DNA from: Alphaproteobacteria bacterium
Lineage (GTDB): Bacteria; Pseudomonadota; Alphaproteobacteria; Pelagibacterales; Pelagibacteraceae
Length of the DNA stretch: 64,000 nt
NCBI GenBank assembly: GCA_016870175.1
Contig: VGCG01000002.1
Span: forward strand, 1 to 64,000
Direction of reading: 5' to 3'
Shown: one piece after another, positions 1-64,000 of the stretch
Numbering within the stretch: position 1 is the first letter of the stretch
How the letters are laid out: every line of letters begins with the position of its first letter
The notes under the pieces: generated by a model
What the model saw: only the letters and a program-made list of their open reading frames with translations
What the model was told of the DNA's origin: nothing
Database searches by the model: none
Translations under genes and position numbers: made by a program

Positions 1-303
1 GACTCAGCAGTTAAACAAAATCAAATGAATGTTTTAGGAGCCTGGTCAAATTTTCAAACTAACATTAGTTTATTGAATTCTTTCAAATCTCAAGTTAAAG
101 CAGCAGAGATTGCAACCGAGGGAATAGTAGCAGAATACAATAGTGACTCTGGTAGAACTAATTTAGAGGTAATTCAGTCTAATTCCCTATTGCTTAATGC
201 GAAAATTTCTTTAGCAAATTCGGAGAGAAATTATATTCTTTCACAATTTAATGTCTTAAAATCAATAGGTCTGCTTAACGGTGATTATTTAAAAATTAGA
301 TAA
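1..303 (+). CDS. tolC: TolC-family outer membrane efflux protein, C-terminal end (partial)
   Basis: The reading frame is open from the first base to the stop at 301-303, so the gene begins upstream of the window and only about 100 residues are seen. The segment is helical and polar, with text typical of the last coiled-coil hairpin of TolC/OprM-type proteins: an Asn/Ser/Leu-rich helix followed by an SERNYILSQFNVLKSIGLL stretch, which resembles the family's usual 'a.y.yl.a...L..a.G.L' ending. TolC proteins form the outer membrane exit duct of type I secretion and RND efflux systems. The assignment rests on this C-terminal pattern only; the partner pump or secreted substrate is not visible. Confidence 0.7.
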   Translation, partial: DSAVKQNQMNVLGAWSNFQTNISLLNSFKSQVKAAEIATEGIVAEYNSDSGRTNLEVIQSNSLLLNAKISLANSERNYILSQFNVLKSIGLLNGDYLKIR

Positions 304-408
304 TTCATAGGTTTTAGCTTAAACAAAATTAATCTTGCCAATGAGAACAAAATGTGTACATTGAATTTATGATTCGAGACTTAAAAAAAATTAAAATAAA
401 GGCCAAAA

Positions 409-1524
409 ATGACAAAAAGTAGCTTAAAAGTAGTGAAATCCACTAAAGACCAAGAAATAGATATTAAAGAAAAACAAAAAGCATTAGACGCAGCAATTAG
501 TCAAATCACAGAAAATTTTGGAAAAGGTTCAGTTATGAAGCTTGGCCAAAAAAGAGCGATGGATATAGAGTCCATATCTACCGGATCTTTAAGTCTTGAT
601 TTAGCTTTAGGTATAGGTGGATTGCCAAAAGGAAGAATTATTGAAATTTATGGCCCTGAGTCGTCAGGAAAAACAACTCTCGCATTGCAAGTGATTGCTG
701 AGTCTCAAAAACTAGGTGGAGTTTGTGCGTTTGTAGATGCTGAGCATGCTTTAGATCCAGTTTATGCAAAAAATTTGGGTGTAAACACTGATGAGCTATT
801 AATCTCTCAGCCAGATACAGGTGAACAAGCTTTAGAAATAGCTGATACTTTAGTAAAATCAGGTTCAATTTCAGTAATAGTTATTGATTCAGTTGCAGCA
901 TTAACACCGAGAGCAGAAATAGAAGGTGAGATGGGAGATCATCATGTTGGATTACAATCTAGACTAATGAGTCAGGCTTTAAGAAAATTAACAAGTTCAA
1001 TATCAAACACCAATACTATGATGATTTTTATTAATCAAATCAGAATGAAAATTGGAATAATGTTTGGTAGTCCCGAAACTACATCGGGTGGAAATGCATT
1101 AAAATTTTATTCATCAGTTAGAATGGATATAAGAAGAATTGGTGCAATTAAAAATGGGGAAGAAATTGTTGGAAATACCACCAGAGTTAAAATAGTTAAA
1201 AACAAAGTAGCACCGCCATTTAAAGTTGTTGAATTTGATTTAATGTACGGGAAAGGTATTAGCAAAACAGGTGAGTTAGTTGACCTTGGAGCTAAAAATG
1301 AAATTATTGAAAAGTCTGGTGCTTGGTATGCTTATAAAGGTGAAAAAATTGGCCAAGGAAAAGAAAACACCAAAATTTTCTTAGAACAAAACCATAAGAT
1401 TGCTGATGAAATTGAAAAAGCAATTAGACAAAAAGTAGGAGAGGTTGCAAAAAAAATTGAAGCAAACTCAATCGATCCAGAAAAAATTATTAAAAATCAA
1501 AAAGAGGATTTAAAAGCAGAATAA
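409..1524 (+). CDS. recA: Recombinase RecA
   Basis: RecA is the DNA-strand-exchange ATPase of homologous recombination and repair. The protein is 371 aa. It has the Walker A motif GPESSGKTT at residues 82-90, the [10 protein letters not shown] Walker B strand near residue 160, and the [15 protein letters not shown]2-loop region used for DNA contact. The first 20 or so residues form a Lys-rich extension before the core begins at [11 protein letters not shown]. The C-terminal tail is acidic and Lys-rich as usual. It is transcribed alone, with a good intrinsic terminator about 55 bp downstream. The ATG follows a weak AAAGG ribosome site. No convincing SOS operator was found upstream. Confidence 0.98.
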
Positions 1525-1580
1525 ATAGAGGGATAGTTCTTTTTAAAAAAAATTAATTAACAAGTCATCTTTAAATTCTA

Positions 1581-1607
1581 AAAGGCGCTTAATTAAAGCG
1601 CCTTTTT
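1581..1607 (+). terminator. Intrinsic terminator after recA
   Basis: A perfect 10-bp stem (aaaggcgctt at 1581-1590 and aagcgccttt at 1596-1605) encloses a 5-nt loop and runs into a T tract. It lies between the recA stop and alaS and is unusually GC-rich for this AT-rich region. Confidence 0.9.
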
Positions 1608-1655
1608 CTCCTACTGTTATCTAGACATAAAATAAAAAAGCTGTATTTTAAAATA

Positions 1656-4322
1656 ATGGCTGACAAAACCTTAAATGAAATACGAAATAAATTTCTAAGT
1701 TATTTTGAAAAAAAGGATCATAAAATTATACAATCTAGTAATTTAGTTCCAAACAACGATCCAACTTTAATGTTTGCTAATTCAGGAATGGTACAATTTA
1801 AAAACGTATTTACCGGGCTAGAAAAAAGAAGTTATGAAAGAGCAACAACCTCGCAAAAATGTGTTAGAGCAGGAGGAAAGCATAATGACCTTGAAAATGT
1901 AGGTTACACTCCGAGACATCATACTTTTTTTGAAATGCTCGGAAATTTTTCATTCGGAGATTACTTTAAAGAAGAAGCTATTAATTATGCTTGGGATTTA
2001 ATTACGAAAGATTTTGGTATTGATAAAACTCGACTGTATATAACAGTGTTTGATCAAGATGATGAGGCATTCAACTGTTGGAAGAAAATTACAAGTTTTA
2101 GTGATGATAAAATTATAAGAATTTCATCAACAGACAATTTTTGGTCAATGGGAGAAACTGGACCTTGTGGTCCTTGTTCAGAAATTTTTTATGATCATGG
2201 TGAACATCTTAAAGGTGGCTTACCAGGGTCTAAAGATGGAGATGGAAATCGATTTATTGAAATTTGGAATTTGGTATTTATGCAGTACGAGCAAGTTTCT
2301 AAAGAAAAAAGGATAAACCTTCCCAAACCTTCAGTAGATACCGGCATGGGATTAGAGAGAATTTCAGCTTTACTTCAGGGAACTCATGATAATTATGAAA
2401 TAGATCACTTTAAAAAATTAATTCAATCGATTTCAGAAATAATTAAAAAAAAACCCGATCAGACAAACTTATCTAGTTTTAGAGTAATTGCTGATCATTT
2501 AAGAGCATGCTCTTTTTTAATTGCTGAGGGCGTTTTACCATCTAACGAAGGTAGAGGCTATGTACTTAGAAGAATTATGAGAAGAGGGATGAGGCACTCC
2601 CATTTATTGGGTGCTAGGAAACCTGTTTTTTATAATGTCTTTAAAACATTACAGTCAGAGATGTCCCAAAGTTATCCAGAACTTAATAGAGCAGAGGCGC
2701 TAATAAAAGAAACATTAAAAATGGAAGAAGAAAAATTTTTAGTTTTACTTGATCGAGGTATTAAAATTTTGAATGAAGAAATAAATAAGATTGATAAAGT
2801 TTTGCCAGGAGATGTTGCTTTCAAACTATATGACACTTATGGATTTCCTTTAGATTTAACTGAGGATATTTTAAAAAATAAATCATTAAAAATAGATACA
2901 ATAAAATTTCAATCATTAATGAAGAATAGTAGAGAACTTGCCAAAAAAAATTGGAAAGGTTCTGGGGACTCTGCAGTTGAGGATATTTGGTTTTCAATTA
3001 GAGATCAGTTGGGTCCAACTGAATTTTTAGGATACGAAACAAATCAAGCCGAAGGTTTAGTACTATCATTATTAAAAAATAATAAAGAAGTTGATATTTT
3101 AAATCAAGATGAAGAGGGCATGATTATTACAAACCAAACTCCATTTTATGGAGAGTCAGGAGGACAGGTTGGTGATACAGGAGTAATTACCAATAATAAT
3201 TTTATATTTGAGGTCAGTGATGTTAAAAAAAAACTAGGAGATTTATTTGTTCACTTAGGAAAAGTAACTAAAGGATCAATAAAATTAAAGCAAAACGTTG
3301 AGATGAAAATAAATATCGAAAGAAGAAATAATACTAGAGCATATCACTCTGCCACTCATTTACTACATGAGTCCTTAAGAAGAGTATTGGGTTCACATGT
3401 AATTCAAAAGGGGTCCTCTGTAGAGCCTAACAAATTAAGATTTGATTTTAGTCACATGAAACCAATCTCTGAGAATGAAATAAATGCTATTGAAAATTTT
3501 GTTAATTCAGTAGTTAAAAAAAAAACAGAAGTAAAAACAAGAATTATGACACCGACCGAAGCTGTTAAAAATGGGGCTTTGGCTTTGTTTGGAGAGAAGT
3601 ACGGAGAAGAAGTTAGAGTATTATCTATGGGAGAGGACAATGGTAGTTATTTTTCAACCGAGCTTTGTGGTGGAACACATGTTAAAAATACTGGCGACAT
3701 AGGAAAATTTAAAATAATTAGTCAATCTTCGGTTGCTGCCGGTGTTAGAAGAATAGAGGCCTTGCGAGATAAACAGTTAGATGAGTATCTCAAAAATAAA
3801 GAAAAATTATTAGACATATCCAATGATAAAAATGATGAGTTAATTAGAAAATTATCTTCAGAGATTATAAAGTTAGGTGGAAAACCTAATTTGGAACAAG
3901 AGGATCAAAAAACATTGATTAAAAATTTATCTAAGCAATTAGAAATTTTATCAATCAATCAGGTTATAAATGATAAATCTAAAAATATTATAAAAGATGA
4001 ATTGATTAATGGAGTAAAGCTGAGATTTCAAAAAGTTGTAGATCTACCATTTAAAGAATTAAGAAATCTTGTAGATAAAGGAAAAAAAGAGTTAGTTGAA
4101 GGTGTGATTATAGTTTTTGCAATTCAAGATGGCAAAGTAGGAATTGCTGTTGGGATTACAGATAAATTAACTGAATTATATGATGCTGTTAAATTTGTCA
4201 AAGTTGGTTCTGAGATCATAGGTGGTAAAGGGGGCGGAGGTAGAAAAGATTTTGCCCAAGCTGGTGGTCAGGATCAAACTAAAATTGAAGAGGCTTTTAA
4301 AAAATTAAAATCTTTTATTTAG
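1656..4322 (+). CDS. alaS: Alanine--tRNA ligase
   Basis: This enzyme charges tRNA-Ala in the cytoplasm and edits mischarged Ser/Gly. At 888 aa it has the full bacterial length. The class II catalytic domain starts at the N-terminus ([28 protein letters not shown]). The editing domain carries the zinc site HSATH at 564-568 and CGGTH at 671-675. The C-Ala domain ends with the Gly-rich [16 protein letters not shown] segment. The 3' end overlaps the convergent icd gene by 18 bp, so there is no intergenic terminator between them. The start ATG is supported by the family N-terminus ([17 protein letters not shown]). Confidence 0.98.
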
Positions 4323-5528
4323 TCTCTTTTTTAGATTTCCGTCAATTTCATCAAGAAACTGAGCAGTGTTTAAGTATTTACTTGAGGGTCCAATTAATAT
4401 TGCAAGATCTTTTGTCATCAATCCATTTTCAACGCATTCAATACAAATTTTTTCCAGTGTATTGGAAAAAGTTATGAGGTCACTATTTCCGTCAAGCTTA
4501 CCTCTATGTTCCAAGCCTCTTGTCCAGGCAAATATGGAGGCAATAGGATTTGTCGAGGTTTCTTTGCCTTGAAGATACATTCTATAATGCCTAGTAACTG
4601 TTCCATGCGCTGCCTCTGCTTCCATGATTTTTCCATCCGGGGTTAACAAAGTGCTAGTCATTAAACCTAAAGAGCCATAGCCTTGAGCCATTGTATCAGA
4701 TTGCACATCACCGTCGTAATTTTTACAAGCCCAAATGTATTTTCCACTCCATTTCATTGCACAAGCTACCATATCATCAATTAATCTATGTTCGTAGGTT
4801 ATATTATTTTGATTAAATTTTTCTTTGAATTCTTTTTCAAATACATCTTGAAAAATATCTTTAAATCTTCCATCGTATTGTTTTAAAATTGTATTTTTAG
4901 TCGACAAATATACTGGCCATTTTTTTATCAGCCCGTAACTGAAACAAGACCTTGCAAAATCCTCAATAGATTTATCAAGGTTATACATGGATAACGCTAC
5001 ACCAGGTCCAGTAAAATTAAATACATCATGTTTTATTTCATTTTTACCATCCTCAGAGGTCCATTTAATTTCTAATTTTCCTTTGCCAGGTACTTTAAAA
5101 TCTGTTGCTCTATATTGATCACCAAATGCATGCCTTCCAATAACAACAGGATCAGTCCATGACGGAACAAGTTTAGGAATATTTTTACAAATAATAGGTT
5201 CTCTAAAAACCGTACCACCAATAATATTTCTTATAGTACCATTAGGTGATCTCCACATTTTTTTTAAATTAAATTCTTTAACTCGAGTTTCATCAGCTGT
5301 AATCGTTGCACATTTAATTCCAACACCAATTTTTTTTATTGCATTAGCAGAGTCTATTGTAATTTGATCATTAGTATTATCTCTACTTTTCATTCCCAAA
5401 TCATAGTAGTTAATTCCAATATCAATATAAGGAAGAATTAATTTTTGTTTAATAAATGACCATATAATTCTCGTCATCTCATCGCCATCAAGCTCAACAA
5501 TTTGGTTTTTAACGCTAATTTTGCTCAT
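4305..5528 (-). CDS. icd: NADP-dependent isocitrate dehydrogenase
   Basis: It catalyses oxidative decarboxylation of isocitrate to 2-oxoglutarate in the TCA cycle. The 407-aa sequence is of the homodimeric, eukaryote-like (type II) NADP-IDH class rather than the E. coli type: it starts [13 protein letters not shown] and contains [33 protein letters not shown] and [14 protein letters not shown], with the substrate-binding Ser/Asn/Arg residues in SPNGTIRN. Mg-binding Asp residues lie in [12 protein letters not shown] and [14 protein letters not shown]. The gene converges on alaS and overlaps it by 18 bp. It starts 77 bp from the divergent psd gene, so a promoter must lie in 5529-5605. Confidence 0.96.
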
Positions 5529-5605
5529 TATTGTAAAATATACCTTAGTAATTGAATTTTTCTATTTTATATACATATTAATGAAAAATCATCAATTAAT
5601 AGAAT

Positions 5606-6253
5606 ATGTTTAATAAAATTTTTCCAAAAACTCATATCGAAGGATATAAGTTTTTAATCATTTCAATTTTTTTAACAATTATTTTTTTTACAATTAATGG
5701 ATTTTTGGGTTTTATTGGAACAATAATAACAATTTGGATTTATTATTTTTTTAGAGATCCTGAGAGAGTTATTATTGGTGATGACAATTATTTAGTTAGT
5801 CCTGCAGACGGTGAGGTTATAAAAGTTGAGGAAACAGATGGTCCAAAAGAACTTGGTTTAGAAAATAAAAGATTTAAAAAAATAAGTATTTTTATGAATA
5901 TATTTGATTGTCATGTTAATCGAACCCCATGCTCGGGAAAAGTTGAGGAAATTTTATACAAACCTGGAAAATTTTTAAATGCTTCTTTTGACAAAGCCAG
6001 CGAAGATAACGAGAGAAATTATTATAAAATTAAAGATTTGGATGGAAATCAAATTATTCTAGTTCAAATAGCTGGATTGATAGCCAGAAGAATTGTATGC
6101 GAAACCATGAAAGATCAACAGTTAAATCAAGGAGACAGGATTGGTATGATAAGATTTGGAAGTAGAGCCGATGTTTACTACGAAAATTATGATACTTTGA
6201 TAAAAGTTGGTCAAAAAGCAATTTCAGGTGAAACATTGTTAGCAAAAAAATAA
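5606..6253 (+). CDS. psd: Phosphatidylserine decarboxylase proenzyme
   Basis: The enzyme decarboxylates phosphatidylserine to phosphatidylethanolamine at the inner membrane. The 215-aa length and the FGSR cleavage motif mark the short alphaproteobacterial class. Self-cleavage would occur between Gly185 and Ser186, giving a pyruvoyl group. Two hydrophobic segments (about residues 14-50) form the N-terminal anchor, followed by LVSPADGEV and FMNIFDCHVNRTPCSG, both family signatures. The pssA gene starts 2 nt after its stop, so the two last steps of PE synthesis are co-transcribed. Confidence 0.96.
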   Translation: MFNKIFPKTHIEGYKFLIISIFLTIIFFTINGFLGFIGTIITIWIYYFFRDPERVIIGDDNYLVSPADGEVIKVEETDGPKELGLENKRFKKISIFMNIFDCHVNRTPCSGKVEEILYKPGKFLNASFDKASEDNERNYYKIKDLDGNQIILVQIAGLIARRIVCETMKDQQLNQGDRIGMIRFGSRADVYYENYDTLIKVGQKAISGETLLAKK

Positions 6254-6255
6254 AT

Positions 6256-7062
6256 ATGCAACAGTTTAAAAATAATCTTAAAATAGTTTCAGATAAGAAA
6301 AATGCTAGAGTGATTTTACCTAATATGTTGACTTTAGTGGGTGTATGCATTGGATTGACATCGATAAAATTTGCATTAGATGGAAAATTTGAATTTGCAA
6401 TTATTGCGATAATTTTTGCAGCAATTATCGATGGCTTAGATGGTAGAATTGCAAGATTAATTAAAGCAACCTCAAAAGTTGGAAAAGAATTAGACTCTTT
6501 AACCGATATGATTAGCTTCGGAGTCGCTCCAGCATTTATTATGTATTTTTGGAAATTATATACTTTTGGAAAATTTGGTTGGTTATTATGTTTGGTTTAT
6601 GTAATTTGTGTAGCATTAAGATTAGCTAGATTTAATATTAACTCTAATCAAGAACCTGCTTGGAAAGATAATTTTTTTGAAGGTGTTCCATCTCCCGCAG
6701 GTAGTATATTAGTTTTAACACCATTAATCATAAGTATAAGCAACTTCAACTACATTAATTTAAATTATGATATGATTGTACCTATATTTTTCGTCTTAAC
6801 ATCATTACTTTTAATAAGCAAATTTCCGACTTATTCTTTTAAAAAAATTGTTATTCAAAGAAAAACAACTATTTTTTTATTATTTAGTATAATTTTATTT
6901 TTTGGATTATTGTTAATATATCCGTTTAACGTTGTATCAGTTAGTGCTTTAATATATTTGTGCCTACTTCCGATCAGTTATATTCATTTTCAAAATATTA
7001 AAAAAATAAATGAAAATCAAAATATTCAAGATGAAGATGACAGTCTTGAAGATGAGTTATAA
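6256..7062 (+). CDS. pssA: CDP-diacylglycerol--serine O-phosphatidyltransferase
   Basis: It makes phosphatidylserine from CDP-diacylglycerol and serine, feeding the upstream psd product. The CDP-alcohol phosphotransferase motif DG-x2-AR-x8-G-x3-D-x3-D is perfect at residues 62-84. The protein is 268 aa with about eight hydrophobic segments, as expected for this integral membrane family. The C-terminal 25 residues are acidic and polar. Its last base is the first base of the next gene (TAATG overlap), pointing to translational coupling. Confidence 0.96.
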   Translation: MQQFKNNLKIVSDKKNARVILPNMLTLVGVCIGLTSIKFALDGKFEFAIIAIIFAAIIDGLDGRIARLIKATSKVGKELDSLTDMISFGVAPAFIMYFWKLYTFGKFGWLLCLVYVICVALRLARFNINSNQEPAWKDNFFEGVPSPAGSILVLTPLIISISNFNYINLNYDMIVPIFFVLTSLLLISKFPTYSFKKIVIQRKTTIFLLFSIILFFGLLLIYPFNVVSVSALIYLCLLPISYIHFQNIKKINENQNIQDEDDSLEDEL

Positions 7063-7973
7063 TGAAAAAAAACGTCATTGTTTCTCTCGCAGACTCAAAT
7101 TACTTTCCTTTATTAGATGAATTAATCCATTCGATTAAGAGATTTAAAGAAAGTGAGAATATTGCAATTTGCATTTTAGATGCAGGATTAACTGATGAAC
7201 AAAAAAGAAAATTAGCTCCTAAAATTGATGAAATAAAATTAGCCGAATGGGATATTCAAGTTTCAGAATATAAAATTAAAGGAAGAGATTGGTTGAAGAG
7301 CCAAATATCTAGAGCTTTTTTGCCAAAATACTTCCCAAATTATGAAAAATATTTATGGATCGATAGCGATGCGTGGGTAAATAATTGGGAGTGTATTGAA
7401 TTATATTTTAAAGCTTGTAATCAAGGTAAACTAGGTATTACCCAAACAATAAGTCCAGGTTACAAAATAACTTCAAAAGTCACTTGGATTTTTAGAAAAC
7501 TTGCTGTTATTAAATCACAAAACTTTAAACATGCTATAAAATCCAAAATAAATTTACAAAAAGCAAGAAAATTAGCTTTTGCACCACATATAAATATAGG
7601 TGTTTTCTCTTTAGAAAAAGAATCAATAATTTGGAAATCTTGGCAAGAAAATTTAAAACAAACATTAAAGTCTGGTGATATTTTTGGCTCAGAGCAATTA
7701 GCCATGAACATGTCAGTTTATGTTGATAACGTTGAGACTGAATTTTTACCATTAAATTGTAATTGGCTTACTAGTAATTTATTGCCAAAATTTGATGAAG
7801 AGAATAATATTTTTGTTGAACCCTATTTGCCTAATTATAAAATAGGTATTTTGCATCTTGCAGCTGGCATATGGAAAGATAATCAAGATATGAGACTAAA
7901 TAAAGATATTAAAGTTGAGATAGTCACACTTCAAGGGAAAAAATTAATGAAAAGCCTGAGATTTAATAATTAA
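7062..7973 (+). CDS. Putative glycosyltransferase (GT8-like)
   Basis: The 303-aa protein begins with a Rossmann-like strand (NVIVSLADSNYFPLLDELIHS) and has a DxD-type motif in YLWIDSDAWVNNWE near residue 105, as in GT-A glycosyltransferases that bind a nucleotide sugar through a metal. A later GSEQLAMNM segment and a final GILHLAAG motif resemble the GT8 (LgtC/glycogenin-like) C-terminal metal-binding His region. The acceptor and sugar are unknown. It lies inside the phospholipid operon, directly coupled to pssA and rlmE, so a lipid or envelope acceptor is a reasonable inference. There is no signal peptide or membrane segment. Confidence 0.6.
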   Translation: MKKNVIVSLADSNYFPLLDELIHSIKRFKESENIAICILDAGLTDEQKRKLAPKIDEIKLAEWDIQVSEYKIKGRDWLKSQISRAFLPKYFPNYEKYLWIDSDAWVNNWECIELYFKACNQGKLGITQTISPGYKITSKVTWIFRKLAVIKSQNFKHAIKSKINLQKARKLAFAPHINIGVFSLEKESIIWKSWQENLKQTLKSGDIFGSEQLAMNMSVYVDNVETEFLPLNCNWLTSNLLPKFDEENNIFVEPYLPNYKIGILHLAAGIWKDNQDMRLNKDIKVEIVTLQGKKLMKSLRFNN

Positions 7974-8585
7974 TTGAAAAAAAATAAAATTTCTAAAGCC
8001 TGGATAAATAAACAACGTAGAGATATTTATGTAAGAAAATCAAAAATTGACGGATATAGAGCAAGATCAGTCTATAAATTAATAGAAATTGATCAAAAAT
8101 TTAAAATTTTTAAAAATGGCATGGTTGTAATTGACCTAGGTGCTGCTCCTGGAAGCTGGTCACAATATTTATCAAAGATTATTAAAAGTGGAAAAATAAT
8201 TTCAATAGATCTAAAAGCAATGGATCCAATTAATAATACCATTCAAATTCAAGGTGATTTTACAGATTTACAAGTGCAAAAAAAGATTAGTGATATTTTG
8301 GTAAAAAAATCAGACGTAATTATTTCAGATATGGCAGTAAATACAACGGGAATTAAAAATATAGACTCTATCCAAACTGGTGAATTGTGTATAAAAGCAA
8401 TGGTTTTTTCTGGCAATAATTTGTCCCAAAATGGTTTTTTTATTTCTAAAATTTTTATGGGAGGTTCTGTGAATGAAATTATTTTATTAGGAAAAAAAAT
8501 TTTTAAGGAAGTTAAGGTTTTTAAACCAAAATCTAGCCGAAAAGAGTCAAAAGAAAGTTTTATAATTTGTAAAAAGTTAAGATAA
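7974..8585 (+). CDS. rlmE: 23S rRNA (uridine-2'-O-)-methyltransferase RlmE
   Basis: RlmE/FtsJ methylates U2552 (E. coli numbering) in the 23S rRNA A loop late in 50S assembly. The 203-aa sequence has RARSVYKLIEIDQKF, the SAM-binding DLGAAPGSWSQYL motif and the DMAVNTTG motif containing the catalytic Asp; the conserved K-D-K-E set appears complete (Lys in KSKIDGYRARS, Asp in DMAVN, Lys in KIFMGG, Glu in ESF). The start is TTG, immediately after the upstream stop (taaTTG); no ATG lies nearby and the family N-terminus begins at this point. Confidence 0.93.
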   Translation: MKKNKISKAWINKQRRDIYVRKSKIDGYRARSVYKLIEIDQKFKIFKNGMVVIDLGAAPGSWSQYLSKIIKSGKIISIDLKAMDPINNTIQIQGDFTDLQVQKKISDILVKKSDVIISDMAVNTTGIKNIDSIQTGELCIKAMVFSGNNLSQNGFFISKIFMGGSVNEIILLGKKIFKEVKVFKPKSSRKESKESFIICKKLR

Positions 8586-8622
8586 ATTATTTAAAATTTA
8601 ATTAAATTGTATATAAATTATT

Positions 8623-9699
8623 ATGACTCGTATTAAAGAAGCCCTTACCTTTGATGATGTAACACTTGTACCAAGATATTCTGAAATTTTACCCTCAGAA
8701 GTTAATACTGAGATATCTTTAACAAATTCATTAAAACTTAAAATTCCGGTTTTGTCTTCTGCGATGGATACCATAACTGAAAGTAAAATGGCCATAGGCA
8801 TAGCTAAAGTTGGTGGTATGGGAATAATTCATAGAAATTTAGACATTAAAAAGCAAATTAATGAAATTAAAAAAGTAAAAAAACACAAATTATTAGTTGG
8901 CGCCGCTGTTGGAGCAGGACCAAACGAATTTAAAAGATCAGAAGCAATAATAAAAGAGGGTGTTGATATGATAGTGGTAGATACAGCACACGGACATAGT
9001 AAGAAAGTTGCTGAAATAATAAAATTTATAAAAAAAATAAATATTAAAAAAATTGCTTTATGTGCTGGTAATATTGCAACTGCAGAAGCAGCAAAATTTT
9101 TAGTTAATTTAGGCGTAGATATTGTGAAAGTTGGAATAGGACCAGGATCAATATGCACGACGAGACTTGTAGCTGGCATCGGAGTTCCTCAATTAAGTGC
9201 TATTTTATCTGTAAGAAAAGGATTAAAGAATAAAAATATTAAAATAATATCTGATGGCGGTATTAAATATTCAGGAGATCTTACAAAAGCTTTTGCAGCG
9301 GGCGCTGATGCAGTTATGATTGGATCATTATTTGCTGGTACAGATGAAGCACCCGGAAAATTAATCAAAATGAATGGAAAACTTTATAAAAATTTTAGAG
9401 GAATGGGCTCGATAGGTGCGATGAATAAGGGCTCTGCCGATAGATACTTTCAGTCGTCTCAAAAAGATTTTTCAAAATATGTTCCTGAAGGAGTTGAGGG
9501 ATTTGCTAAATATAAAGGAGATGTTGGAAGCATTATTTATAAATTAGTTGGTGGTCTTAAATCCTCAATGGGATATCTTGGTTCTAAGGATGTTTATAAT
9601 TTGAGAAATAAAGCTAATTTCGTTAAAATTACTAAAGCAGGATTTTATGAGAGTATGGTTCATAATGTTGATGTAATTAAAGGTGAGGACAAATATTAA
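8623..9699 (+). CDS. guaB: IMP dehydrogenase lacking CBS domains
   Basis: It oxidises IMP to XMP with NAD, the committed step to GMP; guaA lies two genes downstream. The 358-aa protein has the catalytic loop GPGSICTTR with Cys178 and the flap dyad Arg274-Tyr275 in SADRYFQ, which marks it as IMP dehydrogenase rather than GMP reductase. Most bacterial IMPDHs are about 490 aa and carry a tandem CBS (Bateman) regulatory domain after the first 90 residues. Here the barrel continues directly ([20 protein letters not shown] then LLVGAAVG), so the domain is absent. The gene ends in TAATG, coupled to the next gene. Confidence 0.92.
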
Positions 9700-10130
9700 T
9701 GAATAAAAAACTTAAGTTATTTTTTTTGATTATTTTATTTTTTTCTTTTTTAAATCCAGCCTTATCTCAAGAAAATTTTTTTAATGAAGCAGTCAAAATG
9801 TATGAAAATAAAAAATATGAGGACGCAAAATTTATGTTCGAGAGAAATATAGTATTTAATCCAAAAGATGCAAATTCTTATCTATATTTAGCTAAGATTT
9901 ACAATCATGAGGAAAATCAAATTAAAGAAGAAAAAAATCTTAACACAACCTTATTAATTGAACCTGATAATGAGGAAGCACTTTTAATGCTCATTAAAAT
10001 ATCTTTAGAAAAATCTAATTATGAAAAAGTTAATGAACTTTCTCAAATCTTTGTTCAAGTTTGTAAAAATTTATGCAATGAAAATAAAACAGTTCAGGAC
10101 TCACTAAAAAATATACAACCAAAACCATGA
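9699..10130 (+). CDS. Exported TPR-repeat protein
   Basis: The 143-aa protein has a signal peptide (Lys-rich start, hydrophobic core, likely cleavage after ALS near residue 23). Two to three tetratricopeptide-like repeats follow ([55 protein letters not shown]). It probably acts in the periplasm as a protein-interaction module. It is wedged between guaB and guaA with overlaps on both sides, which says only that it is co-transcribed. No specific function is recognised. Confidence 0.7.
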
Positions 10131-11689
10131 GTTTTGATCCAAATCTAGAAAAAATTTTAATCATAGACTTTGGCTCCCAGTTCACTCAATTAATAGCAAG
10201 AAGAACAAGAGAATTTGGGATTTATTGCGAAATAATAACCCACTTTAAATTAAAAAATTTTGATTTTAATGAAAAAATTAAAGGTATTATTTTATCAGGT
10301 GGGCCACTAAATGTTTATGAGGTTAACAAGTATTCTTTTGATAAAAAAATTTTTAAATACAATATACCAATTCTTGGTATTTGTTTTGGGCACCAGATAT
10401 TATCTAAATTAAATGGTGGTAAAGTAAAACAATCCAAACATCGTGAATTTGGCTTGGTAAATATTTTTCAAAAAAATAAAAGCATCCTAACCAAAAATTT
10501 TTTTAATAAAAAAAATTTAACTGAAGTATGGATGAGTCACGCTGATCAAGTTACTAAACTGCCAAAAAATTTCAAAGTTATTGCTTCTAGTCAAAATTCT
10601 AAGTTTGCAATTATTCAACATAAAAGACAAAATCTGTTTGGGGTTCAATTTCATCCAGAAGTAACCCACACAAAAAATGGAAAAAAAATTATTAACAATT
10701 TTATTTTTTTGATATGTAAAATGAAAAAAAACTGGTTTGTTAAAGATCAAAAATTAAAGCTTATCCAGGAAATTCAGGATCGAGTCGGCTCAAATAAAGT
10801 AATTTGCGCATTATCAGGTGGTGTTGACAGTAGTGTAGTAGCTCAACTGTTATATAAAGCAGTTGGAAAAAACTTGTACTGTATTTTTGTCAACACAGGA
10901 CTATTAAGAAAAAATGAAGAGGTTCAGGTAATTAAAACATTTAAAAAAAAACTTAAAATAAATTTAATTTATGTAAATGCTGAAAAAGAATTTATTAATA
11001 AACTTAAAAATATTACTGATCCAGAAAAAAAAAGAAAAATAATCGGTAATCTTTTCATAAAAATTTTTGAAAACTATGCAAAAAAAATTAAAAATGTTAA
11101 ATTTTTAGCTCAAGGGACTCTTTACCCTGATTTAATTGAAAGCAAATCCGTTACAGGAAGTCAAACCTCAAAAATCAAATCACACCACAACGTAGGTGGT
11201 TTGCCAAAAAAAATGAAGCTCAGTTTAATTGAGCCTTTAAAATTTTTATTTAAAGATGAAGTTAGAAATCTTGGTTTAGAGTTAAAATTAAGTAGGGAAA
11301 TTATTTCAAGACATCCATTTCCGGGACCTGGACTAGCAATAAGGATACCAGGACCAATCACTAAAGAAAAAGTAAAGATTTTAAAGGAAGCTGATTACTA
11401 TTTTATTGAGTCGCTAAGAGATCATGGTTTGTATGATAAAATTTGGCAAGCCTACGCAGCTTTACTTCCAGTTAAAACTGTAGGTGTAATGGGTGATAAT
11501 AGAACTTACGAATATCTGTGTCTACTTAGAGCAATCACTTCCGAGGATGGTATGACTGCTGATTTTTATGATTTTAGTAAATCATTTATGCAGGAGATTT
11601 CCAATAAAATAGTTAATAGCATTAGAGGAATAAATAGAGTAGTTTATGATATTACTTCAAAACCACCAAGTACCATTGAATTAGAGTAG
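10127..11689 (+). CDS. guaA: GMP synthase (glutamine-hydrolysing)
   Basis: It aminates XMP to GMP using glutamine and ATP. The N-terminal class I amidotransferase has nucleophile Cys86 in GICFGHQ and the His/Glu pair in QFHPEV. The ATP pyrophosphatase domain has the PP-loop SGGVDSS at residues 230-236. The dimerisation domain ends with the typical [10 protein letters not shown]. The length of 520 aa is normal. It overlaps the upstream TPR gene by 4 bp (ATGA), and with guaB forms a guanine-nucleotide operon. Confidence 0.98.
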
Positions 11690-11711
11690 ATTGTAAATAT
11701 AATAATAAAAT

Positions 11712-12131
11712 ATGAAATATTTACACACAATGATTAGAATTAAAAACATCGATGAGTCTTTAAGATTTTTTTGCGAAGGACTTGGTTTAATAGAAACAAG
11801 AAGAATTGAGAATGATAAAGGTAGATTTACACTTATATTTCTTGCTGCACCTAAAGACAACAAAGCTGAAATTGAATTAACTTATAATTGGGATGGTGAT
11901 AATCTTGGAGAGGGCTCAAGAAACTTTGGTCATCTTGCTTATCGAGTAGACAACATATACGAAACTTGTCACAGGCTCATGCGCATGGGTTATACAATAA
12001 ATAGACCTCCAAGAGATGGGCATATGGCATTTGTTAGATCTCCGGATAAAATTTCAATAGAACTTCTCCAAGAGAATTATTTAGAACCAATAGAACCATG
12101 GAAATCGATGGCAAATACAGGTACTTGGTAA
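11712..12131 (+). CDS. gloA: Lactoylglutathione lyase (glyoxalase I)
   Basis: It isomerises the methylglyoxal-glutathione hemithioacetal to S-lactoylglutathione. At 139 aa this is the short bacterial Ni-type form. Metal ligand candidates are His5 (MKYLHTMIRI), Glu in EIELTYNW, His in FGHLAYRV and Glu in KISIELLQ, in family order. The two-fold VOC fold is apparent. The gene follows guaA by 22 bp and may be read through from it. Confidence 0.93.
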   Translation: MKYLHTMIRIKNIDESLRFFCEGLGLIETRRIENDKGRFTLIFLAAPKDNKAEIELTYNWDGDNLGEGSRNFGHLAYRVDNIYETCHRLMRMGYTINRPPRDGHMAFVRSPDKISIELLQENYLEPIEPWKSMANTGTW

Positions 12132-12151
12132 TCTTTGGTTGAATAATTTCA

Positions 12152-12925
12152 GTGAACAAAATCAAAAAAATCCAAAAAAAAAAAAATAAATCTAAGATTG
12201 TTTGTCTTACAGCTTACTCAAAAAATATTGCAGAGGAAATTGATAAATATACAGATTTAATTTTAGTCGGCGATTCTTTAGGTTCAGTTTTGTATAATTA
12301 TCGTACAACACGAAATGTTACACTCAACATGATGATTGAACATGCAAAAAGTGTCAGGCAAGGCGTTACCAAAAGCTTAATGGTAGTTGATTTACCCTAT
12401 AACACCTATCGTAATAAGATAGAGGCACTAAAATGTTCAAAAAAAATAATAAAAGAAACCAAATGTGATGCGGTCAAGTTAGAGGGCGGCTTAAAGATCA
12501 TTGAAATAGTTAAACATTTAACGAAAAATAAAATTCCAGTAATGGGACATGTGGGAATTTTGCCACAGTCTGTTCAAGGAAAATTTAGATTTAAAGGTAA
12601 AAATTTAAAAGAACAAAAACAAATTTTATCAGATGCAATAGCTCTTGAAGAAGCAGGTGTATTTTCAGTTGTTATAGAAGGGGTAGAAAAAAATCTCTCG
12701 AAATTAATAACTAATAAAATTAAAATACCTACAATTGGTATTGGTGCATCAAATTATTGTGACGGTCAGATTTTAGTAACAGATGATATTTTAGGTTTAA
12801 CAAAATCAAAAATAAAATTTGTAAAAAATTACTTTAATATGAAAAAAAGTATCAGATTAGCAGCTAAAAAATATAGATTAGATGTGATCAGTAAAAAATT
12901 CCCAAGTAAAAAATATCTTTATTAA
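12152..12925 (+). CDS. panB: 3-methyl-2-oxobutanoate hydroxymethyltransferase
   Basis: PanB transfers a hydroxymethyl group from 5,10-methylene-THF to 2-oxoisovalerate, giving ketopantoate for pantothenate synthesis. Signatures are VCLTAYS, LVGDSLGSVLYNY, MVVDLPYNTYRN, CDAVKLEGG and GHVGILPQSV, with the metal-binding Asp residues in GDS and VVDLP. The length is 257 aa. The start is GTG. No other pantothenate gene is nearby. The 3' end overlaps the convergent TerC gene by 4 bp. Confidence 0.95.
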   Translation: MNKIKKIQKKKNKSKIVCLTAYSKNIAEEIDKYTDLILVGDSLGSVLYNYRTTRNVTLNMMIEHAKSVRQGVTKSLMVVDLPYNTYRNKIEALKCSKKIIKETKCDAVKLEGGLKIIEIVKHLTKNKIPVMGHVGILPQSVQGKFRFKGKNLKEQKQILSDAIALEEAGVFSVVIEGVEKNLSKLITNKIKIPTIGIGASNYCDGQILVTDDILGLTKSKIKFVKNYFNMKKSIRLAAKKYRLDVISKKFPSKKYLY

Positions 12926-13533
12926 AAAAATTTTTTAAAGTTTTCGTTAATTGAAATAATATTCAAATCGCTTAAACCACCAATTACAAGTTGAAGTGCA
13001 ACGATTAAGATTGCAATCAATCCAATATAGCCTACAAATTTATGTTTTTGAATTTGTTCAGCAAAAAATCTTGCTAATGTCCCAACTAGAATTACCGATA
13101 AAAAAAGACCTAAAATAAGTAAATTTAAGTTATTTTTTGCAGCACCAACAATTGCAATAACATTATCAAAACTTAAAGTAATATCTGCAAATAAGACTTT
13201 ATAAACACTTTTAACATAGGATGGCTCTTTAGAAACACTAGTTGGAGATTTAATTTTTTTGTTATCAAATAAATCTCTTCTCAAATCATTTACTATCCAA
13301 ATCAATAATAATCCTCCTAATATTTTGACATAGGCAAAACCAAACAAATATGACGCAAAAAATGCAAATATAATCCTAAAAACTAATGCCCCAAATAATC
13401 CCCAAAGTATTATTTGATTTCTATGTCTTGGTGCAAAGTTGGCGGCAACCATTCCAATAATAATTGCGTTATCTGCTGCCATAATTATATCAATGATTAT
13501 TATTTGAAAAATTATTATAGAATTTTCGAACAA
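12922..13533 (-). CDS. TerC/YjbE-family integral membrane protein
   Basis: The 203-aa protein has about seven transmembrane segments and the paired TerC signature: DIIMAADNAIIIGM near the N-terminus and DITLSFDNVIAIVG in the second half, each carrying a conserved membrane-embedded Asp. Members are implicated in metal (Mn or tellurite) homeostasis or in metalation of exported proteins; the specific role here cannot be read. It is divergent from csaA (58-bp gap) and convergent with panB. Confidence 0.85.
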   Translation of the reverse strand: MFENSIIIFQIIIIDIIMAADNAIIIGMVAANFAPRHRNQIILWGLFGALVFRIIFAFFASYLFGFAYVKILGGLLLIWIVNDLRRDLFDNKKIKSPTSVSKEPSYVKSVYKVLFADITLSFDNVIAIVGAAKNNLNLLILGLFLSVILVGTLARFFAEQIQKHKFVGYIGLIAILIVALQLVIGGLSDLNIISINENFKKFF

Positions 13534-13591
13534 AGTATATTTAACTTACTAAAAAAATTTTAATTAATCAATATTCATTATATATTCTCTT

Positions 13592-13933
13592 ATGAAAGAA
13601 AAAATTAGTTATGATATTTTTGAAAAAGTTGACATTCGTGTTGGAACAGTTGTTTCTGTAAAAAAAAATGAAAAAGCCAGGAAACCTTCCCTAGTAATTC
13701 AAGTAGATTTTGGTCAAGAAATTGGTATTAAACAATCTTCTGCTCAAATTACACATTATTACAATGAAGAAAATCTTAAAGGTAGGCAAGTTATTGGGAT
13801 TTGTAATTTTGAGGAAAAAAATATCGCTGGAGTAATTTCTCAAGTTTTAATTCTAGGGTCAATAGACAAAGAAGGAAAAGTTATATTAGTTCATCCATCT
13901 CAAAAGTCAGAAAATGGATTACCAGTGGCTTAA
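13592..13933 (+). CDS. csaA: CsaA-type tRNA-binding / chaperone-like protein
   Basis: The 113-aa protein is a single OB-fold tRNA-binding domain, as in B. subtilis CsaA and the C-terminus of bacterial MetRS. Motifs are KVDIRVGTVVSV, GIKQSSAQIT and GRQVIGICNF. CsaA has been described as an export-related chaperone and as a tRNA-binding protein; which applies here is unknown. It is transcribed separately, divergent from the TerC gene. Confidence 0.88.
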   Translation: MKEKISYDIFEKVDIRVGTVVSVKKNEKARKPSLVIQVDFGQEIGIKQSSAQITHYYNEENLKGRQVIGICNFEEKNIAGVISQVLILGSIDKEGKVILVHPSQKSENGLPVA

Positions 13934-14003
13934 ATATAAAATTATGATATGTCAATTTACCACAGTCAATAAAATAGATTAAAAAGTCTAAAATAATAAA
14001 AAA

Positions 14004-16673
14004 ATGAAACCAGGAAATAAAAATTCATATAATTCTTTAAAAACAATTAAAATAAGTGGCAAAAATTATAAGTATTATTCTCTCGTTCAGGCAGAAAAAA
14101 ACGGATTAGAAGGTATATCAAAATTACCGAAATCTTTAAAAGTTCTTCTTGAAAATCTTTTAAGATTTGAAGATGACCTATCGGTTACAAAAAGTCAAAT
14201 TCAAGGAATAAAAGATTGGTTAACAACAAAAACATCAATAACAGAAATAGCATATCGACCAGCAAGAGTTTTGCTTCAGGATTATACGGGTATTCCTGCA
14301 GTTGCAGATCTTGCTGCCATGCGAGAAGCAGTGAAAGAAAAAAATAAAGATCCTGATACTATAAACCCGCTTTCAGCAGTTGATCTGGTTATTGATCACT
14401 CAGTGCAAGTCGACCAGTATGCTAAATCAGACTCTTTTGAAAAAAATGTTGATATAGAGTTTAAAAGAAATGGTGAAAGATACTCTTTTTTAAAATGGGG
14501 ACAGCAAGCTTTTAATAATTTCAGAATTGTACCACCTGGCACAGGAATTTGTCATCAGGTAAATTTAGAATATTTATCTAAAGTAGTTTGGTTTGACGAA
14601 TTTAATGGAGAAAATTATCTTTTTCCAGACACGCTAGTTGGAACCGACAGTCATACGACCATGGTGAATGGTTTATCTGTATTAGGGTGGGGAGTAGGAG
14701 GTATCGAAGCCGAGGCAGGAATGCTTGGTCAACCGATATCGATGTTGATACCTGAGGTTGTTGGTTTTGAAGTAAAAAATAAAATGCCTGAGGGGACTAC
14801 CGCAACAGATCTAGTTTTAACTGTAGTTAAAATGCTAAGAGATAAGGGCGTTGTAGGAAAATTCGTTGAGTTTTATGGAGATGGTTTAAAAAACTTATCA
14901 CTTGCTGATCGAGCAACTATTGCAAACATGGCACCAGAGTATGGCGCAACATGTGGTTTTTTCCCAGTTGATGATGAAACTTTAAAATATCTTAAATTTT
15001 CAGGAAGAGACCAGGAAATAATAGATATTGTTGAAAAATACACCAAAGAGCAAGGCTTATGGGTTAGTAATGAAATTGAATTTACTGATACTTTATCTCT
15101 AGATATGTCAACTGTTATGCCAACTATTTCAGGTCCTAAAAGACCTCAAGACAAAGTTTTGCTTGTCGATGCAGCAAATAGTTTTAAAAAAGTTTTTGAA
15201 CAAACAACTCACAAAAAAACTTATTCCATTTCTAATGTATCAAATGCAGATTATCAAATTAAAGATGGATCAATTTTAATAGCAGCGATTACATCTTGTA
15301 CTAATACTTCTAATCCAAATGTATTAATCGGGGCAGGATTACTAGCAAAAAAGGCAGTTGAATTTGGTTTAAAGGTTAAACCCTGGGTTAAAACTTCTTT
15401 AGCTCCTGGTTCACAAGTAGTTACGGACTATTTAGCTAAAGCTGGGTTAAATATTTATCTTGATAAACTTGGATTTAATTTAGTTGGGTATGGTTGTACA
15501 ACCTGTATTGGGAATTCAGGTCCTCTTTCGGAAAACATTGTTGACTCAATTCAAAAAGAAAACATTTATGCAGTATCAGTTTTATCGGGCAATAGAAATT
15601 TTGAGGGAAGAATTTCACCTCACATCAAAGCGAATTATCTAGCTTCACCCCCCTTAGTAGTTGCTTATGCTCTTGCTGGGCACATGGAATTTGATTTGTA
15701 TAAAGATTCTTTTGGCAAAAACAAAGAGGGCAAAAATATTTATTTGAAAGATATTTGGCCATCCAATCAAGAAATTGATGAAATATTAAAAAAATCCTTA
15801 AACCCGGATATGTTTATTAAAAGATACTCAAACATATCTGAAGGCCCTAAACAGTGGCAAGATATAAAAACCATAAATAGCAGTATCTATAATTGGGATG
15901 AGAATTCCACCTATGTAAAAAAACCACCTTTTTTTGACTCCCTATCTGATCAGCCAGAGGGATTTAAAAAGATTAAAGACGCTAGACCGTTATTAATCTT
16001 AGGCGATATGGTAACAACGGACCATATTTCTCCCGCAGGAGCTATTCAAAGGGATAGTCCAACAGGTGAATATTTTATGGAGCGTCAAATCTTACCAAAA
16101 GATTATAATTCTTATGGTTCTAGAAGGGGTAATCACGAAGTAATGATGAGAGGCACATTTGCTAATATTAGAATAAAAAATGAAATAGTTCCAGGAGTAG
16201 AGGGCGGTTTTACAAAATTATATCCTGAAGGAAAAGTAATGCCAATTTATGATGCAGTCGTTCAATATAAAAAAAGAGGAACTGACTTAGTTGTCATTGG
16301 CGGGAAGGAATATGGCACAGGATCATCAAGAGACTGGGCAGCAAAAGGAACTAAATTATTGGGTATTAAGGCAATAATAGCAGAGAGTTTTGAACGAATT
16401 CATAGATCTAATTTAATTGGCATGGGAATTTTACCACTGCAATTTATCGATGGCACAAATAGAACTAATTTAAAATTGATTGGCTCAGAATTAATAAGTG
16501 TTACTGAATTAGAAAAAGGTATTAATCCGTCAGATAAGGTTCATTTAGAAATTAAATATGCTTCCGGCCTTATCAAGAAAATTAAAACTTTATGCAGAAT
16601 TGATACAAAAAATGAATTAGAGTATTACAAAAATGGCGGAATACTCCAATATGTTTTAAGAAATATGATTTAA
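14004..16673 (+). CDS. acnA: Aconitate hydratase A
   Basis: It interconverts citrate and isocitrate in the TCA cycle. The 889-aa protein is of the AcnA/IRP1 class. The [4Fe-4S] ligands are Cys432 (TSCTNTSNP), Cys498 and Cys501 (GYGCTTCIGNSG). LVGTDSHTTMVNGL and the swivelling-domain motif KEYGTGSSRDWAAKG are present. Two further genes follow closely (2-bp gap, then an 8-bp overlap), so it may lead a short operon with envelope genes. Confidence 0.97.
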   Translation: MKPGNKNSYNSLKTIKISGKNYKYYSLVQAEKNGLEGISKLPKSLKVLLENLLRFEDDLSVTKSQIQGIKDWLTTKTSITEIAYRPARVLLQDYTGIPAVADLAAMREAVKEKNKDPDTINPLSAVDLVIDHSVQVDQYAKSDSFEKNVDIEFKRNGERYSFLKWGQQAFNNFRIVPPGTGICHQVNLEYLSKVVWFDEFNGENYLFPDTLVGTDSHTTMVNGLSVLGWGVGGIEAEAGMLGQPISMLIPEVVGFEVKNKMPEGTTATDLVLTVVKMLRDKGVVGKFVEFYGDGLKNLSLADRATIANMAPEYGATCGFFPVDDETLKYLKFSGRDQEIIDIVEKYTKEQGLWVSNEIEFTDTLSLDMSTVMPTISGPKRPQDKVLLVDAANSFKKVFEQTTHKKTYSISNVSNADYQIKDGSILIAAITSCTNTSNPNVLIGAGLLAKKAVEFGLKVKPWVKTSLAPGSQVVTDYLAKAGLNIYLDKLGFNLVGYGCTTCIGNSGPLSENIVDSIQKENIYAVSVLSGNRNFEGRISPHIKANYLASPPLVVAYALAGHMEFDLYKDSFGKNKEGKNIYLKDIWPSNQEIDEILKKSLNPDMFIKRYSNISEGPKQWQDIKTINSSIYNWDENSTYVKKPPFFDSLSDQPEGFKKIKDARPLLILGDMVTTDHISPAGAIQRDSPTGEYFMERQILPKDYNSYGSRRGNHEVMMRGTFANIRIKNEIVPGVEGGFTKLYPEGKVMPIYDAVVQYKKRGTDLVVIGGKEYGTGSSRDWAAKGTKLLGIKAIIAESFERIHRSNLIGMGILPLQFIDGTNRTNLKLIGSELISVTELEKGINPSDKVHLEIKYASGLIKKIKTLCRIDTKNELEYYKNGGILQYVLRNMI

Positions 16674-16675
16674 AT

Positions 16676-17320
16676 ATGGACGAGGATTTAGCAATTATAA
16701 ATTCAAATACAAGAAACGAAAAAATTAAAAATTTTTTAATTAAAAATAAAAAAAAATTAATTTCAGTAATATCAATTTTTGTTTTACTTCTAATGGGATA
16801 TTTTGGTTACAAAGAATATAAAAATATTCAAAGAGTTAAAATTTCTGATGAATTTAATATGATCGTTGCAGAGTATTCAGAAACAAATAGCGAGACTACT
16901 GTCAAAAGATTGATAGATGTTATTAATAAAAAGGATCCTACCTATTCACCATTATCTCTATATTTCATAATTGATAATAAGCTTATCTCGGATCATCAGC
17001 AGGTCGCTAATTTTTTTGATGTTTTAATTAATAAAGTCGATCAAGAAAAAGAAATGAAAAATTTAATTATATACAAAAAATCTCTTTATATTGCTGATCG
17101 AGCTGATGAAGGAGAATTATTAAATACGCTTAGTCCATTAATTAATACAGAAAGTATTTGGAAATCACACGCATTATATTTAGTAGCTGAGTTTTTTTAC
17201 TCAAAAAATGAAAAAGAAAAATCTAAAGAATTTTTTAATCAAATAATAAATTTATCAACTGCAAATGAGGATATTAAGCAGCGGGCTCAAATAAGATTGA
17301 TTAGAGATTTGAGTGAATAA
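16676..17320 (+). CDS. YfgM-like membrane-anchored TPR protein
   Basis: The 214-aa protein has a short cytoplasmic N-terminus, one transmembrane segment at about residues 33-50, and an extracytoplasmic helical region with TPR-like repeats. This is the layout of YfgM-type (tetratricopeptide_9-like) proteins that associate with the Sec translocon. The neighbouring gene downstream, overlapping by 8 bp, is a BamB-like protein; the yfgM-bamB pairing is common in proteobacteria and supports the call. Sequence identity alone would be weak. Confidence 0.75.
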   Translation: MDEDLAIINSNTRNEKIKNFLIKNKKKLISVISIFVLLLMGYFGYKEYKNIQRVKISDEFNMIVAEYSETNSETTVKRLIDVINKKDPTYSPLSLYFIIDNKLISDHQQVANFFDVLINKVDQEKEMKNLIIYKKSLYIADRADEGELLNTLSPLINTESIWKSHALYLVAEFFYSKNEKEKSKEFFNQIINLSTANEDIKQRAQIRLIRDLSE

Positions 17321-18611
17321 GATAATTTTATCAATTCTAGTAATATTAATTTTTCATAGTTGTTCTTTTAACGAAAATTCAAAAATATGGAAAAATAAGG
17401 ATAAAAATTTAGAAAACCAAAAAAATATTAAAAAATTATTTAATGAAAATAAAAAATTAGTTTCGGAACTTAATCCTCAGGTAAGACTAGATTTATCGAA
17501 TATTGCATCAACCAGTGAAGCTATAAACAATCAAAATAATCAAGGATCACAAACGTATAGTGGGTCACTAATCAAATCAGCAAACTATAAATTTTCAACA
17601 ATTGAAGACACAAATGGCTTAAATTTAAAACCTGTTTTTTTAAACGATGGTTTAATTTTTTTTAATAATAAAGGCTCAATTATAAAATATAACAGCGATC
17701 AAAAAGTTGTTTGGGAAAAAAACTATTACTCAAAATCTGAAAAGAAATTAGATCCTAGACTATATTTTGCAAATAATCGTGAAAATTTGATAATTGTTGA
17801 TAATATTTCGAAATATTATTCAATAAATATTAATACAGGAGAACTTAATTGGTCTAAAGCTAACCCTTATCCATTTAATTCTGAAATAAAGATATACAAA
17901 GAAAAATTTTTTGCTGTTGATTATAAAAATACCTTGAGGTGTTTTGATATTTTTGATGGATCAGAATGCTGGAATTTACCGACACAAGACTCATTTACAT
18001 TATCTAATGCCCAAAATTCTTTAATTATAATTAATAATCAAGTTATATTTAGTAATTCTATAGGTGAAATTACTTCGGTAGATATCGAAACAGGTTTAAT
18101 AATTTGGCAAGTACCCACTCAAAGTGTTTCTATGGTTAATGAAGCATTTAAATTAGAAACATCAAAGTTAGTATCAGATGGCAATTCAGTTTTTTTTTCA
18201 AATAATAAAAATGAATTTTATTCAATAGATGTAAATACTGGAGCTATAAATTGGATCAATGAAATAAATTCTAATCTTACACCAGTTGTTATTGATAAAA
18301 TAGTTTTGACCGTATCAGATGACGGATATTTATTTATCGTTGAAAAAGAAAAAGGAAATATTGTCAGAATTAATGATCTCCTTGTCAACCAAGATATTAA
18401 AAAAAAAAAATCTGTTAAACCTATAGGATTTGCTATTGGCGGAAAAAACTTATTTTTAACACTTAATAATGGCATAGTAGTAGTAGTTAGCTTAGAACAA
18501 GGAAATATTTTATATATTGAAAAAGTTTCGGGAGATTATATTTCTGAACCTTTTATATTTAATGAAAAGTTATACATTATACGAAATGGTTCAATAATTG
18601 TTTATAGCTAA
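17313..18611 (+). CDS. bamB: BamB-like PQQ-repeat lipoprotein
   Basis: The protein is 432 aa with a lipoprotein signal peptide (hydrophobic stretch ending IFHSC, lipidated Cys17). A low-complexity Asn/Lys linker leads into a beta-propeller with repeated PQQ-like blades such as INTGELNWSKANP, IETGLIIWQVPTQ and VNTGAINWINEIN. BamB helps the BAM complex fold outer membrane proteins. The start is GTG and overlaps the upstream YfgM-like gene by 8 bp. The der GTPase gene, which often follows bamB, is absent here. Confidence 0.85.
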   Translation: MNKIILSILVILIFHSCSFNENSKIWKNKDKNLENQKNIKKLFNENKKLVSELNPQVRLDLSNIASTSEAINNQNNQGSQTYSGSLIKSANYKFSTIEDTNGLNLKPVFLNDGLIFFNNKGSIIKYNSDQKVVWEKNYYSKSEKKLDPRLYFANNRENLIIVDNISKYYSININTGELNWSKANPYPFNSEIKIYKEKFFAVDYKNTLRCFDIFDGSECWNLPTQDSFTLSNAQNSLIIINNQVIFSNSIGEITSVDIETGLIIWQVPTQSVSMVNEAFKLETSKLVSDGNSVFFSNNKNEFYSIDVNTGAINWINEINSNLTPVVIDKIVLTVSDDGYLFIVEKEKGNIVRINDLLVNQDIKKKKSVKPIGFAIGGKNLFLTLNNGIVVVVSLEQGNILYIEKVSGDYISEPFIFNEKLYIIRNGSIIVYS

Positions 18612-18612
18612 A

Positions 18613-19041
18613 ATGATTTTAAAAATTTTAGAAAAATTGGGTCGCAAAAAAGTTGTACTTGATAGGGGACCGTCTCATCCGAAATTTAGTGAAGCCAAAC
18701 CTTGGATGAACAGATATTATGTTTTATTTAGGCACAGGCCTAAATGGTTTCCATTTAATATTTTAATTCACGAGATGCTAGCAGATGATCATGGTGAGGG
18801 AGTGCATAATCATACATTTCCTTATATAACAATTATTTTGAGAGGAGGGTATTGGGAAACTTTAAAAACAGGAAAATATTGGCGACCGCCTGGATATATT
18901 GGTTTTAGATCGGCAAATAATTTGCACAGAGTTGATCTAGAACAAGGAACAAAACCATTAACTTTATTTATTGCAGGACCCTTTGGACTTAGAAAAGGAT
19001 CAAGGTCTGAATACGGTATCGATTTCACAAATAATAAATAA
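18613..19041 (+). CDS. Cupin-fold protein of unknown function
   Basis: I chose the ATG at 18613, 1 nt after the bamB stop, over a TTG at 18598; this gives 142 aa. The middle of the protein contains a His-rich metal-binding cupin pattern (HEMLADDHGEGVHNHTFPY) followed by ILRGGYWET and a second half with RSANNLHRVDL. That is consistent with a small metal-binding jelly-roll protein. I do not recognise a substrate. It is probably co-transcribed with bamB. Confidence 0.65.
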   Translation: MILKILEKLGRKKVVLDRGPSHPKFSEAKPWMNRYYVLFRHRPKWFPFNILIHEMLADDHGEGVHNHTFPYITIILRGGYWETLKTGKYWRPPGYIGFRSANNLHRVDLEQGTKPLTLFIAGPFGLRKGSRSEYGIDFTNNK

Positions 19042-19119
19042 ATGTTACTGAATTGATCAAATCAATATTTAACAGGTCAAATTGATAAAATATAATTTTT
19101 CTGTTGAAAGAAGATAATT

Positions 19120-20541
19120 TTAATTTTTCCTTAAAAGCTTAAAAGCCTCTAAAGCAGACGCTCTTGCTTGTTCATGAACAACAATGGGTTCAGGATAATC
19201 TTTTCCAATCATTATTTTAATTTTTTCTTGAATTTTTTTTTCTAATTCCCAAGGTTTATGAAGAAATTCATTTGGCATATTTTTAAGTTCTGGCACCCAT
19301 TTTCTTGTATAAGTTCCTTCAGGGTCAAATTTAATACCTTGTAACGTAGGGTTGAAAATTCTAAAATAAGGTGCAGCATCAGCTCCGCAACCAGCTACCC
19401 ATTGCCATTGTGCAACATTGCTAGCCTCATTGTAATCTACAAGGCAATTCTTGAAGTATTTTTCTCCTTCCATCCAGTGAATTCTTAAGTGTTTTACTAA
19501 AAAAGAAGCGACAATCATTCTTACTCTGTTGTGCATCCAGCCTGTTTCATATAGTTCTCTCATTCCAGCATCAACTATTGGATAACCTGTCATTCCTTGT
19601 TTCCATTTTTTTAAAAATTTATCATTTTTAACCCATTGGAAATTATCAAATTCTTTTCTTAGATTACCCTGTAACATTTCAGGGAAATAATTAATTAAAC
19701 TATAAGAAAACTCTCGCCAACCAAGCTCATTTATGTACTTTCTGTATCCTTTGGTTTTTTTTGCTAAAGAGTCACATTTGTTCCAAATACTCTCAACATG
19801 TATTTGGCCAAATTTCAAATAAGGAGATAATTTGGATGTACCATTAACCCCTGGTATATCTCTTGCTTCTCCATAATTATGAATTTTATCTTTTATTAGT
19901 TCATCTAATTTTAATTTCGCCTCAATTTCTGAAGGTTTCCAATATTTTTCAAATTTTTTAAACCAATTTTTATTAGGCAAGATTTCTTTTGCTTCAATAG
20001 TTTTTTTAAAAAAAGAAAACGACTTATCTAATTTTTTTATTTGAAAAACTTTAGAAGGTACTTGATTTAAATATTTTAGTTCAGCATTTTTCCAAAATGG
20101 GGTAAAAACTTTAAAAGGCGTACCATCATTTTTAGTGATATCCTGAAATTCATTTAATATGTTACCTTTAAAATATTTATAATTTATTTGATTTTTTATA
20201 AAAATGTCTCTAATTTTTTTACCTTTTGCAATTATATCTGGTTCATAAATTTTGCTCCAATAAACAGTTATGTCATCATTTTTTTTAATCTTAGATAATA
20301 TTTCTATTTCATCACTTTCAATTATTTCTAATGATATATTGTATTTTTTTAAATCAATTTCAAAAGCTTCAAGAGATTTTGATAGCCACCATTTCTGTGC
20401 CTCTCTTTTTTTATCAAAATTCTTATTATTATAAATATATAATGCAGAAACTCTTTTATGATTTTGACTTGCAAATGATAAAGCAGGATTGTGTTCAATT
20501 CTAAAATCTTCTCTAATCCAAACAATTGCATTTTTAGTCAT
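19120..20541 (-). CDS. phrB: Deoxyribodipyrimidine photolyase
   Basis: It repairs UV-induced cyclobutane pyrimidine dimers using blue light and FADH-, fitting a surface-ocean lifestyle. The 473-aa protein has the N-terminal photolyase antenna domain (AIVWIREDFRIEHNPAL) and the FAD-binding helical domain. Signatures are LGWREFSYSLI, TGYPIVDAGMRELYETGWMH, NRVRMIVASFLVKHL and NVAQWQWVAGCGADAAPYF. It looks like class I CPD photolyase, though a cryptochrome-like role cannot be excluded from sequence alone. Confidence 0.93.
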   Translation of the reverse strand: MTKNAIVWIREDFRIEHNPALSFASQNHKRVSALYIYNNKNFDKKREAQKWWLSKSLEAFEIDLKKYNISLEIIESDEIEILSKIKKNDDITVYWSKIYEPDIIAKGKKIRDIFIKNQINYKYFKGNILNEFQDITKNDGTPFKVFTPFWKNAELKYLNQVPSKVFQIKKLDKSFSFFKKTIEAKEILPNKNWFKKFEKYWKPSEIEAKLKLDELIKDKIHNYGEARDIPGVNGTSKLSPYLKFGQIHVESIWNKCDSLAKKTKGYRKYINELGWREFSYSLINYFPEMLQGNLRKEFDNFQWVKNDKFLKKWKQGMTGYPIVDAGMRELYETGWMHNRVRMIVASFLVKHLRIHWMEGEKYFKNCLVDYNEASNVAQWQWVAGCGADAAPYFRIFNPTLQGIKFDPEGTYTRKWVPELKNMPNEFLHKPWELEKKIQEKIKIMIGKDYPEPIVVHEQARASALEAFKLLRKN

Positions 20542-20622
20542 TGAAATTATTTTTTTTGGTTAAAAATTTATGCGCTCTTAAACTGGATTACCTTTAAAAG
20601 GAATTGAAAATTTTTCAAGATG

Positions 20623-22776
20623 TTAAACTATACCAAGATGTTTTTTTCTTTTATCCACCCAAGTTCTAATTAAATTATCAAATATAAGACCTATGAAAGC
20701 AACACAAACGCCCAGTAGTAATCCAATACCTGCACCCTTTTTATCTGATAATGCTTTTAAAATATATTGTCCCAAGTCTTCAGTTCCAATAAAAGCTCCT
20801 ATAATTACCATAAATAAAGCAAATACAATTGTTTGATTTAAACCAAGCATCATGTGAGGAAAAGCTAAAGGAAATTCAATTTTTAACAATCTTTGTATTT
20901 TCGTTACACCAGACATTGAAGCCACATCATGTAAAACTGTTGGAACACTTCTCAATCCCTCTATCGTGTACCTTACTGCGGGGATAGTTGCATAAACTAT
21001 CACTGCAATAAGGACCGACGTATCGGTTATTCCAAAAAGCATCATTACTGGTATCAAATAGACAAATGAAGGGAATGTTTGAAAAATATCACAGACATTT
21101 AACATAAATCTCATAGTATGTTTGTTTTGAAAGCATAAAGTTCCAACAATTAATCCAATTACACAAGACACAATAACTCCAAAAACTGTCATGTATGTTG
21201 TAACTAAAGCTCTATCCCACCACGGGCTTAATGCTATAAATAAACTTAATCCACCGACAATTAACGCCGAACGAATTCCCCCAATTATATAACCTGATCC
21301 AATAATAAGTACTAAAGTAGCAACAGCTGGCATTCTTAAAAATAAGGCCCTCATTGGTTGAAGTACCTCTGTTATCAACCAAGTATTAAATAATTTTAAA
21401 CTATAAAAGAAAGTATCAAAAATCCAATCAACTCCCTTATTCCAGAAACCTGCAGTTGAGATTCCTTTATTGTGCGGAATCTCAAATAAATAATTAAAAC
21501 CATTAATTAAATAAAAAGATCCAATATAAGCAATTATTACTCCAATTATTACTGACGCAGCAAAAAACAAAGTATTTTTATAACGTTCAAAAAATGTTAA
21601 TTTACCAAAATAATCAATTTGTTTATTTGCCCAGGCTAAAGACATTTTGTCTAGCAGTATTGCAATCAAGCTAATACACAAACCAGCTTCTAACGCGACT
21701 CCAATATTTAGTTGGTTTAGAGCAAGCAGTAGATTCCAACCCAGCCCTTTAGCACCAATGTAAGCTGCAATAACAGCCATTGAAAAACATACCATGATAA
21801 CCTGGTTCACTCCAATTAAAATGTCTCTTCTTGCAGTTGGAATTAATACTTTAAACATAAGTTGAAAATTATTGCATCCGCTCATTTTTCCAGCTTCTAT
21901 AACCTCCAAAGGTACCGATCTTAAACCCAACAAAGTTAAAAGTATCATTGGTGGAATAGCAACAATCATTGTAATAATAACTGCAGCGTGATCACCATTT
22001 CCGAACAAAACCAATGCAGGCACAAGCACTGAATATTGAGGCATAGTTTGCATTACCATTATTATTGGATTCAAAAATTTCTCAACAGTTTTACTCTTGA
22101 AGGCCATAATGCCTAAGATTAATCCAAAAATAAAAGAAAGCGGTGTTGCTACTAATATAAAAGAAAGAGTTTGCATTGAAGGTTCCCACTGACCAAAAAT
22201 CGAAACGTAAATCATTGTTACACCTGCAAAAATTCCGAGACCTTTGCCGCCTAATTTATAGCCTAATATTGCAGTGCCTGCCGTAACTACTGTCCAAGGC
22301 AAACCTGGAAGTTTTGCCCATGGGTTTGCATCTAACCATTCCCAACTTGTAAACGCAACAATGGTTTCAACACCGCCCAATGGAATTTCTCTAATCAATT
22401 CAATGACAAATGTCATAAACGCACTTATACTTCTTGTTAAAATAAGTATTAAAGGCTGTTTTTTAAATTCCTGAAGGTCTTCATTCCAAACTTCTATTGG
22501 CATCCATTCTTCCAATAAAAAAACTATAGAGTCATTTACCCAAATAGGTAGCCAACCAAGTAATGGAGGAAGCCTCCAAAAGTTATCAAAGGGATAATAT
22601 CTAACTTCTGCGCCTAATACTGTGAAGCTAACTTGGTTTGGATCTTTAACAAATTCTGCCTGAGCTCTAATAAATTTATAAGTTTCTGGAACATCAATTG
22701 CAAAACATAAGAAAAAAAATACAATAAATAAAAATAACCATTGAAATAGATTTGGATATTTTTTTAATAATTCCAT
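20623..22776 (-). CDS. tmoW: ABC transporter permease (TmoW/ProW-like), two permease domains fused
   Basis: This inner-membrane permease is 717 aa because it carries two BPD_transp_1 domains in one chain. Each has an EAA-type coupling loop: VIEAGKMSGCNNFQLMFKV in the first half and LHDVASMSGVTKIQRLLKI in the second. It belongs to the ProW/OpuAB group that imports glycine betaine and related methylated amines. The ATPase gene lies 3 bp upstream and the binding protein is encoded in the same direction about 2.7 kb upstream. Because a Tdm-type TMAO demethylase is divergent from the binding-protein gene, I infer that TMAO is a substrate, probably along with glycine betaine. Confidence 0.85.
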   Translation of the reverse strand: MELLKKYPNLFQWLFLFIVFFFLCFAIDVPETYKFIRAQAEFVKDPNQVSFTVLGAEVRYYPFDNFWRLPPLLGWLPIWVNDSIVFLLEEWMPIEVWNEDLQEFKKQPLILILTRSISAFMTFVIELIREIPLGGVETIVAFTSWEWLDANPWAKLPGLPWTVVTAGTAILGYKLGGKGLGIFAGVTMIYVSIFGQWEPSMQTLSFILVATPLSFIFGLILGIMAFKSKTVEKFLNPIIMVMQTMPQYSVLVPALVLFGNGDHAAVIITMIVAIPPMILLTLLGLRSVPLEVIEAGKMSGCNNFQLMFKVLIPTARRDILIGVNQVIMVCFSMAVIAAYIGAKGLGWNLLLALNQLNIGVALEAGLCISLIAILLDKMSLAWANKQIDYFGKLTFFERYKNTLFFAASVIIGVIIAYIGSFYLINGFNYLFEIPHNKGISTAGFWNKGVDWIFDTFFYSLKLFNTWLITEVLQPMRALFLRMPAVATLVLIIGSGYIIGGIRSALIVGGLSLFIALSPWWDRALVTTYMTVFGVIVSCVIGLIVGTLCFQNKHTMRFMLNVCDIFQTFPSFVYLIPVMMLFGITDTSVLIAVIVYATIPAVRYTIEGLRSVPTVLHDVASMSGVTKIQRLLKIEFPLAFPHMMLGLNQTIVFALFMVIIGAFIGTEDLGQYILKALSDKKGAGIGLLLGVCVAFIGLIFDNLIRTWVDKRKKHLGIV

Positions 22777-22779
22777 ATT

Positions 22780-23811
22780 TTAAATATTTTTTCTTTTTCC
22801 TCCAAAAACAGTGCTAATAATTTTTGAAGGATTAACTGTTCCAACAATTTGATTACTATCGTCAACTACAGCAATATTTTTATCTTGAGATAAAATTTTA
22901 TTAGCCACATGACCAATTATAGAATCTTTTGAAACTTTAAAATCGCTTAAATTTTCATTACTTATTTCGTCCATAACGTCCTCAATTTTTAAGACTTTTT
23001 CTCTGGGAACCTCCTCAGTAAACCTTCTTACATAATCAGTTTCTGGATTTAAAACAATATTTGCAGGTGTATCCAACTGTTCAATAATGCCATCTTTCAT
23101 TATAATTATACGATCTGCAAGTTTTAAAGCTTCGTCAAAATCATGTGTTATAAACATGATCGTTTTTTGTAATTTTAATTGCAGTCTTAAAAATTCATCC
23201 TGCATTTCTTTTCGTATCAAAGGATCTAATGCTGAAAAAGGTTCATCTAAAAACCAAATATCAGGTTCTACAGCTAAAGATCGAGCAATACCTACTCTTT
23301 GTTGTTGTCCACCAGAAAGCTCTCTTGGAAAATAGTTTTCTCTTCCATCAAGGCCAACAAGTTTAATCATTTCCATAGCCTTTTTGATAGTTTCTTGTGT
23401 TTTAATTCCTTTAATTTGAAGTGGAAAAGCAATATTTTCTACAACTGTTTTGTGTGGAAGCAAAGCAAAACTTTGAAAAACCATTCCCATTTTATTTCTT
23501 CTAAGATCAATTAGTTGTTTGTTACTTAATGAGAGCAAATCTACACCTTCAATAAAAATTTTCCCTGCAGTTGCTTCTGTCAATCTAGAAATGCATCTTA
23601 ATAACGTAGATTTACCTGAGCCTGATAAGCCCATAACAACCAATATTTCTCCTTTTGAAACCTCGAAAGAGGCGTTATTAACACCTACGATACATCCTTT
23701 ATCTTGAAATGTTTTTGCGTCCACATTACCATTTGCTTCTTGAAGCATTTTTTGAGCTTTTGCTCCAAAAATTTTATAAACTGAGTCGCATTTAATCACC
23801 ACTTTTGACAT
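22780..23811 (-). CDS. tmoV: ABC transporter ATP-binding protein (TmoV/ProV-like)
   Basis: It powers betaine/TMAO uptake with the downstream permease. The 343-aa protein has Walker A GLSGSGKST at 61-69, the Q-loop in MVFQSFALLPH, signature LSGGQQQR at 165-172 and the Walker B plus D-loop in WFLDEPFSALD. A C-terminal region (about 255-343) contains CBS-like sequence (IEDVMDEI, IAVVDDSNQIVGTV), typical of ProV/OpuAA ATPases that sense osmotic state. The N-terminal extension (FGAKAQKMLQE) is also typical of ProV. The gap to the permease is 3 bp. Confidence 0.93.
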   Translation of the reverse strand: MSKVVIKCDSVYKIFGAKAQKMLQEANGNVDAKTFQDKGCIVGVNNASFEVSKGEILVVMGLSGSGKSTLLRCISRLTEATAGKIFIEGVDLLSLSNKQLIDLRRNKMGMVFQSFALLPHKTVVENIAFPLQIKGIKTQETIKKAMEMIKLVGLDGRENYFPRELSGGQQQRVGIARSLAVEPDIWFLDEPFSALDPLIRKEMQDEFLRLQLKLQKTIMFITHDFDEALKLADRIIIMKDGIIEQLDTPANIVLNPETDYVRRFTEEVPREKVLKIEDVMDEISNENLSDFKVSKDSIIGHVANKILSQDKNIAVVDDSNQIVGTVNPSKIISTVFGGKRKNI

Positions 23812-23881
23812 AATATTTAAAATTTTATACGAAATAAAAGTTAAAATACAGTTTTTAATTAGCTGTGTTTATATTTTATTT

Positions 23882-24433
23882 TTAAAAATTTTTAATAAAA
23901 TAAACTCTCGTATCAATTCCTGTGCTAAAAAAACTTAAAGCATCTCCACTCACTGTAATTGTTTCCTCTTTACCTTCAATGGTTCCTTTTAAAACATATC
24001 CAGCAACGCATTTTTTATTTTCATTATCCCATTTTACAAATGTTTCCTTAACTTGATTTCCATTTCCAGTATATATTTGATAAGCTTTTAAATTGATTAA
24101 ATTAGCACCCATTATTGTACGTTGAGTAATCAGTTTTGTTGCATTACAAACTTTTTCATAAAGCTCGTCAGATAATTTAAAACCATTGGTTCCATCATAA
24201 GTTACTAAAATACCCGTAGGCAGATTTGATAACAAATCACTGAGTTTTCTTTTTTCAGCAATTTTTTCTTCTTCTCTTTTCATTTTGGCAGTTAGATCTT
24301 TATCATGACCGAAAAAAATATTAAAAATTGCAAAGGATAAAATTACAACAATTGTTACAACAACAAGACCCACTAACTGTCTAGCTGGCTCGGGTAATTC
24401 CTTTAATTTACTTGAATATTTGTCTTGCAACAT
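23882..24433 (-). CDS. Single-pass membrane protein of unknown function
   Basis: I prefer the ATG at 24433 (MLQDKYSSKLKEL), 8 bp after the MORN gene stop, over one at 24469 that would overlap that gene by 28 bp. The 183-aa protein has one transmembrane segment at about residues 21-41, a charged helical stretch rich in Lys/Glu (AKMKREEEKIAEKRK), and a C-terminal domain of roughly 110 residues with two Cys, presumably outside the cytoplasm. No family is recognised. It sits between the ATPase and binding-protein genes of the transporter. Confidence 0.65.
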   Translation of the reverse strand: MLQDKYSSKLKELPEPARQLVGLVVVTIVVILSFAIFNIFFGHDKDLTAKMKREEEKIAEKRKLSDLLSNLPTGILVTYDGTNGFKLSDELYEKVCNATKLITQRTIMGANLINLKAYQIYTGNGNQVKETFVKWDNENKKCVAGYVLKGTIEGKEETITVSGDALSFFSTGIDTRVYFIKNF

Positions 24434-24441
24434 TATTTCAA

Positions 24442-24819
24442 CTATTCTTGCAACTGGCCATTTTTCCAAATTCCAGTTTTTTCTTTTCCATCAGCCCAAG
24501 TAAAAGTTCCTTTTCCATTCATAAAACCATTAGCCCATTCGCCATTGTAAGTTGAACCATCTGGGAAAATTAAAACACCTTGACCACTCCAAAAACTATT
24601 TTCAAATTCACCCTTGTAAATATATCCATTTGGCCAAGTTTCAGTCCCTTGTCCATGCTTTTTTGTTCCAACCCACTCTCCTTCGTAAATTGTTTTATCT
24701 GTATATACCCATTTTCCAAAACCATTATCACAATTTCCCTCTTGGCATCCTGTGACAGCAGCTATGGTCTGATAGGTAAATAAAAAATTAAGAGTTACTA
24801 AGATAATATATTTTTTCAT
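24442..24819 (-). CDS. Secreted MORN-repeat protein
   Basis: The 125-aa protein has a signal peptide (MKKYIILVTLNFLFTYQTIA) and then about four MORN repeats of the form Y.GEW..G..HGQGT, for example YEGEWVGTKKHGQGTETW, YKGEFENSFWSGQGVLIF and YNGEWANGFMNGKGTFTW. MORN repeats bind lipids or proteins in eukaryotes; bacterial roles are poorly known. It is co-directional with the transporter genes and lies just upstream of the single-pass membrane protein, with which it may act. Confidence 0.8.
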   Translation of the reverse strand: MKKYIILVTLNFLFTYQTIAAVTGCQEGNCDNGFGKWVYTDKTIYEGEWVGTKKHGQGTETWPNGYIYKGEFENSFWSGQGVLIFPDGSTYNGEWANGFMNGKGTFTWADGKEKTGIWKNGQLQE

Positions 24820-24862
24820 TTTTTTATCTTATATTATATTCAACTAATATTTTATTATAATA

Positions 24863-25324
24863 TTAAATTTGACTCTCATATTTTCTGCATAGATAAAAAT
24901 AAATATCCTTTTCAAATTCATCACTTTTTAAATATTGTGTAATTTCGTGAATTAATTCACCTGTTTTTCTATCTATTATTGCAGACTCTGAGTAATTTTT
25001 TATTTTATCAGTAGCCTTAAAAAAAACTATGTCTTTATTTAAAATTTTGATATCAAGCTTTTCTTTGTTAGATATGAATGATGACAATCCGTTAATTAAA
25101 AGCGTATCTGGTGGTTTTGCATCAATTTCAAATTTATCTAAATTTTTATTATTTAAATCTTTAGCTAAAAAAGTTTTATAATTATATTCTGAATTTTTAA
25201 GTATTTTTTTTTCTAATTTGCATGTAAAGCTTAGTTTAATATTTTCTTGAACATCAACATTTTTTGCAAAAGATAAAGTAAAAAATAATAAACTAAGAGA
25301 TACATACAAAAAATACTTTATCAT
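24863..25324 (-). CDS. Exported protein of unknown function
   Basis: The 153-aa protein has a clear signal peptide (hydrophobic core, likely cleavage after LSFA near residue 20). The mature part is Lys/Asp-rich with two Cys (one near residue 35, one close to the end), compatible with a periplasmic disulfide-linked fold. A central IIDRKTGELIHEI strand resembles small proteins that measure 'conversion' or lipocalin-like sheets, but no family can be named. A terminator for the upstream binding-protein gene lies just before it, so it likely has its own promoter. Confidence 0.6.
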   Translation of the reverse strand: MIKYFLYVSLSLLFFTLSFAKNVDVQENIKLSFTCKLEKKILKNSEYNYKTFLAKDLNNKNLDKFEIDAKPPDTLLINGLSSFISNKEKLDIKILNKDIVFFKATDKIKNYSESAIIDRKTGELIHEITQYLKSDEFEKDIYFYLCRKYESQI

Positions 25325-25365
25325 ATATTAATTTCTATTTTTTTTTGCTCACTTTTAAGAACTTT

Positions 25366-25410
25366 AAAAAAAAATCTCCCCCTAACTATTTTAGGTTAGG
25401 GAGAGATTTA
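25366..25410 (-). terminator. Intrinsic terminator after the binding-protein gene
   Basis: A strong inverted repeat pairs aaatctcccc-ctaac (from about 25372) with gttagg-gagagattt (to 25409) around a short T-rich loop. On the minus strand it is followed by a run of T (the A tract at 25366-25374 on the plus strand). It lies 21 bp beyond the stop of tmoX and should insulate it from the three small genes and the rest of the transporter operon. Confidence 0.88.
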
Positions 25411-25430
25411 AACTTTTTTAATTTGAGTCT

Positions 25431-26375
25431 TTATTTAGTCCAAGGCTCCCAAACATTTTTATTATCAGCTAACCATTTTTTAGCTGCATCTTGATGCGTC
25501 ATTTTTCCGATATCAACTAATTTTGCCATCGCACCAATTTGAGCTGTAGTAAATGATACTTGCTTAAACATTGCAGCTGCTTTTGGATGTGTTTTTGGAA
25601 ACTCCGCATTTACGGCTTTTTTCAAATAACCATCTGGTGATCCACATTTTCCGTCACCACCATCTGCTGGTCTGCAACCAGGTGTATATGGAGGCCACTC
25701 TATAAATGTGAAACCATCAGCGTCAGTAAAGTTGGGTGTCCAATTGAAAATGATTGTTCCTCTTCCCTCTTTTTCAGCGGCTACCAATTCTGCCCAAAGT
25801 GCCTCTGCAGTTCCAGCAAATTTAACTGTCCATAGATCTGATAGTTCTAATGCTTCAAATCTTTGTGGCATTAAATCTCCATGCCAATTTTGTGGTCCTT
25901 CTAAAATCTGCCCTTTTCCACCTGAATCAGGAGTTACAAAGTTTTTTGCACAATCTGGATTTTTCAGAGCAGTCCAATCTGGAAGGCCAGGACATAATCC
26001 TTTTTCAACAACCCAATTTGGATATCCTAAGTCCTCAAGTGTTCTTGCTTCGTGATCACCCCAATCCAGTATTCCACCTTTTTCAAGAGCCGTAGAGAAT
26101 GAATGTCCAAAAGTTCCTTCCCAAACTTCGTGAGATATTGTTACGTCGCCAAGTCTTATAGACTCATACACTGCTTGTGTGTCAGCTGGAACGTATTTTA
26201 CTGTATTTCCCATACTTTCAAAAATCCCACCAAGAACGTATGCTGAAACCACTTGGCTTGACCAGTTGTGTGTTGGGATAATGATAGGTTTTTTGCTATC
26301 CGCGGAATTAGCAATTCCCACAAAACTTACTGCAGAGATTACTAAAGCAGACAACAATGATATTATTTGTTTCAT
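25431..26375 (-). CDS. tmoX: Periplasmic TMAO/glycine betaine-binding protein (TmoX/ProX-like)
   Basis: The 314-aa protein has a signal peptide (cleavage near residue 24, IANS-ADSKK) and the type II periplasmic-binding fold of ProX/OpuAC. Aromatic residues suited to a cation-pi box for trimethylammonium are frequent (THNWSSQVV, HEVWEGTFGH, IFNWTPNF, FIEWPPYTP). A Cys-rich loop (CRPADGGDGKCGSP) is present. It is divergent from the tdm gene by 111 bp and has its own strong terminator, allowing higher expression than the permease. Substrate range (TMAO, glycine betaine or both) is inferred from context; SAR11 homologues have been reported to be multifunctional. Confidence 0.88.
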   Translation of the reverse strand: MKQIISLLSALVISAVSFVGIANSADSKKPIIIPTHNWSSQVVSAYVLGGIFESMGNTVKYVPADTQAVYESIRLGDVTISHEVWEGTFGHSFSTALEKGGILDWGDHEARTLEDLGYPNWVVEKGLCPGLPDWTALKNPDCAKNFVTPDSGGKGQILEGPQNWHGDLMPQRFEALELSDLWTVKFAGTAEALWAELVAAEKEGRGTIIFNWTPNFTDADGFTFIEWPPYTPGCRPADGGDGKCGSPDGYLKKAVNAEFPKTHPKAAAMFKQVSFTTAQIGAMAKLVDIGKMTHQDAAKKWLADNKNVWEPWTK

Positions 26376-26454
26376 TTATATCCTTTGTTTAATGTTTAAT
26401 TAAAAATTATATTAATTATGTCTAAAAGATATACTTAAGTCAATTTTTTTTTGT

Positions 26455-26460
26455 TATAAT
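26455..26460 (+). promoter_or_regulatory. Candidate -10 element for tdm
   Basis: A perfect TATAAT lies 26 bp upstream of the tdm start in the 111-bp region shared with the divergent tmoX gene. No good -35 box is seen at the expected spacing, and AT-rich sequence makes chance matches common, so this is a suggestion only. Confidence 0.35.
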
Positions 26461-26486
26461 AAATTTTAAATTTATTTTAAAACAAA

Positions 26487-28820
26487 TTGAAAAACTCTCA
26501 AACAAGCAAAAATATAAAAAATCCAGGACTAAGAACACTACCACCTGGAGTTGAAAGATATTTTGTTAAGGGCGGAGGTTTATCTGTTATCCAAGTTGCC
26601 CCAGATGATCAAATTGAAATTATTAATAATGAGGGAAAACAAATTTGTGAAATAATTGTTTTTAATTTTAAAGGAAAATCAGATTTATCTATTTTAAATT
26701 TAAAAGAAAATGCAAATGGCGAGTTTTCAAAAAAAACAATTCACAAAGATGAAAAAATTGCAAAATTATTTAAGAAAAAAAACTTAATTTTAGATCAAGC
26801 AAAATCCTCAATAATTTTTGATCAAGATTGTTTAATGGGCGAACGTGTTGTGCTTAAATCAAAAGACGATTGTTTAGTAATGATTGCAGCACCAGGTGAT
26901 GCGATGAATGTGCACAATCAAAATCCACCAACTGACTTAACTGTTTTTTTAAATAAAGCTAAATTTGAAGAAAATGAAGAACAGTTTATTTTGCCAGATC
27001 CCTTAGACGATCCAATAATTGAGCAACTTATCAAAAGACGAACTGCAGAAACTTATTCTGTTAAAGCTGGAGAGTATATTCAAATTATTGATCCAGCTGG
27101 ACGACAGTGTTCAGATTTTTTAGCTTTTGATACCCGTAAATTAAATGAAGGCATTGAAAGTTTTATAGATGATAAAACTACAAGAACCTTTATGGGTAGT
27201 GCTTATCCAGGCCCAGGTTTGTTTTCAAAGTTCTATGACAGTAACCACGAAGCAATGATCGAAGTTATAAGGGACACTGTTGGTCGCCACGATACTTTTA
27301 ATCTTGCATGCACCTCTAAATATTATGAGGATATGGGTTATATGGGCCATATCAATTGCACTGATAATTTTAATAAAGGCTTAGAAAAATATGATATTAA
27401 TTCAAGAAAAAGTTGGTCCGCTATAAATCTTTTTTTTAATACTGCTATAAGTGAAAATAATGTTGCTTCTTTTGACGAGCCTTGGTCGAGACCAGGCGAT
27501 TACATTCTATTTAGAGCCTTGAAAGATCTAACATGTATATCATCTGCTTGTCCCTGTGATATTGACCCTGCAAATGGATGGAACCCAACAGATATATTTG
27601 TTAGAACTTACCCTAAAGAAAAAAAATACACAAAAGCTGTAGCATTTAGAATGAAAACAGACTCTGAACCAAAATTAACCCAGGAAACAGGTTTTCATAA
27701 GAAAACTTCTGAGCTCACTAGAAACTTTATTGAGTATAGAGGTTTTTGGCTTGCAAATAACTTTACCAATTCAGGCACGATCAAAGAATATATAGCATGT
27801 AGAGAAAATGCAATTATAACAGATTTATCACCCCTTAGAAAGTTTGAAGTTTTGGGACCTGATGCTGAAAATTTAATGCAATATACCTTAACTAGAGATA
27901 TAAAAAAACTTTCGACTGGTGACATTGTTTATAGCGCGATGTGTTATGAAAATGGGACAATGCTTGATGATGGTACAGTATTTAAATTAGGCCAAGATAA
28001 TTTTAGATGGATTGGTGGAGATGAGTACAGCGGCGAATGGCTAAAAGAGCAAGCTAAAAAAAAGAATTACAAAGTTTGGGTTAAATCTTCAACTGATCAA
28101 ATTCATAATATTGCAATTCAAGGACCTAATAGTAGAAAAATTTTAGAAAAAATTATTTGGACTGGTCCAAAACAAGCTTCGATGAACGAATTACAGTGGT
28201 TTAAATTTTCTATAGCTAGGATAGAAACTGACACTGGGACTCCTATAATTGTATCAAGGACCGGATATACAGGTGAACTTGGATATGAAATATGGTGTCA
28301 TCCAAAAGATGCTTGTGTTGTTTGGGATAAAGTTTGGGAAGCAGGAAAAAAATACAACATTACTCCACTTGGGTTAGAAGCTTTAGACATGGTTCGAATT
28401 GAAGCGGGTCTAATTTTTTATGGTTATGAATTTAATGATCAAACAGATCCTTTTGAGGCGGGAATTGGTTTTACTGTGCCACTTAAAACAAAAGAAGACG
28501 AATTTATCGGCAAAGAGGAATTAATTAAGAGAAAAGCAAACCCACAAAAAAAACTTGTTGGATTAGAATTAATTGGTCATGAACCAGCTAAACACGGTGA
28601 TAGTGTTCATTATGGTAAAGCTCAAATAGGAGTTATCACTAGTGGCATGCTTTCACCTAAGCTTGGAAAAAATATTGCTCTTTGTAGAATAGACGTTAAA
28701 TATTCAAATATTAATACTGAAATAGAAGTGGGCAAGTTAGATGGGCATCAAAAAAGAATTGCTGCTAAAGTTGTTGCTTTTCCATTTTACGATCCTATGA
28801 AATCTAGAGTTAGAGCTTAA
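26487..28820 (+). CDS. tdm: Trimethylamine N-oxide demethylase (DUF1989-GcvT fusion)
   Basis: Tdm converts TMAO to dimethylamine and formaldehyde, with a folate-binding domain that can capture the one-carbon unit. The 777-aa protein has an N-terminal DUF1989-like segment (residues 15-170), the main DUF1989 domain (about 180-390) and a C-terminal GCV_T domain (about 435-770; SRTGYTGELGYEIW, GLEALDMVRIEAG). Cys291, Cys355 and Cys357 have the same 64- and 2-residue spacing as the Zn-binding cysteines that I recall for Methylocella Tdm (279, 343, 345). The start is TTG (no usable ATG nearby). Divergent from tmoX and coupled to the next gene by TAATG. The architecture plus context makes this a strong call, though activity is not proven. 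Confidence 0.9.
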   Translation: MKNSQTSKNIKNPGLRTLPPGVERYFVKGGGLSVIQVAPDDQIEIINNEGKQICEIIVFNFKGKSDLSILNLKENANGEFSKKTIHKDEKIAKLFKKKNLILDQAKSSIIFDQDCLMGERVVLKSKDDCLVMIAAPGDAMNVHNQNPPTDLTVFLNKAKFEENEEQFILPDPLDDPIIEQLIKRRTAETYSVKAGEYIQIIDPAGRQCSDFLAFDTRKLNEGIESFIDDKTTRTFMGSAYPGPGLFSKFYDSNHEAMIEVIRDTVGRHDTFNLACTSKYYEDMGYMGHINCTDNFNKGLEKYDINSRKSWSAINLFFNTAISENNVASFDEPWSRPGDYILFRALKDLTCISSACPCDIDPANGWNPTDIFVRTYPKEKKYTKAVAFRMKTDSEPKLTQETGFHKKTSELTRNFIEYRGFWLANNFTNSGTIKEYIACRENAIITDLSPLRKFEVLGPDAENLMQYTLTRDIKKLSTGDIVYSAMCYENGTMLDDGTVFKLGQDNFRWIGGDEYSGEWLKEQAKKKNYKVWVKSSTDQIHNIAIQGPNSRKILEKIIWTGPKQASMNELQWFKFSIARIETDTGTPIIVSRTGYTGELGYEIWCHPKDACVVWDKVWEAGKKYNITPLGLEALDMVRIEAGLIFYGYEFNDQTDPFEAGIGFTVPLKTKEDEFIGKEELIKRKANPQKKLVGLELIGHEPAKHGDSVHYGKAQIGVITSGMLSPKLGKNIALCRIDVKYSNINTEIEVGKLDGHQKRIAAKVVAFPFYDPMKSRVRA

Positions 28821-29188
28821 TGTCAGCTAATAAACCTATAATACTCAACAGTAAAACCTTGTTAGATTTTTGGGAAGATCAAATGAGGCAATCTCATACA
28901 TCAAGTAATTATTTTTTTAGAAAATCACCATCACATTATCACATGATGTTACTTGTGATGTCTGCTTTTAAGTTAAAACAAAAGTTATCAGTAGAAACAC
29001 TTAAAACAAAACTATTTAAAACCTCAAGGCCGAAATCGGCTTTGATAATTAATGAGGCATGTGAAAAAGGGTTTTTTAAACTTATAAAAAATTCAACCGA
29101 TCAACGAGTTAAGAATATAGTTCCAACAGAATCTTTTATTAATGAATACGAGCAATATTTAACTACATTAAAGAATATTTCCTATTAA
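28820..29188 (+). CDS. Small winged-helix (MarR-like) protein, candidate regulator
   Basis: The 122-aa protein begins in the tdm stop codon (TAATG). Its C-terminal half reads as a winged helix: LSVETLKTKLF, then SRPKSALIINEACEKGFF as a recognition-helix-like segment, then a wing STDQRVKNIVPTESFINEY with the D.R.K.I.PT pattern common in MarR-family proteins. The N-terminal half (FWEDQMRQSHTSSNYFF) would provide a dimerisation helix. I infer a DNA-binding regulator, possibly of tdm and tmoX. The match is by pattern only and no effector is known. Confidence 0.6.
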   Translation: MSANKPIILNSKTLLDFWEDQMRQSHTSSNYFFRKSPSHYHMMLLVMSAFKLKQKLSVETLKTKLFKTSRPKSALIINEACEKGFFKLIKNSTDQRVKNIVPTESFINEYEQYLTTLKNISY

Positions 29189-29273
29189 ATCTCTTAATTT
29201 ATATTTTTTATATATAAAAAATATTTATATAAGAAATCATTTTAATCGTGATTGAAAAAAATAAAGTGTTTGT

Positions 29274-30599
29274 ATGGCATTACCAAAAAAAGCAAAAGTT
29301 GTCATTGTTGGTGGAGGTATCCACGGATTAAGCACAGCTTGGAAATTATCTGAAACATATAAAAACAAAGGTGATGTAGTTGTTTTAGAAAAAAAAGATA
29401 CTGGTGCTGGAGCGAGTGGAATAGCCTGTGGTGTTATAAGAAATAACTATTTTCAGCCTGCCATGAGAGAATTAATGGCTCACTCAGTTTCAGTGTGGGA
29501 GAGTGATGCGAAAGCATTTAGATATAATAATGTTGGATATATGCAAATTTCCCCAGAGATTATGCATAAAGATGTTGCGGGAATTTATGCACAACAAAAA
29601 GCAATCGGATATGACTCAACTTTCATAGAAGGTGAGAAAGATTGCATGAAGTATATGCAAGGTATTTTTTATGATTGGCAAGCAAAAGGAATTACTTCAG
29701 TTCTTCACGAAAAAAAAGGTGGTTACGCTTACAATGTCGACTCGGTAAAAGCTCTTGAAAAAAAAGCGAATGCTAATGGAGTAGATGTTCATAAAGGAAT
29801 TAAAGTTACAGGTTTTAAAAGAGGAAGTAATAGTAATGCTATCACTGGAGTTGTTACAGATCATGGGACAGTAGAGTGTGACCAAGTTGTGATTGGAACA
29901 GGTCCATGGGTAAGAGACTTCTGGAATATGTTAGAGTTACCAAAAACTATAGACATCAAAGGTAAAGATGGCAAAATGCATGAAGCTGCAATGTGGAAAT
30001 ACTGGTTTCTTCAAGAAGGTGTACTAGGTGTTGATCAAGATCTTTTTAAAACTAATGAGGGAAAACTGCCACCAGTAATTCATGTTGATACAGATGCTCC
30101 TTTATATTCTGACAGAGATCAAAAATTAATCACAGATAAATTGTGGGGGATTTATTACAAACCCGATATTGAAGGACTTGGAGTTCAAGGTGGAACCTCT
30201 CCTTACATTGTAAAAAAACATTTTGATGAAGTGGAAGTTGATCCTTATGCAAAAGAGTCACCAGAATATCAAACAACAGATGAATTTGCTGATATGTGGT
30301 CTTCTGCTTTAGCACATTGCCAAAAAAGATTTGTAGGAAAGTCCCATTTATACAGAAAAGGCCCTTCAGGGGGTCTAGGATGTATGACGCCAGATGCGTT
30401 TCCAATATTCGATAGATTTTTTGAGAATGTTTATATGATCGCAGATTCAAATCATGGATACAAAATGATTGGTGTAGGTCATCTTGTGGCTCAAGAAATT
30501 TTAGGACAAGAAAGCAAATTATTAAAACCTTTTAGATTTGACCGGTACGCTAAGGGTGAATTACACCCAACCTCAAATAGTCCATTTCCTTGGAGTTAG
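29274..30599 (+). CDS. FAD-dependent amine oxidoreductase (DAO / sarcosine-oxidase beta-like)
   Basis: The 441-aa protein has the N-terminal FAD-binding motif VVIVGGGIHGLSTAW followed by VVLEKKDTGAGASG, the pattern of DAO-fold amine oxidases, and a C-terminal FAD-contact segment (YMIADSNHGYKMIGVGHLVAQ). It lacks the ARHDAVAWGYA motif with the covalent-FMN His seen in the soxB gene at 47 kb, so it is a distinct enzyme and probably not part of a heterotetramer. It lies between tdm and the first glutamine-synthetase-like gene. Oxidation of an N-methylated or gamma-glutamylated amine is a reasonable inference; the substrate is unknown. Confidence 0.75.
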   Translation: MALPKKAKVVIVGGGIHGLSTAWKLSETYKNKGDVVVLEKKDTGAGASGIACGVIRNNYFQPAMRELMAHSVSVWESDAKAFRYNNVGYMQISPEIMHKDVAGIYAQQKAIGYDSTFIEGEKDCMKYMQGIFYDWQAKGITSVLHEKKGGYAYNVDSVKALEKKANANGVDVHKGIKVTGFKRGSNSNAITGVVTDHGTVECDQVVIGTGPWVRDFWNMLELPKTIDIKGKDGKMHEAAMWKYWFLQEGVLGVDQDLFKTNEGKLPPVIHVDTDAPLYSDRDQKLITDKLWGIYYKPDIEGLGVQGGTSPYIVKKHFDEVEVDPYAKESPEYQTTDEFADMWSSALAHCQKRFVGKSHLYRKGPSGGLGCMTPDAFPIFDRFFENVYMIADSNHGYKMIGVGHLVAQEILGQESKLLKPFRFDRYAKGELHPTSNSPFPWS

Positions 30600-30701
30600 T
30601 TTTTTCAAAAAGTCAATTTTTTCTGAGACTTTATTATTCTAACTAGACATAAGTTTTTTTTTCAGCTAAATTTTGGTCTTAAAATTTAAAGGATTTTATC
30701 A

Positions 30702-32171
30702 ATGACTGATCTAGAAAAACATGTAAACCAGCCTGGCCGAGATAAATTAGTTAAGAAAGTAAGAGCAAAAATAGACGAACTTGGAATAAAGTATATTTTT
30801 TTTCAATTTATATCTGTTACTGGAAGAGTAGTTGGAAAAGGCATTCCATCAGATCATTGGGAAAGGTCTTGTGAAAAGGGTTTTCAATTGGTTTATGGTG
30901 CTACAGCAAATTTATTTGTAGATCGTAATAAAAATTATATTGGTTATGGTCCTGAAGCAAAAGAACTTGTTGGTATTCCAGATCCAGAGACATTTGTTCA
31001 ACTACCTTGGGATAAAAAAGTTGCAAGAGTTTATTGTACTTGTTTTAGAAATAGAGAAGAAAGAGAAAACCCAGGTGGCCATTTAACTTCGGACTGCAGA
31101 GGAAACTTAAGAATAATTGCAGCAGAATTCAAAAAAAAATATGGCTATCAATTAAGAGTTGGTACCGAACCTGAGATGATGTGGCTTACAAAAAATTCAG
31201 ATGGTACTCCCACAGGAGGCGGATTTTCAAAACCTTATTGTTACCATATAGATCAATTTGAGTCTTTAAGACCAGTGTTTATGAAAGTTATGGAATATGC
31301 TCGAGCTATGGGGTTTGATATGATTCAAGGTGATCATGAGGACGCTCCTGGACAATTAGAATTAAACTGGATGTATGACGATGTTTTAAGAAACGCAGAT
31401 AGACTCTCAACATATAGACAAATTTGCGCCCAAGTTGCTAGAGAATTTAATTTGATTGCTTGTTTCATGACAAAACCATTTATGGGCGTTTCTGCAAGTG
31501 GATGTCATACCAATATGTCATTATGGACAGGAGGCAAAGATAAAATCAATAAGTTAGGTTTTAAATCTTTACCAGGTATGGATGAAGTTTTTAGTTACGT
31601 TGAAGGTGGAACAAACACTTTTATGCCTGATACTAAAGATGTTCAGTTACCGGGTAAAATAGGTTTAGCTTCAATTGGTGGTATAATCAAACATTTGCCT
31701 GCCTTAACCGCTATCGGATCTTCAACAGTTAACTCATATAGAAGATTATGGGATCAAGGTTTTTGGGCACCAGTTTATGCTGACTGGGGATATCAAAATA
31801 GAACTTGTGGTTTAAGAGTTTCTGCGCCAGGAAGATTTGAATATAGGTCTGTAGACTCAATGCACAATCCATACTTAATGGGAGCTGCATTATTAAAAGC
31901 AATGGAACATGGTATATCTAAAAAAATTGATCCAGGCGCTCCTGAGTCTAGAAGTATGTATGAGGCTAAAAAAGCAGGTAAAGATGTTAAAAAATTACCA
32001 TTAAGCCTAGGAGAGGCTTTAAATGCATTAGCTGAAGATGAGGTTATAAAATCAGCGATGCCAGATGAAATGTATAAAGTTTTTCATTGGTATAAAAATG
32101 ACGAATGGGAAAGATTTTTAGGAGCAACAACTAAGTGGGATCTAGATACTTATCTAGATTGCCTACCATAA
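30702..32171 (+). CDS. glnT: Glutamine synthetase-like ligase (GlnT-type), module 1
   Basis: The 489-aa protein has a GS beta-grasp N-terminus and catalytic domain: GTEPEMMW (metal Glu), QGDHEDAPGQLELNW, NSYRRLWDQG and RFEYRSVDSMHNPYL. In the conserved G.H.H.S loop the first His is kept (His269) but the second is Asn271, unlike true GS and unlike the second copy at 40.8 kb. It precedes glxB-like, glxC-like and glxD-like genes and Amt. It may gamma-glutamylate an amine or make glutamine; the altered ATP-site residue argues against simple equivalence with GlnA. The symbol glnT follows usage for related clusters. Confidence 0.75.
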   Translation: MTDLEKHVNQPGRDKLVKKVRAKIDELGIKYIFFQFISVTGRVVGKGIPSDHWERSCEKGFQLVYGATANLFVDRNKNYIGYGPEAKELVGIPDPETFVQLPWDKKVARVYCTCFRNREERENPGGHLTSDCRGNLRIIAAEFKKKYGYQLRVGTEPEMMWLTKNSDGTPTGGGFSKPYCYHIDQFESLRPVFMKVMEYARAMGFDMIQGDHEDAPGQLELNWMYDDVLRNADRLSTYRQICAQVAREFNLIACFMTKPFMGVSASGCHTNMSLWTGGKDKINKLGFKSLPGMDEVFSYVEGGTNTFMPDTKDVQLPGKIGLASIGGIIKHLPALTAIGSSTVNSYRRLWDQGFWAPVYADWGYQNRTCGLRVSAPGRFEYRSVDSMHNPYLMGAALLKAMEHGISKKIDPGAPESRSMYEAKKAGKDVKKLPLSLGEALNALAEDEVIKSAMPDEMYKVFHWYKNDEWERFLGATTKWDLDTYLDCLP

Positions 32172-32188
32172 TCTTAAACAAAGGAAAT

Positions 32189-32195
32189 AGAGGAG
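32189..32195 (+). promoter_or_regulatory. Strong Shine-Dalgarno of the module 1 amidotransferase
   Basis: AGAGGAG sits 7 nt before the ATG at 32203. Most genes in this window have weak or no ribosome site, so this near-consensus site suggests high translation of the module. Confidence 0.6.
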
Positions 32196-32202
32196 AAAAA
32201 AT

Positions 32203-33147
32203 ATGTGTGGAATTGCTGGATTGATACATCGAGGTAGATCGTCAAATGTGGGAAAAGAGCTACAAGGGATGCTTCAAGCTTTAAAACACAGAGGTGAAGA
32301 CTCATCTGGCTTTGCTCTTTACGGAGATACTGACGGCAGAAATTTTATCATGCGTTTCAAGGTAGGAGAGAACGTTGGTGAGGGAAGTTCGTCGGTAATG
32401 GAAGAAACATCAGTTTATGATGAAAGAGTTAAATTAGTCAATGCAAACATATTGAGTATGGGAGCAAAAATTATTAAGGAAGAAAGAATACTTCCTTACT
32501 CTTTAAGATATGAAGTAAGTTATAATGAAAATGATTTAAGAGAATTTTCCAGAAAAATTGAAAGCGTACCTGGAGTTGAAATTCTATCAATGGGTAAATC
32601 CCTAGAGGTTATTAAGGATCTAGGCAATGCAAAAGCTGTTTGTGATAGATATAATTTAGATAAATTGGTTGGAACCCACGGTATAGGTCATGCAAGGATG
32701 GCGACTGAGTCTGGAGTTGATATAAAATCTGCCCATCCTTTTTGGGGTTATCCATTTAGCGATGTTTCAGTGGTGCATAATGGACAATTGACAAATTATT
32801 GGAATAATAGAAGAGCATTAGAAAACCAAGGAATGAGATTTATGTCTGAATGTGATTCAGAATTAATTGCAGTGTATATAGCTCAAAAAATGAGAGAGGG
32901 AGCTACACTTGAAGAAGGAATGAGAGATTCTTTAAAAGGACTTGATGGAGTATTTACATATTTTGTTGCAACAAAAGACTCTTTAGGAATGGCCAAAGAT
33001 ACAATGGCTGCAAAACCTTTAGTTCTTTATGAATCAGATGATTTAGTTGCAATGGGCTCAGAGGAAATAGCAATTAGATCAGTTTTGCCGCAAGAAATTG
33101 AAACTTATGATCCCTATGATGGAGAGGTTAAGGTATGGCAAATCTAA
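32203..33147 (+). CDS. glxB: Class II glutamine amidotransferase subunit (GlxB/MgsA-like), module 1
   Basis: The 314-aa protein starts MCGIAGL, so Cys2 is the Ntn-type nucleophile after Met removal. Glutaminase-site motifs HRGEDSSGFAL, GTHGIGHARMATES and VVHNGQLTNYW match the N-terminal domain of glutamate synthase as a free-standing subunit. It would release ammonia from glutamine (or methylamine from a gamma-glutamyl amide) for the FMN subunit. It is 22 residues longer than the module 2 paralogue. It overlaps the next gene by 13 bp. Confidence 0.85.
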   Translation: MCGIAGLIHRGRSSNVGKELQGMLQALKHRGEDSSGFALYGDTDGRNFIMRFKVGENVGEGSSSVMEETSVYDERVKLVNANILSMGAKIIKEERILPYSLRYEVSYNENDLREFSRKIESVPGVEILSMGKSLEVIKDLGNAKAVCDRYNLDKLVGTHGIGHARMATESGVDIKSAHPFWGYPFSDVSVVHNGQLTNYWNNRRALENQGMRFMSECDSELIAVYIAQKMREGATLEEGMRDSLKGLDGVFTYFVATKDSLGMAKDTMAAKPLVLYESDDLVAMGSEEIAIRSVLPQEIETYDPYDGEVKVWQI

Positions 33148-33989
33148 AAAGTACCGAAACCAAAACGAAAGCCCAGTCAATGGGTATGCACACTGAAGTA
33201 TTAACAGGAAGAACTCAACAAAAGTTTTTTAACCCTGATGAAGCAGAAAACTTTTATTACTTTGGTACTTACGATGTTGATTTTAATAAAAGAACAGAAC
33301 TTGATGTTAAAGACATGACCGCTACAGAAGTTAATAAGCATATAGATAATTTAATGAGCAAAGGCTACGGAACTATAGTAATTAAAAACCCTCAAGGAAA
33401 ACATAGTTTAGGTGTTGGAATATTGAATAAATTAAATTTAATTTTTGAGGGAAGTTTAGGATATTTTGGTATGGGTTCATGTGATGGACCAACAGTTAGA
33501 ATTAACGGAAGGGTTGGTTGGTCTTGTGCTGAAAACTTAATGGCTGGAAAAGTTGTTATTGAAAAAAATGCTGGATCATGTTTTGGTGCCGCAATGAGAG
33601 GTGGAGATTTAATCTGTAAGGGAAGCGTTGGAGCAAGAACTGGTATTGATATGAAGGGTGGTACTATAATTGTAGGTGGTGACGCTGGTGCGTTCACAGG
33701 TTTTATGATGCAAAGAGGAAGAATTATTATTCTAGGCAATGTTGGAATAAACTTAGGAGACTCTATGTATGATGGTACAATTTTTATAGGTGGCAAAATT
33801 GGTTCATTAGGTAGTGATGCTGTTGAAGCCGAATTAACATCTAGTGATCAAGACTGGTTAAAAAGAAAATTAAAAGTTGCAGAGATTGGTGAAAATTTTA
33901 ATGTGAGTAAAATGGTAAAAATAGTAGCTGGTAAAAAACTTTGGAACTACGATAATTTAGAACCCGCTGAAAAAAAAGGAGCAATTTAA
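33135..33989 (+). CDS. glxC: GXGXG-domain glutamate synthase subunit (GlxC/MgsB-like), module 1
   Basis: The 284-aa protein carries the right-handed beta-helix typical of the GltB C-terminal GXGXG domain, with repeats such as GSLGYFGMGSCDG, GSVGARTGIDMKGGTIIVGG and GNVGINLGDSMYDG. It serves as a scaffold between the amidotransferase and FMN subunits. An N-terminal extension of about 60 residues (before LDVKDMTATEVNKH) is absent from the module 2 copy of 226 aa. Overlaps on both sides (13 bp, then TAATG) show one transcript. Confidence 0.85.
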   Translation: MANLKSTETKTKAQSMGMHTEVLTGRTQQKFFNPDEAENFYYFGTYDVDFNKRTELDVKDMTATEVNKHIDNLMSKGYGTIVIKNPQGKHSLGVGILNKLNLIFEGSLGYFGMGSCDGPTVRINGRVGWSCAENLMAGKVVIEKNAGSCFGAAMRGGDLICKGSVGARTGIDMKGGTIIVGGDAGAFTGFMMQRGRIIILGNVGINLGDSMYDGTIFIGGKIGSLGSDAVEAELTSSDQDWLKRKLKVAEIGENFNVSKMVKIVAGKKLWNYDNLEPAEKKGAI

Positions 33990-35434
33990 TGGCAAATAAA
34001 AAAAACGGCAAAAACGGTAAACATATTAAAAACGGAAAAAATGGAAGTTCAACAAGTGTTCAAAATGTAGGTGGAAAAGCCGACGTTTATTTGAATGAAG
34101 ATGGTGCCAGAAACAAAAGCTTACTTGGCACTAACGCAATTTTTACGCCTGATGTGATAGACGATATTCATATTAAAGCTCAGTTGGGTAGATATCGAAT
34201 GCGTGGGATGGCATTGATGAAAAGAATCCCAAGATTTGATGATTTGGTGTTTTTACCAGGAACACTAACAAGATTTGTTATTGAAGGTTACCGAGAAAAG
34301 TGTGAAACAAAAACTATTATTGGGCCACGTTGTGAGAATCCAATTGTATTAGATATTCCAGTTTATATTACTGGAATGAGTTTTGGCTCACTTTCTTATG
34401 AGGCAAAAACTGCTTTAGCAAGAGGAGCAACAATGGCTGGAAGTGCCACATGTTCTGGCGAAGGCGGAATGATACCTGATGAAAGAAGATATTCTGAAAA
34501 ATGGTATTATCAATGTATTCAATCAAGATATGGTTTTAATCCACATCACGCTCAACTTGCAGATGCAATTGAAATATTTATTGGACAAGGACAAAAAGTC
34601 GGAATGGGTGGTCACTTAATGGGTCAAAAGGTTACTGATCAAGTTGCAGAGATGAGATCATTGCCAGCTGGAATTGACCAAAGATCTCCAGCTAGACACC
34701 CAGACTGGTTAGGACCAGATGATTTAGCTTTGAAGGTTGAAGAATTAAGACAATTAACAAAAAATAAAGTTCCGATACAATTAAAATTAGGCGCTTCAAA
34801 AGTCTATGACGATGTTCGTATGGCAGCAAAGTGTGATCCTGACTCTATTTTCTTAGATGGTATGGAAGGCTCAACAGGTGCAGGGCCACACATCGCAGCA
34901 GCAAACACTGGTATTCCAGGAATTGCGGCAATTAGAGAGGCAAGAAGAGCCCTAGATGATGTAGGCCAAACTGGAAAAGTCACATTAATTTATGCGGGTG
35001 GTATTAGAGATGGTGCTGATATGGCAAAAGCTTTAGCTTTAGGTGCTGATGCGATTGCAATTGGAACGGGGGCGCTTGTTGCATTAAATTGCAATAAAGC
35101 CATTCCAGAAGCCAACTTTGAAAAAGAAATAGGCGTAAAGGCAGGTGAATGTTATCACTGTCACACAGGCCGTTGTCCTGTTGGTGTTGCAACACAGGAT
35201 CCAAAACTAAGAGCAAGATTAAATCCTGATGATGCAGCATTAAGAGTTTACAACTATTTACATGCAATGACATTAGAAGCTCAACTTTTAGCAAGAGCAT
35301 GTGGTAAAACAAATATTCACTCTTTAGAGCCTGAGGATTTAGCAGCATTAACCACTGAAGCGTCCGCTTTAGCTAAAGTGCCTTTAGCTGGAACTAATTA
35401 TACAGTAGGCGTAGATAACTATCATAAAATATAA
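33989..35434 (+). CDS. glxD: FMN/Fe-S glutamate synthase subunit (GlxD/MgsC-like), module 1
   Basis: The 481-aa protein corresponds to the FMN-binding barrel of glutamate synthase: ITGMSFGSLSYEAKTAL, SGEGGMIPDERR, KLGASKVYDDVRMA, FLDGMEGSTGAGP and YAGGIRDGADMAKALALGADA. The Fe-S cysteines lie in CYHCHTGRCPVGVATQDP. The first 30 residues are a Lys/Asn/Gly-rich low-complexity tail (KNGKNGKHIKNGKNG) not found in the module 2 copy. With the two preceding subunits it would form a glutamate- or N-methylglutamate-synthase-like enzyme; which one is not settled by sequence. Confidence 0.88.
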   Translation: MANKKNGKNGKHIKNGKNGSSTSVQNVGGKADVYLNEDGARNKSLLGTNAIFTPDVIDDIHIKAQLGRYRMRGMALMKRIPRFDDLVFLPGTLTRFVIEGYREKCETKTIIGPRCENPIVLDIPVYITGMSFGSLSYEAKTALARGATMAGSATCSGEGGMIPDERRYSEKWYYQCIQSRYGFNPHHAQLADAIEIFIGQGQKVGMGGHLMGQKVTDQVAEMRSLPAGIDQRSPARHPDWLGPDDLALKVEELRQLTKNKVPIQLKLGASKVYDDVRMAAKCDPDSIFLDGMEGSTGAGPHIAAANTGIPGIAAIREARRALDDVGQTGKVTLIYAGGIRDGADMAKALALGADAIAIGTGALVALNCNKAIPEANFEKEIGVKAGECYHCHTGRCPVGVATQDPKLRARLNPDDAALRVYNYLHAMTLEAQLLARACGKTNIHSLEPEDLAALTTEASALAKVPLAGTNYTVGVDNYHKI

Positions 35435-35442
35435 ACAGAGAG

Positions 35443-35838
35443 ATGAAAAAAGCAAAACCTAAAAAAGAAAAAAAATTAAAACTAGGAACTTTCAAAGAGA
35501 CTGCAAGAGAAAAAATGATCGGCCAGCATATCGGCTATCGTTATGATGTAAATTTATTGCCCGATTATAAAAAAATTACTCCTTTCTTAAAAAAATATGT
35601 CGAGGCCATGGGTTGGGACGACCTTAATTGGTTAGAGGATATTCATATGGGTTACGAAGAGGGTAGACCAGCGGTATTTTGTAGAAATGCCAATGGATGG
35701 GTTACTATCCCAAAGACAATCAAACTTCCTGATAATCAACAGGATAGAGACATGATAGCAAGAGAGCTTTTAGTTAAATTTCAAATGTCAAAAAAACATC
35801 CGCTCGTTGATTTAAAAAAGGCCTACTTAAAGTTTTAA
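35443..35838 (+). CDS. Conserved small protein at the end of module 1, function unknown
   Basis: The 131-aa basic protein has a Lys-rich N-terminus (KKAKPKKEKKLKL) and a compact region with many aromatic residues (GYRYDVNLLPDYKKI, EAMGWDDLNWLEDIHMGYEEG, NANGWVTIPKTIKLP). There is no signal peptide, membrane segment or known motif. It follows glxD by 8 bp and precedes amt, with no counterpart in module 2. It may be an accessory subunit or regulator of the synthase-like complex; that is inference from position alone. Confidence 0.7.
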   Translation: MKKAKPKKEKKLKLGTFKETAREKMIGQHIGYRYDVNLLPDYKKITPFLKKYVEAMGWDDLNWLEDIHMGYEEGRPAVFCRNANGWVTIPKTIKLPDNQQDRDMIARELLVKFQMSKKHPLVDLKKAYLKF

Positions 35839-35952
35839 AATACAACTTTCAATTGATCGTTTTTTCAAAAACTCGCTAAAATCGTCATTTTAAACATAAT
35901 GTTTCATTTGTCACACCCCTAATTATTTCGTATGATTCAAGTTAATTAATTT

Positions 35953-35959
35953 AGGAGGG
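35953..35959 (+). promoter_or_regulatory. Consensus Shine-Dalgarno of amt
   Basis: AGGAGGG lies just upstream of the amt ATG at 35963. It is the strongest ribosome site noticed in the window. The 124-bp leader before amt otherwise shows no recognised operator or sigma-54 promoter. Confidence 0.6.
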
Positions 35960-35962
35960 AAA

Positions 35963-37378
35963 ATGACTGATCAGTTAACAGCTCTACAATCCATATTTTC
36001 AGAATTTTACTACTGGGTGACAGTGGTTATGATGTTTTTTATTCACATTGGATTCTGTATGTATGAAGTTGGAGTTTCAAGACATAAACACCAACAGGCA
36101 ACACTAATGAAAAATACATTGGTAATACCTTTGGTTACAATTACATGGTTTTTCTTTGGTTGGTGGATTTATTGGGCATTCCCAACAGGACCAGGAATAG
36201 CACCGTCAATAATAACTGGTGAAACCGGTTTAAGGATTGATGATGGATTATTTAATGCAAACGCATATTTGGCAAATTCACCATTTATGGCAATCAATAT
36301 GACCGACCGCATTAGTGGAGTATTTTGGGCTGCGTTCTTACTATTTTCTTGGACAGCTGCTTCAATTGTCTCAGGGGCACTTATTGAAAGAATTACAACT
36401 TTTGCATTTGGAATTTTAGCAATTGCAATCGGATCTGTATTTTGGTCAATTGATGCTGCTTGGGGATGGCACTTTGATGGTTGGATGCTCAAAGTTTTAG
36501 GTTACCATGACGCTTATGCATCAGGAGTAATTCACGCAATTGCTGGGGGATTTGCATTAGGGGTACTAATTGTTTTAGGAGCACGAATTGGTAAATTCAG
36601 TTCATCTGGTGAACCAAGAACTATAGGACCAAAAAATCCTTGGTTAGTTACAATTGGAATATTTTTAATTTATACTGGCTTCTGGGGATTTTATGCGGCA
36701 TGCAATGTACCAATATGGAATGTAGGAACTGAATATTTGGGTGCTGAAACAACAGTAACCTATTGGACGGCTACAAACATTTATTATACACCGACAACAC
36801 TTAGTGGAGTAACTTATAACTTCTTGATGTCATTATCTGGTGGTTTATTGGCTGGTTATATCATTTCTAAGGGTGATGCTTTCTGGACTTACTCACTTGG
36901 TCTAGCGGGTGTTATTTGCGCTTCAGCTGGAAATGATTTGTATCATCCAATTCAAGCACTGATCGTTGGTATGATTGGAGGAGTGATTCCATACAAATTA
37001 CATTACTGGGTTGAAAATACATTCAAAATAGATGATGCAGTTGGTGCAGTGGCTGTTCATGGCTACGCAGGATTCATAGGTGTAGTAGCTGCTGGATTTA
37101 TTTTAAATGGTTTCCCATCTTCTGGTTATAGTGTTGGTGCTTTGTTTGATACATCTGGAACTTATGCATCAATTAACCCGTTAGGTAATTTTCTGGGTGC
37201 AATAATTATGTTCGTAGTGCTTGGACTAATACCAGGTTATGTTTTGGCTAAAATACTTAATGCGTTTGGGAAACTTAGAATTCCGCGTGAAGTTGAAATA
37301 GCTGGAATAGATTATCAAATAATGGAGGATGATAAAGAAGCTGAAAAAACATTTACATCATCCATCGCAACTAGGTAG
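35963..37378 (+). CDS. amt: Ammonium transporter
   Basis: This inner-membrane channel of the Amt/Rh family brings in ammonium. The 471-aa protein has about eleven transmembrane helices. The twin pore histidines are His191 (SGVIHAIAGGFALG) and His366 (GAVAVHGYAGFIG). The cytoplasmic tail of about 45 residues is acidic and charged. It may also pass methylammonium, which would suit the neighbouring methylamine genes. No GlnK gene accompanies it, as would be usual; an 80-aa protein follows instead. Confidence 0.95.
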   Translation: MTDQLTALQSIFSEFYYWVTVVMMFFIHIGFCMYEVGVSRHKHQQATLMKNTLVIPLVTITWFFFGWWIYWAFPTGPGIAPSIITGETGLRIDDGLFNANAYLANSPFMAINMTDRISGVFWAAFLLFSWTAASIVSGALIERITTFAFGILAIAIGSVFWSIDAAWGWHFDGWMLKVLGYHDAYASGVIHAIAGGFALGVLIVLGARIGKFSSSGEPRTIGPKNPWLVTIGIFLIYTGFWGFYAACNVPIWNVGTEYLGAETTVTYWTATNIYYTPTTLSGVTYNFLMSLSGGLLAGYIISKGDAFWTYSLGLAGVICASAGNDLYHPIQALIVGMIGGVIPYKLHYWVENTFKIDDAVGAVAVHGYAGFIGVVAAGFILNGFPSSGYSVGALFDTSGTYASINPLGNFLGAIIMFVVLGLIPGYVLAKILNAFGKLRIPREVEIAGIDYQIMEDDKEAEKTFTSSIATR

Positions 37379-37389
37379 AGGAGAAATAT

Positions 37390-37632
37390 ATGGCTACAGT
37401 TACAAACTGGATAGATCTTATAAGTGCTTCAGAGGCTGTTGGTGAAGTTTACCCAGGAGCTTCTGGTATGGTTGGAAACATGTCCAATGAAACTTTGCTA
37501 GTAGTTATCGGCGTAGTTTTATGGATTGGCTGGCACCTTATAACTAGTATTTCTGAAAGTGAAAAACTCTCAAAAATAGCTAGAAAACGACCTGGCCCTA
37601 ACGACCATAAAAGCAACGTTACTAATTGGTAA
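37390..37632 (+). CDS. Small single-pass membrane protein downstream of amt
   Basis: The 80-aa protein has one hydrophobic segment (ETLLVVIGVVLWIGWHLI, about residues 36-53) and a basic, Pro/Asn-rich tail. Its ribosome site AGAGGAG at 37377-37383 overlaps the amt stop codon, so translation is likely coupled to amt. A terminator follows directly. It may be an Amt partner; no family is recognised. Confidence 0.7.
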   Translation: MATVTNWIDLISASEAVGEVYPGASGMVGNMSNETLLVVIGVVLWIGWHLITSISESEKLSKIARKRPGPNDHKSNVTNW

Positions 37633-37647
37633 TTTGATTTAAAATTT

Positions 37648-37680
37648 GGGCGCTACTTAAAAGTGGCGCCCTTTTTTTTT
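37648..37680 (+). terminator. Intrinsic terminator after the amt operon
   Basis: A 10-bp stem (gggcgctact at 37648-37657 with agtggcgccc at 37662-37671, one G-T wobble) is followed by nine T. It closes the first nitrogen module and separates it from module 2. Confidence 0.92.
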
Positions 37681-37691
37681 AAATTTTCTAA

Positions 37692-37844
37692 ATGGATCAA
37701 GATAACGATAAAAATTCAAGACCAACAAAAATGAAAGGTCTTGCTTTTCCGAAAGCAAAATATGGATTAATAATTGCCATCATTATTGTTGTAGTTGTTA
37801 ATGCTATTTATTATAAGGATGCATTATTATCATTGATAAAATAA
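37692..37844 (+). CDS. Small membrane protein (50 aa) ahead of module 2
   Basis: This short frame starts with ATG 12 bp after the terminator T tract and ends 4 bp before the mgsA start. The peptide begins with a charged MDQDNDKNSRPTKMKG segment, then has one strong transmembrane helix (GLIIAIIIVVVVNAIYY, about residues 25-41) and a short tail. Its tight spacing to the next gene and the clear polar-TM-polar layout argue that it is real. It may be a leader gene or a small membrane subunit. No homologue is recognised. Confidence 0.55.
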   Translation: MDQDNDKNSRPTKMKGLAFPKAKYGLIIAIIIVVVVNAIYYKDALLSLIK

Positions 37845-37848
37845 ATGT

Positions 37849-38727
37849 ATGTGTGGCATCGTTGGAATTTATCTTAAAACTAAGAAATATGAAAAAAAAC
37901 TAGGTGAGTTTTTATCTGGGATGCTTGACGGTATGGCTACTAGAGGTCCCGATAGTGCAGGTTTTGCAATTTATTCAAAAGAAAATAAAAACATTTATAA
38001 ATATTCAATTTGTTTAAATCAAATGTCTTTAAACGAATTTAAAATAAAAATCTCAAAATTGTTAAAAAAAATAAAGTTAACTAATTATTCAGACCACGTG
38101 GTTATTGAAACAAAAGATAAGCCTCATAAAGTAATTGAGATTTTACAAAATCAATTACAATCAGTTTCGCTAGTAGGTTATGGAAAAAGTATTAGTATAT
38201 TTAAACAAACTGGTAATCCAAAAGATGTAGTAAAAAAATTTAAATTATCATCTTTTTCAGGAACCCATGGAATTGGTCACACAAGAATGGCTACCGAAAG
38301 TGCAATTACCACTCAAGGTTCACACCCTTATTCAACTGCTGAAGATGAATGTTTGGTGCACAATGGATCATTATCTAACCACAACAATATTAGAAGGTTT
38401 TTAATAAAAGATGGACAAAAATTTAATTCTGAAAATGATACAGAGGTTGCTGCTGGATATATATCAAATCAAATATCAAAGGGTAAAAGTCTTGAAAGCA
38501 CATTAAAAAAAAGTTTAAAAGATTTAGATGGGTTTTATACATTTATAGCTGGAACCAAAAATGGCTTTGCTCTCTTAAGAGACGAGATAGCTTGTAAACC
38601 TGCTGTGGTTGCTGAAACGAAAGATTATGTAGCAGTGGCATCAGAGTTTCAGGCTATGGCACATCTTCCAGATGTAAATTCTGCAAAAATTTTTGAACCT
38701 AAGCCAGGTGTCGTCTATCACTGGTAA
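37849..38727 (+). CDS. mgsA: N-methylglutamate synthase subunit A (class II amidotransferase), module 2
   Basis: The 292-aa protein begins MCGIVGI with catalytic Cys2 and has GPDSAGFAIY, GTHGIGHTRMATES and CLVHNGSLSNH. It would act on gamma-glutamylmethylamide made by the GmaS-like enzyme encoded three genes downstream. The size is close to the MgsA subunit as I remember it (about 300 aa). It is followed by mgsB after 3 bp. The assignment to N-methylglutamate synthase rests on the subunit sizes and the adjacent gmaS. Confidence 0.82.
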   Translation: MCGIVGIYLKTKKYEKKLGEFLSGMLDGMATRGPDSAGFAIYSKENKNIYKYSICLNQMSLNEFKIKISKLLKKIKLTNYSDHVVIETKDKPHKVIEILQNQLQSVSLVGYGKSISIFKQTGNPKDVVKKFKLSSFSGTHGIGHTRMATESAITTQGSHPYSTAEDECLVHNGSLSNHNNIRRFLIKDGQKFNSENDTEVAAGYISNQISKGKSLESTLKKSLKDLDGFYTFIAGTKNGFALLRDEIACKPAVVAETKDYVAVASEFQAMAHLPDVNSAKIFEPKPGVVYHW

Positions 38728-38730
38728 CTT

Positions 38731-39411
38731 ATGAATTTTGACTTAAATAAAAAAAAACTAAGAGAGGTAAATAATTACCTTCAGAATATAGATAGAAAGG
38801 ATAATAAGAGAAAATTTGAACTTTCAAATCCACAAGGGCAGCATGCAATTTGTGTTGGCCTAAAAGATGAAATAGATGTTACGATAAAAGGACACACTGG
38901 ATACTACTGTGCAGGAATGAATCAAAAAGCTAATATCACAGTTCATGGGAATGTAGGAACTGGTGTTGCAGAAAATATGATGTCAGGAAAAGTGATTATT
39001 AAAGGTAATGCATCACAATCGGCTGGTGCAACCGGCAATGGTGGAACTTTAATCATAGAGGGAGATGCTAGTTCTAGATGTGGTATTTCAATGAAAGGAA
39101 TAAACATTTTAGTCAAAGGATCCGTTGGCCATATGTCCGCATTTATGGCTCAAAAAGGCAATCTTATAGTTTTTGGTGATGCTGACTCTGATTTAGGAGA
39201 TTCAATTTATGAGGCAAAAATTTTTGTAAAAGGAAAAGTAAAAAGTCTTGGCGCAGATTGTGTAGAAAAAAAGATGGATGAAAAAAATATTAATGAATTA
39301 AATAAGATCTTTAAAGAGCTAAATATATCAGAAGATCCAAAAAAATTTAAAAGATATGGTTCGGCAAGAAAATTATATCATTTTAAAATTGATAATTTAA
39401 GCTCTTACTAA
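38731..39411 (+). CDS. mgsB: N-methylglutamate synthase subunit B (GXGXG domain), module 2
   Basis: The 226-aa protein is a beta-helix of GXGXG type: GHTGYYCAGMNQKAN, GNVGTGVAENMMSGKV, GSVGHMSAFMAQKGN and GDADSDLGDSIYEA. It is the bare domain without the N-terminal extension of module 1. It sits 3 bp after mgsA and 2 bp before mgsC, so the three subunits are made together. Confidence 0.83.
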   Translation: MNFDLNKKKLREVNNYLQNIDRKDNKRKFELSNPQGQHAICVGLKDEIDVTIKGHTGYYCAGMNQKANITVHGNVGTGVAENMMSGKVIIKGNASQSAGATGNGGTLIIEGDASSRCGISMKGINILVKGSVGHMSAFMAQKGNLIVFGDADSDLGDSIYEAKIFVKGKVKSLGADCVEKKMDEKNINELNKIFKELNISEDPKKFKRYGSARKLYHFKIDNLSSY

Positions 39412-39413
39412 TT

Positions 39414-40727
39414 ATGAAAAAAGATTTAAAAGAATTTAAAACTTTTCCGTCATCCGTTATTAAAGAAATTCATAGAGCTGCGAATGAGGGTATTTATAAA
39501 ATAAGAGGTTTGGGTGCTAAAAGAAAAGTTCCTGATTTTGATGATCTTGTTTTTTTAGGAGCATCAATGTCCAGGTATCCTTTAGAAGGCTATCGAGAAA
39601 AATGTAACACATCAGTTATTCTAGGTGATCGTTTTGCAAAAAAACCTATTAAATTAGACATACCAATAACAATAGCTGGAATGAGTTTCGGTGCTCTCGG
39701 TGCTAATGCAAAAGAAGCTTTAGGTAGAGGAGCATCAGCCATGGGTACTTCAACAACTACTGGTGATGGTGGAATGACAAAAGAGGAAAGAAGTTCATCT
39801 AAATATTTGATTTATCAATTATTACCATCAAGATATGGAATGAATCCAGAGGATTTAAGGAAAGCAGATGCAATCGAAGTCGTTGTTGGACAAGGGGCAA
39901 AACCTGGTGGAGGGGGAATGTTGTTGGGTCAAAAAATTAACAAAAGGGTTGCTGCCATGAGAACGCTGCCTGAGGGAATAGACCAAAGAAGTGCTTGCAG
40001 ACATCCGGATTGGACAGGACCTGATGATTTAGAGATAAAAATTCAAGAACTTAGAGAAATTACCAATTGGGAAAAACCAATTTATGTCAAGGTTGGTGCA
40101 GCAAGGCCTTATTACGATACAACTTTAGCAATCAAAGCTGGAGCTGATGTAGTAGTCCTGGATGGAATGCAAGGGGGAACTGCTGCAACTCAGGATGTTT
40201 TTATCGAACATGTCGGTATTCCAACTTTAGGAGCACTTAGAGAGTCAGTTGATGCTTTAAAAGAGTTAAATATGCATAGAAAAGTTCAATTGATTATTTC
40301 AGGTGGAATTAGAACCGGAGCTGATGTAGCAAAAGCTTTAGCTATGGGAGCTGACGCTGTATCAATAGGATCTGCTGCGATGATGGCTTTGAATTGTAAT
40401 GCCGATTTATATAGAGAGGATTATGAAAAACTGGGAACAGAACCAGGTTTTTGTCATCATTGCCATACAGGAAAATGTCCAGTGGGTGTTGCAACTCAAG
40501 ACCCGGTATTAGAAAAAAGACTTAATCCCGTTGATGGCGGAAAAAGGTTAAAAAATTATTTATCAACATTAACTTTAGAACTGCAAACTTTAGCAAGAGC
40601 TAATGGTAAATCTGATGTTAGAAATTTAGAACCAGAAGATTTAGCAGCTTTAACTGTAGAAGCCGCTGCTATGGCAAGAGTCCCATTAGCTGGAACTGAT
40701 TGGATACCAGGATTTAAAAAATATTGA
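39414..40727 (+). CDS. mgsC: N-methylglutamate synthase subunit C (FMN/Fe-S), module 2
   Basis: The 437-aa protein has the glutamate synthase FMN barrel: IAGMSFGALGANAKEAL, TTTGDGGMTKEERSS, KVGAARPYYDTTLAIKAG, LDGMQGGTAATQ and SGGIRTGADVAKALAMGADA. Fe-S cysteines are in CHHCHTGKCPVGVATQDP. It would reductively form N-methylglutamate from 2-oxoglutarate and methylamine released from the gamma-glutamyl amide. It is clearly paralogous to the gene at 34.0-35.4 kb but diverged throughout. Confidence 0.85.
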   Translation: MKKDLKEFKTFPSSVIKEIHRAANEGIYKIRGLGAKRKVPDFDDLVFLGASMSRYPLEGYREKCNTSVILGDRFAKKPIKLDIPITIAGMSFGALGANAKEALGRGASAMGTSTTTGDGGMTKEERSSSKYLIYQLLPSRYGMNPEDLRKADAIEVVVGQGAKPGGGGMLLGQKINKRVAAMRTLPEGIDQRSACRHPDWTGPDDLEIKIQELREITNWEKPIYVKVGAARPYYDTTLAIKAGADVVVLDGMQGGTAATQDVFIEHVGIPTLGALRESVDALKELNMHRKVQLIISGGIRTGADVAKALAMGADAVSIGSAAMMALNCNADLYREDYEKLGTEPGFCHHCHTGKCPVGVATQDPVLEKRLNPVDGGKRLKNYLSTLTLELQTLARANGKSDVRNLEPEDLAALTVEAAAMARVPLAGTDWIPGFKKY

Positions 40728-40757
40728 TAATTTATTTTAAAGCAAGTAAAATATTCT

Positions 40758-42083
40758 ATGATAAAAAATCTATCTCAAATAGCAAAACAAAAAAAAATTA
40801 AATATTTTTTAATAAGTTTTGTCGATCTATTTGGAGTACTTAGGTCCAAACTTGTACCATCGCAAGCAATTAGCGAAATGCAAAAAAATGGTGCTGGATT
40901 TGCTGGCTTTTCAACATGGTTAGATATGAGTCCCGCAGATGGAGATATGTTTGGAATACCTGATCCTGAAAGTTTGATCCAATTTCCTTGGAATAGAGAA
41001 ATTGGATGGTTGGCCTCTGATTTATACATGTACGGTAAACCTGTAAAAGCTTCTCCGAGAGTGATGTTGAAAGATCAAATAAAAAAATTGTCTGAAAAAA
41101 ATCTTCAAATGAAATCTGGTGTTGAGTGTGAATATTTTTTAATTTCTCAAGATGGTTTATCGATAGCAGACAAAAAAGATACCCAGACTAAACCATGTTA
41201 TGATCAATCAGCTTTAATGAGAAGATACGACCTGATTAAAGAAATTTGTGATAGTATGATCGAGCTAGGCTGGAATCCTTATCAAAACGATCATGAGGAC
41301 GCAAATGGTCAGTTTGAAATGAACTGGGATTACACAGATTGTCTTCAGACCGCAGATAGGCATGTTTTTTTTAAATTTATGGTTAAAAGTTTGGCGGAAA
41401 AATATGGTTTTAGGGCTACCTTTATGCCTAAACCTTTTCACAATTTAACAGGTAACGGTTGTCATGCCCATGTTTCAGTATGGAGTGGAAAAGAAAACAA
41501 ATTTCTAGATAAAAAGGATCCATTAGGCTTAAGCAAATTAGCTTACAATTTTTTAGGGGGTCTAATAAACAATACTCAAGCTTTATCAGCTTTTTTTAAT
41601 CCAACTGTAAATAGTTATCGTAGAATAAACGCTCCACCAACACAATCGGGTGCATCATGGTCACCAAGCAGTATTTCTTACACAGGTAATAATAGAACTC
41701 ATATGGTTAGAATTCCAGATCAAGGTAGATTTGAACTACGATTAATGGATGGTGCTGCAAATCCTTATTTGCTACAAGCTGGAATTATAGCAGCAGGCTT
41801 AGATGGTATTAAAAAAAAATCAAATCCTGGTGATCCACTTCATTGTAATATGTATACTGATTATAAAAAATATCCTAATCTTAAAAAACTACCATATGAT
41901 ATTGAACAAGCGATTAAAATGCTTGAAAATAGTAAAACTTTGCAAGAGGCCTTTGGTAAAGATGTTATAAAAAGTTATGTAAAACTAAAAAACTCAGAAA
42001 TTAAAGATTTCAAAAAGAAAGAAAAATTTAATAAGAAAAAACCAGTTACAAATTGGGAAAGAATTAACACTTTAGATTGTTAA
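40758..42083 (+). CDS. gmaS: Gamma-glutamylmethylamide synthetase-like enzyme (GS family), module 2
   Basis: GmaS ligates methylamine to glutamate with ATP. The 441-aa length fits known GmaS enzymes (about 440 aa). Motifs are SGVECEYFL (metal Glu), QNDHEDANGQFEMNWD, the intact loop GNGCHAHVSVW with His236 and His238, NSYRRIN and RFELRLMDGAANPYL. FFKFMVKSLAEKYGFRATFMPKPF is the kind of sequence seen in GmaS/GlnT enzymes. It follows mgsABC by 30 bp. An alternative is a glutamine synthetase of GlnT type or a ligase for another amine. Confidence 0.82.
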   Translation: MIKNLSQIAKQKKIKYFLISFVDLFGVLRSKLVPSQAISEMQKNGAGFAGFSTWLDMSPADGDMFGIPDPESLIQFPWNREIGWLASDLYMYGKPVKASPRVMLKDQIKKLSEKNLQMKSGVECEYFLISQDGLSIADKKDTQTKPCYDQSALMRRYDLIKEICDSMIELGWNPYQNDHEDANGQFEMNWDYTDCLQTADRHVFFKFMVKSLAEKYGFRATFMPKPFHNLTGNGCHAHVSVWSGKENKFLDKKDPLGLSKLAYNFLGGLINNTQALSAFFNPTVNSYRRINAPPTQSGASWSPSSISYTGNNRTHMVRIPDQGRFELRLMDGAANPYLLQAGIIAAGLDGIKKKSNPGDPLHCNMYTDYKKYPNLKKLPYDIEQAIKMLENSKTLQEAFGKDVIKSYVKLKNSEIKDFKKKEKFNKKKPVTNWERINTLDC

Positions 42084-42264
42084 TTGTTACCACCATTAGT
42101 AATAATTATTAAAATTAAATTAATTATTCTCTTATAATATTATGAGGCAAATAAAAATCTTTAAAACAGATTTTATATGTTAAAAATATCCAGTATGTCC
42201 TTTAAAAAATTAAATCAAAAGGAATGAAAGTGGTAATAAATTAAACTTTAGCATAATTTCAAAT

Positions 42265-43293
42265 ATGAAAAAAATCTTAATTATGGGAGCAGGGGCAATG
42301 GGTTCAGCTTTTGCTGTGCCGTGCGTCGAAAATAATAACAATGTTACAATTGTAGGTTCTTTGTTAGAAAATAATTTTATTAATTCAATTAAAAAAAATA
42401 ATTACTATCATCCAAGTTTAAATTTAAATTTACCAAATAGAATCAAATTAGAGAAATTTGAAAATATTAATTCTATTCTTAAGACAAAATTAGATTTAAT
42501 TGTAGTTGCAGTTAGTTCAGTTGGAATTGATTGGGTGGGAAATGAAATTTCAAAATTTTATAAAAATAATATTCCAATCATTTTACTTACAAAAGGTCTT
42601 TCAATTGTAAATAATCAATTAACAATTTTATCAAAAAAATTAGAAATTATTTTGAAAAACAATGGTCATAAAAATATTAATATTTCATCAGTAAAAGGTC
42701 CTTGCTTAGCGTCAGGACTTGCCAACAAAATGAGAACTGGTACAATTATTGCCAATAAAAACATTGCTGAGGCTAAAAAAATTCAAAAAATTATTCAAAC
42801 AGAGTATTATAAATGCGAAATATCGGAAGATATAGTAGGAGTAGAAATTACATCAGCAATAAAAAATCTTTATTCAATGTTAATTGGTGGTTCTCAGGGA
42901 TTAAGTAACCCCGCTGCTTCTAAAGAAATTCAAGAAAAATATTATTCAAACACCGCCGCAACTTTAATTCATAGATCTATTTCTGAGATGGTGGAAATTG
43001 TTCATTCTTATTCAGGAAAAGCTGACACTGTCTACGGTTTAGCAGGTTTAGGGGATTTGTATGTAAGTGTATCTGGAGGAAGAAATAGCCAGATGGGAAA
43101 GTACTTGGGGCAAGGTTATTTATATAAAAAAGCAAAAGAGAAATTTATGAAAAATACAACAGTTGAAGGTGCTCAATTAGCACTTGAAATAGGTAAAAAA
43201 CTGATGATTAAATTTAATAAAAAAAAATTTCCACTTTTAATAAGTATACTTAAGTGTATTTGTGACAACAAAAAATTAAAAATTGATTGGTAA
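42265..43293 (+). CDS. GpsA-like NAD(P)-dependent glycerol-3-phosphate dehydrogenase family protein
   Basis: The 342-aa protein has an N-terminal Rossmann motif (ILIMGAGAMGSAFAVP) and a C-terminal GpsA-like domain with the catalytic Lys in SAIKNLYSMLIGG and the substrate loop YGLAGLGDLYVSVSGGRNS. Canonical GpsA begins GAGSWGTA and has SGPTFA where this protein has VKGPCLASGLA, so it is a divergent member and could be a paralogue. It follows a 181-bp gap and is flanked by gmaS and tmm, which is unusual company for lipid biosynthesis. Biosynthetic GpsA remains possible. Confidence 0.75.
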   Translation: MKKILIMGAGAMGSAFAVPCVENNNNVTIVGSLLENNFINSIKKNNYYHPSLNLNLPNRIKLEKFENINSILKTKLDLIVVAVSSVGIDWVGNEISKFYKNNIPIILLTKGLSIVNNQLTILSKKLEIILKNNGHKNINISSVKGPCLASGLANKMRTGTIIANKNIAEAKKIQKIIQTEYYKCEISEDIVGVEITSAIKNLYSMLIGGSQGLSNPAASKEIQEKYYSNTAATLIHRSISEMVEIVHSYSGKADTVYGLAGLGDLYVSVSGGRNSQMGKYLGQGYLYKKAKEKFMKNTTVEGAQLALEIGKKLMIKFNKKKFPLLISILKCICDNKKLKIDW

Positions 43294-43299
43294 ATTTAT

Positions 43300-44640
43300 T
43301 TATTTTGTTGGCTGATTTAAGAAAGTTTTTAAAGAATCGTCCATAGCTGTCTCCCATGGAGTATGATGAATGGGAGCTTCAGAACCTGTCACTGCAGATA
43401 AAAATGATTTATTTCTATACGTCAGAATGTTTTCTACTTTGTGATGTTCCCACTCTTTAAAAATATTTCTAATTAATTCAAAGTCAATTTTAGGATAATC
43501 TGAGAACTTGTGAAGTTCTTTATTGTATTCAGTTTGAAAATCTATCATTTCGCTTTGATTTTTAATGTTTTCTTCCATTGCGACCCATTTATTAATATCT
43601 TTTTCTATTTCTAATTTATCTGGAAGCTTTATTTTTTCCATTATTACATCTCTAACAAACCATGCCTGACAATCAAACATATTAAAGGTGTGAAATTGAT
43701 CTTGCATACCTAAATAAAACAACTTGTGATTATCTTGCCAAACAACTCCTTTATACAATTTTGGTGGATACAACCTATTTCTAGTTTTAAGTTTTAAGTC
43801 TTCAGATAAAAAAGGAAAGTGATGAAGATAACCAGTGCATAATATAATTGCGTCAGCCTCTTGCACATGTCCATCTTTAAAAATAGCTTTATGACCCTCT
43901 AACCTATCGAGATGAAAAACTTCTTTTATTCCCTTAGGCCATTTAAATCCCATTGGATTATGTCTGTAACCTATCGTAACTGATTTAGCTCCATACTTAT
44001 GACACTGTAAGGCAATATCTTCAGCCGAATAGCTGCTACCCAATACGACGACATTTTTATCTCTAAATTCCTCTGCATCTCTAAAATCATGAGAATGAAG
44101 TATTCTACCTGGAAATGAATACATTCCAGGATACTCAGGTATATAGGGTACAGAAAAATGACCAGTAGAGACAACAACGTAGTCAAACAAATCTTTATGA
44201 ATTTTTTTATTTTTTTTATCGAGAGATAAAACTTCAAATTTTGTACCATTATATGTAACGCCGGTTACGAGAGTATCGAATCTTACTTTATTTTTAGAAT
44301 TTCCTTTTTTTATTCTACCGATTATATAATCGAATAAAACTGCTCTAGGCGGAAATGATGGAATTGGCTTTCCAAAGTGCTCATCAAAAGAATAATCTGC
44401 GAACTCTAAACATTCTTTGGGACCATTAGACCATAGATATCTATACATGCTATTTGGAACAGCATCGCCGTATTCATCAGTACCTGTTCTCCATGTATAA
44501 TTCCATAATCCACCCCAATCACTTTGTTTTTCAAACGCGACTATTTCTGGTATTTTATGACCTTTTTTCTCTGCCTGTTCAAATGATCTTAGCATTGACA
44601 AACCACATGGTCCGGTTCCAATTAAAGCAACTTTTTTCAT
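43300..44640 (-). CDS. tmm: Trimethylamine monooxygenase
   Basis: Tmm is a bacterial flavin monooxygenase that oxidises trimethylamine to TMAO with NADPH and O2. The protein has the FAD motif IGTGPCGLSML, the NADPH motif VLGSSYSAEDIA, the FMO-type segment FPGRILHSHDFRD and LCTGYLHHFPF. Stretches such as DWGGLWNYTWRTGTDE, YRYLWSNGPKECLEFADY and APIHHTPW are those I recall from characterised marine Tmm. I chose the ATG at 44640 (MKKVALIGTG), which matches the family N-terminus (446 aa); an ATG at 44661 would add 7 residues. It converges on the gpsA-like gene and is divergent from the amidotransferase gene. Confidence 0.94.
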   Translation of the reverse strand: MKKVALIGTGPCGLSMLRSFEQAEKKGHKIPEIVAFEKQSDWGGLWNYTWRTGTDEYGDAVPNSMYRYLWSNGPKECLEFADYSFDEHFGKPIPSFPPRAVLFDYIIGRIKKGNSKNKVRFDTLVTGVTYNGTKFEVLSLDKKNKKIHKDLFDYVVVSTGHFSVPYIPEYPGMYSFPGRILHSHDFRDAEEFRDKNVVVLGSSYSAEDIALQCHKYGAKSVTIGYRHNPMGFKWPKGIKEVFHLDRLEGHKAIFKDGHVQEADAIILCTGYLHHFPFLSEDLKLKTRNRLYPPKLYKGVVWQDNHKLFYLGMQDQFHTFNMFDCQAWFVRDVIMEKIKLPDKLEIEKDINKWVAMEENIKNQSEMIDFQTEYNKELHKFSDYPKIDFELIRNIFKEWEHHKVENILTYRNKSFLSAVTGSEAPIHHTPWETAMDDSLKTFLNQPTK

Positions 44641-44748
44641 AAGAAATTTTATTTTAAACAAAATTTTTACAAATTAAAAGAATTTTTTCATATAAAATAA
44701 ATATATAAAATTTATAATTAATTAATAAAGTATTAAAAAAGGGGTTTT

Positions 44749-45531
44749 TTGAAAAAAATTTTAGTAGTAGAGGGAAATTTAAAAAAGGAAAATGAGGAAT
44801 ATAAAAATGCGGGAATATTAACCCACACCGAGAGCATAAAAGAGAGTATAGATTACTTTAGCACAGATTTACAAGTTGATTTTATAAATCCATCCTCTGA
44901 CAACGATATCGATCAAAGAGTTAAAAATATTAATAAGTATGACGGGCTTATTTGGGGTGGTAGCAGTCTTAATATTTATAATAATACTCCTGAGATAAAA
45001 AAACAAATAGAATTTATGAAAGAGTGTCAAAAAAAAATCAAAAAAATTTTGGCAATTTGTTGGGGCATGCAAGTTGCAGTAACTGCCGCTGGTGGAGAGG
45101 TTAAGAAGGCCATAAAAGGAATACATAAAGGAATAGCACATGATATCGAAATTAATGAGCAGGGATTAAAGCATCCTATTTATCAAAATAAAAAAAAAAA
45201 ATTTAATACTCCTGCATTTAATTATGATGAGGTTAGCAAATTTCCTAAAAATGGAGTTCTCTTAGCTTCTAATTCGATTAATAAAGTTATGGGTCTGCAC
45301 TTTAAGTGTGGAATTGCTGATATTTGGGGAATTCAATACCATCCTGAAATTACTTATGAAAAAATGATTCAGTTAATACATTTTAGAAAAGCAAAACTTA
45401 TTAAAAATAAATCTTTTAAAGATGAAAGTGAAATAAAATCTCACATAGATGTTATTCAAAAAGAAAATGCAATTTCTGATAAAGTGTCTAGAATGATGGA
45501 ATTAAAAAATTGGCTAAACTGGGTAATTTAG
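44749..45531 (+). CDS. Class I glutamine amidotransferase-like protein
   Basis: The 260-aa protein is a free-standing GATase class I domain: nucleophile Cys in LAICWGMQVAV, catalytic His in GIQYHPEI, and an oxyanion-type YDGLIWGGSS. No synthetase domain is attached. The start is TTG with a good AAGGGG ribosome site at 44739-44744. The C-terminal 60 residues are helical and charged. It lies between tmm and fhs; a role hydrolysing a gamma-glutamyl compound of the methylamine pathway is possible but unproven. Confidence 0.75.
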   Translation: MKKILVVEGNLKKENEEYKNAGILTHTESIKESIDYFSTDLQVDFINPSSDNDIDQRVKNINKYDGLIWGGSSLNIYNNTPEIKKQIEFMKECQKKIKKILAICWGMQVAVTAAGGEVKKAIKGIHKGIAHDIEINEQGLKHPIYQNKKKKFNTPAFNYDEVSKFPKNGVLLASNSINKVMGLHFKCGIADIWGIQYHPEITYEKMIQLIHFRKAKLIKNKSFKDESEIKSHIDVIQKENAISDKVSRMMELKNWLNWVI

Positions 45532-45533
45532 TT

Positions 45534-47219
45534 TTAAAATAATCCTTCGACTTCACCATCTTCATTTAATTTAATTGTTTCTGCTGATGGAATTCTTGGA
45601 AGTCCTGGCATTGTCATGATTTCTCCGCAAACTACTACAATAAACTCTGCTCCAGATGACAGTCTAATTTCTCTAATTGGTAAAGAATGTCCATTAGGTG
45701 CTCCTTTGAGTTGAGGGTCAGTTGAAAAACTATATTGAGTTTTTGCAATACAAATTGGTAAATCTTTGTACCCTGCTTGTTCATAACTTTTAAGTTGATC
45801 TCTAATTTTTGTATCAGCGATTACTTCGTCAGCTCTGTAAATTTCTTTTGCAATTGTCTCAATTTTTTTAAATAGTGAGGTTTTATTTTCGTACAAAAAT
45901 CTAAAATTAGCTTGATTTTGCTGGCATAATTCAACAACTTGACTAGCTAATTCTTTTATACCTTCACTGCCATTTTCCCAGTGTTTACACAAACTCGCTT
46001 TTACTCCCAAACTTTTACAAAGTTCAATTAATGCTTTTATTTCATTTTCTGTATCTTGAATAAAATGATTAATTGCTACCGTTAGAGGTAAGCCAAATTT
46101 TTTAATATTTTCTATATGTCTTTGAAGGTTATTAAAACCTTTTTTTAAAGCATCAATATTTTCTAGTTTTAAATCTTCTTTAGCAACACCGCCATGCATT
46201 TTTAATGCCCTGATAGTTGCTACAATTACCACGCAACTTGGTTTTAAATTTGATTTTCTACATTTAATATTAAAAAATTTTTCCGCACCTAAGTCAGCAC
46301 CAAATCCTGCCTCTGTCACTACATAATCAGCAAGTTTTAATCCAGCTTTTGTTGCAATAACCGAATTACATCCGTGAGCTATATTACCAAACGGACCCCC
46401 ATGAATAATTGCTGGATTATTTTCTAATGTTTGGGTTAAATTTGGTCTGATTGCTTCTTTTAATAATACTGTCATCGGACCTTGAGCTTTAAGATCTTTA
46501 GCGTAAATTGGTTTTTTATCTCTAGAATATGCAATTGTAATATTTCCAATTCTTTTTTCTAAATCTTTCAAATTGGAACATAGGCAGAATATGGCCATGA
46601 TTTCAGAAGCAACCGTAATGTCAAAACCATCTTCTCTTGGAAAGCCATTGGCGACGCCACCTAAATTAATATTAATTGATCTTAGAGAACGATCATTCAT
46701 ATCCATTACTCGTTTCCAAACTATTCTTCTAATATCAATATCTAGTTTATTTCCCCAATAGATATGATTATCAATTAAAGCAGATAATAAATTATGTGCG
46801 GAAGTAATCGCGTGAAAATCTCCTGTAAAATGAAGATTAATTTGTTCCATTGGTATAACTTGAGCATAACCACCACCTGCGGCTCCACCTTTCATTCCAA
46901 AAGATGGACCCAGACTCGGTTCTCTCAAACAAACTAAGGATTTTTTTCCAATTTTGTTTAATCCATCGCTTAAACCCACAGAAGTTGTTGTTTTTCCTTC
47001 ACCAGCAGGAGTTGGGGTTATAGCTGTAACTAAAACCAGTTTACCATCTGGCTTATGTTTTAAAGTATCTAAATATTCTAAATTTATTTTGGCAATGAAT
47101 CTCCCAATTTGTCCAAAAGCAAAGGTTTCATCAGGCACATTTAATTTAGCCAGTATCTCATTTATTGGTCGTATTTTTGCTTCCCGGGCTATTTGGATAT
47201 CTGATTGAACTTTTTTCAT
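45534..47219 (-). CDS. fhs: Formate--tetrahydrofolate ligase
   Basis: Fhs makes 10-formyl-THF from formate and THF with ATP, or runs in reverse to yield ATP during one-carbon oxidation. The 561-aa protein has the nucleotide-binding [53 protein letters not shown] and the C-terminal [13 protein letters not shown]. It converges with the amidotransferase gene and is divergent from soxB (124-bp gap). It fits the folate-linked demethylation enzymes around it. Confidence 0.97.
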
Positions 47220-47343
47220 TAAATTTTTAGGATCAGTTATTTAACTGCACAATTAGTACCTCTTTTTTTATTTTTGAAACTTCTAAAAATTATATATAAA
47301 TAATAATAAGAACTATTTGTATAGTTTGTTATAAAATTATTAC

Positions 47344-48600
47344 ATGCAAAAATACTCTGTTTTCAGCTTAATTAAAAATGCATTTTCCAACCATCAAAAT
47401 TGGGATTTAGCATGGAAAGATCCTACGCCAAAAAAACAATATGACGTGGTTATAATTGGAGGTGGAGGGCATGGTTTAGCTACAGCTTATTATCTTGCAA
47501 AAGAACATAAAATTACCAATGTTGCGATTATCGAAAAAGGTTGGATCGGTGGAGGTAATATTGGTCGTAATACCACAATTATAAGATCAAACTTTATGTT
47601 TGATGAAAATGCCGCCTTTAATGAATTCGGAATGAATTTATGGAGAAACATGTCTCAAGAATTAAATTTTAATGTGATGTTTTCTCCAAGAGGAATTATT
47701 AATTTAGCTCACTCAGATGCTCAAATGAATACCTACGCTCGTAGAGGAAATTCCATGAGATTAAACGGAATTGATGCAGTTTTATTAAACAGAGAAGAAG
47801 TTAAAAAAATGATTCCTATGGCTGATTTTTCAGACGATGTTAGATATCCAATCTTTGGCGGGTTAGCTCAACCAAGTGCAGGAACTGCTAGACATGATGC
47901 AGTAGCTTGGGGATATGCACGTCAAGCAGATTCAATGGGTGTTGATATAATTCAAAATTGTGAAGTAACTGGATTTGATGTATCAGCTGGAAAAATTAAT
48001 GGTGTCAGAACATCAAGAGGTGACATTAAAACTAAAAAAATTGGATTATGTGTTGCTGGTAGTACAAATATTTTAGCAGAAAAACTTAATATGACATTGC
48101 CTATAGAAGCACACGTTCTTCAAGCTTGCGTTTCTGAACCTGTTAAACCAATTCTAGATGGTGTAGTTACTTTTGGTGCTGGGCACTTTTACATAAGTCA
48201 GTCCGATAAAGGTGAAATGGTCATGGGTGGAGATTTAGACGGTTATAACAGTTATGCTCAAAAAGGTAATCTACCAACTATTCAACATGTTTTAACTGGA
48301 GGTGTTGCTTTGTTTCCTTTTCTAAGTAGACTAAAAATGCTTAGAACCTGGGGAGGAATTATGGACATGTCTATGGACGGATCTCCAATTATTGACAAAA
48401 CACATATCGATGGATTGTATTTAAATTGTGGATGGTGCTATGGTGGATTTAAATCAGTTCCTTCATCAGGTTGGACTTTTGCTCACACCATCGCTCAAAA
48501 TAGAGTTCATGAACTTAATTCAGGATATAGTCTTAGCAGATTTTCTAAAGGATATCTAATAGACGAAAAAGGACTTGGAACAAAAACCTGGATTTCTTAA
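47344..48600 (+). CDS. soxB: Sarcosine oxidase / N-methylglutamate dehydrogenase beta subunit
   Basis: The 418-aa protein has the FAD motif VVIIGGGGHGLATAYYL and, at residues 182-190, ARHDAVAWGYA, where His184 corresponds to the covalent FMN-binding His of heterotetrameric sarcosine oxidase. It starts a four-gene operon in the order B-D-A-G. The same order and families occur in N-methylglutamate dehydrogenase (MgdABCD). Given the nearby mgsABC and gmaS, either sarcosine or N-methylglutamate may be the substrate; the sequence I can read does not decide. Confidence 0.9.
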   Translation: MQKYSVFSLIKNAFSNHQNWDLAWKDPTPKKQYDVVIIGGGGHGLATAYYLAKEHKITNVAIIEKGWIGGGNIGRNTTIIRSNFMFDENAAFNEFGMNLWRNMSQELNFNVMFSPRGIINLAHSDAQMNTYARRGNSMRLNGIDAVLLNREEVKKMIPMADFSDDVRYPIFGGLAQPSAGTARHDAVAWGYARQADSMGVDIIQNCEVTGFDVSAGKINGVRTSRGDIKTKKIGLCVAGSTNILAEKLNMTLPIEAHVLQACVSEPVKPILDGVVTFGAGHFYISQSDKGEMVMGGDLDGYNSYAQKGNLPTIQHVLTGGVALFPFLSRLKMLRTWGGIMDMSMDGSPIIDKTHIDGLYLNCGWCYGGFKSVPSSGWTFAHTIAQNRVHELNSGYSLSRFSKGYLIDEKGLGTKTWIS

Positions 48601-48867
48601 ATGTTAAACATCAAATGCCCCTATTGTGGTGATAGAGCGCAAAAAGAATTTGCTTATGGTGGAGATGGAACAGTCAAAAGGCCTGAATTAAATAAAGAAG
48701 TCTCAGATAAGGAGTGGGATGATTTTGTTTATATGAGAAAAAGTTTAAGAGGTAAACATGTTGAGTTATGGCATCATATTTTTGGCTGTAGACAATGGTT
48801 TAGAGCGCAAAGGGATACAGCTACACATGAAATTTTTAAAACAGCTAAAATAAGTGAAGAAATTTAA
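48601..48867 (+). CDS. soxD: Sarcosine oxidase / N-methylglutamate dehydrogenase delta subunit
   Basis: The 88-aa protein is the small zinc-binding subunit. Ligand candidates are Cys6 and Cys9 (KCPYCGDRAQ), His59 and Cys63 (WHHIFGCRQWF). The family marks FAYGGDG and FRAQRDTATHEI are present. It starts directly at the base after the soxB stop and its stop overlaps soxA (TAATG). Confidence 0.94.
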   Translation: MLNIKCPYCGDRAQKEFAYGGDGTVKRPELNKEVSDKEWDDFVYMRKSLRGKHVELWHHIFGCRQWFRAQRDTATHEIFKTAKISEEI

Positions 48868-51863
48868 TGGCTCAAGAATTTAGATTAAAAAACGAGGGCC
48901 TTATTGATAGAAAAAAAGAAATAATTTTTTCTTTTAATGGAAAAAAATATTCAGGTTACCAAGGAGACACACTAGCCTCAGCTTTGCTTGCAAATGGGGT
49001 TCATTTAGTTGGTAGAAGTTTTAAATATCATAGACCAAGAGGTTTTTTTGGAGCAGGTGTAGACGAGCCAAATGCAAAATTACAAGTTACTATAAACGGA
49101 TATTCTGAACCTAATGTTAATGCTACAGAGATTGAACTAGTAAAAGGTTTGTCTGCAACTAGTCAAAATTGCTGGCCATCAGTTAATTTTGATGTTGGAG
49201 CAATAAATAATTTTTTAAATAGATTCTTTCCGGCCGGATTTTATTACAAAACTTTTATGTGGCCGAAAAGTTTTTGGTACAAAATTTACGAACCATTTAT
49301 AAGAAAAGCTGCTGGATTAGGAGTGGCTTCTGTTGAAAAAGATAATGAGAGGTACGAACACAAATATGAATATTGTGATTTATTAGTTGCAGGATCTGGT
49401 CCGGCAGGACTTTCAAGTGCCTATGCAGCTGCAAAAAATGGTGCCAGAGTTATATTAGCTGAAGACAAACCTAGATTTGGAGGTACTCTTCTAACTGACG
49501 ATGTAACGATTGATAATCTTTCAGGTAAAGATTGGGCAGATAAAATTATATCTGAGCTCAAAGAAATGCCAAATGTTATTGTAAAAAATAGATCTCAAGT
49601 TTTTGGATATTATGATCATAACATGACTGTTATGTTTGAAAGAATAGGAGATCATTTAGAACAAAAATCTAAATTCACTCCAAGACAAAGACTTTGGTAC
49701 ATTAGAGCAAAAGAAGTTTTATTGTCTACAGGTTCAATTGAAAGACCTATAGTCTTTGGTAATAATGATACACCAGGTATATTTTTATCAGCAGCAGCAA
49801 AAGAATATATTAAAGTATATGGAGTACTGGTTGGAAAAAAACCAGTTATTTTTACAAATAACGATAGTGCTTACGAAACAGCTTTAGAGTTTAAAAAAAA
49901 TGGAGTCAATCCAATTATTTTAGATTCTAGAGAGGAACAGAATTCTCAATTAGTTCAAGATGTTAAAAATCAAAACATAAAGATTAAATTTTCTCATGCA
50001 ATTATAGCTGCAAATGGTTATAAAAAAGTAAATTCAGTTTTAGCAGGTAAGCTTACTAAAGATAAAACAGATTATGAAAAAACTGAAATAATTGAATGTG
50101 ACTGTGTGTGTGTATCAGGTTTTTGGACACCTACAGTTCATTTAGCTTCTCAGTCGGGTAATAAACTAAGCTACAACGACAAAATTGATGCTTTTGTTCC
50201 AGATAAATCTAAACAAAGTGAAAAATCAATTGGAGCTGCAAATGGAACTTTTACTTTAAAAGAAACTATAGAGAATGGTTTTAAAATTGGATCTGAAACC
50301 TCTAATAAAATAACCAAAAAAAATAATCCAATAAAGATTCCAAAATCAAATGAATTAAATCATAGTCCCCATGATAAATTTTGGTGCGCTCCATTGCCTA
50401 AAGGTAAAAACTATAAAAGATTTGTCGACTTTCAAAATGATGTTGCAGTTTCAGATATAGAGATTGCTTTAAAAGAAGGATACAGATCAATAGAACATGT
50501 CAAGAGATATACCACTTTAGGCATGGCAACTGATCAAGGACGGACCAGTAATTTAAATGGTTTGCAATTAGTTGCCAACATAGAAAAAAAAATTATCCCC
50601 CAAGTAGGTCATACAACCTTTAGACCACCTTTTACCCCAATAACTATAGGAGCAATAGTTGGAAGAGAAATAGGAAAAGAATATATGCCTACAAGAAAAA
50701 CACCAATGCACGATTGGCATGAAAAAAATAATGCAGTTTTTGTTGATGCTGGTGCGTGGAAAAGACCAAGATATTATAAACAAGGAAACGAAACACTGTC
50801 TGAAGCTTCAAGAAGAGAAGCCAAAAATGTTAGAGACCACGTTGGGATATGTGATGTGACAACATTAGGTAAGATTGACATTAAAGGCCCTGATGCCGCT
50901 GAATTGTTAAATAGAGTTTATACTAACGCTTGGTTAAAACTACCCGTAGGCAAAGCTAGATACGGTGTCATGTTGAGAGAGGATGGAATTGTAATGGATG
51001 ATGGCACAACAACAAGAATTTCAGAAAACCATTTTCATATGACTACTACCACTCTTCAAGCAGCAAATGTTTTATCGCACTTAGAATATTATTTACAAGT
51101 TATTTGGCCAGAGTTAAACGTTAATGTAGTTTCGACAACAGAGCAGTGGGCAGGATTATCATTAGCAGGACCTAAATCTAGAGATGTTCTAGCTAAATTA
51201 TTTCCAGACCTTAATGTTAGCAATGATGCATTACCATTTATGGGGTATATTGAAGGAAATTTATTCGGCGTAGAAGCTAGAATCTTTAGAATTTCATTTT
51301 CTGGTGAACTGGCTTTTGAGATTAATGTTAAATCAGATCATGGAATATTCATGTGGGAAAAAACTATGGAAATGGGTAAAGAATTCAACATTCAGCCTTA
51401 TGGAACAGAGGCATTATCGACTTTAAGAATTGAAATGGGTCATGTTGCAGGTCCAGAATTAGATGGTAGAACTATTCCTTACGATTTGTCTTTAGAAGGT
51501 CTCATATCAAATAATAAAGATTTTATCGGAAAAAGATCTTTAAGAAGAGAAGCTTTTAAAAGCGACAGTAGACAAAAAATCGTTGGGTTAATTCCTGTGG
51601 ATAAAAAATCCAGTATTCCAGAGGGATCACATTTAGTTGAAAATAAAGATGCAAAACTTCCAAACCCGAAAATTGGATATGTCTCATCTTCGTGCTGGAG
51701 TGTTGAAAATAACAATCCATTTTCTTTAGGTATACTAAAAAATGGAAAAAATATGATTGGCAAAAAACTTTTTGCTCTCTCTCCGTTAAAAAATAAAGCT
51801 ATAGAGGTTGAGGTAATTTCATCCCATTACGTTGATCATGAGGGAAAAAGAGTGAGATCGTGA
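48867..51863 (+). CDS. soxA: Sarcosine oxidase / N-methylglutamate dehydrogenase alpha subunit
   Basis: The 998-aa protein has the expected domain order: an N-terminal ferredoxin-like segment (FNGKKYSGYQGDTLASALLANG), an NAD/FAD-type domain (LLVAGSGPAGLSSAYAAAK), and a C-terminal GCV_T folate-binding domain (about 600-990; VRDHVGICDVTTLGKIDIKG, SFSGELAFEINV). The enzyme passes the methyl-derived carbon to THF as methylene-THF. Length matches SoxA (about 970-1000 aa). The stop overlaps the GTG of soxG. Confidence 0.94.
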   Translation: MAQEFRLKNEGLIDRKKEIIFSFNGKKYSGYQGDTLASALLANGVHLVGRSFKYHRPRGFFGAGVDEPNAKLQVTINGYSEPNVNATEIELVKGLSATSQNCWPSVNFDVGAINNFLNRFFPAGFYYKTFMWPKSFWYKIYEPFIRKAAGLGVASVEKDNERYEHKYEYCDLLVAGSGPAGLSSAYAAAKNGARVILAEDKPRFGGTLLTDDVTIDNLSGKDWADKIISELKEMPNVIVKNRSQVFGYYDHNMTVMFERIGDHLEQKSKFTPRQRLWYIRAKEVLLSTGSIERPIVFGNNDTPGIFLSAAAKEYIKVYGVLVGKKPVIFTNNDSAYETALEFKKNGVNPIILDSREEQNSQLVQDVKNQNIKIKFSHAIIAANGYKKVNSVLAGKLTKDKTDYEKTEIIECDCVCVSGFWTPTVHLASQSGNKLSYNDKIDAFVPDKSKQSEKSIGAANGTFTLKETIENGFKIGSETSNKITKKNNPIKIPKSNELNHSPHDKFWCAPLPKGKNYKRFVDFQNDVAVSDIEIALKEGYRSIEHVKRYTTLGMATDQGRTSNLNGLQLVANIEKKIIPQVGHTTFRPPFTPITIGAIVGREIGKEYMPTRKTPMHDWHEKNNAVFVDAGAWKRPRYYKQGNETLSEASRREAKNVRDHVGICDVTTLGKIDIKGPDAAELLNRVYTNAWLKLPVGKARYGVMLREDGIVMDDGTTTRISENHFHMTTTTLQAANVLSHLEYYLQVIWPELNVNVVSTTEQWAGLSLAGPKSRDVLAKLFPDLNVSNDALPFMGYIEGNLFGVEARIFRISFSGELAFEINVKSDHGIFMWEKTMEMGKEFNIQPYGTEALSTLRIEMGHVAGPELDGRTIPYDLSLEGLISNNKDFIGKRSLRREAFKSDSRQKIVGLIPVDKKSSIPEGSHLVENKDAKLPNPKIGYVSSSCWSVENNNPFSLGILKNGKNMIGKKLFALSPLKNKAIEVEVISSHYVDHEGKRVRS

Positions 51864-52444
51864 AAACTTTTTCTTCGTTATTCAATATTCATAAAAAGGG
51901 GAAATTTGGTGATTTTGAAAATAAAAATGAAAAAAACCTTTTAAAAATTAGAGAATTATCAAGCCTTTTAATTTTTCAATTTGTAAAATTTAAGAGCTCA
52001 AATTTTGAAGTTAAAAAAATCAAAATTGATAATCTAAGTTTACCCAACTCACTCAAATCTTCTTCAAATTCATCAACAAGAATTTTGTGGATGGGGCCAG
52101 ATAATTGGCTTGTTATTTCATCAAACTTAAATTTATTAAAACAAGAAGAAAAAAAGTTTGATGACAAAAACTTTGCATTAACAGATATTTCACATTCAAG
52201 AACTATTATTGAAATTGAGGGAAATTTAACTCAAGAAGTTATTAAAAAAGGATGTCCGTTAGATATTAATGATCTAAAACAAGGAGATTGTGCTAATTCA
52301 GTGTATAATGGAATGTCAATTGTGATCGATTTTATTTCAGACGACCCAAAAAAAGTAAGAATTTTTAGTTTGCGAAGTTTTGGTGAGTCTTTGTATCATT
52401 CAATTACTGACGCTTGTTTAGAATATGGTTATATTGGAGATTAA
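51860..52444 (+). CDS. soxG: Sarcosine oxidase / N-methylglutamate dehydrogenase gamma subunit
   Basis: The 194-aa protein is the GcvT-like gamma subunit. It is recognisable by LWMGPDNWLVIS, FALTDISHSRTIIEIEG, IKKGCPLDIND and the C-terminal FGESLYHSITDACLEYG. The start is GTG, in a GTGA overlap with the soxA stop. It ends the sox operon and converges with the racemase gene. Confidence 0.9.
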   Translation: MKTFSSLFNIHKKGKFGDFENKNEKNLLKIRELSSLLIFQFVKFKSSNFEVKKIKIDNLSLPNSLKSSSNSSTRILWMGPDNWLVISSNLNLLKQEEKKFDDKNFALTDISHSRTIIEIEGNLTQEVIKKGCPLDINDLKQGDCANSVYNGMSIVIDFISDDPKKVRIFSLRSFGESLYHSITDACLEYGYIGD

Positions 52445-52524
52445 ATTATAATCGCAAGTTTTAATATAAACTACAAATATTGCTTTAAAAATATTTTATT
52501 ATAAAAATTAATTAAATTTTTTTG

Positions 52525-53268
52525 TTATTTATATTTAGCCATTGTGCTAATGGCCAAGATTAAATTTGGATCAATAAATAATTTTGAAGATCTTGACTCA
52601 TTATAGGATTTAAAGGCAAAAATTGCGATTGGTAATTCTGTGCAGCCTAAAATAATTTTTGAGCATTTTTTTTTAATTAAGTAATTTACGGCTGGCTGGA
52701 TATTGAGTGCGGCAGCTCTAACATCGCCCATTTTTACATTTATTATTGCTTTATTAACATTTTGTTTTTGAATTTTATCGGTTGTCGTAACTATATTGTA
52801 ATCTTTATCAAAAAAATTGTTATAAATGCGTGTTTTTAAAGTACCCTCAGTTGCTAACAAGCCAATGGTAGAATTTTTTTTTACTTTTTTTTTCATAAAT
52901 TTAAATACCTCTTCAGGCATGTTTAAAATGGGAATATTGATTTTCTTTTGTAAATCATCATACCAATAATGAGCTGTATTGCATGGAATGACGATAAATT
53001 TACAATTATTTTTTTGAAGCAATCTGCAACCTTTAAGCAAACTTTTTAAAACTTTATTATATTTTTTATCGCTTGTACTATTATTAGATTTATTAGATAG
53101 ATGAGCAGTTTGAATTCCAATAGACTCAGGTCTGCCAGGTATATTGGATTTATTATAAAGAATAAACAAAGGGTAATCTTGATCAAGTTTTCCTCTATTC
53201 AAATAAGTTAACTTGTTGCAGAAATCTAGTCCTGCCTGAGTACCCATGCCTCCAAGGATGCCTATCAT
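52525..53268 (-). CDS. Aspartate/glutamate racemase family protein
   Basis: The 247-aa protein has the family N-terminus MIGILGGMGTQAGLDF, the first catalytic Cys region VIPCNTAHYWYDDLQ and the second LGCTELPIAIF. Both Cys residues for two-base racemisation are present. It is more like aspartate racemase than MurI. Members also act on other small dicarboxylates or hydantoins, so substrate is uncertain. It lies 21 bp from the cupin start side and may be co-transcribed with it. Confidence 0.85.
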   Translation of the reverse strand: MIGILGGMGTQAGLDFCNKLTYLNRGKLDQDYPLFILYNKSNIPGRPESIGIQTAHLSNKSNNSTSDKKYNKVLKSLLKGCRLLQKNNCKFIVIPCNTAHYWYDDLQKKINIPILNMPEEVFKFMKKKVKKNSTIGLLATEGTLKTRIYNNFFDKDYNIVTTTDKIQKQNVNKAIINVKMGDVRAAALNIQPAVNYLIKKKCSKIILGCTELPIAIFAFKSYNESRSSKLFIDPNLILAISTMAKYK

Positions 53269-53289
53269 AATGATTTTAATGTTTATAAA

Positions 53290-53637
53290 TTATATTGATT
53301 TGTTGATACCTCTCATAAAAACTAAAATCAAACAACCTTTTCTTGAATATGAAAAGTGTTTTGTTCCAGGTTTAAAGGTAACAAAATCTCCTTTTTTAAA
53401 AATTTTTCCATCTTGATCCTGAAGTTGACCTTTCAGCATATAAAATTCTTCATATCCAGTATGTCTGTGCCGAAGGCTTTTAGTACCAGGTTCCATTTTT
53501 AAAACATAAGTTCCAAATCCACCATTTTTTTTATTATAACTAATTTTATACCAACTCATGCCAGGTATTTTTATGTTATAATTATCAAATGGTTTAAATT
53601 TGACCTCATTGATATTTATGATCTTTCTATTGTTCAT
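53290..53637 (-). CDS. Cupin-domain protein
   Basis: I chose the ATG at 53637 (MNNRKIININEVKF); an upstream ATG at 53691 would add 18 hydrophobic, Asn/Tyr-rich residues that do not look like a real N-terminus. The 115-aa protein has a full cupin pattern: SLRHRHTGYEEFYMLKG (His, His, Glu metal ligands) and FKPGTKHFSYS (second-motif His). It is a small metal-binding jelly roll of unknown substrate, upstream of the racemase gene on the same strand. Confidence 0.78.
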   Translation of the reverse strand: MNNRKIININEVKFKPFDNYNIKIPGMSWYKISYNKKNGGFGTYVLKMEPGTKSLRHRHTGYEEFYMLKGQLQDQDGKIFKKGDFVTFKPGTKHFSYSRKGCLILVFMRGINKSI

Positions 53638-53742
53638 ATAAATAAAATAATAATAATTAAGGATTATAAAAAGATTATTATTGTTTGCCAACCGAGAAAA
53701 GTTGCAAATTTAATGTGTTTTGAGTTTTTTTTACAATTAGTA

Positions 53743-53794
53743 TGTTGGCTATAAATATTTAAGTTCTAAAAAAGAACTACTTTTATAGCCAACA
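53743..53794 (-). other. Strong two-part hairpin downstream of the cold-shock gene
   Basis: A perfect 13-bp outer stem (53743-53755 with 53782-53794, arms tgttggctataaa and tttatagccaaca) encloses an inner 6-bp stem (agttct 53762-53767 with agaact 53773-53778). It begins 16 nt after the cspA stop on the minus strand. There is no T tract after it on either strand, so it is not a standard intrinsic terminator. It could block 3' exonucleases, end transcription in both directions, or be a small structured RNA. Confidence 0.6.
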
Positions 53795-53809
53795 AATATT
53801 TTATGAAAT

Positions 53810-54016
53810 TTAAGCGGTTTTTAAGTTAACTGCGCTAGGACCTTTTGGACCATCTTGAACGTCGAAAGTCAAAGCTTGACCCTCATTTAAACCATTCAAA
53901 CCAGCATCTCTAACTGCTGACACATGTACGAACACATCTTTTTGTTTATCTTCTCTTTCAATAAATCCAAAACCTTTGGTTGGATTAAACCATTTTACTT
54001 TTCCTTGTAGACTCAT
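53810..54016 (-). CDS. cspA: Cold-shock protein (CspA family)
   Basis: This 68-aa OB-fold nucleic-acid chaperone has RNP1 KGFGFI and RNP2 VFVHVSA, with [11 protein letters not shown] at the N-terminus. It melts RNA structures and often has roles at normal temperature. It is transcribed alone, with a long leader (114 bp to the next gene) containing an inverted repeat, and a strong hairpin after the stop. Confidence 0.96.
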
Positions 54017-54048
54017 ATTTATTTTCTTACTTTTTGTTATATTAATTT

Positions 54049-54068
54049 ATTACTTATAATTAAGTAAT
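54049..54068 (-). promoter_or_regulatory. Inverted repeat in the cspA leader
   Basis: A 7-bp perfect inverted repeat (attactt / aagtaat, 6-nt spacer) lies 33 bp upstream of the cspA start. It may be an operator or a 5'-UTR hairpin. A TTGACA box on the minus strand at 54098-54103 is a possible -35, although no good -10 follows at normal spacing. Confidence 0.3.
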
Positions 54069-54130
54069 TTCGATGTTGTTTAGATTTTTATTAGATTTGT
54101 CAACTAAATTTATAAATGATGTTTATTTAA

Positions 54131-54601
54131 CTATTTAAAATGATCTATTAGCTTTGATAAATATACTGAATTTATATCCTCCTTATAATGAGCAAATGGT
54201 TCGCATGGCTCGAAGCCGAACTGATTAAATAATTTACGAGCGGGTTTAAAAAAATCACTGGCCCCAGTTTCAATACTAATTCTTTTAATTCCAAGTTTTT
54301 TTGCCTCAGAGATTAGATATTCAATGACTTTTTTGCCGTTACCTTTCTTTCTAAATTTATCATGTACTCTTATAGACTTAAATTCACCATGTCCATCCTC
54401 TAAAAACTTTAAGGCCCCACATCCAATTAAAGTATCGTTTTCCCACAAACTCCAAAATTTAATTGAAGGTACTTTTAACCCTGGAACATCTAGTACATGA
54501 GCGCTTCCTTCTGGTGAAGCCGCTCTCAATTCAATGAAATGTTTTTTAAGTAGTTCATAAACTTCTGGGTGATCGAAATTACCCTCAATAGATTTTAGCA
54601 T
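54131..54601 (-). CDS. GNAT-family acetyltransferase
   Basis: The 156-aa protein has the acetyl-CoA binding motif A region (IRVHDKFRKKGNGKKVIEYLI) and the usual beta strand KRISIETGAS with FNQFGFEPCEPF. It resembles the YjgM/PhnO-like group acting on small molecules. It starts directly where purK ends (1-bp spacing), so it is probably co-transcribed with purK-purE. Substrate unknown. Confidence 0.82.
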   Translation of the reverse strand: MLKSIEGNFDHPEVYELLKKHFIELRAASPEGSAHVLDVPGLKVPSIKFWSLWENDTLIGCGALKFLEDGHGEFKSIRVHDKFRKKGNGKKVIEYLISEAKKLGIKRISIETGASDFFKPARKLFNQFGFEPCEPFAHYKEDINSVYLSKLIDHFK

Positions 54602-55648
54602 TTACACTAGTGTTGTAAGATGACCCATTTTTCTTTTTTGTTTAACTTCTTTTTTTAGATAGTCAAATAAAAATTGATTTTTATCTAGTTTAATTTCTTT
54701 TCGGTAAGGAAGTATTTGACTGCCAATCAGATTAATCATTTTTGCATTTGATAATTTTTTTATTGGAATTTTGTCTAATCCACATACTGCTCTTATATGA
54801 TTTTCAAATTGACTTACATTGTAAGCATTTATTGTTAAGTGACCTGAATTATGGACTCGAGGCGCTACTTCGTTAACGTATAAGTTTTCGTTTCTATCGA
54901 TAAAAAATTCAACACACATGGTTCCAATATATTTAAGTTCCTCAGCAATTGTTATTGCCCATTCTTTTGATTGATTAAATATTTTATTACTTATTTCAGC
55001 GGGTATTTTAGAATATTTCAATATTTGATCTTCATGTATATTTTCTATTGGTTCATATATTTCGTAATTATTTTTACTAAACCTAGTTATAATGATAGAA
55101 ATTTCTTTTTTGAGTTTTACTAATTTTTCCAAAATATACCCTCGAGAAAAATCTAAATTTAGTGAATTTAGTTCATCAACAGATTTTATTAGATGTTGAC
55201 CTTTTCCATCGTAACCTAAAGTTGTTGTTTTTAACATTCCAGGCAAAAAATCAATAAGAAGTTCAAAGTCTGATTGTTTTTCTACAGCTACATATCTAGT
55301 AGTTCTAATATTTAAATTATTAATAAAATCCTTTTCAGCTAATCTGTGTTGTATTATCCTGTTTACTGAAGGTTTAGGCAATACTGGCTTCAATTCATTC
55401 ATCTGTTTAAGAGTTTCATAAGGAATATTTTCAAATTCAAAAGTAATAAAATCAACCTTGTTTGCAAATTCAATAATCTTTTCCTTGTTATTATAAGTAG
55501 CGTAAATGAATTCATCGCAAAAGTTTTGTGCTGGTGCGTCGTTGTCATCGGAAAATATAACTGTTTTAATCTTAATTTTTTTTGCAGCTGCAGCGAGCAT
55601 ACTACCTAACTGACCACCACCAATAATACCTAGGCCAATTTCTGACAT
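54602..55648 (-). CDS. purK: N5-carboxyaminoimidazole ribonucleotide synthase
   Basis: PurK carboxylates AIR with ATP and bicarbonate in purine synthesis. The 348-aa ATP-grasp protein has GIIGGGQLGSMLAAA, FITFEFENIP, TLGYDGKGQ, and EVAPRVHNSGHLTINA. It follows purE by 3 bp. Confidence 0.96.
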   Translation of the reverse strand: MSEIGLGIIGGGQLGSMLAAAAKKIKIKTVIFSDDNDAPAQNFCDEFIYATYNNKEKIIEFANKVDFITFEFENIPYETLKQMNELKPVLPKPSVNRIIQHRLAEKDFINNLNIRTTRYVAVEKQSDFELLIDFLPGMLKTTTLGYDGKGQHLIKSVDELNSLNLDFSRGYILEKLVKLKKEISIIITRFSKNNYEIYEPIENIHEDQILKYSKIPAEISNKIFNQSKEWAITIAEELKYIGTMCVEFFIDRNENLYVNEVAPRVHNSGHLTINAYNVSQFENHIRAVCGLDKIPIKKLSNAKMINLIGSQILPYRKEIKLDKNQFLFDYLKKEVKQKRKMGHLTTLV

Positions 55649-55651
55649 TAT

Positions 55652-56143
55652 TTATTTAGGACTCTTTTTAACAGATTGAGTCTGGGTTAATCTCCATTTT
55701 TTGAGATTTTTTTTAACTAAACTGTTATTGTTTCCAATTATTGACGCCGCCAGTAGTGCTGCATTTATTGCGCCATCATCACCAATTGCTAAAGTTCCTA
55801 CTGGAATACCCTTGGGCATTTGAGCAATAGACAGTAAGCTATCTAAACCTTTTAATTTTTTTGTTTCTATCGGTACACCCAAGACTGGTACGCTCGTTAT
55901 AGCAGAAATCATGCCGGGCAAATGTGCAGAACCTCCAGCTCCAGCAATAATCACCCCGATATTGTTTTTTTCGGCGACTGATGCATATTCATACATTCTT
56001 TTTGGTGTGCGATGAGCTGATATGATTTTGGTTTCAAAATCTACACCAATTTTTTTTAAAGTTTTTTCCGCTAAAACCATAGTTTTATAGTCAGATTGAC
56101 TACCCATTACTATTGAAACTTTTAAATGTTTATTTTTTTTCAT
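55652..56143 (-). CDS. purE: N5-carboxyaminoimidazole ribonucleotide mutase
   Basis: PurE moves the carboxyl group from N5-CAIR to give CAIR. The 163-aa class I protein has MGSQSDYKTM, SAHRTPKRMYEY with the catalytic His, AGAGGSAHLPGM and GVPIETKKLKGLDSLLS. It is the first gene of the purE-purK-GNAT run. Confidence 0.97.
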   Translation of the reverse strand: MKKNKHLKVSIVMGSQSDYKTMVLAEKTLKKIGVDFETKIISAHRTPKRMYEYASVAEKNNIGVIIAGAGGSAHLPGMISAITSVPVLGVPIETKKLKGLDSLLSIAQMPKGIPVGTLAIGDDGAINAALLAASIIGNNNSLVKKNLKKWRLTQTQSVKKSPK

Positions 56144-56259
56144 GAAAAACTAAAGTTAATTCTTTATTTCAAAATTGATATAAGATTTCAATATAATTAA
56201 TAAAATAATATTTTTTAAAATTATAAATTTTAGCAAATTTCTTTAATTATTTTTTTCGT

Positions 56260-56829
56260 TTAGCTTACAACCCCATTATTAATTTTAAGAACATTACTAA
56301 AAAAATATACTAGCAAAATAATTTGTGGAGCTAAAGTGATGATGGCTGTTTTAATATAATTATTATATTTAAGAACTTCGTTAACACCTATGATTAAAGC
56401 TACGCTATACCATAAATATGGAATAAATATAAAATATATTAATTTAATGTTAAAAATAAATATATAGAATATGAATGGAGCATTGGCATAAGCAACAACG
56501 ATCAAGAGTTTTCTAAAATTACATTTAGTTGATTTATTTGGAAAAACTACTACTCCGACAAAATATAAGTATGCGGTTTTGATAATCCAACCAATAATGC
56601 TCATAATAATGTAAAATCTTATTGAAGGTCCTTTCGTGTCATTGATATCAAAAACACTAGTCATATGTTTAAGGAAGATTGAGCCAGGAACTAAACTTAT
56701 AATTGAAATCAGTAAAATTAGAGTTATCGCAAAGTATATTGATGCTTCTTCAAAATTTTTATTATCTTGATAAAGAGATTTATCTAATTTTAAAGATTTT
56801 AAAACTATACTTAGAAATTCTTTAAACAT
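56260..56829 (-). CDS. Yip1-like multi-pass membrane protein
   Basis: The 189-aa protein has about five transmembrane helices (for example FAITLILLISIISLVPG, YFIFIPYLWYSVALIIGV and IITLAPQIILLVYFF). The N-terminus FLSIVLKSLKLDKSLY and the helix layout are those of Yip1/YIPF domain proteins in bacteria, whose role is unknown. It is separate from purE by 116 bp and follows the 31-aa frame. Confidence 0.6.
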   Translation of the reverse strand: MFKEFLSIVLKSLKLDKSLYQDNKNFEEASIYFAITLILLISIISLVPGSIFLKHMTSVFDINDTKGPSIRFYIIMSIIGWIIKTAYLYFVGVVVFPNKSTKCNFRKLLIVVAYANAPFIFYIFIFNIKLIYFIFIPYLWYSVALIIGVNEVLKYNNYIKTAIITLAPQIILLVYFFSNVLKINNGVVS

Positions 56830-56842
56830 TTTATTTTATTTT

Positions 56843-56938
56843 TTAAATTTTTTTTGGTTTTTTATAAGAAACAAATAATGAAAAAATTATTAAAGCAATC
56901 GATATAATACAAATAACTAGAAGAAATAATTTGGTCAT
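56843..56938 (-). CDS. Possible 31-aa membrane peptide
   Basis: A short frame on the minus strand encodes one transmembrane helix (LFLLVICIISIALIIFSLFV) with a polar start (MTK) and a basic tail (YKKPKKI). It fits exactly between the DUF1479 gene and the Yip1-like gene, using nearly all of that gap. In AT-rich DNA, short hydrophobic frames arise by chance, so this is tentative. Confidence 0.35.
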   Translation of the reverse strand: MTKLFLLVICIISIALIIFSLFVSYKKPKKI

Positions 56939-56949
56939 AAAATCTTAGT

Positions 56950-58185
56950 TTATAACCAATCTTTTAATGCCATTTGCTTTTTTCCCAAATCAGATAAATC
57001 ATTAACTAAAGTTCTATTTTTATAATTAATTTCGTAATCCTCAGGGGCAAAATCAGATGGACTTTCACCTTTTAAGAATTTTTCAGCTTGTTTTTTTGCA
57101 TAACTTAAATTTTTTTCACAATACGGCATTGAACCAACATAGACAACGTTAGAATAATTATTACCTGTATGAACATCTTCAACGGCATGAATAACGTCAG
57201 GATGCCACCAAATTGTATCACCAGGATTCATTTTTGGAATTGATACTAATCCCTCTAAAAGTGATGAGTGGTATTTTTGATTAACTGCTAAAGCTCTTCC
57301 GCTTTTAGAGTCACAAAGTTCATGTTCGGGAACATCATCAAGCAAAGCTCTGGTTAAAACATAAGCCATGCCTTTAGCTATTGGTATTAATTGAAGTGTT
57401 CCATCATTAGGACCTTGTTCTGTTAAAGCTGTCCAACCTTGAAAAGTTCGAAATGTGTTACTTACGGCTGGAGATTTAATTAAATCGGTTTTATCACGAT
57501 ACATCGCGTTAAAAGGATCGTACTTTTCAAATTCATCAGCAAAAATTTTTTCATATATTTTTTGATAATTTTTTTCAATCCATCTTTCAATTGAACCTGC
57601 GTCACAATGTGGAGATAATCCTAAAGTAGAGTCACCTGGTTGTCGACGTCTAACACGATCTGCATATATCAATTCTTTGTTAGGATCAAAAACTTGATAA
57701 TTATCAAATTTATAATTCCAAATATTATTTATAAATTTTTTTACTTTATCAAGCTCATTTGATTGTCTAATTTCCGTTTGAGTTTTTGACCAATAAAGAC
57801 CAAATATCTGAGGTTTACCTGATTTTAATTCACTAAAATAATTATCAAGATGTGATTTTTTAATTTGGTCTTGATAGTAGTGATTCGACTCAATATAATT
57901 TTCTAAATCTTGATTCCACTTAATAATTTGATCTTTTTTAAAAACGTTTCTAACTATTAAACAGCCCCTTTTTTTTATTTGATTAATATTTTTTTCATTA
58001 TCATTACTTAGATCATTAAAATTAATTTCTGGTATTATTGATAAGTTTTTTTCTTGAAACTTTTTTATTTCATTGACTTCCGATTTAATAAAATCAGAAA
58101 TTTTTTCAAAATTTTTTTTATAGTCTTTTGACTTACTTCTTAGGATTTTTTTACTTTTAATTATTTCAGTATCAAAATTATTCAT
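56950..58185 (-). CDS. DUF1479-family Fe(II)/2-oxoglutarate dioxygenase-like protein
   Basis: The 411-aa protein carries family text FRTFQGWTALTEQGPNDGTLQLIP and a non-haem iron site: His and Asp in LSPHCDAGSIERW, and the distal His in WWHPDVIHAVED, with an Arg-type 2-oxoglutarate contact likely beyond. DUF1479 enzymes are poorly characterised oxygenases (YbiU-like). It lies 40 bp downstream of the folate demethylase gene on the same strand, so it probably oxidises an intermediate of that pathway. That role is inferred. Confidence 0.8.
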   Translation of the reverse strand: MNNFDTEIIKSKKILRSKSKDYKKNFEKISDFIKSEVNEIKKFQEKNLSIIPEINFNDLSNDNEKNINQIKKRGCLIVRNVFKKDQIIKWNQDLENYIESNHYYQDQIKKSHLDNYFSELKSGKPQIFGLYWSKTQTEIRQSNELDKVKKFINNIWNYKFDNYQVFDPNKELIYADRVRRRQPGDSTLGLSPHCDAGSIERWIEKNYQKIYEKIFADEFEKYDPFNAMYRDKTDLIKSPAVSNTFRTFQGWTALTEQGPNDGTLQLIPIAKGMAYVLTRALLDDVPEHELCDSKSGRALAVNQKYHSSLLEGLVSIPKMNPGDTIWWHPDVIHAVEDVHTGNNYSNVVYVGSMPYCEKNLSYAKKQAEKFLKGESPSDFAPEDYEINYKNRTLVNDLSDLGKKQMALKDWL

Positions 58186-58225
58186 TTTTTTATAGGGGAG
58201 AACATAATCTCCCCTGAAATTTAAT

Positions 58226-59584
58226 CTAGTCTTTTATAATTTCCCTAGTATTTGCGTTGTGTGACTCAGTAAATGGAATATTCACAACTACAGCATCAAC
58301 TGGTTTACCTGCTTTATTTGAATATTTTGCTGGTAAATGAACTTTAAATTTAGTTCCAATTTTTCCTTCAGGAAAACCATTTTTGTTTAAGGTTCCATCA
58401 TAAGGCACAAACCCCATAGCAATATTTTTCTCTTTTTCAGGATGATACCAAGGAGAAGTAAGGAAACCAACTGGTTTGCCTCCACTAGCTTTTGATACTA
58501 ACCAAAAATCAGGCGCATATTCCGTTATTGGTTTTCCACCTAATTCAAAACCAACTAACTGCAATTTATATGGCTTTTTTCCCGCTTTAAGTTGAGCTCC
58601 CATTTTTTCAAGAGCTGCTTTACCCACATAATTGCCTTTTTTCTTCCATTCACCTTTGCCAGATAATGAAACCTGGTATCCCAAGTTACATTGGAAGGGA
58701 TTGTGCTCATTATCCATGTCTTGACCCCAAGAAAGAATTCCGGCTTGAACTCTTCTATGATGTGCAGGTGCTATAACTTTTAAATTATATTTTTTTCCTG
58801 CTTTTAGAACTGCGTTCCACATATCATCTGCATAAAGAGTTGCATTTTTTAGATAAATTTCATAGCCAGCTTCTCCAGAGAAACCAGATTGTGAAATCAC
58901 ACAATCTCTTCCACCGATTTTAGCTTTCGCCAAACCGTAGAAAGGCATATTATCCACATCGACCTGTTTACCAATTAAGTCTTTCATCAATGCTTTAGAT
59001 TTAGGTCCTTGAATTTGCACTGGACAAGCGTCTATCTCATCGATTTCAACTTTGTATTTCCTGTTAGAATTTACCCCTTGCAAGTAAAAACCTATATCAC
59101 TATCTGAAAGACTAAACCAAAATTCATCTTTTGAAATTCTTAAAAGAATAGGATCATTAAGAATTCCACCTTTATAATTACAAAGAATAACATATCTTGC
59201 TCTCATAGGTGAAATTTTAGTAGCATCTCTTGTTATAACATAGTCTACAAACTTTTCTGCATCTGGACCTTTAACTCTTATCTGTCTTTCAACAGCGACA
59301 TTCCACATGGTAACATCATTTTTGATTGATTTGTACTCAGCCATTGCTCCACCCTTTTTAGGTTTGATATAGCCTCTGGGATGATAAATCCGATTGTAAA
59401 CTTCTGCTCTCCAACAACCACTTTTCATAGACAAATGCCAATAAGGTGATTTTCTTATTCTAGTAGAAATTAGAAGTTCTACTTTCGTAGGACCACTTTG
59501 TCTTAAGTTATAAGGCACGTGTCGATCTGATTGATCAACTGACGTTTCATGTTTTGATTTACTGTAATTAAACTCATTTGGCAT
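58226..59584 (-). CDS. Folate-dependent demethylase of the GcvT/DmdA/LigM family
   Basis: The 452-aa protein has a GCV_T fold: YKSIKNDVTMWNVAVERQIRVKG, VQIQGPKSKALMKDLIG, SGFSGEAGYEIYL, AGILSWGQDMDNEHNPFQ and a C-terminal domain with GFLTSPWYHPEKEKNIAMG. DmdA is about 370 aa, and aryl O-demethylases LigM/DesA about 460-470, so this is closer in length to the latter. Its start overlaps the MetF-like gene by 11 bp, the arrangement expected when the product is methyl-THF. It is probably not the true DMSP demethylase; the methyl donor is unknown. Confidence 0.78.
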   Translation of the reverse strand: MPNEFNYSKSKHETSVDQSDRHVPYNLRQSGPTKVELLISTRIRKSPYWHLSMKSGCWRAEVYNRIYHPRGYIKPKKGGAMAEYKSIKNDVTMWNVAVERQIRVKGPDAEKFVDYVITRDATKISPMRARYVILCNYKGGILNDPILLRISKDEFWFSLSDSDIGFYLQGVNSNRKYKVEIDEIDACPVQIQGPKSKALMKDLIGKQVDVDNMPFYGLAKAKIGGRDCVISQSGFSGEAGYEIYLKNATLYADDMWNAVLKAGKKYNLKVIAPAHHRRVQAGILSWGQDMDNEHNPFQCNLGYQVSLSGKGEWKKKGNYVGKAALEKMGAQLKAGKKPYKLQLVGFELGGKPITEYAPDFWLVSKASGGKPVGFLTSPWYHPEKEKNIAMGFVPYDGTLNKNGFPEGKIGTKFKVHLPAKYSNKAGKPVDAVVVNIPFTESHNANTREIIKD

Positions 59585-60305
59585 AATTATTCTCCTTTAA
59601 CCATTTGTTTGTTTCTATTAAGCCGCCAAATGAATAAATGTGAAAGTTAGAAGAATAATTTTTAACTCTTTTAATTATATCATTTGGATCTTTGAATTTT
59701 AATAAATCAAGTGTTTTGCTTAAATTTGACTTAAGAAAATTAATGGAATTTTTTGCTCCAATTATATTAGCAAATTTAATTAAACTTGACATTTTTAGAG
59801 GTCCGGTAATTCCAACATGAACCGGTACTGATTGTTTGGAAATAAAATCTATAATAAGACTACTATCTAATAACCATTGAGTGACAATATAATCAGCATA
59901 AGGTTTTTTATCTATCATAGCTTTCGTTAATTTTTCGTCTGATATATCAGGACTTCCTTCAGGGTGTCCAGCAATACCTATTTTAATTTTATCAAAAAAA
60001 CCTGTTTCCAAAATTTGGATCGAACTATCAAATTTTCCAACTGGCTTCAAACTACCCCCGATAACAAGTACCTGCTTTGTACCGCCATCTTTGCATCTAT
60101 TAATATAATCTTTAAGTTGTAATTCATTAACTATTGATCTCGCAGGAAAGTGAGGTACTGGATTAAAGCCTTTTTTTGCTAGTTCCTCGGATTTTTTAGC
60201 AGTCTCCTTATAATCACCTCCTGGTAACATTGTTATATAGACGTCTTTTAACGATGGAAGACTATTAAGATCCGTATTTGGTCCTATTTCTATTGAAAAA
60301 TGCAT
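59574..60305 (-). CDS. metF: Methylenetetrahydrofolate reductase-like protein
   Basis: The 243-aa protein resembles the MetF barrel: YITMLPGGDY, HFPARSIV in place of the usual HLTC strand, GIAGHPEGSP and YIVTQWLLDSS. It is shorter than typical MetF (about 290-300 aa). Paired with a methyl-transferring GcvT-family enzyme it would oxidise methyl-THF to methylene-THF rather than serve methionine synthesis; this is inference from the overlap of the two genes. Its start lies 102 bp from the chosen start of the divergent Rieske gene. Confidence 0.82.
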   Translation of the reverse strand: MHFSIEIGPNTDLNSLPSLKDVYITMLPGGDYKETAKKSEELAKKGFNPVPHFPARSIVNELQLKDYINRCKDGGTKQVLVIGGSLKPVGKFDSSIQILETGFFDKIKIGIAGHPEGSPDISDEKLTKAMIDKKPYADYIVTQWLLDSSLIIDFISKQSVPVHVGITGPLKMSSLIKFANIIGAKNSINFLKSNLSKTLDLLKFKDPNDIIKRVKNYSSNFHIYSFGGLIETNKWLKENNYAK

Positions 60306-60407
60306 TTGTTCCGATCATTATCTTATTTAAAAAAGCTGTCAAAGAAATTCAGAATTAGTACAACTAAAATTCTTGCCAAAAGTTTTACCAGTGATATTTT
60401 TTTTACA

Positions 60408-61604
60408 ATGGATAAAGCATCTAAAACTTTAAAAATTTCAGATATTCTTGATATTGAGAAAATAAAGACAGTTAATCATTCGATTCAAAAAGCGCATGGC
60501 TTACCAAATGAATGTTACACAAAATCCGAATATTTAAATTTTGAAAAAGAAAAAATATTTTGTGATAATTGGACTGTGATTGGTACCGCAAGCTCAATAC
60601 CAGATATTGGTGATGCTAAAATATACAGTTTGTTGGGAATTCCTATAATTATTATAAGAGATAAATCTAATAATATAAAAGTTTTTCACAACGTATGTAG
60701 TCATAGAGGAGTCAGGCTTGTTAATGAATCTTGTAAATTAAAAAATATTATAAGATGTCCTTATCACTCGTGGACTTACGATTTTTCAGGAAAATTAATT
60801 GCAACACCTCATATAGGTGGAATGAACATACATGAAGCAAAAGGTTTTGACAGGGAAAAAAGCAATCTTAAAGAAATAAGATCTCATGTATGGATGGACC
60901 TAATATTTATTAATATTAATAAAAATGCAAAAAGTTTTGATCAAAGTATTAAATCTTTAAATGATAGATGGTCTAAATTTATTAGTGAGGAGGATAAAAA
61001 GTTAGTAAGGCACGCAAAAGATTTCGGATATTTTAATATGGAAGTAAATACTAATTGGAAGCTTGCTATAGAAAATTTTTGCGAAAGTTATCATTTACCC
61101 TGGGTCCATCCTGAATTAAATAAAGTTTCAAACATAAAAGACCATTATCATATTGAGGATTCCTTTGGAACATACTCTGGTCAAGGAAGTTATAAATATG
61201 TTCAACAATTTTATCATAATAAAAAATTCGCAACATTTCCCAATTGGCCAAGTAATTTAACAAATAATGCAGAGTACGTTTCTTTGTTTCCTAACGTAAT
61301 GCTTGGAATTCATATCGATCATTTTTATGCATTTTGGTTAGAGCCATTAGATAATAATAAAACAAGGGAACATTTTGAGATGTATTATGTTGGCAGCGAA
61401 AGTGCTGAGAGTGATGATTTCAAAGAAATGAGAGAAAAAAATTTTAAGTTTTGGCAAAATGTTATGAATGAGGATATTTTTGCAATAGAAAGTATGCAGA
61501 GAGGAAGAAGTTCACCAGTATATAATGGAGGAAATTTTTCTCCAATAATGGATACACCAACTTTAATGTTTCACAGGTGGGTAGCAAATAGCTTAACTAA
61601 ATAA
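60408..61604 (+). CDS. Rieske non-haem iron oxygenase, quaternary-amine type
   Basis: I chose the ATG at 60408 (MDKASKTLKISDIL; 398 aa). A longer frame from 60300 would overlap the divergent metF-like start and add 36 basic residues unlike the family. The Rieske cluster ligands are Cys97, His99, Cys117 and His120. The mononuclear iron site has Glu226, His229 and His234 in ENFCESYHLPWVH. The bridging residue is Glu, as in carnitine oxygenase CntA, instead of the usual Asp. Length and style match GbcA/stachydrine-demethylase-like alpha subunits, suggesting a betaine substrate. The reductase partner is not in the window. Confidence 0.85.
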   Translation: MDKASKTLKISDILDIEKIKTVNHSIQKAHGLPNECYTKSEYLNFEKEKIFCDNWTVIGTASSIPDIGDAKIYSLLGIPIIIIRDKSNNIKVFHNVCSHRGVRLVNESCKLKNIIRCPYHSWTYDFSGKLIATPHIGGMNIHEAKGFDREKSNLKEIRSHVWMDLIFININKNAKSFDQSIKSLNDRWSKFISEEDKKLVRHAKDFGYFNMEVNTNWKLAIENFCESYHLPWVHPELNKVSNIKDHYHIEDSFGTYSGQGSYKYVQQFYHNKKFATFPNWPSNLTNNAEYVSLFPNVMLGIHIDHFYAFWLEPLDNNKTREHFEMYYVGSESAESDDFKEMREKNFKFWQNVMNEDIFAIESMQRGRSSPVYNGGNFSPIMDTPTLMFHRWVANSLTK

Positions 61605-61673
61605 GACAAGTAAATACTATCATTATGAGAATAATAAATTTAAAAAAATTAATAAAAATATAAAAAATTAAAC

Positions 61674-62573
61674 ATGGAGTTAAACGGTATCTATACCGCG
61701 CTTATTACGCCTTTTAATAAAGACAATTCAGTAAACAAAAATGCTTACGAACAAGTAATTAATAAAGTAATACAAGATGAAGTTCATGGGGTTGTTGTAG
61801 CCGGATCTACTGGGGAAAATTATTCTCAAACATTAGAGGAAAGAATTAATCTTATCGAACTAACCAGTAAAATAATTAATAAACGAGTTAGCCTCATAGT
61901 AGGTATTGGTGGTGTCACTAGAACTGAAGACTCTATAGTTTTAGGTAAAAAAGCAAAATTAGTTGGTGCCGATGCTATAATGATTTCTTCACCACCATAC
62001 GCAGTTCCAACCAGCAAGGAAAATGCAATTAATTCATTAATAATAGATAATGCTATTGATCTACCAATATTACTTTACAACTATCCAGGTAGAACGGGTG
62101 TTCACATGGATAAAGAATATCTTGATATTATAAGTGTATCAAATAATTTTCGCTGGATAAAAGAAAGCTCGGGTGAATTAAGTAGAATTGATTTTTTAAT
62201 TAAAAATTACCCTAATATTAAATTATGTTGTGGAATGGATGATCAGGCACTTGAATATTTTCAAGCAGGAGTAAAAAGCTGGGTTTGTGCAGGAAGTAAT
62301 TTTTCAGCAACAGCCCATTTAGCTTTATGGAAAAGTTTTGTTGTCGAAAAAAATTTAGAAAAAGCTAAAAAAATATGGAGTTCAATGCTACCTTTAATGA
62401 AGCAATTAGAACAGGGTGGAAAATTTATTCAATCAATAAAACACGGTGTAAGCATTACCGGAATTGATGCAGGCATTCCAAGATTACCATTGCAACCTTT
62501 AGATGATAATGAAAAAATTTTAATAGAAAAAATAATTACTAAGATGAATAATTCTATTAGAGAAATTAATTGA
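61674..62573 (+). CDS. DapA/NAL-family aldolase or dehydratase
   Basis: The 299-aa protein has Schiff-base Lys163 (WIKESSGELSRI), Tyr135 in YNYPGRTG, and GSTGENYSQTLEERINL near the N-terminus. This superfamily includes dihydrodipicolinate synthase, N-acetylneuraminate lyase, KDG aldolases and pyrroline-hydroxycarboxylate deaminase. Placement between a Rieske oxygenase and an FAD amine oxidoreductase, away from lysine genes, favours a catabolic role. DapA itself cannot be excluded from sequence alone. Confidence 0.8.
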   Translation: MELNGIYTALITPFNKDNSVNKNAYEQVINKVIQDEVHGVVVAGSTGENYSQTLEERINLIELTSKIINKRVSLIVGIGGVTRTEDSIVLGKKAKLVGADAIMISSPPYAVPTSKENAINSLIIDNAIDLPILLYNYPGRTGVHMDKEYLDIISVSNNFRWIKESSGELSRIDFLIKNYPNIKLCCGMDDQALEYFQAGVKSWVCAGSNFSATAHLALWKSFVVEKNLEKAKKIWSSMLPLMKQLEQGGKFIQSIKHGVSITGIDAGIPRLPLQPLDDNEKILIEKIITKMNNSIREIN

Positions 62574-63928
62574 TGTCTAAAGTTCATTTAGTAAAACGGT
62601 TACCAAAAGATCCTGGTCCTCCTGCGTGGAGAAGTATTATTCCAGATCAACCAAGATATCCTAAATTAGAAAATCAAATTATAACTGATTGGTTAGTCAT
62701 TGGAGCTGGTTTTGCTGGCTTATCTGCTTCAAGAAGATTATGTCAAATTACAAACGATGAAAAAATTACTTTAATAGAAGCTAGCGAGGTAGCCGCTGGA
62801 CCAGCGGGTCGAAACTCTGGTTTTATGATCGATTTACCTCACGAATTAGGTACAGGTACTTATAAAGATACCATTGAAAGAGATAAGCTTCATATCAAAT
62901 TAAATAGATACGCTATAGATTTTGCTCAGGACTCTGCAAAAGAATATTCAATGCCAGATGAAGCTGCAGAATTATCAGGTCGTATAAATGGGGTAGTTAA
63001 TGATAATGGTGAGAAACATAACTTAGAATTTGCTAGACATCTAGATAACCTGGGTGAAAAATATCAACATCTTACTTCTGGTGATATGAAAGATATTACA
63101 GGATCTACATTTTATAAAGGTGGATTGTTTTTACCAGGTTGTTTGATGATACAGCCAGCTCTTTATATAAGTAAACTTGCAGCTGGAATTTTTTTAAAAT
63201 TCAAAAATAGATTTAAAATTTATGAGCACTCACCAGCTATTAAATTAGAAAAAAATGGTGATAGTTGGATAGTAACAACTCCACAAGGATCTATTATTAC
63301 TAAAAAAATTATTATGGGAGTGAATGGCCACGTTGAGTCATTCGGTTTTTTTGAAAAACGTTTAATGCATGTTTTTACATATGCTTCAATGACCAAGAAA
63401 CTTACAACTAAGCAACAAAAAATTTTAGGAGGTAAACCTAGTTGGGGAATTATCCCCTCTAATCCAATGGGCTCAACATTAAGAAGAATAACAGGAATAA
63501 GTGGTGATAGAATTTTAATTCGTAATCGATGGACTTTTAACCCCTCAATTGAAGTTCCAGATAGTAATGTTGAAAAATTTGGTAAAGATCAAGATTTGAG
63601 TTTTAGAAAAAGGTTTCCAATGCTTAATGATGTGGAAATGGAATATAGATGGGGTGGTAGATTATGTTTATCTTTAAATTCAGTTCCAGCCTTTGGTGAA
63701 GTTGAAAAAAATTTATATTCGGCCTGTTGTCAGAATGGTATTGGAGCAGCAAAAGGAACTTTAGCTGGAATTGGTGCTGCTGAATTAGCCAGCAATATTC
63801 AATCAGTTATTGTTAAAGATATGCAGTCCTATGAACAACCAAAAAAATTACCACCAAAACCAATTTCTATTATAGGTGCGAATGCAATAATAAGCTGGAG
63901 AGAAATGATGGCAAAAGATGAATTATAA
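62573..63928 (+). CDS. FAD-dependent amine oxidoreductase (DAO family)
   Basis: I start it at the ATG at 62573 (TGATG overlap with the previous stop); a TTG at 62570 would add one residue. The 451-aa protein has WLVIGAGFAGLSASRRL, the PAGRNSGFMIDLPHE motif seen in the PuuB/OrdL-like group, and a C-terminal YRWGGRLCLSLNSVPAFGEVE segment. It probably oxidises a secondary amine or amino acid derivative such as an N-methylated imino acid. Translation is coupled to the DapA-family gene. Confidence 0.8.
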   Translation: MSKVHLVKRLPKDPGPPAWRSIIPDQPRYPKLENQIITDWLVIGAGFAGLSASRRLCQITNDEKITLIEASEVAAGPAGRNSGFMIDLPHELGTGTYKDTIERDKLHIKLNRYAIDFAQDSAKEYSMPDEAAELSGRINGVVNDNGEKHNLEFARHLDNLGEKYQHLTSGDMKDITGSTFYKGGLFLPGCLMIQPALYISKLAAGIFLKFKNRFKIYEHSPAIKLEKNGDSWIVTTPQGSIITKKIIMGVNGHVESFGFFEKRLMHVFTYASMTKKLTTKQQKILGGKPSWGIIPSNPMGSTLRRITGISGDRILIRNRWTFNPSIEVPDSNVEKFGKDQDLSFRKRFPMLNDVEMEYRWGGRLCLSLNSVPAFGEVEKNLYSACCQNGIGAAKGTLAGIGAAELASNIQSVIVKDMQSYEQPKKLPPKPISIIGANAIISWREMMAKDEL

Positions 63929-64000
63929 ATATATTTTCTCAAACAAATATTTTAAAAATAAAATTGTTTATGATAAATTATTTTCTAAATAAAAAATCCA

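Follow-up and report, generated by a model that had tools for sequence, protein, structure and literature searches.

The window, meaning the whole 64,000-base stretch of DNA analysed, comprises the first part of an 89,391-base contig from a genome of 960,826 bases (81 contigs, 82% complete), which we assign to SAR11 by its gene content. Six genes lie at the locus under study (Table 1), and the open reading frames, strands and enzyme classes given to them by a first-pass annotation have been confirmed through Pfam, NCBIfam and PDB matches. Two start sites have been corrected, with that of the FAD gene moved to 62573, where the ATG shares its A with the end of the DapA-family stop codon, and that of the Rieske gene probably to 60405. 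The Rieske frame is open from 60300, but several relatives have in-frame stops within 60300-60404 and most can be aligned only from about residue 36 of the window frame; the likely start is therefore the ATG at 60405, with the upstream stretch probably intergenic. The Rieske, DapA-family and FAD genes follow one another in that order on one strand, a 69-bp gap between the first two being followed by overlapping genes, while on the other strand the end of the MetF-like gene overlaps the start of the GcvT-like gene by 11 nt. A consensus promoter scan has returned 44 sites against 37 expected, and matches in the divergent region are at chance level.

Table 1. Genes and other features of the locus, in positions of the window, with the matches on which each is based.
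Positions	Strand	Feature	Basis
56950-58185	-	DUF1479/Gig2-like gene	Pfam PF07350, 418 bits; PDB 4rgk, 392 bits
58226-59584	-	GcvT/DmdA-like folate-dependent methyltransferase gene	GCV_T PF01571, 141 bits
59574-60305	-	MetF-like methylene-THF reductase gene	PDB 7xg9, E=1e-32; zero Pfam matches
60306-60404		Probable divergent promoter region	Between the MetF-like and Rieske genes
60405-61604	+	Rieske non-heme iron oxygenase alpha subunit gene, distantly CntA-like	PF00355 and PF00848; CntA 6y9c, 131 bits
61674-62573	+	DapA-family gene, predicted pyrroline-4-hydroxy-2-carboxylate deaminase	DHDPS family; HypD-like
62571-62575	+	TGATG stop/start overlap of the DapA-family and FAD genes	Read from sequence
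62573-63928	+	FAD amino-acid oxidase gene, predicted cis-4-hydroxy-D-proline oxidase	DAO family PF01266

The first-pass annotation had treated the six genes as a single demethylation module. A conserved unit of this kind is ruled out by synteny among 20 loci, all from the same genus as the window genome, which reveals genes with separate histories. The MetF-like and GcvT-like genes adjoin each other in 14 of these loci, at about 75-88% identity (about 80-88% for the GcvT-like protein). In seven of the 14 (L039-L044 and L048) a 294-aa permease-sized gene comes before the pair, with a gene of 336-356 aa ahead of it in turn, and in L043, the one scanned of the seven, genes for a permease and an OpuAC-type betaine-binding protein stand before the pair. 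The best PDB match of the GcvT-like protein is P. ubique DmdA (3tfh). Nonetheless, the protein scores 237 bits to the NCBIfam DmdA model, below the cut-off of 410, and is therefore not DmdA. Judged by family and adjacency, the same two genes were described side by side by Sun et al. (2011, PMC3160333) as metF (SAR11_1264) and a gcvT-like close relative of dmdA (SAR11_1265), the latter guessed by those authors to take off a second methyl group when DMSP is broken down. Methylated amino acids are candidate substrates of SAR11_1264/1265 to which the locus points, because betaine-type transporter genes adjoin the pair in relatives while its neighbour here is a hydroxyproline cassette.

The Rieske gene is found throughout the genus, in most cases with neither DapA nor the FAD enzyme, and usually lies opposite the MetF-GcvT pair at about 57-72% identity. 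Its neighbours are of two types: a small kinase with a nucleotidyltransferase-like gene, or a group comprising BHMT, a DMGDH-like protein, an arginase-family protein, a methyltransferase and an M24 protein. The Rieske gene is a long-standing resident of the locus with changing neighbours. Relatives of the DUF1479 gene have been detected in 36 of 250 genus genomes, and all copies listed outside its own genome lie on other contigs or at other positions; it is a roaming orphan, probably incidental to the module. Several further observations concern the surroundings of the locus in relatives. The M24 protein beside the Rieske gene (L043 10229-11461) scores 355 bits to the model of the DMSP lyase DddP, whose cut-off is 600, and proteins encoded nearby weakly resemble the halogenases HalD and WelO5 (L037 7689-8534; L043 16831-17682). 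The genus also has two BHMT types, about 48% identical, of which one adjoins the Rieske gene and the other lies elsewhere (L195-L197; G000:C3:15996-17042).

What is new at the locus is the DapA-family/FAD pair, the MetF-GcvT pair having been published in 2011. Placement of the DapA-family protein with those of hydroxyproline(-betaine) clusters, as first proposed, has been borne out by a tree of 37 proteins, in which it belongs to a clade of 22 (support 100/99) that includes proteins from clusters with HpbD, MttB and 4HypE. Biosynthetic lysine DapA forms a distinct clade (100/98), and the genome has its own dapA on contig C7, which scores 307 bits to the Pfam family; its product shares 45% identity with E. 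coli DapA, compared with 23% for the window protein. The possibility that the gene is a lysine biosynthesis dapA, and the only dapA of the genome, is ruled out on both counts. In the alignment, the Schiff-base Lys161 is kept together with Tyr133 and Arg138, Thr44 is replaced by Ser, and PYA or PYS takes the place of the YYN motif, as it does in Hpb-cluster proteins. Two contig ends of the window genome each carry part of another DapA-family gene, possibly a single split gene (L075 2-418; L074 1-597).

The FAD enzyme is 95% identical to its copy in G182, the closest sampled relative, otherwise about 30% identical to proteins within the order, and 40-52% identical to proteins of other Alphaproteobacteria and plasmids. 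An AF2 model (pLDDT 90) has glycine oxidase, L-amino acid deaminase and DMGDH as its nearest folds, with so many amino-acid oxidases matched that no single one is picked out. As for gene neighbourhoods, a KGSADH-type ALDH and/or MttB lies within 1.5 kb of the FAD relative in 11 of 14 loci, and 48 loci with FAD relatives from named genomes include the DapA family in 32, KGSADH-type enzymes in 31, ProV in 19, MttB in 18 and HpbD in seven. Four loci with FAD relatives (L135, L139, L143 and L144) also contain 4-hydroxyproline epimerases scoring 544-555 bits, above the NCBIfam cut-off of 376, while the protein in L160 is a trans-3-hydroxyproline dehydratase. Some other genomes also carry the DapA and FAD genes without a nearby KGSADH. 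A paralogue of the FAD enzyme at 30% identity, widespread in the genus, lies beside a 594-aa thiamine-enzyme-like gene (L073 9582-10796; L071 8104-9408).

The same enzyme classes are found in the hpb/hyp clusters of Rhodobacterales (Cereibacter sphaeroides 2.4.1 pB and Leisingera plasmids), whose DapA-family and FAD proteins are 49-50% and 43-47% identical to those of the window. In these clusters DapA, ALDH and FAD genes occur with HpbD and MttB, and with ProXWV in two of three, whereas the SAR11 locus lacks HpbD, MttB, KGSADH, ProXWV and GntR. The HpbD proteins have been identified through PDB entries 4e8g, 2pmq and 4h2h, which we take to be characterised hydroxyproline-betaine epimerases, and through an annotated hpbD at about 77%. 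The cluster ALDH has been called KGSADH from its cluster position, its best NCBIfam match being PuuC, below cut-off; both the KGSADH and the 4HypE functions in the clusters are putative, assigned by model or neighbourhood. Likeness extends to trans-4-hydroxyproline clusters composed of 4HypE, an oxidase, a DHDPS-family deaminase and an ALDH, as in Pseudomonas gingeri and Rhizobium relatives of the DapA-family/FAD pair adjoin a 4HypE scoring above its NCBIfam cut-off. The coordinates examined on S. meliloti pSymB, considered as a further reference, contained no hydroxyproline genes. A pathway of DAAO, DHDPS-family deaminase and ALDH has been described for t4Hyp/HypB (PMC4113996). Since the same trio serves clusters whose epimerase acts on free hydroxyproline, the FAD enzyme would most simply be a cis-4-hydroxy-D-proline oxidase. 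The first-pass view of this enzyme as belonging to a class used in hydroxyproline-betaine catabolism is upheld by relatives in such clusters, several of them beside HpbD or 4-hydroxyproline epimerase. Taking into account that FAD relatives adjoin the same DapA family, a KGSADH-type ALDH and HpbD, MttB or 4-hydroxyproline epimerase, the pair is most likely a pyrroline-hydroxycarboxylate deaminase and a cis-4-hydroxy-D-proline oxidase.

The pair is rare, having been seen in very few genomes of the genus, and the window copy is the sole DapA-family match at E<=1e-45 in 399 genus genomes. A DapA-family protein at 46% identity occurs in another genome of the genus (G154), where its neighbours are an ALDH at 57% and a cis-3-hydroxy-L-proline dehydratase that scores 533 bits against a cut-off of 500. 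In G182 the Rieske and FAD genes persist with only the last ~30 nt of DapA between them, and the DUF1479 gene is a 99-aa ORF with both ends remaining. This genome has lost the DapA-family gene and most of DUF1479 by internal deletion, and the arrangement is therefore older than the split of the two genomes; recent insertion of DapA in the window genome alone is ruled out by the remaining ~30 nt. As losses in one genome, these deletions bear little on function.

Other pathway parts expected by the first-pass annotation to the right of the window, namely an epimerase, a semialdehyde dehydrogenase and a transporter, were not found on extending the sequence in that direction. Unrelated genes do follow: to the right of the FAD gene lie a kinase, a nucleotidyltransferase-like gene, two small membrane proteins, others, a DMGDH-like gene at 67017 and further genes. 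Within the assembled genome (G000, 82% complete) there are no enolase-superfamily (PF13378) or proline-racemase-family (PF05544) genes, the latter a difference from the trans-4-hydroxyproline clusters with their 4HypE, and no ALDH is more than 34% identical to the cluster enzyme. The locus itself has no transporter gene.

The favoured reading, held with somewhat more confidence than doubt, is that a one-carbon locus of SAR11 has gained a partial hydroxyproline cassette. What has been computed is family membership together with motifs, gene order, the clade and the neighbourhoods of the cassette, while all substrates, direction and flux are what we infer. The MetF-like and GcvT-like proteins would perform folate-linked methyl removal, with the methyl group passing to THF and then being oxidised, and the divergent Rieske gene would encode a betaine-class oxygenase. 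The FAD enzyme would most likely convert cis-4-hydroxy-D-proline, or its N-methyl form, to pyrroline-4-hydroxy-2-carboxylate, which the DapA-family enzyme may dehydrate and deaminate through a Schiff base at Lys161, giving alpha-ketoglutarate semialdehyde. An unlinked aldehyde dehydrogenase would turn this product into alpha-ketoglutarate. It is plausible, by inference only, that the Rieske and/or folate enzymes feed the cassette by demethylating hydroxyproline betaine. The hydroxyproline proposal of the first-pass annotation has therefore stood for two of six genes, DapA-family and FAD, on family and neighbourhood, and has failed as regards the unity of the module, the betaine step being no more than plausible. 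Against the accompanying suggestion of an osmolyte route not yet assigned to SAR11, the MetF/GcvT-like pair was published in 2011 (PMC3160333), and a 2025 paper reports genes for deaminating hydroxyproline in coastal SAR11 genera (PMC12636525).

The motifs of the Rieske protein are intact (Rieske CxH...CxxH, His-His-Asp and the Glu bridge), and the closest solved structure is that of CntA. It is, like CntA and GbcA, a Rieske alpha subunit with Glu at the bridge position, although the window locus has no adjacent reductase gene. GbcA identity has been rejected (132 bits against an NCBIfam cut-off of 670), and the Rieske protein beside hpbD in Paracoccus reaches 489 bits to the same model. The protein is of neither the HpbB nor the GbcA type, with Rhodobacterales HpbB belonging to another Rieske subfamily, so that its role in demethylating a betaine is putative. 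The Rieske tree places it together with G182, G058 and family f2 (100/99), long branches leaving the wider placing unsure.

It is tentatively possible that the Rieske gene serves a different pathway, such as that of homarine or glycine betaine, and merely adjoins the hydroxyproline pair. Neighbours of the closest relatives outside SAR11, at 43-45%, are an ALDH, an FAD enzyme, a rubredoxin-reductase-type protein, a cupin and LysR, joined in some cases by BCCT, and this cluster may be the homarine operon; in Oceanisphaera and Cupriavidus the relatives lie in an ALDH-FAD-cupin-LysR neighbourhood of their own. Within SAR11, the Rieske gene of G058 and the f2 genomes, in the same subclade, adjoins BHMT-type and DMGDH-like genes. 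A 2026 report, cited in PMC13390433, ties N-methylglutamate dehydrogenase to homarine breakdown. The ALDH partner of these clusters is nonetheless absent from the window locus.

Unlikely, in our estimation, is a single SAR11 hydroxyproline-betaine pathway, in which the Rieske and folate enzymes would strip two N-methyls and the FAD and DapA-family enzymes would finish, the epimerase and dehydrogenase lying in the unassembled 18%. The same-strand order of the Rieske, DapA-family and FAD genes, with their short gap and overlap, is consistent with such a pathway, as are clusters elsewhere that join the DapA-ALDH-FAD trio with an HpbB-type Rieske gene. On Leisingera plasmids a 42% Rieske relative lies a few kb from an HpbD-DapA-ALDH-FAD cluster, but this gene has its own LysR and ALDH. 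The genus-wide occurrence of the Rieske and MetF-GcvT genes without the DapA-FAD pair argues against a single pathway, and so does the lack of an epimerase in the assembled genome. Quite unlikely, too, is the proposal that some SAR11 lineages join a SAR11-specific Rieske oxygenase and a folate demethylase pair with an imported hydroxyproline oxidase/deaminase for a proline-type betaine, unlike the HpbB/MttB routes of roseobacters. That the pair is a decaying remnant without function, rare and with its dehydrogenase gone, is very unlikely: its scarcity in the genus and the internal deletions in G182 fit decay, but both ORFs are full length, the DapA catalytic residues are kept and the FAD proteins of the two genomes share 95% identity.

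Read as a one-carbon locus with an added partial cassette, the locus shows streamlined ocean bacteria gaining and losing small catabolic add-ons at one spot. Elsewhere in the window, a TMAO demethylase Tdm is encoded at 26487-28820 (1165 bits, above the cut-off of 1100), accompanied at 20623-26375 by permease genes and one for an OpuAC-type binding protein. An Asp/Glu racemase-family protein at 52525-53268 scores 152 bits to the cysteate racemase CuyB (cut-off 190), with a cupin gene at 53290.
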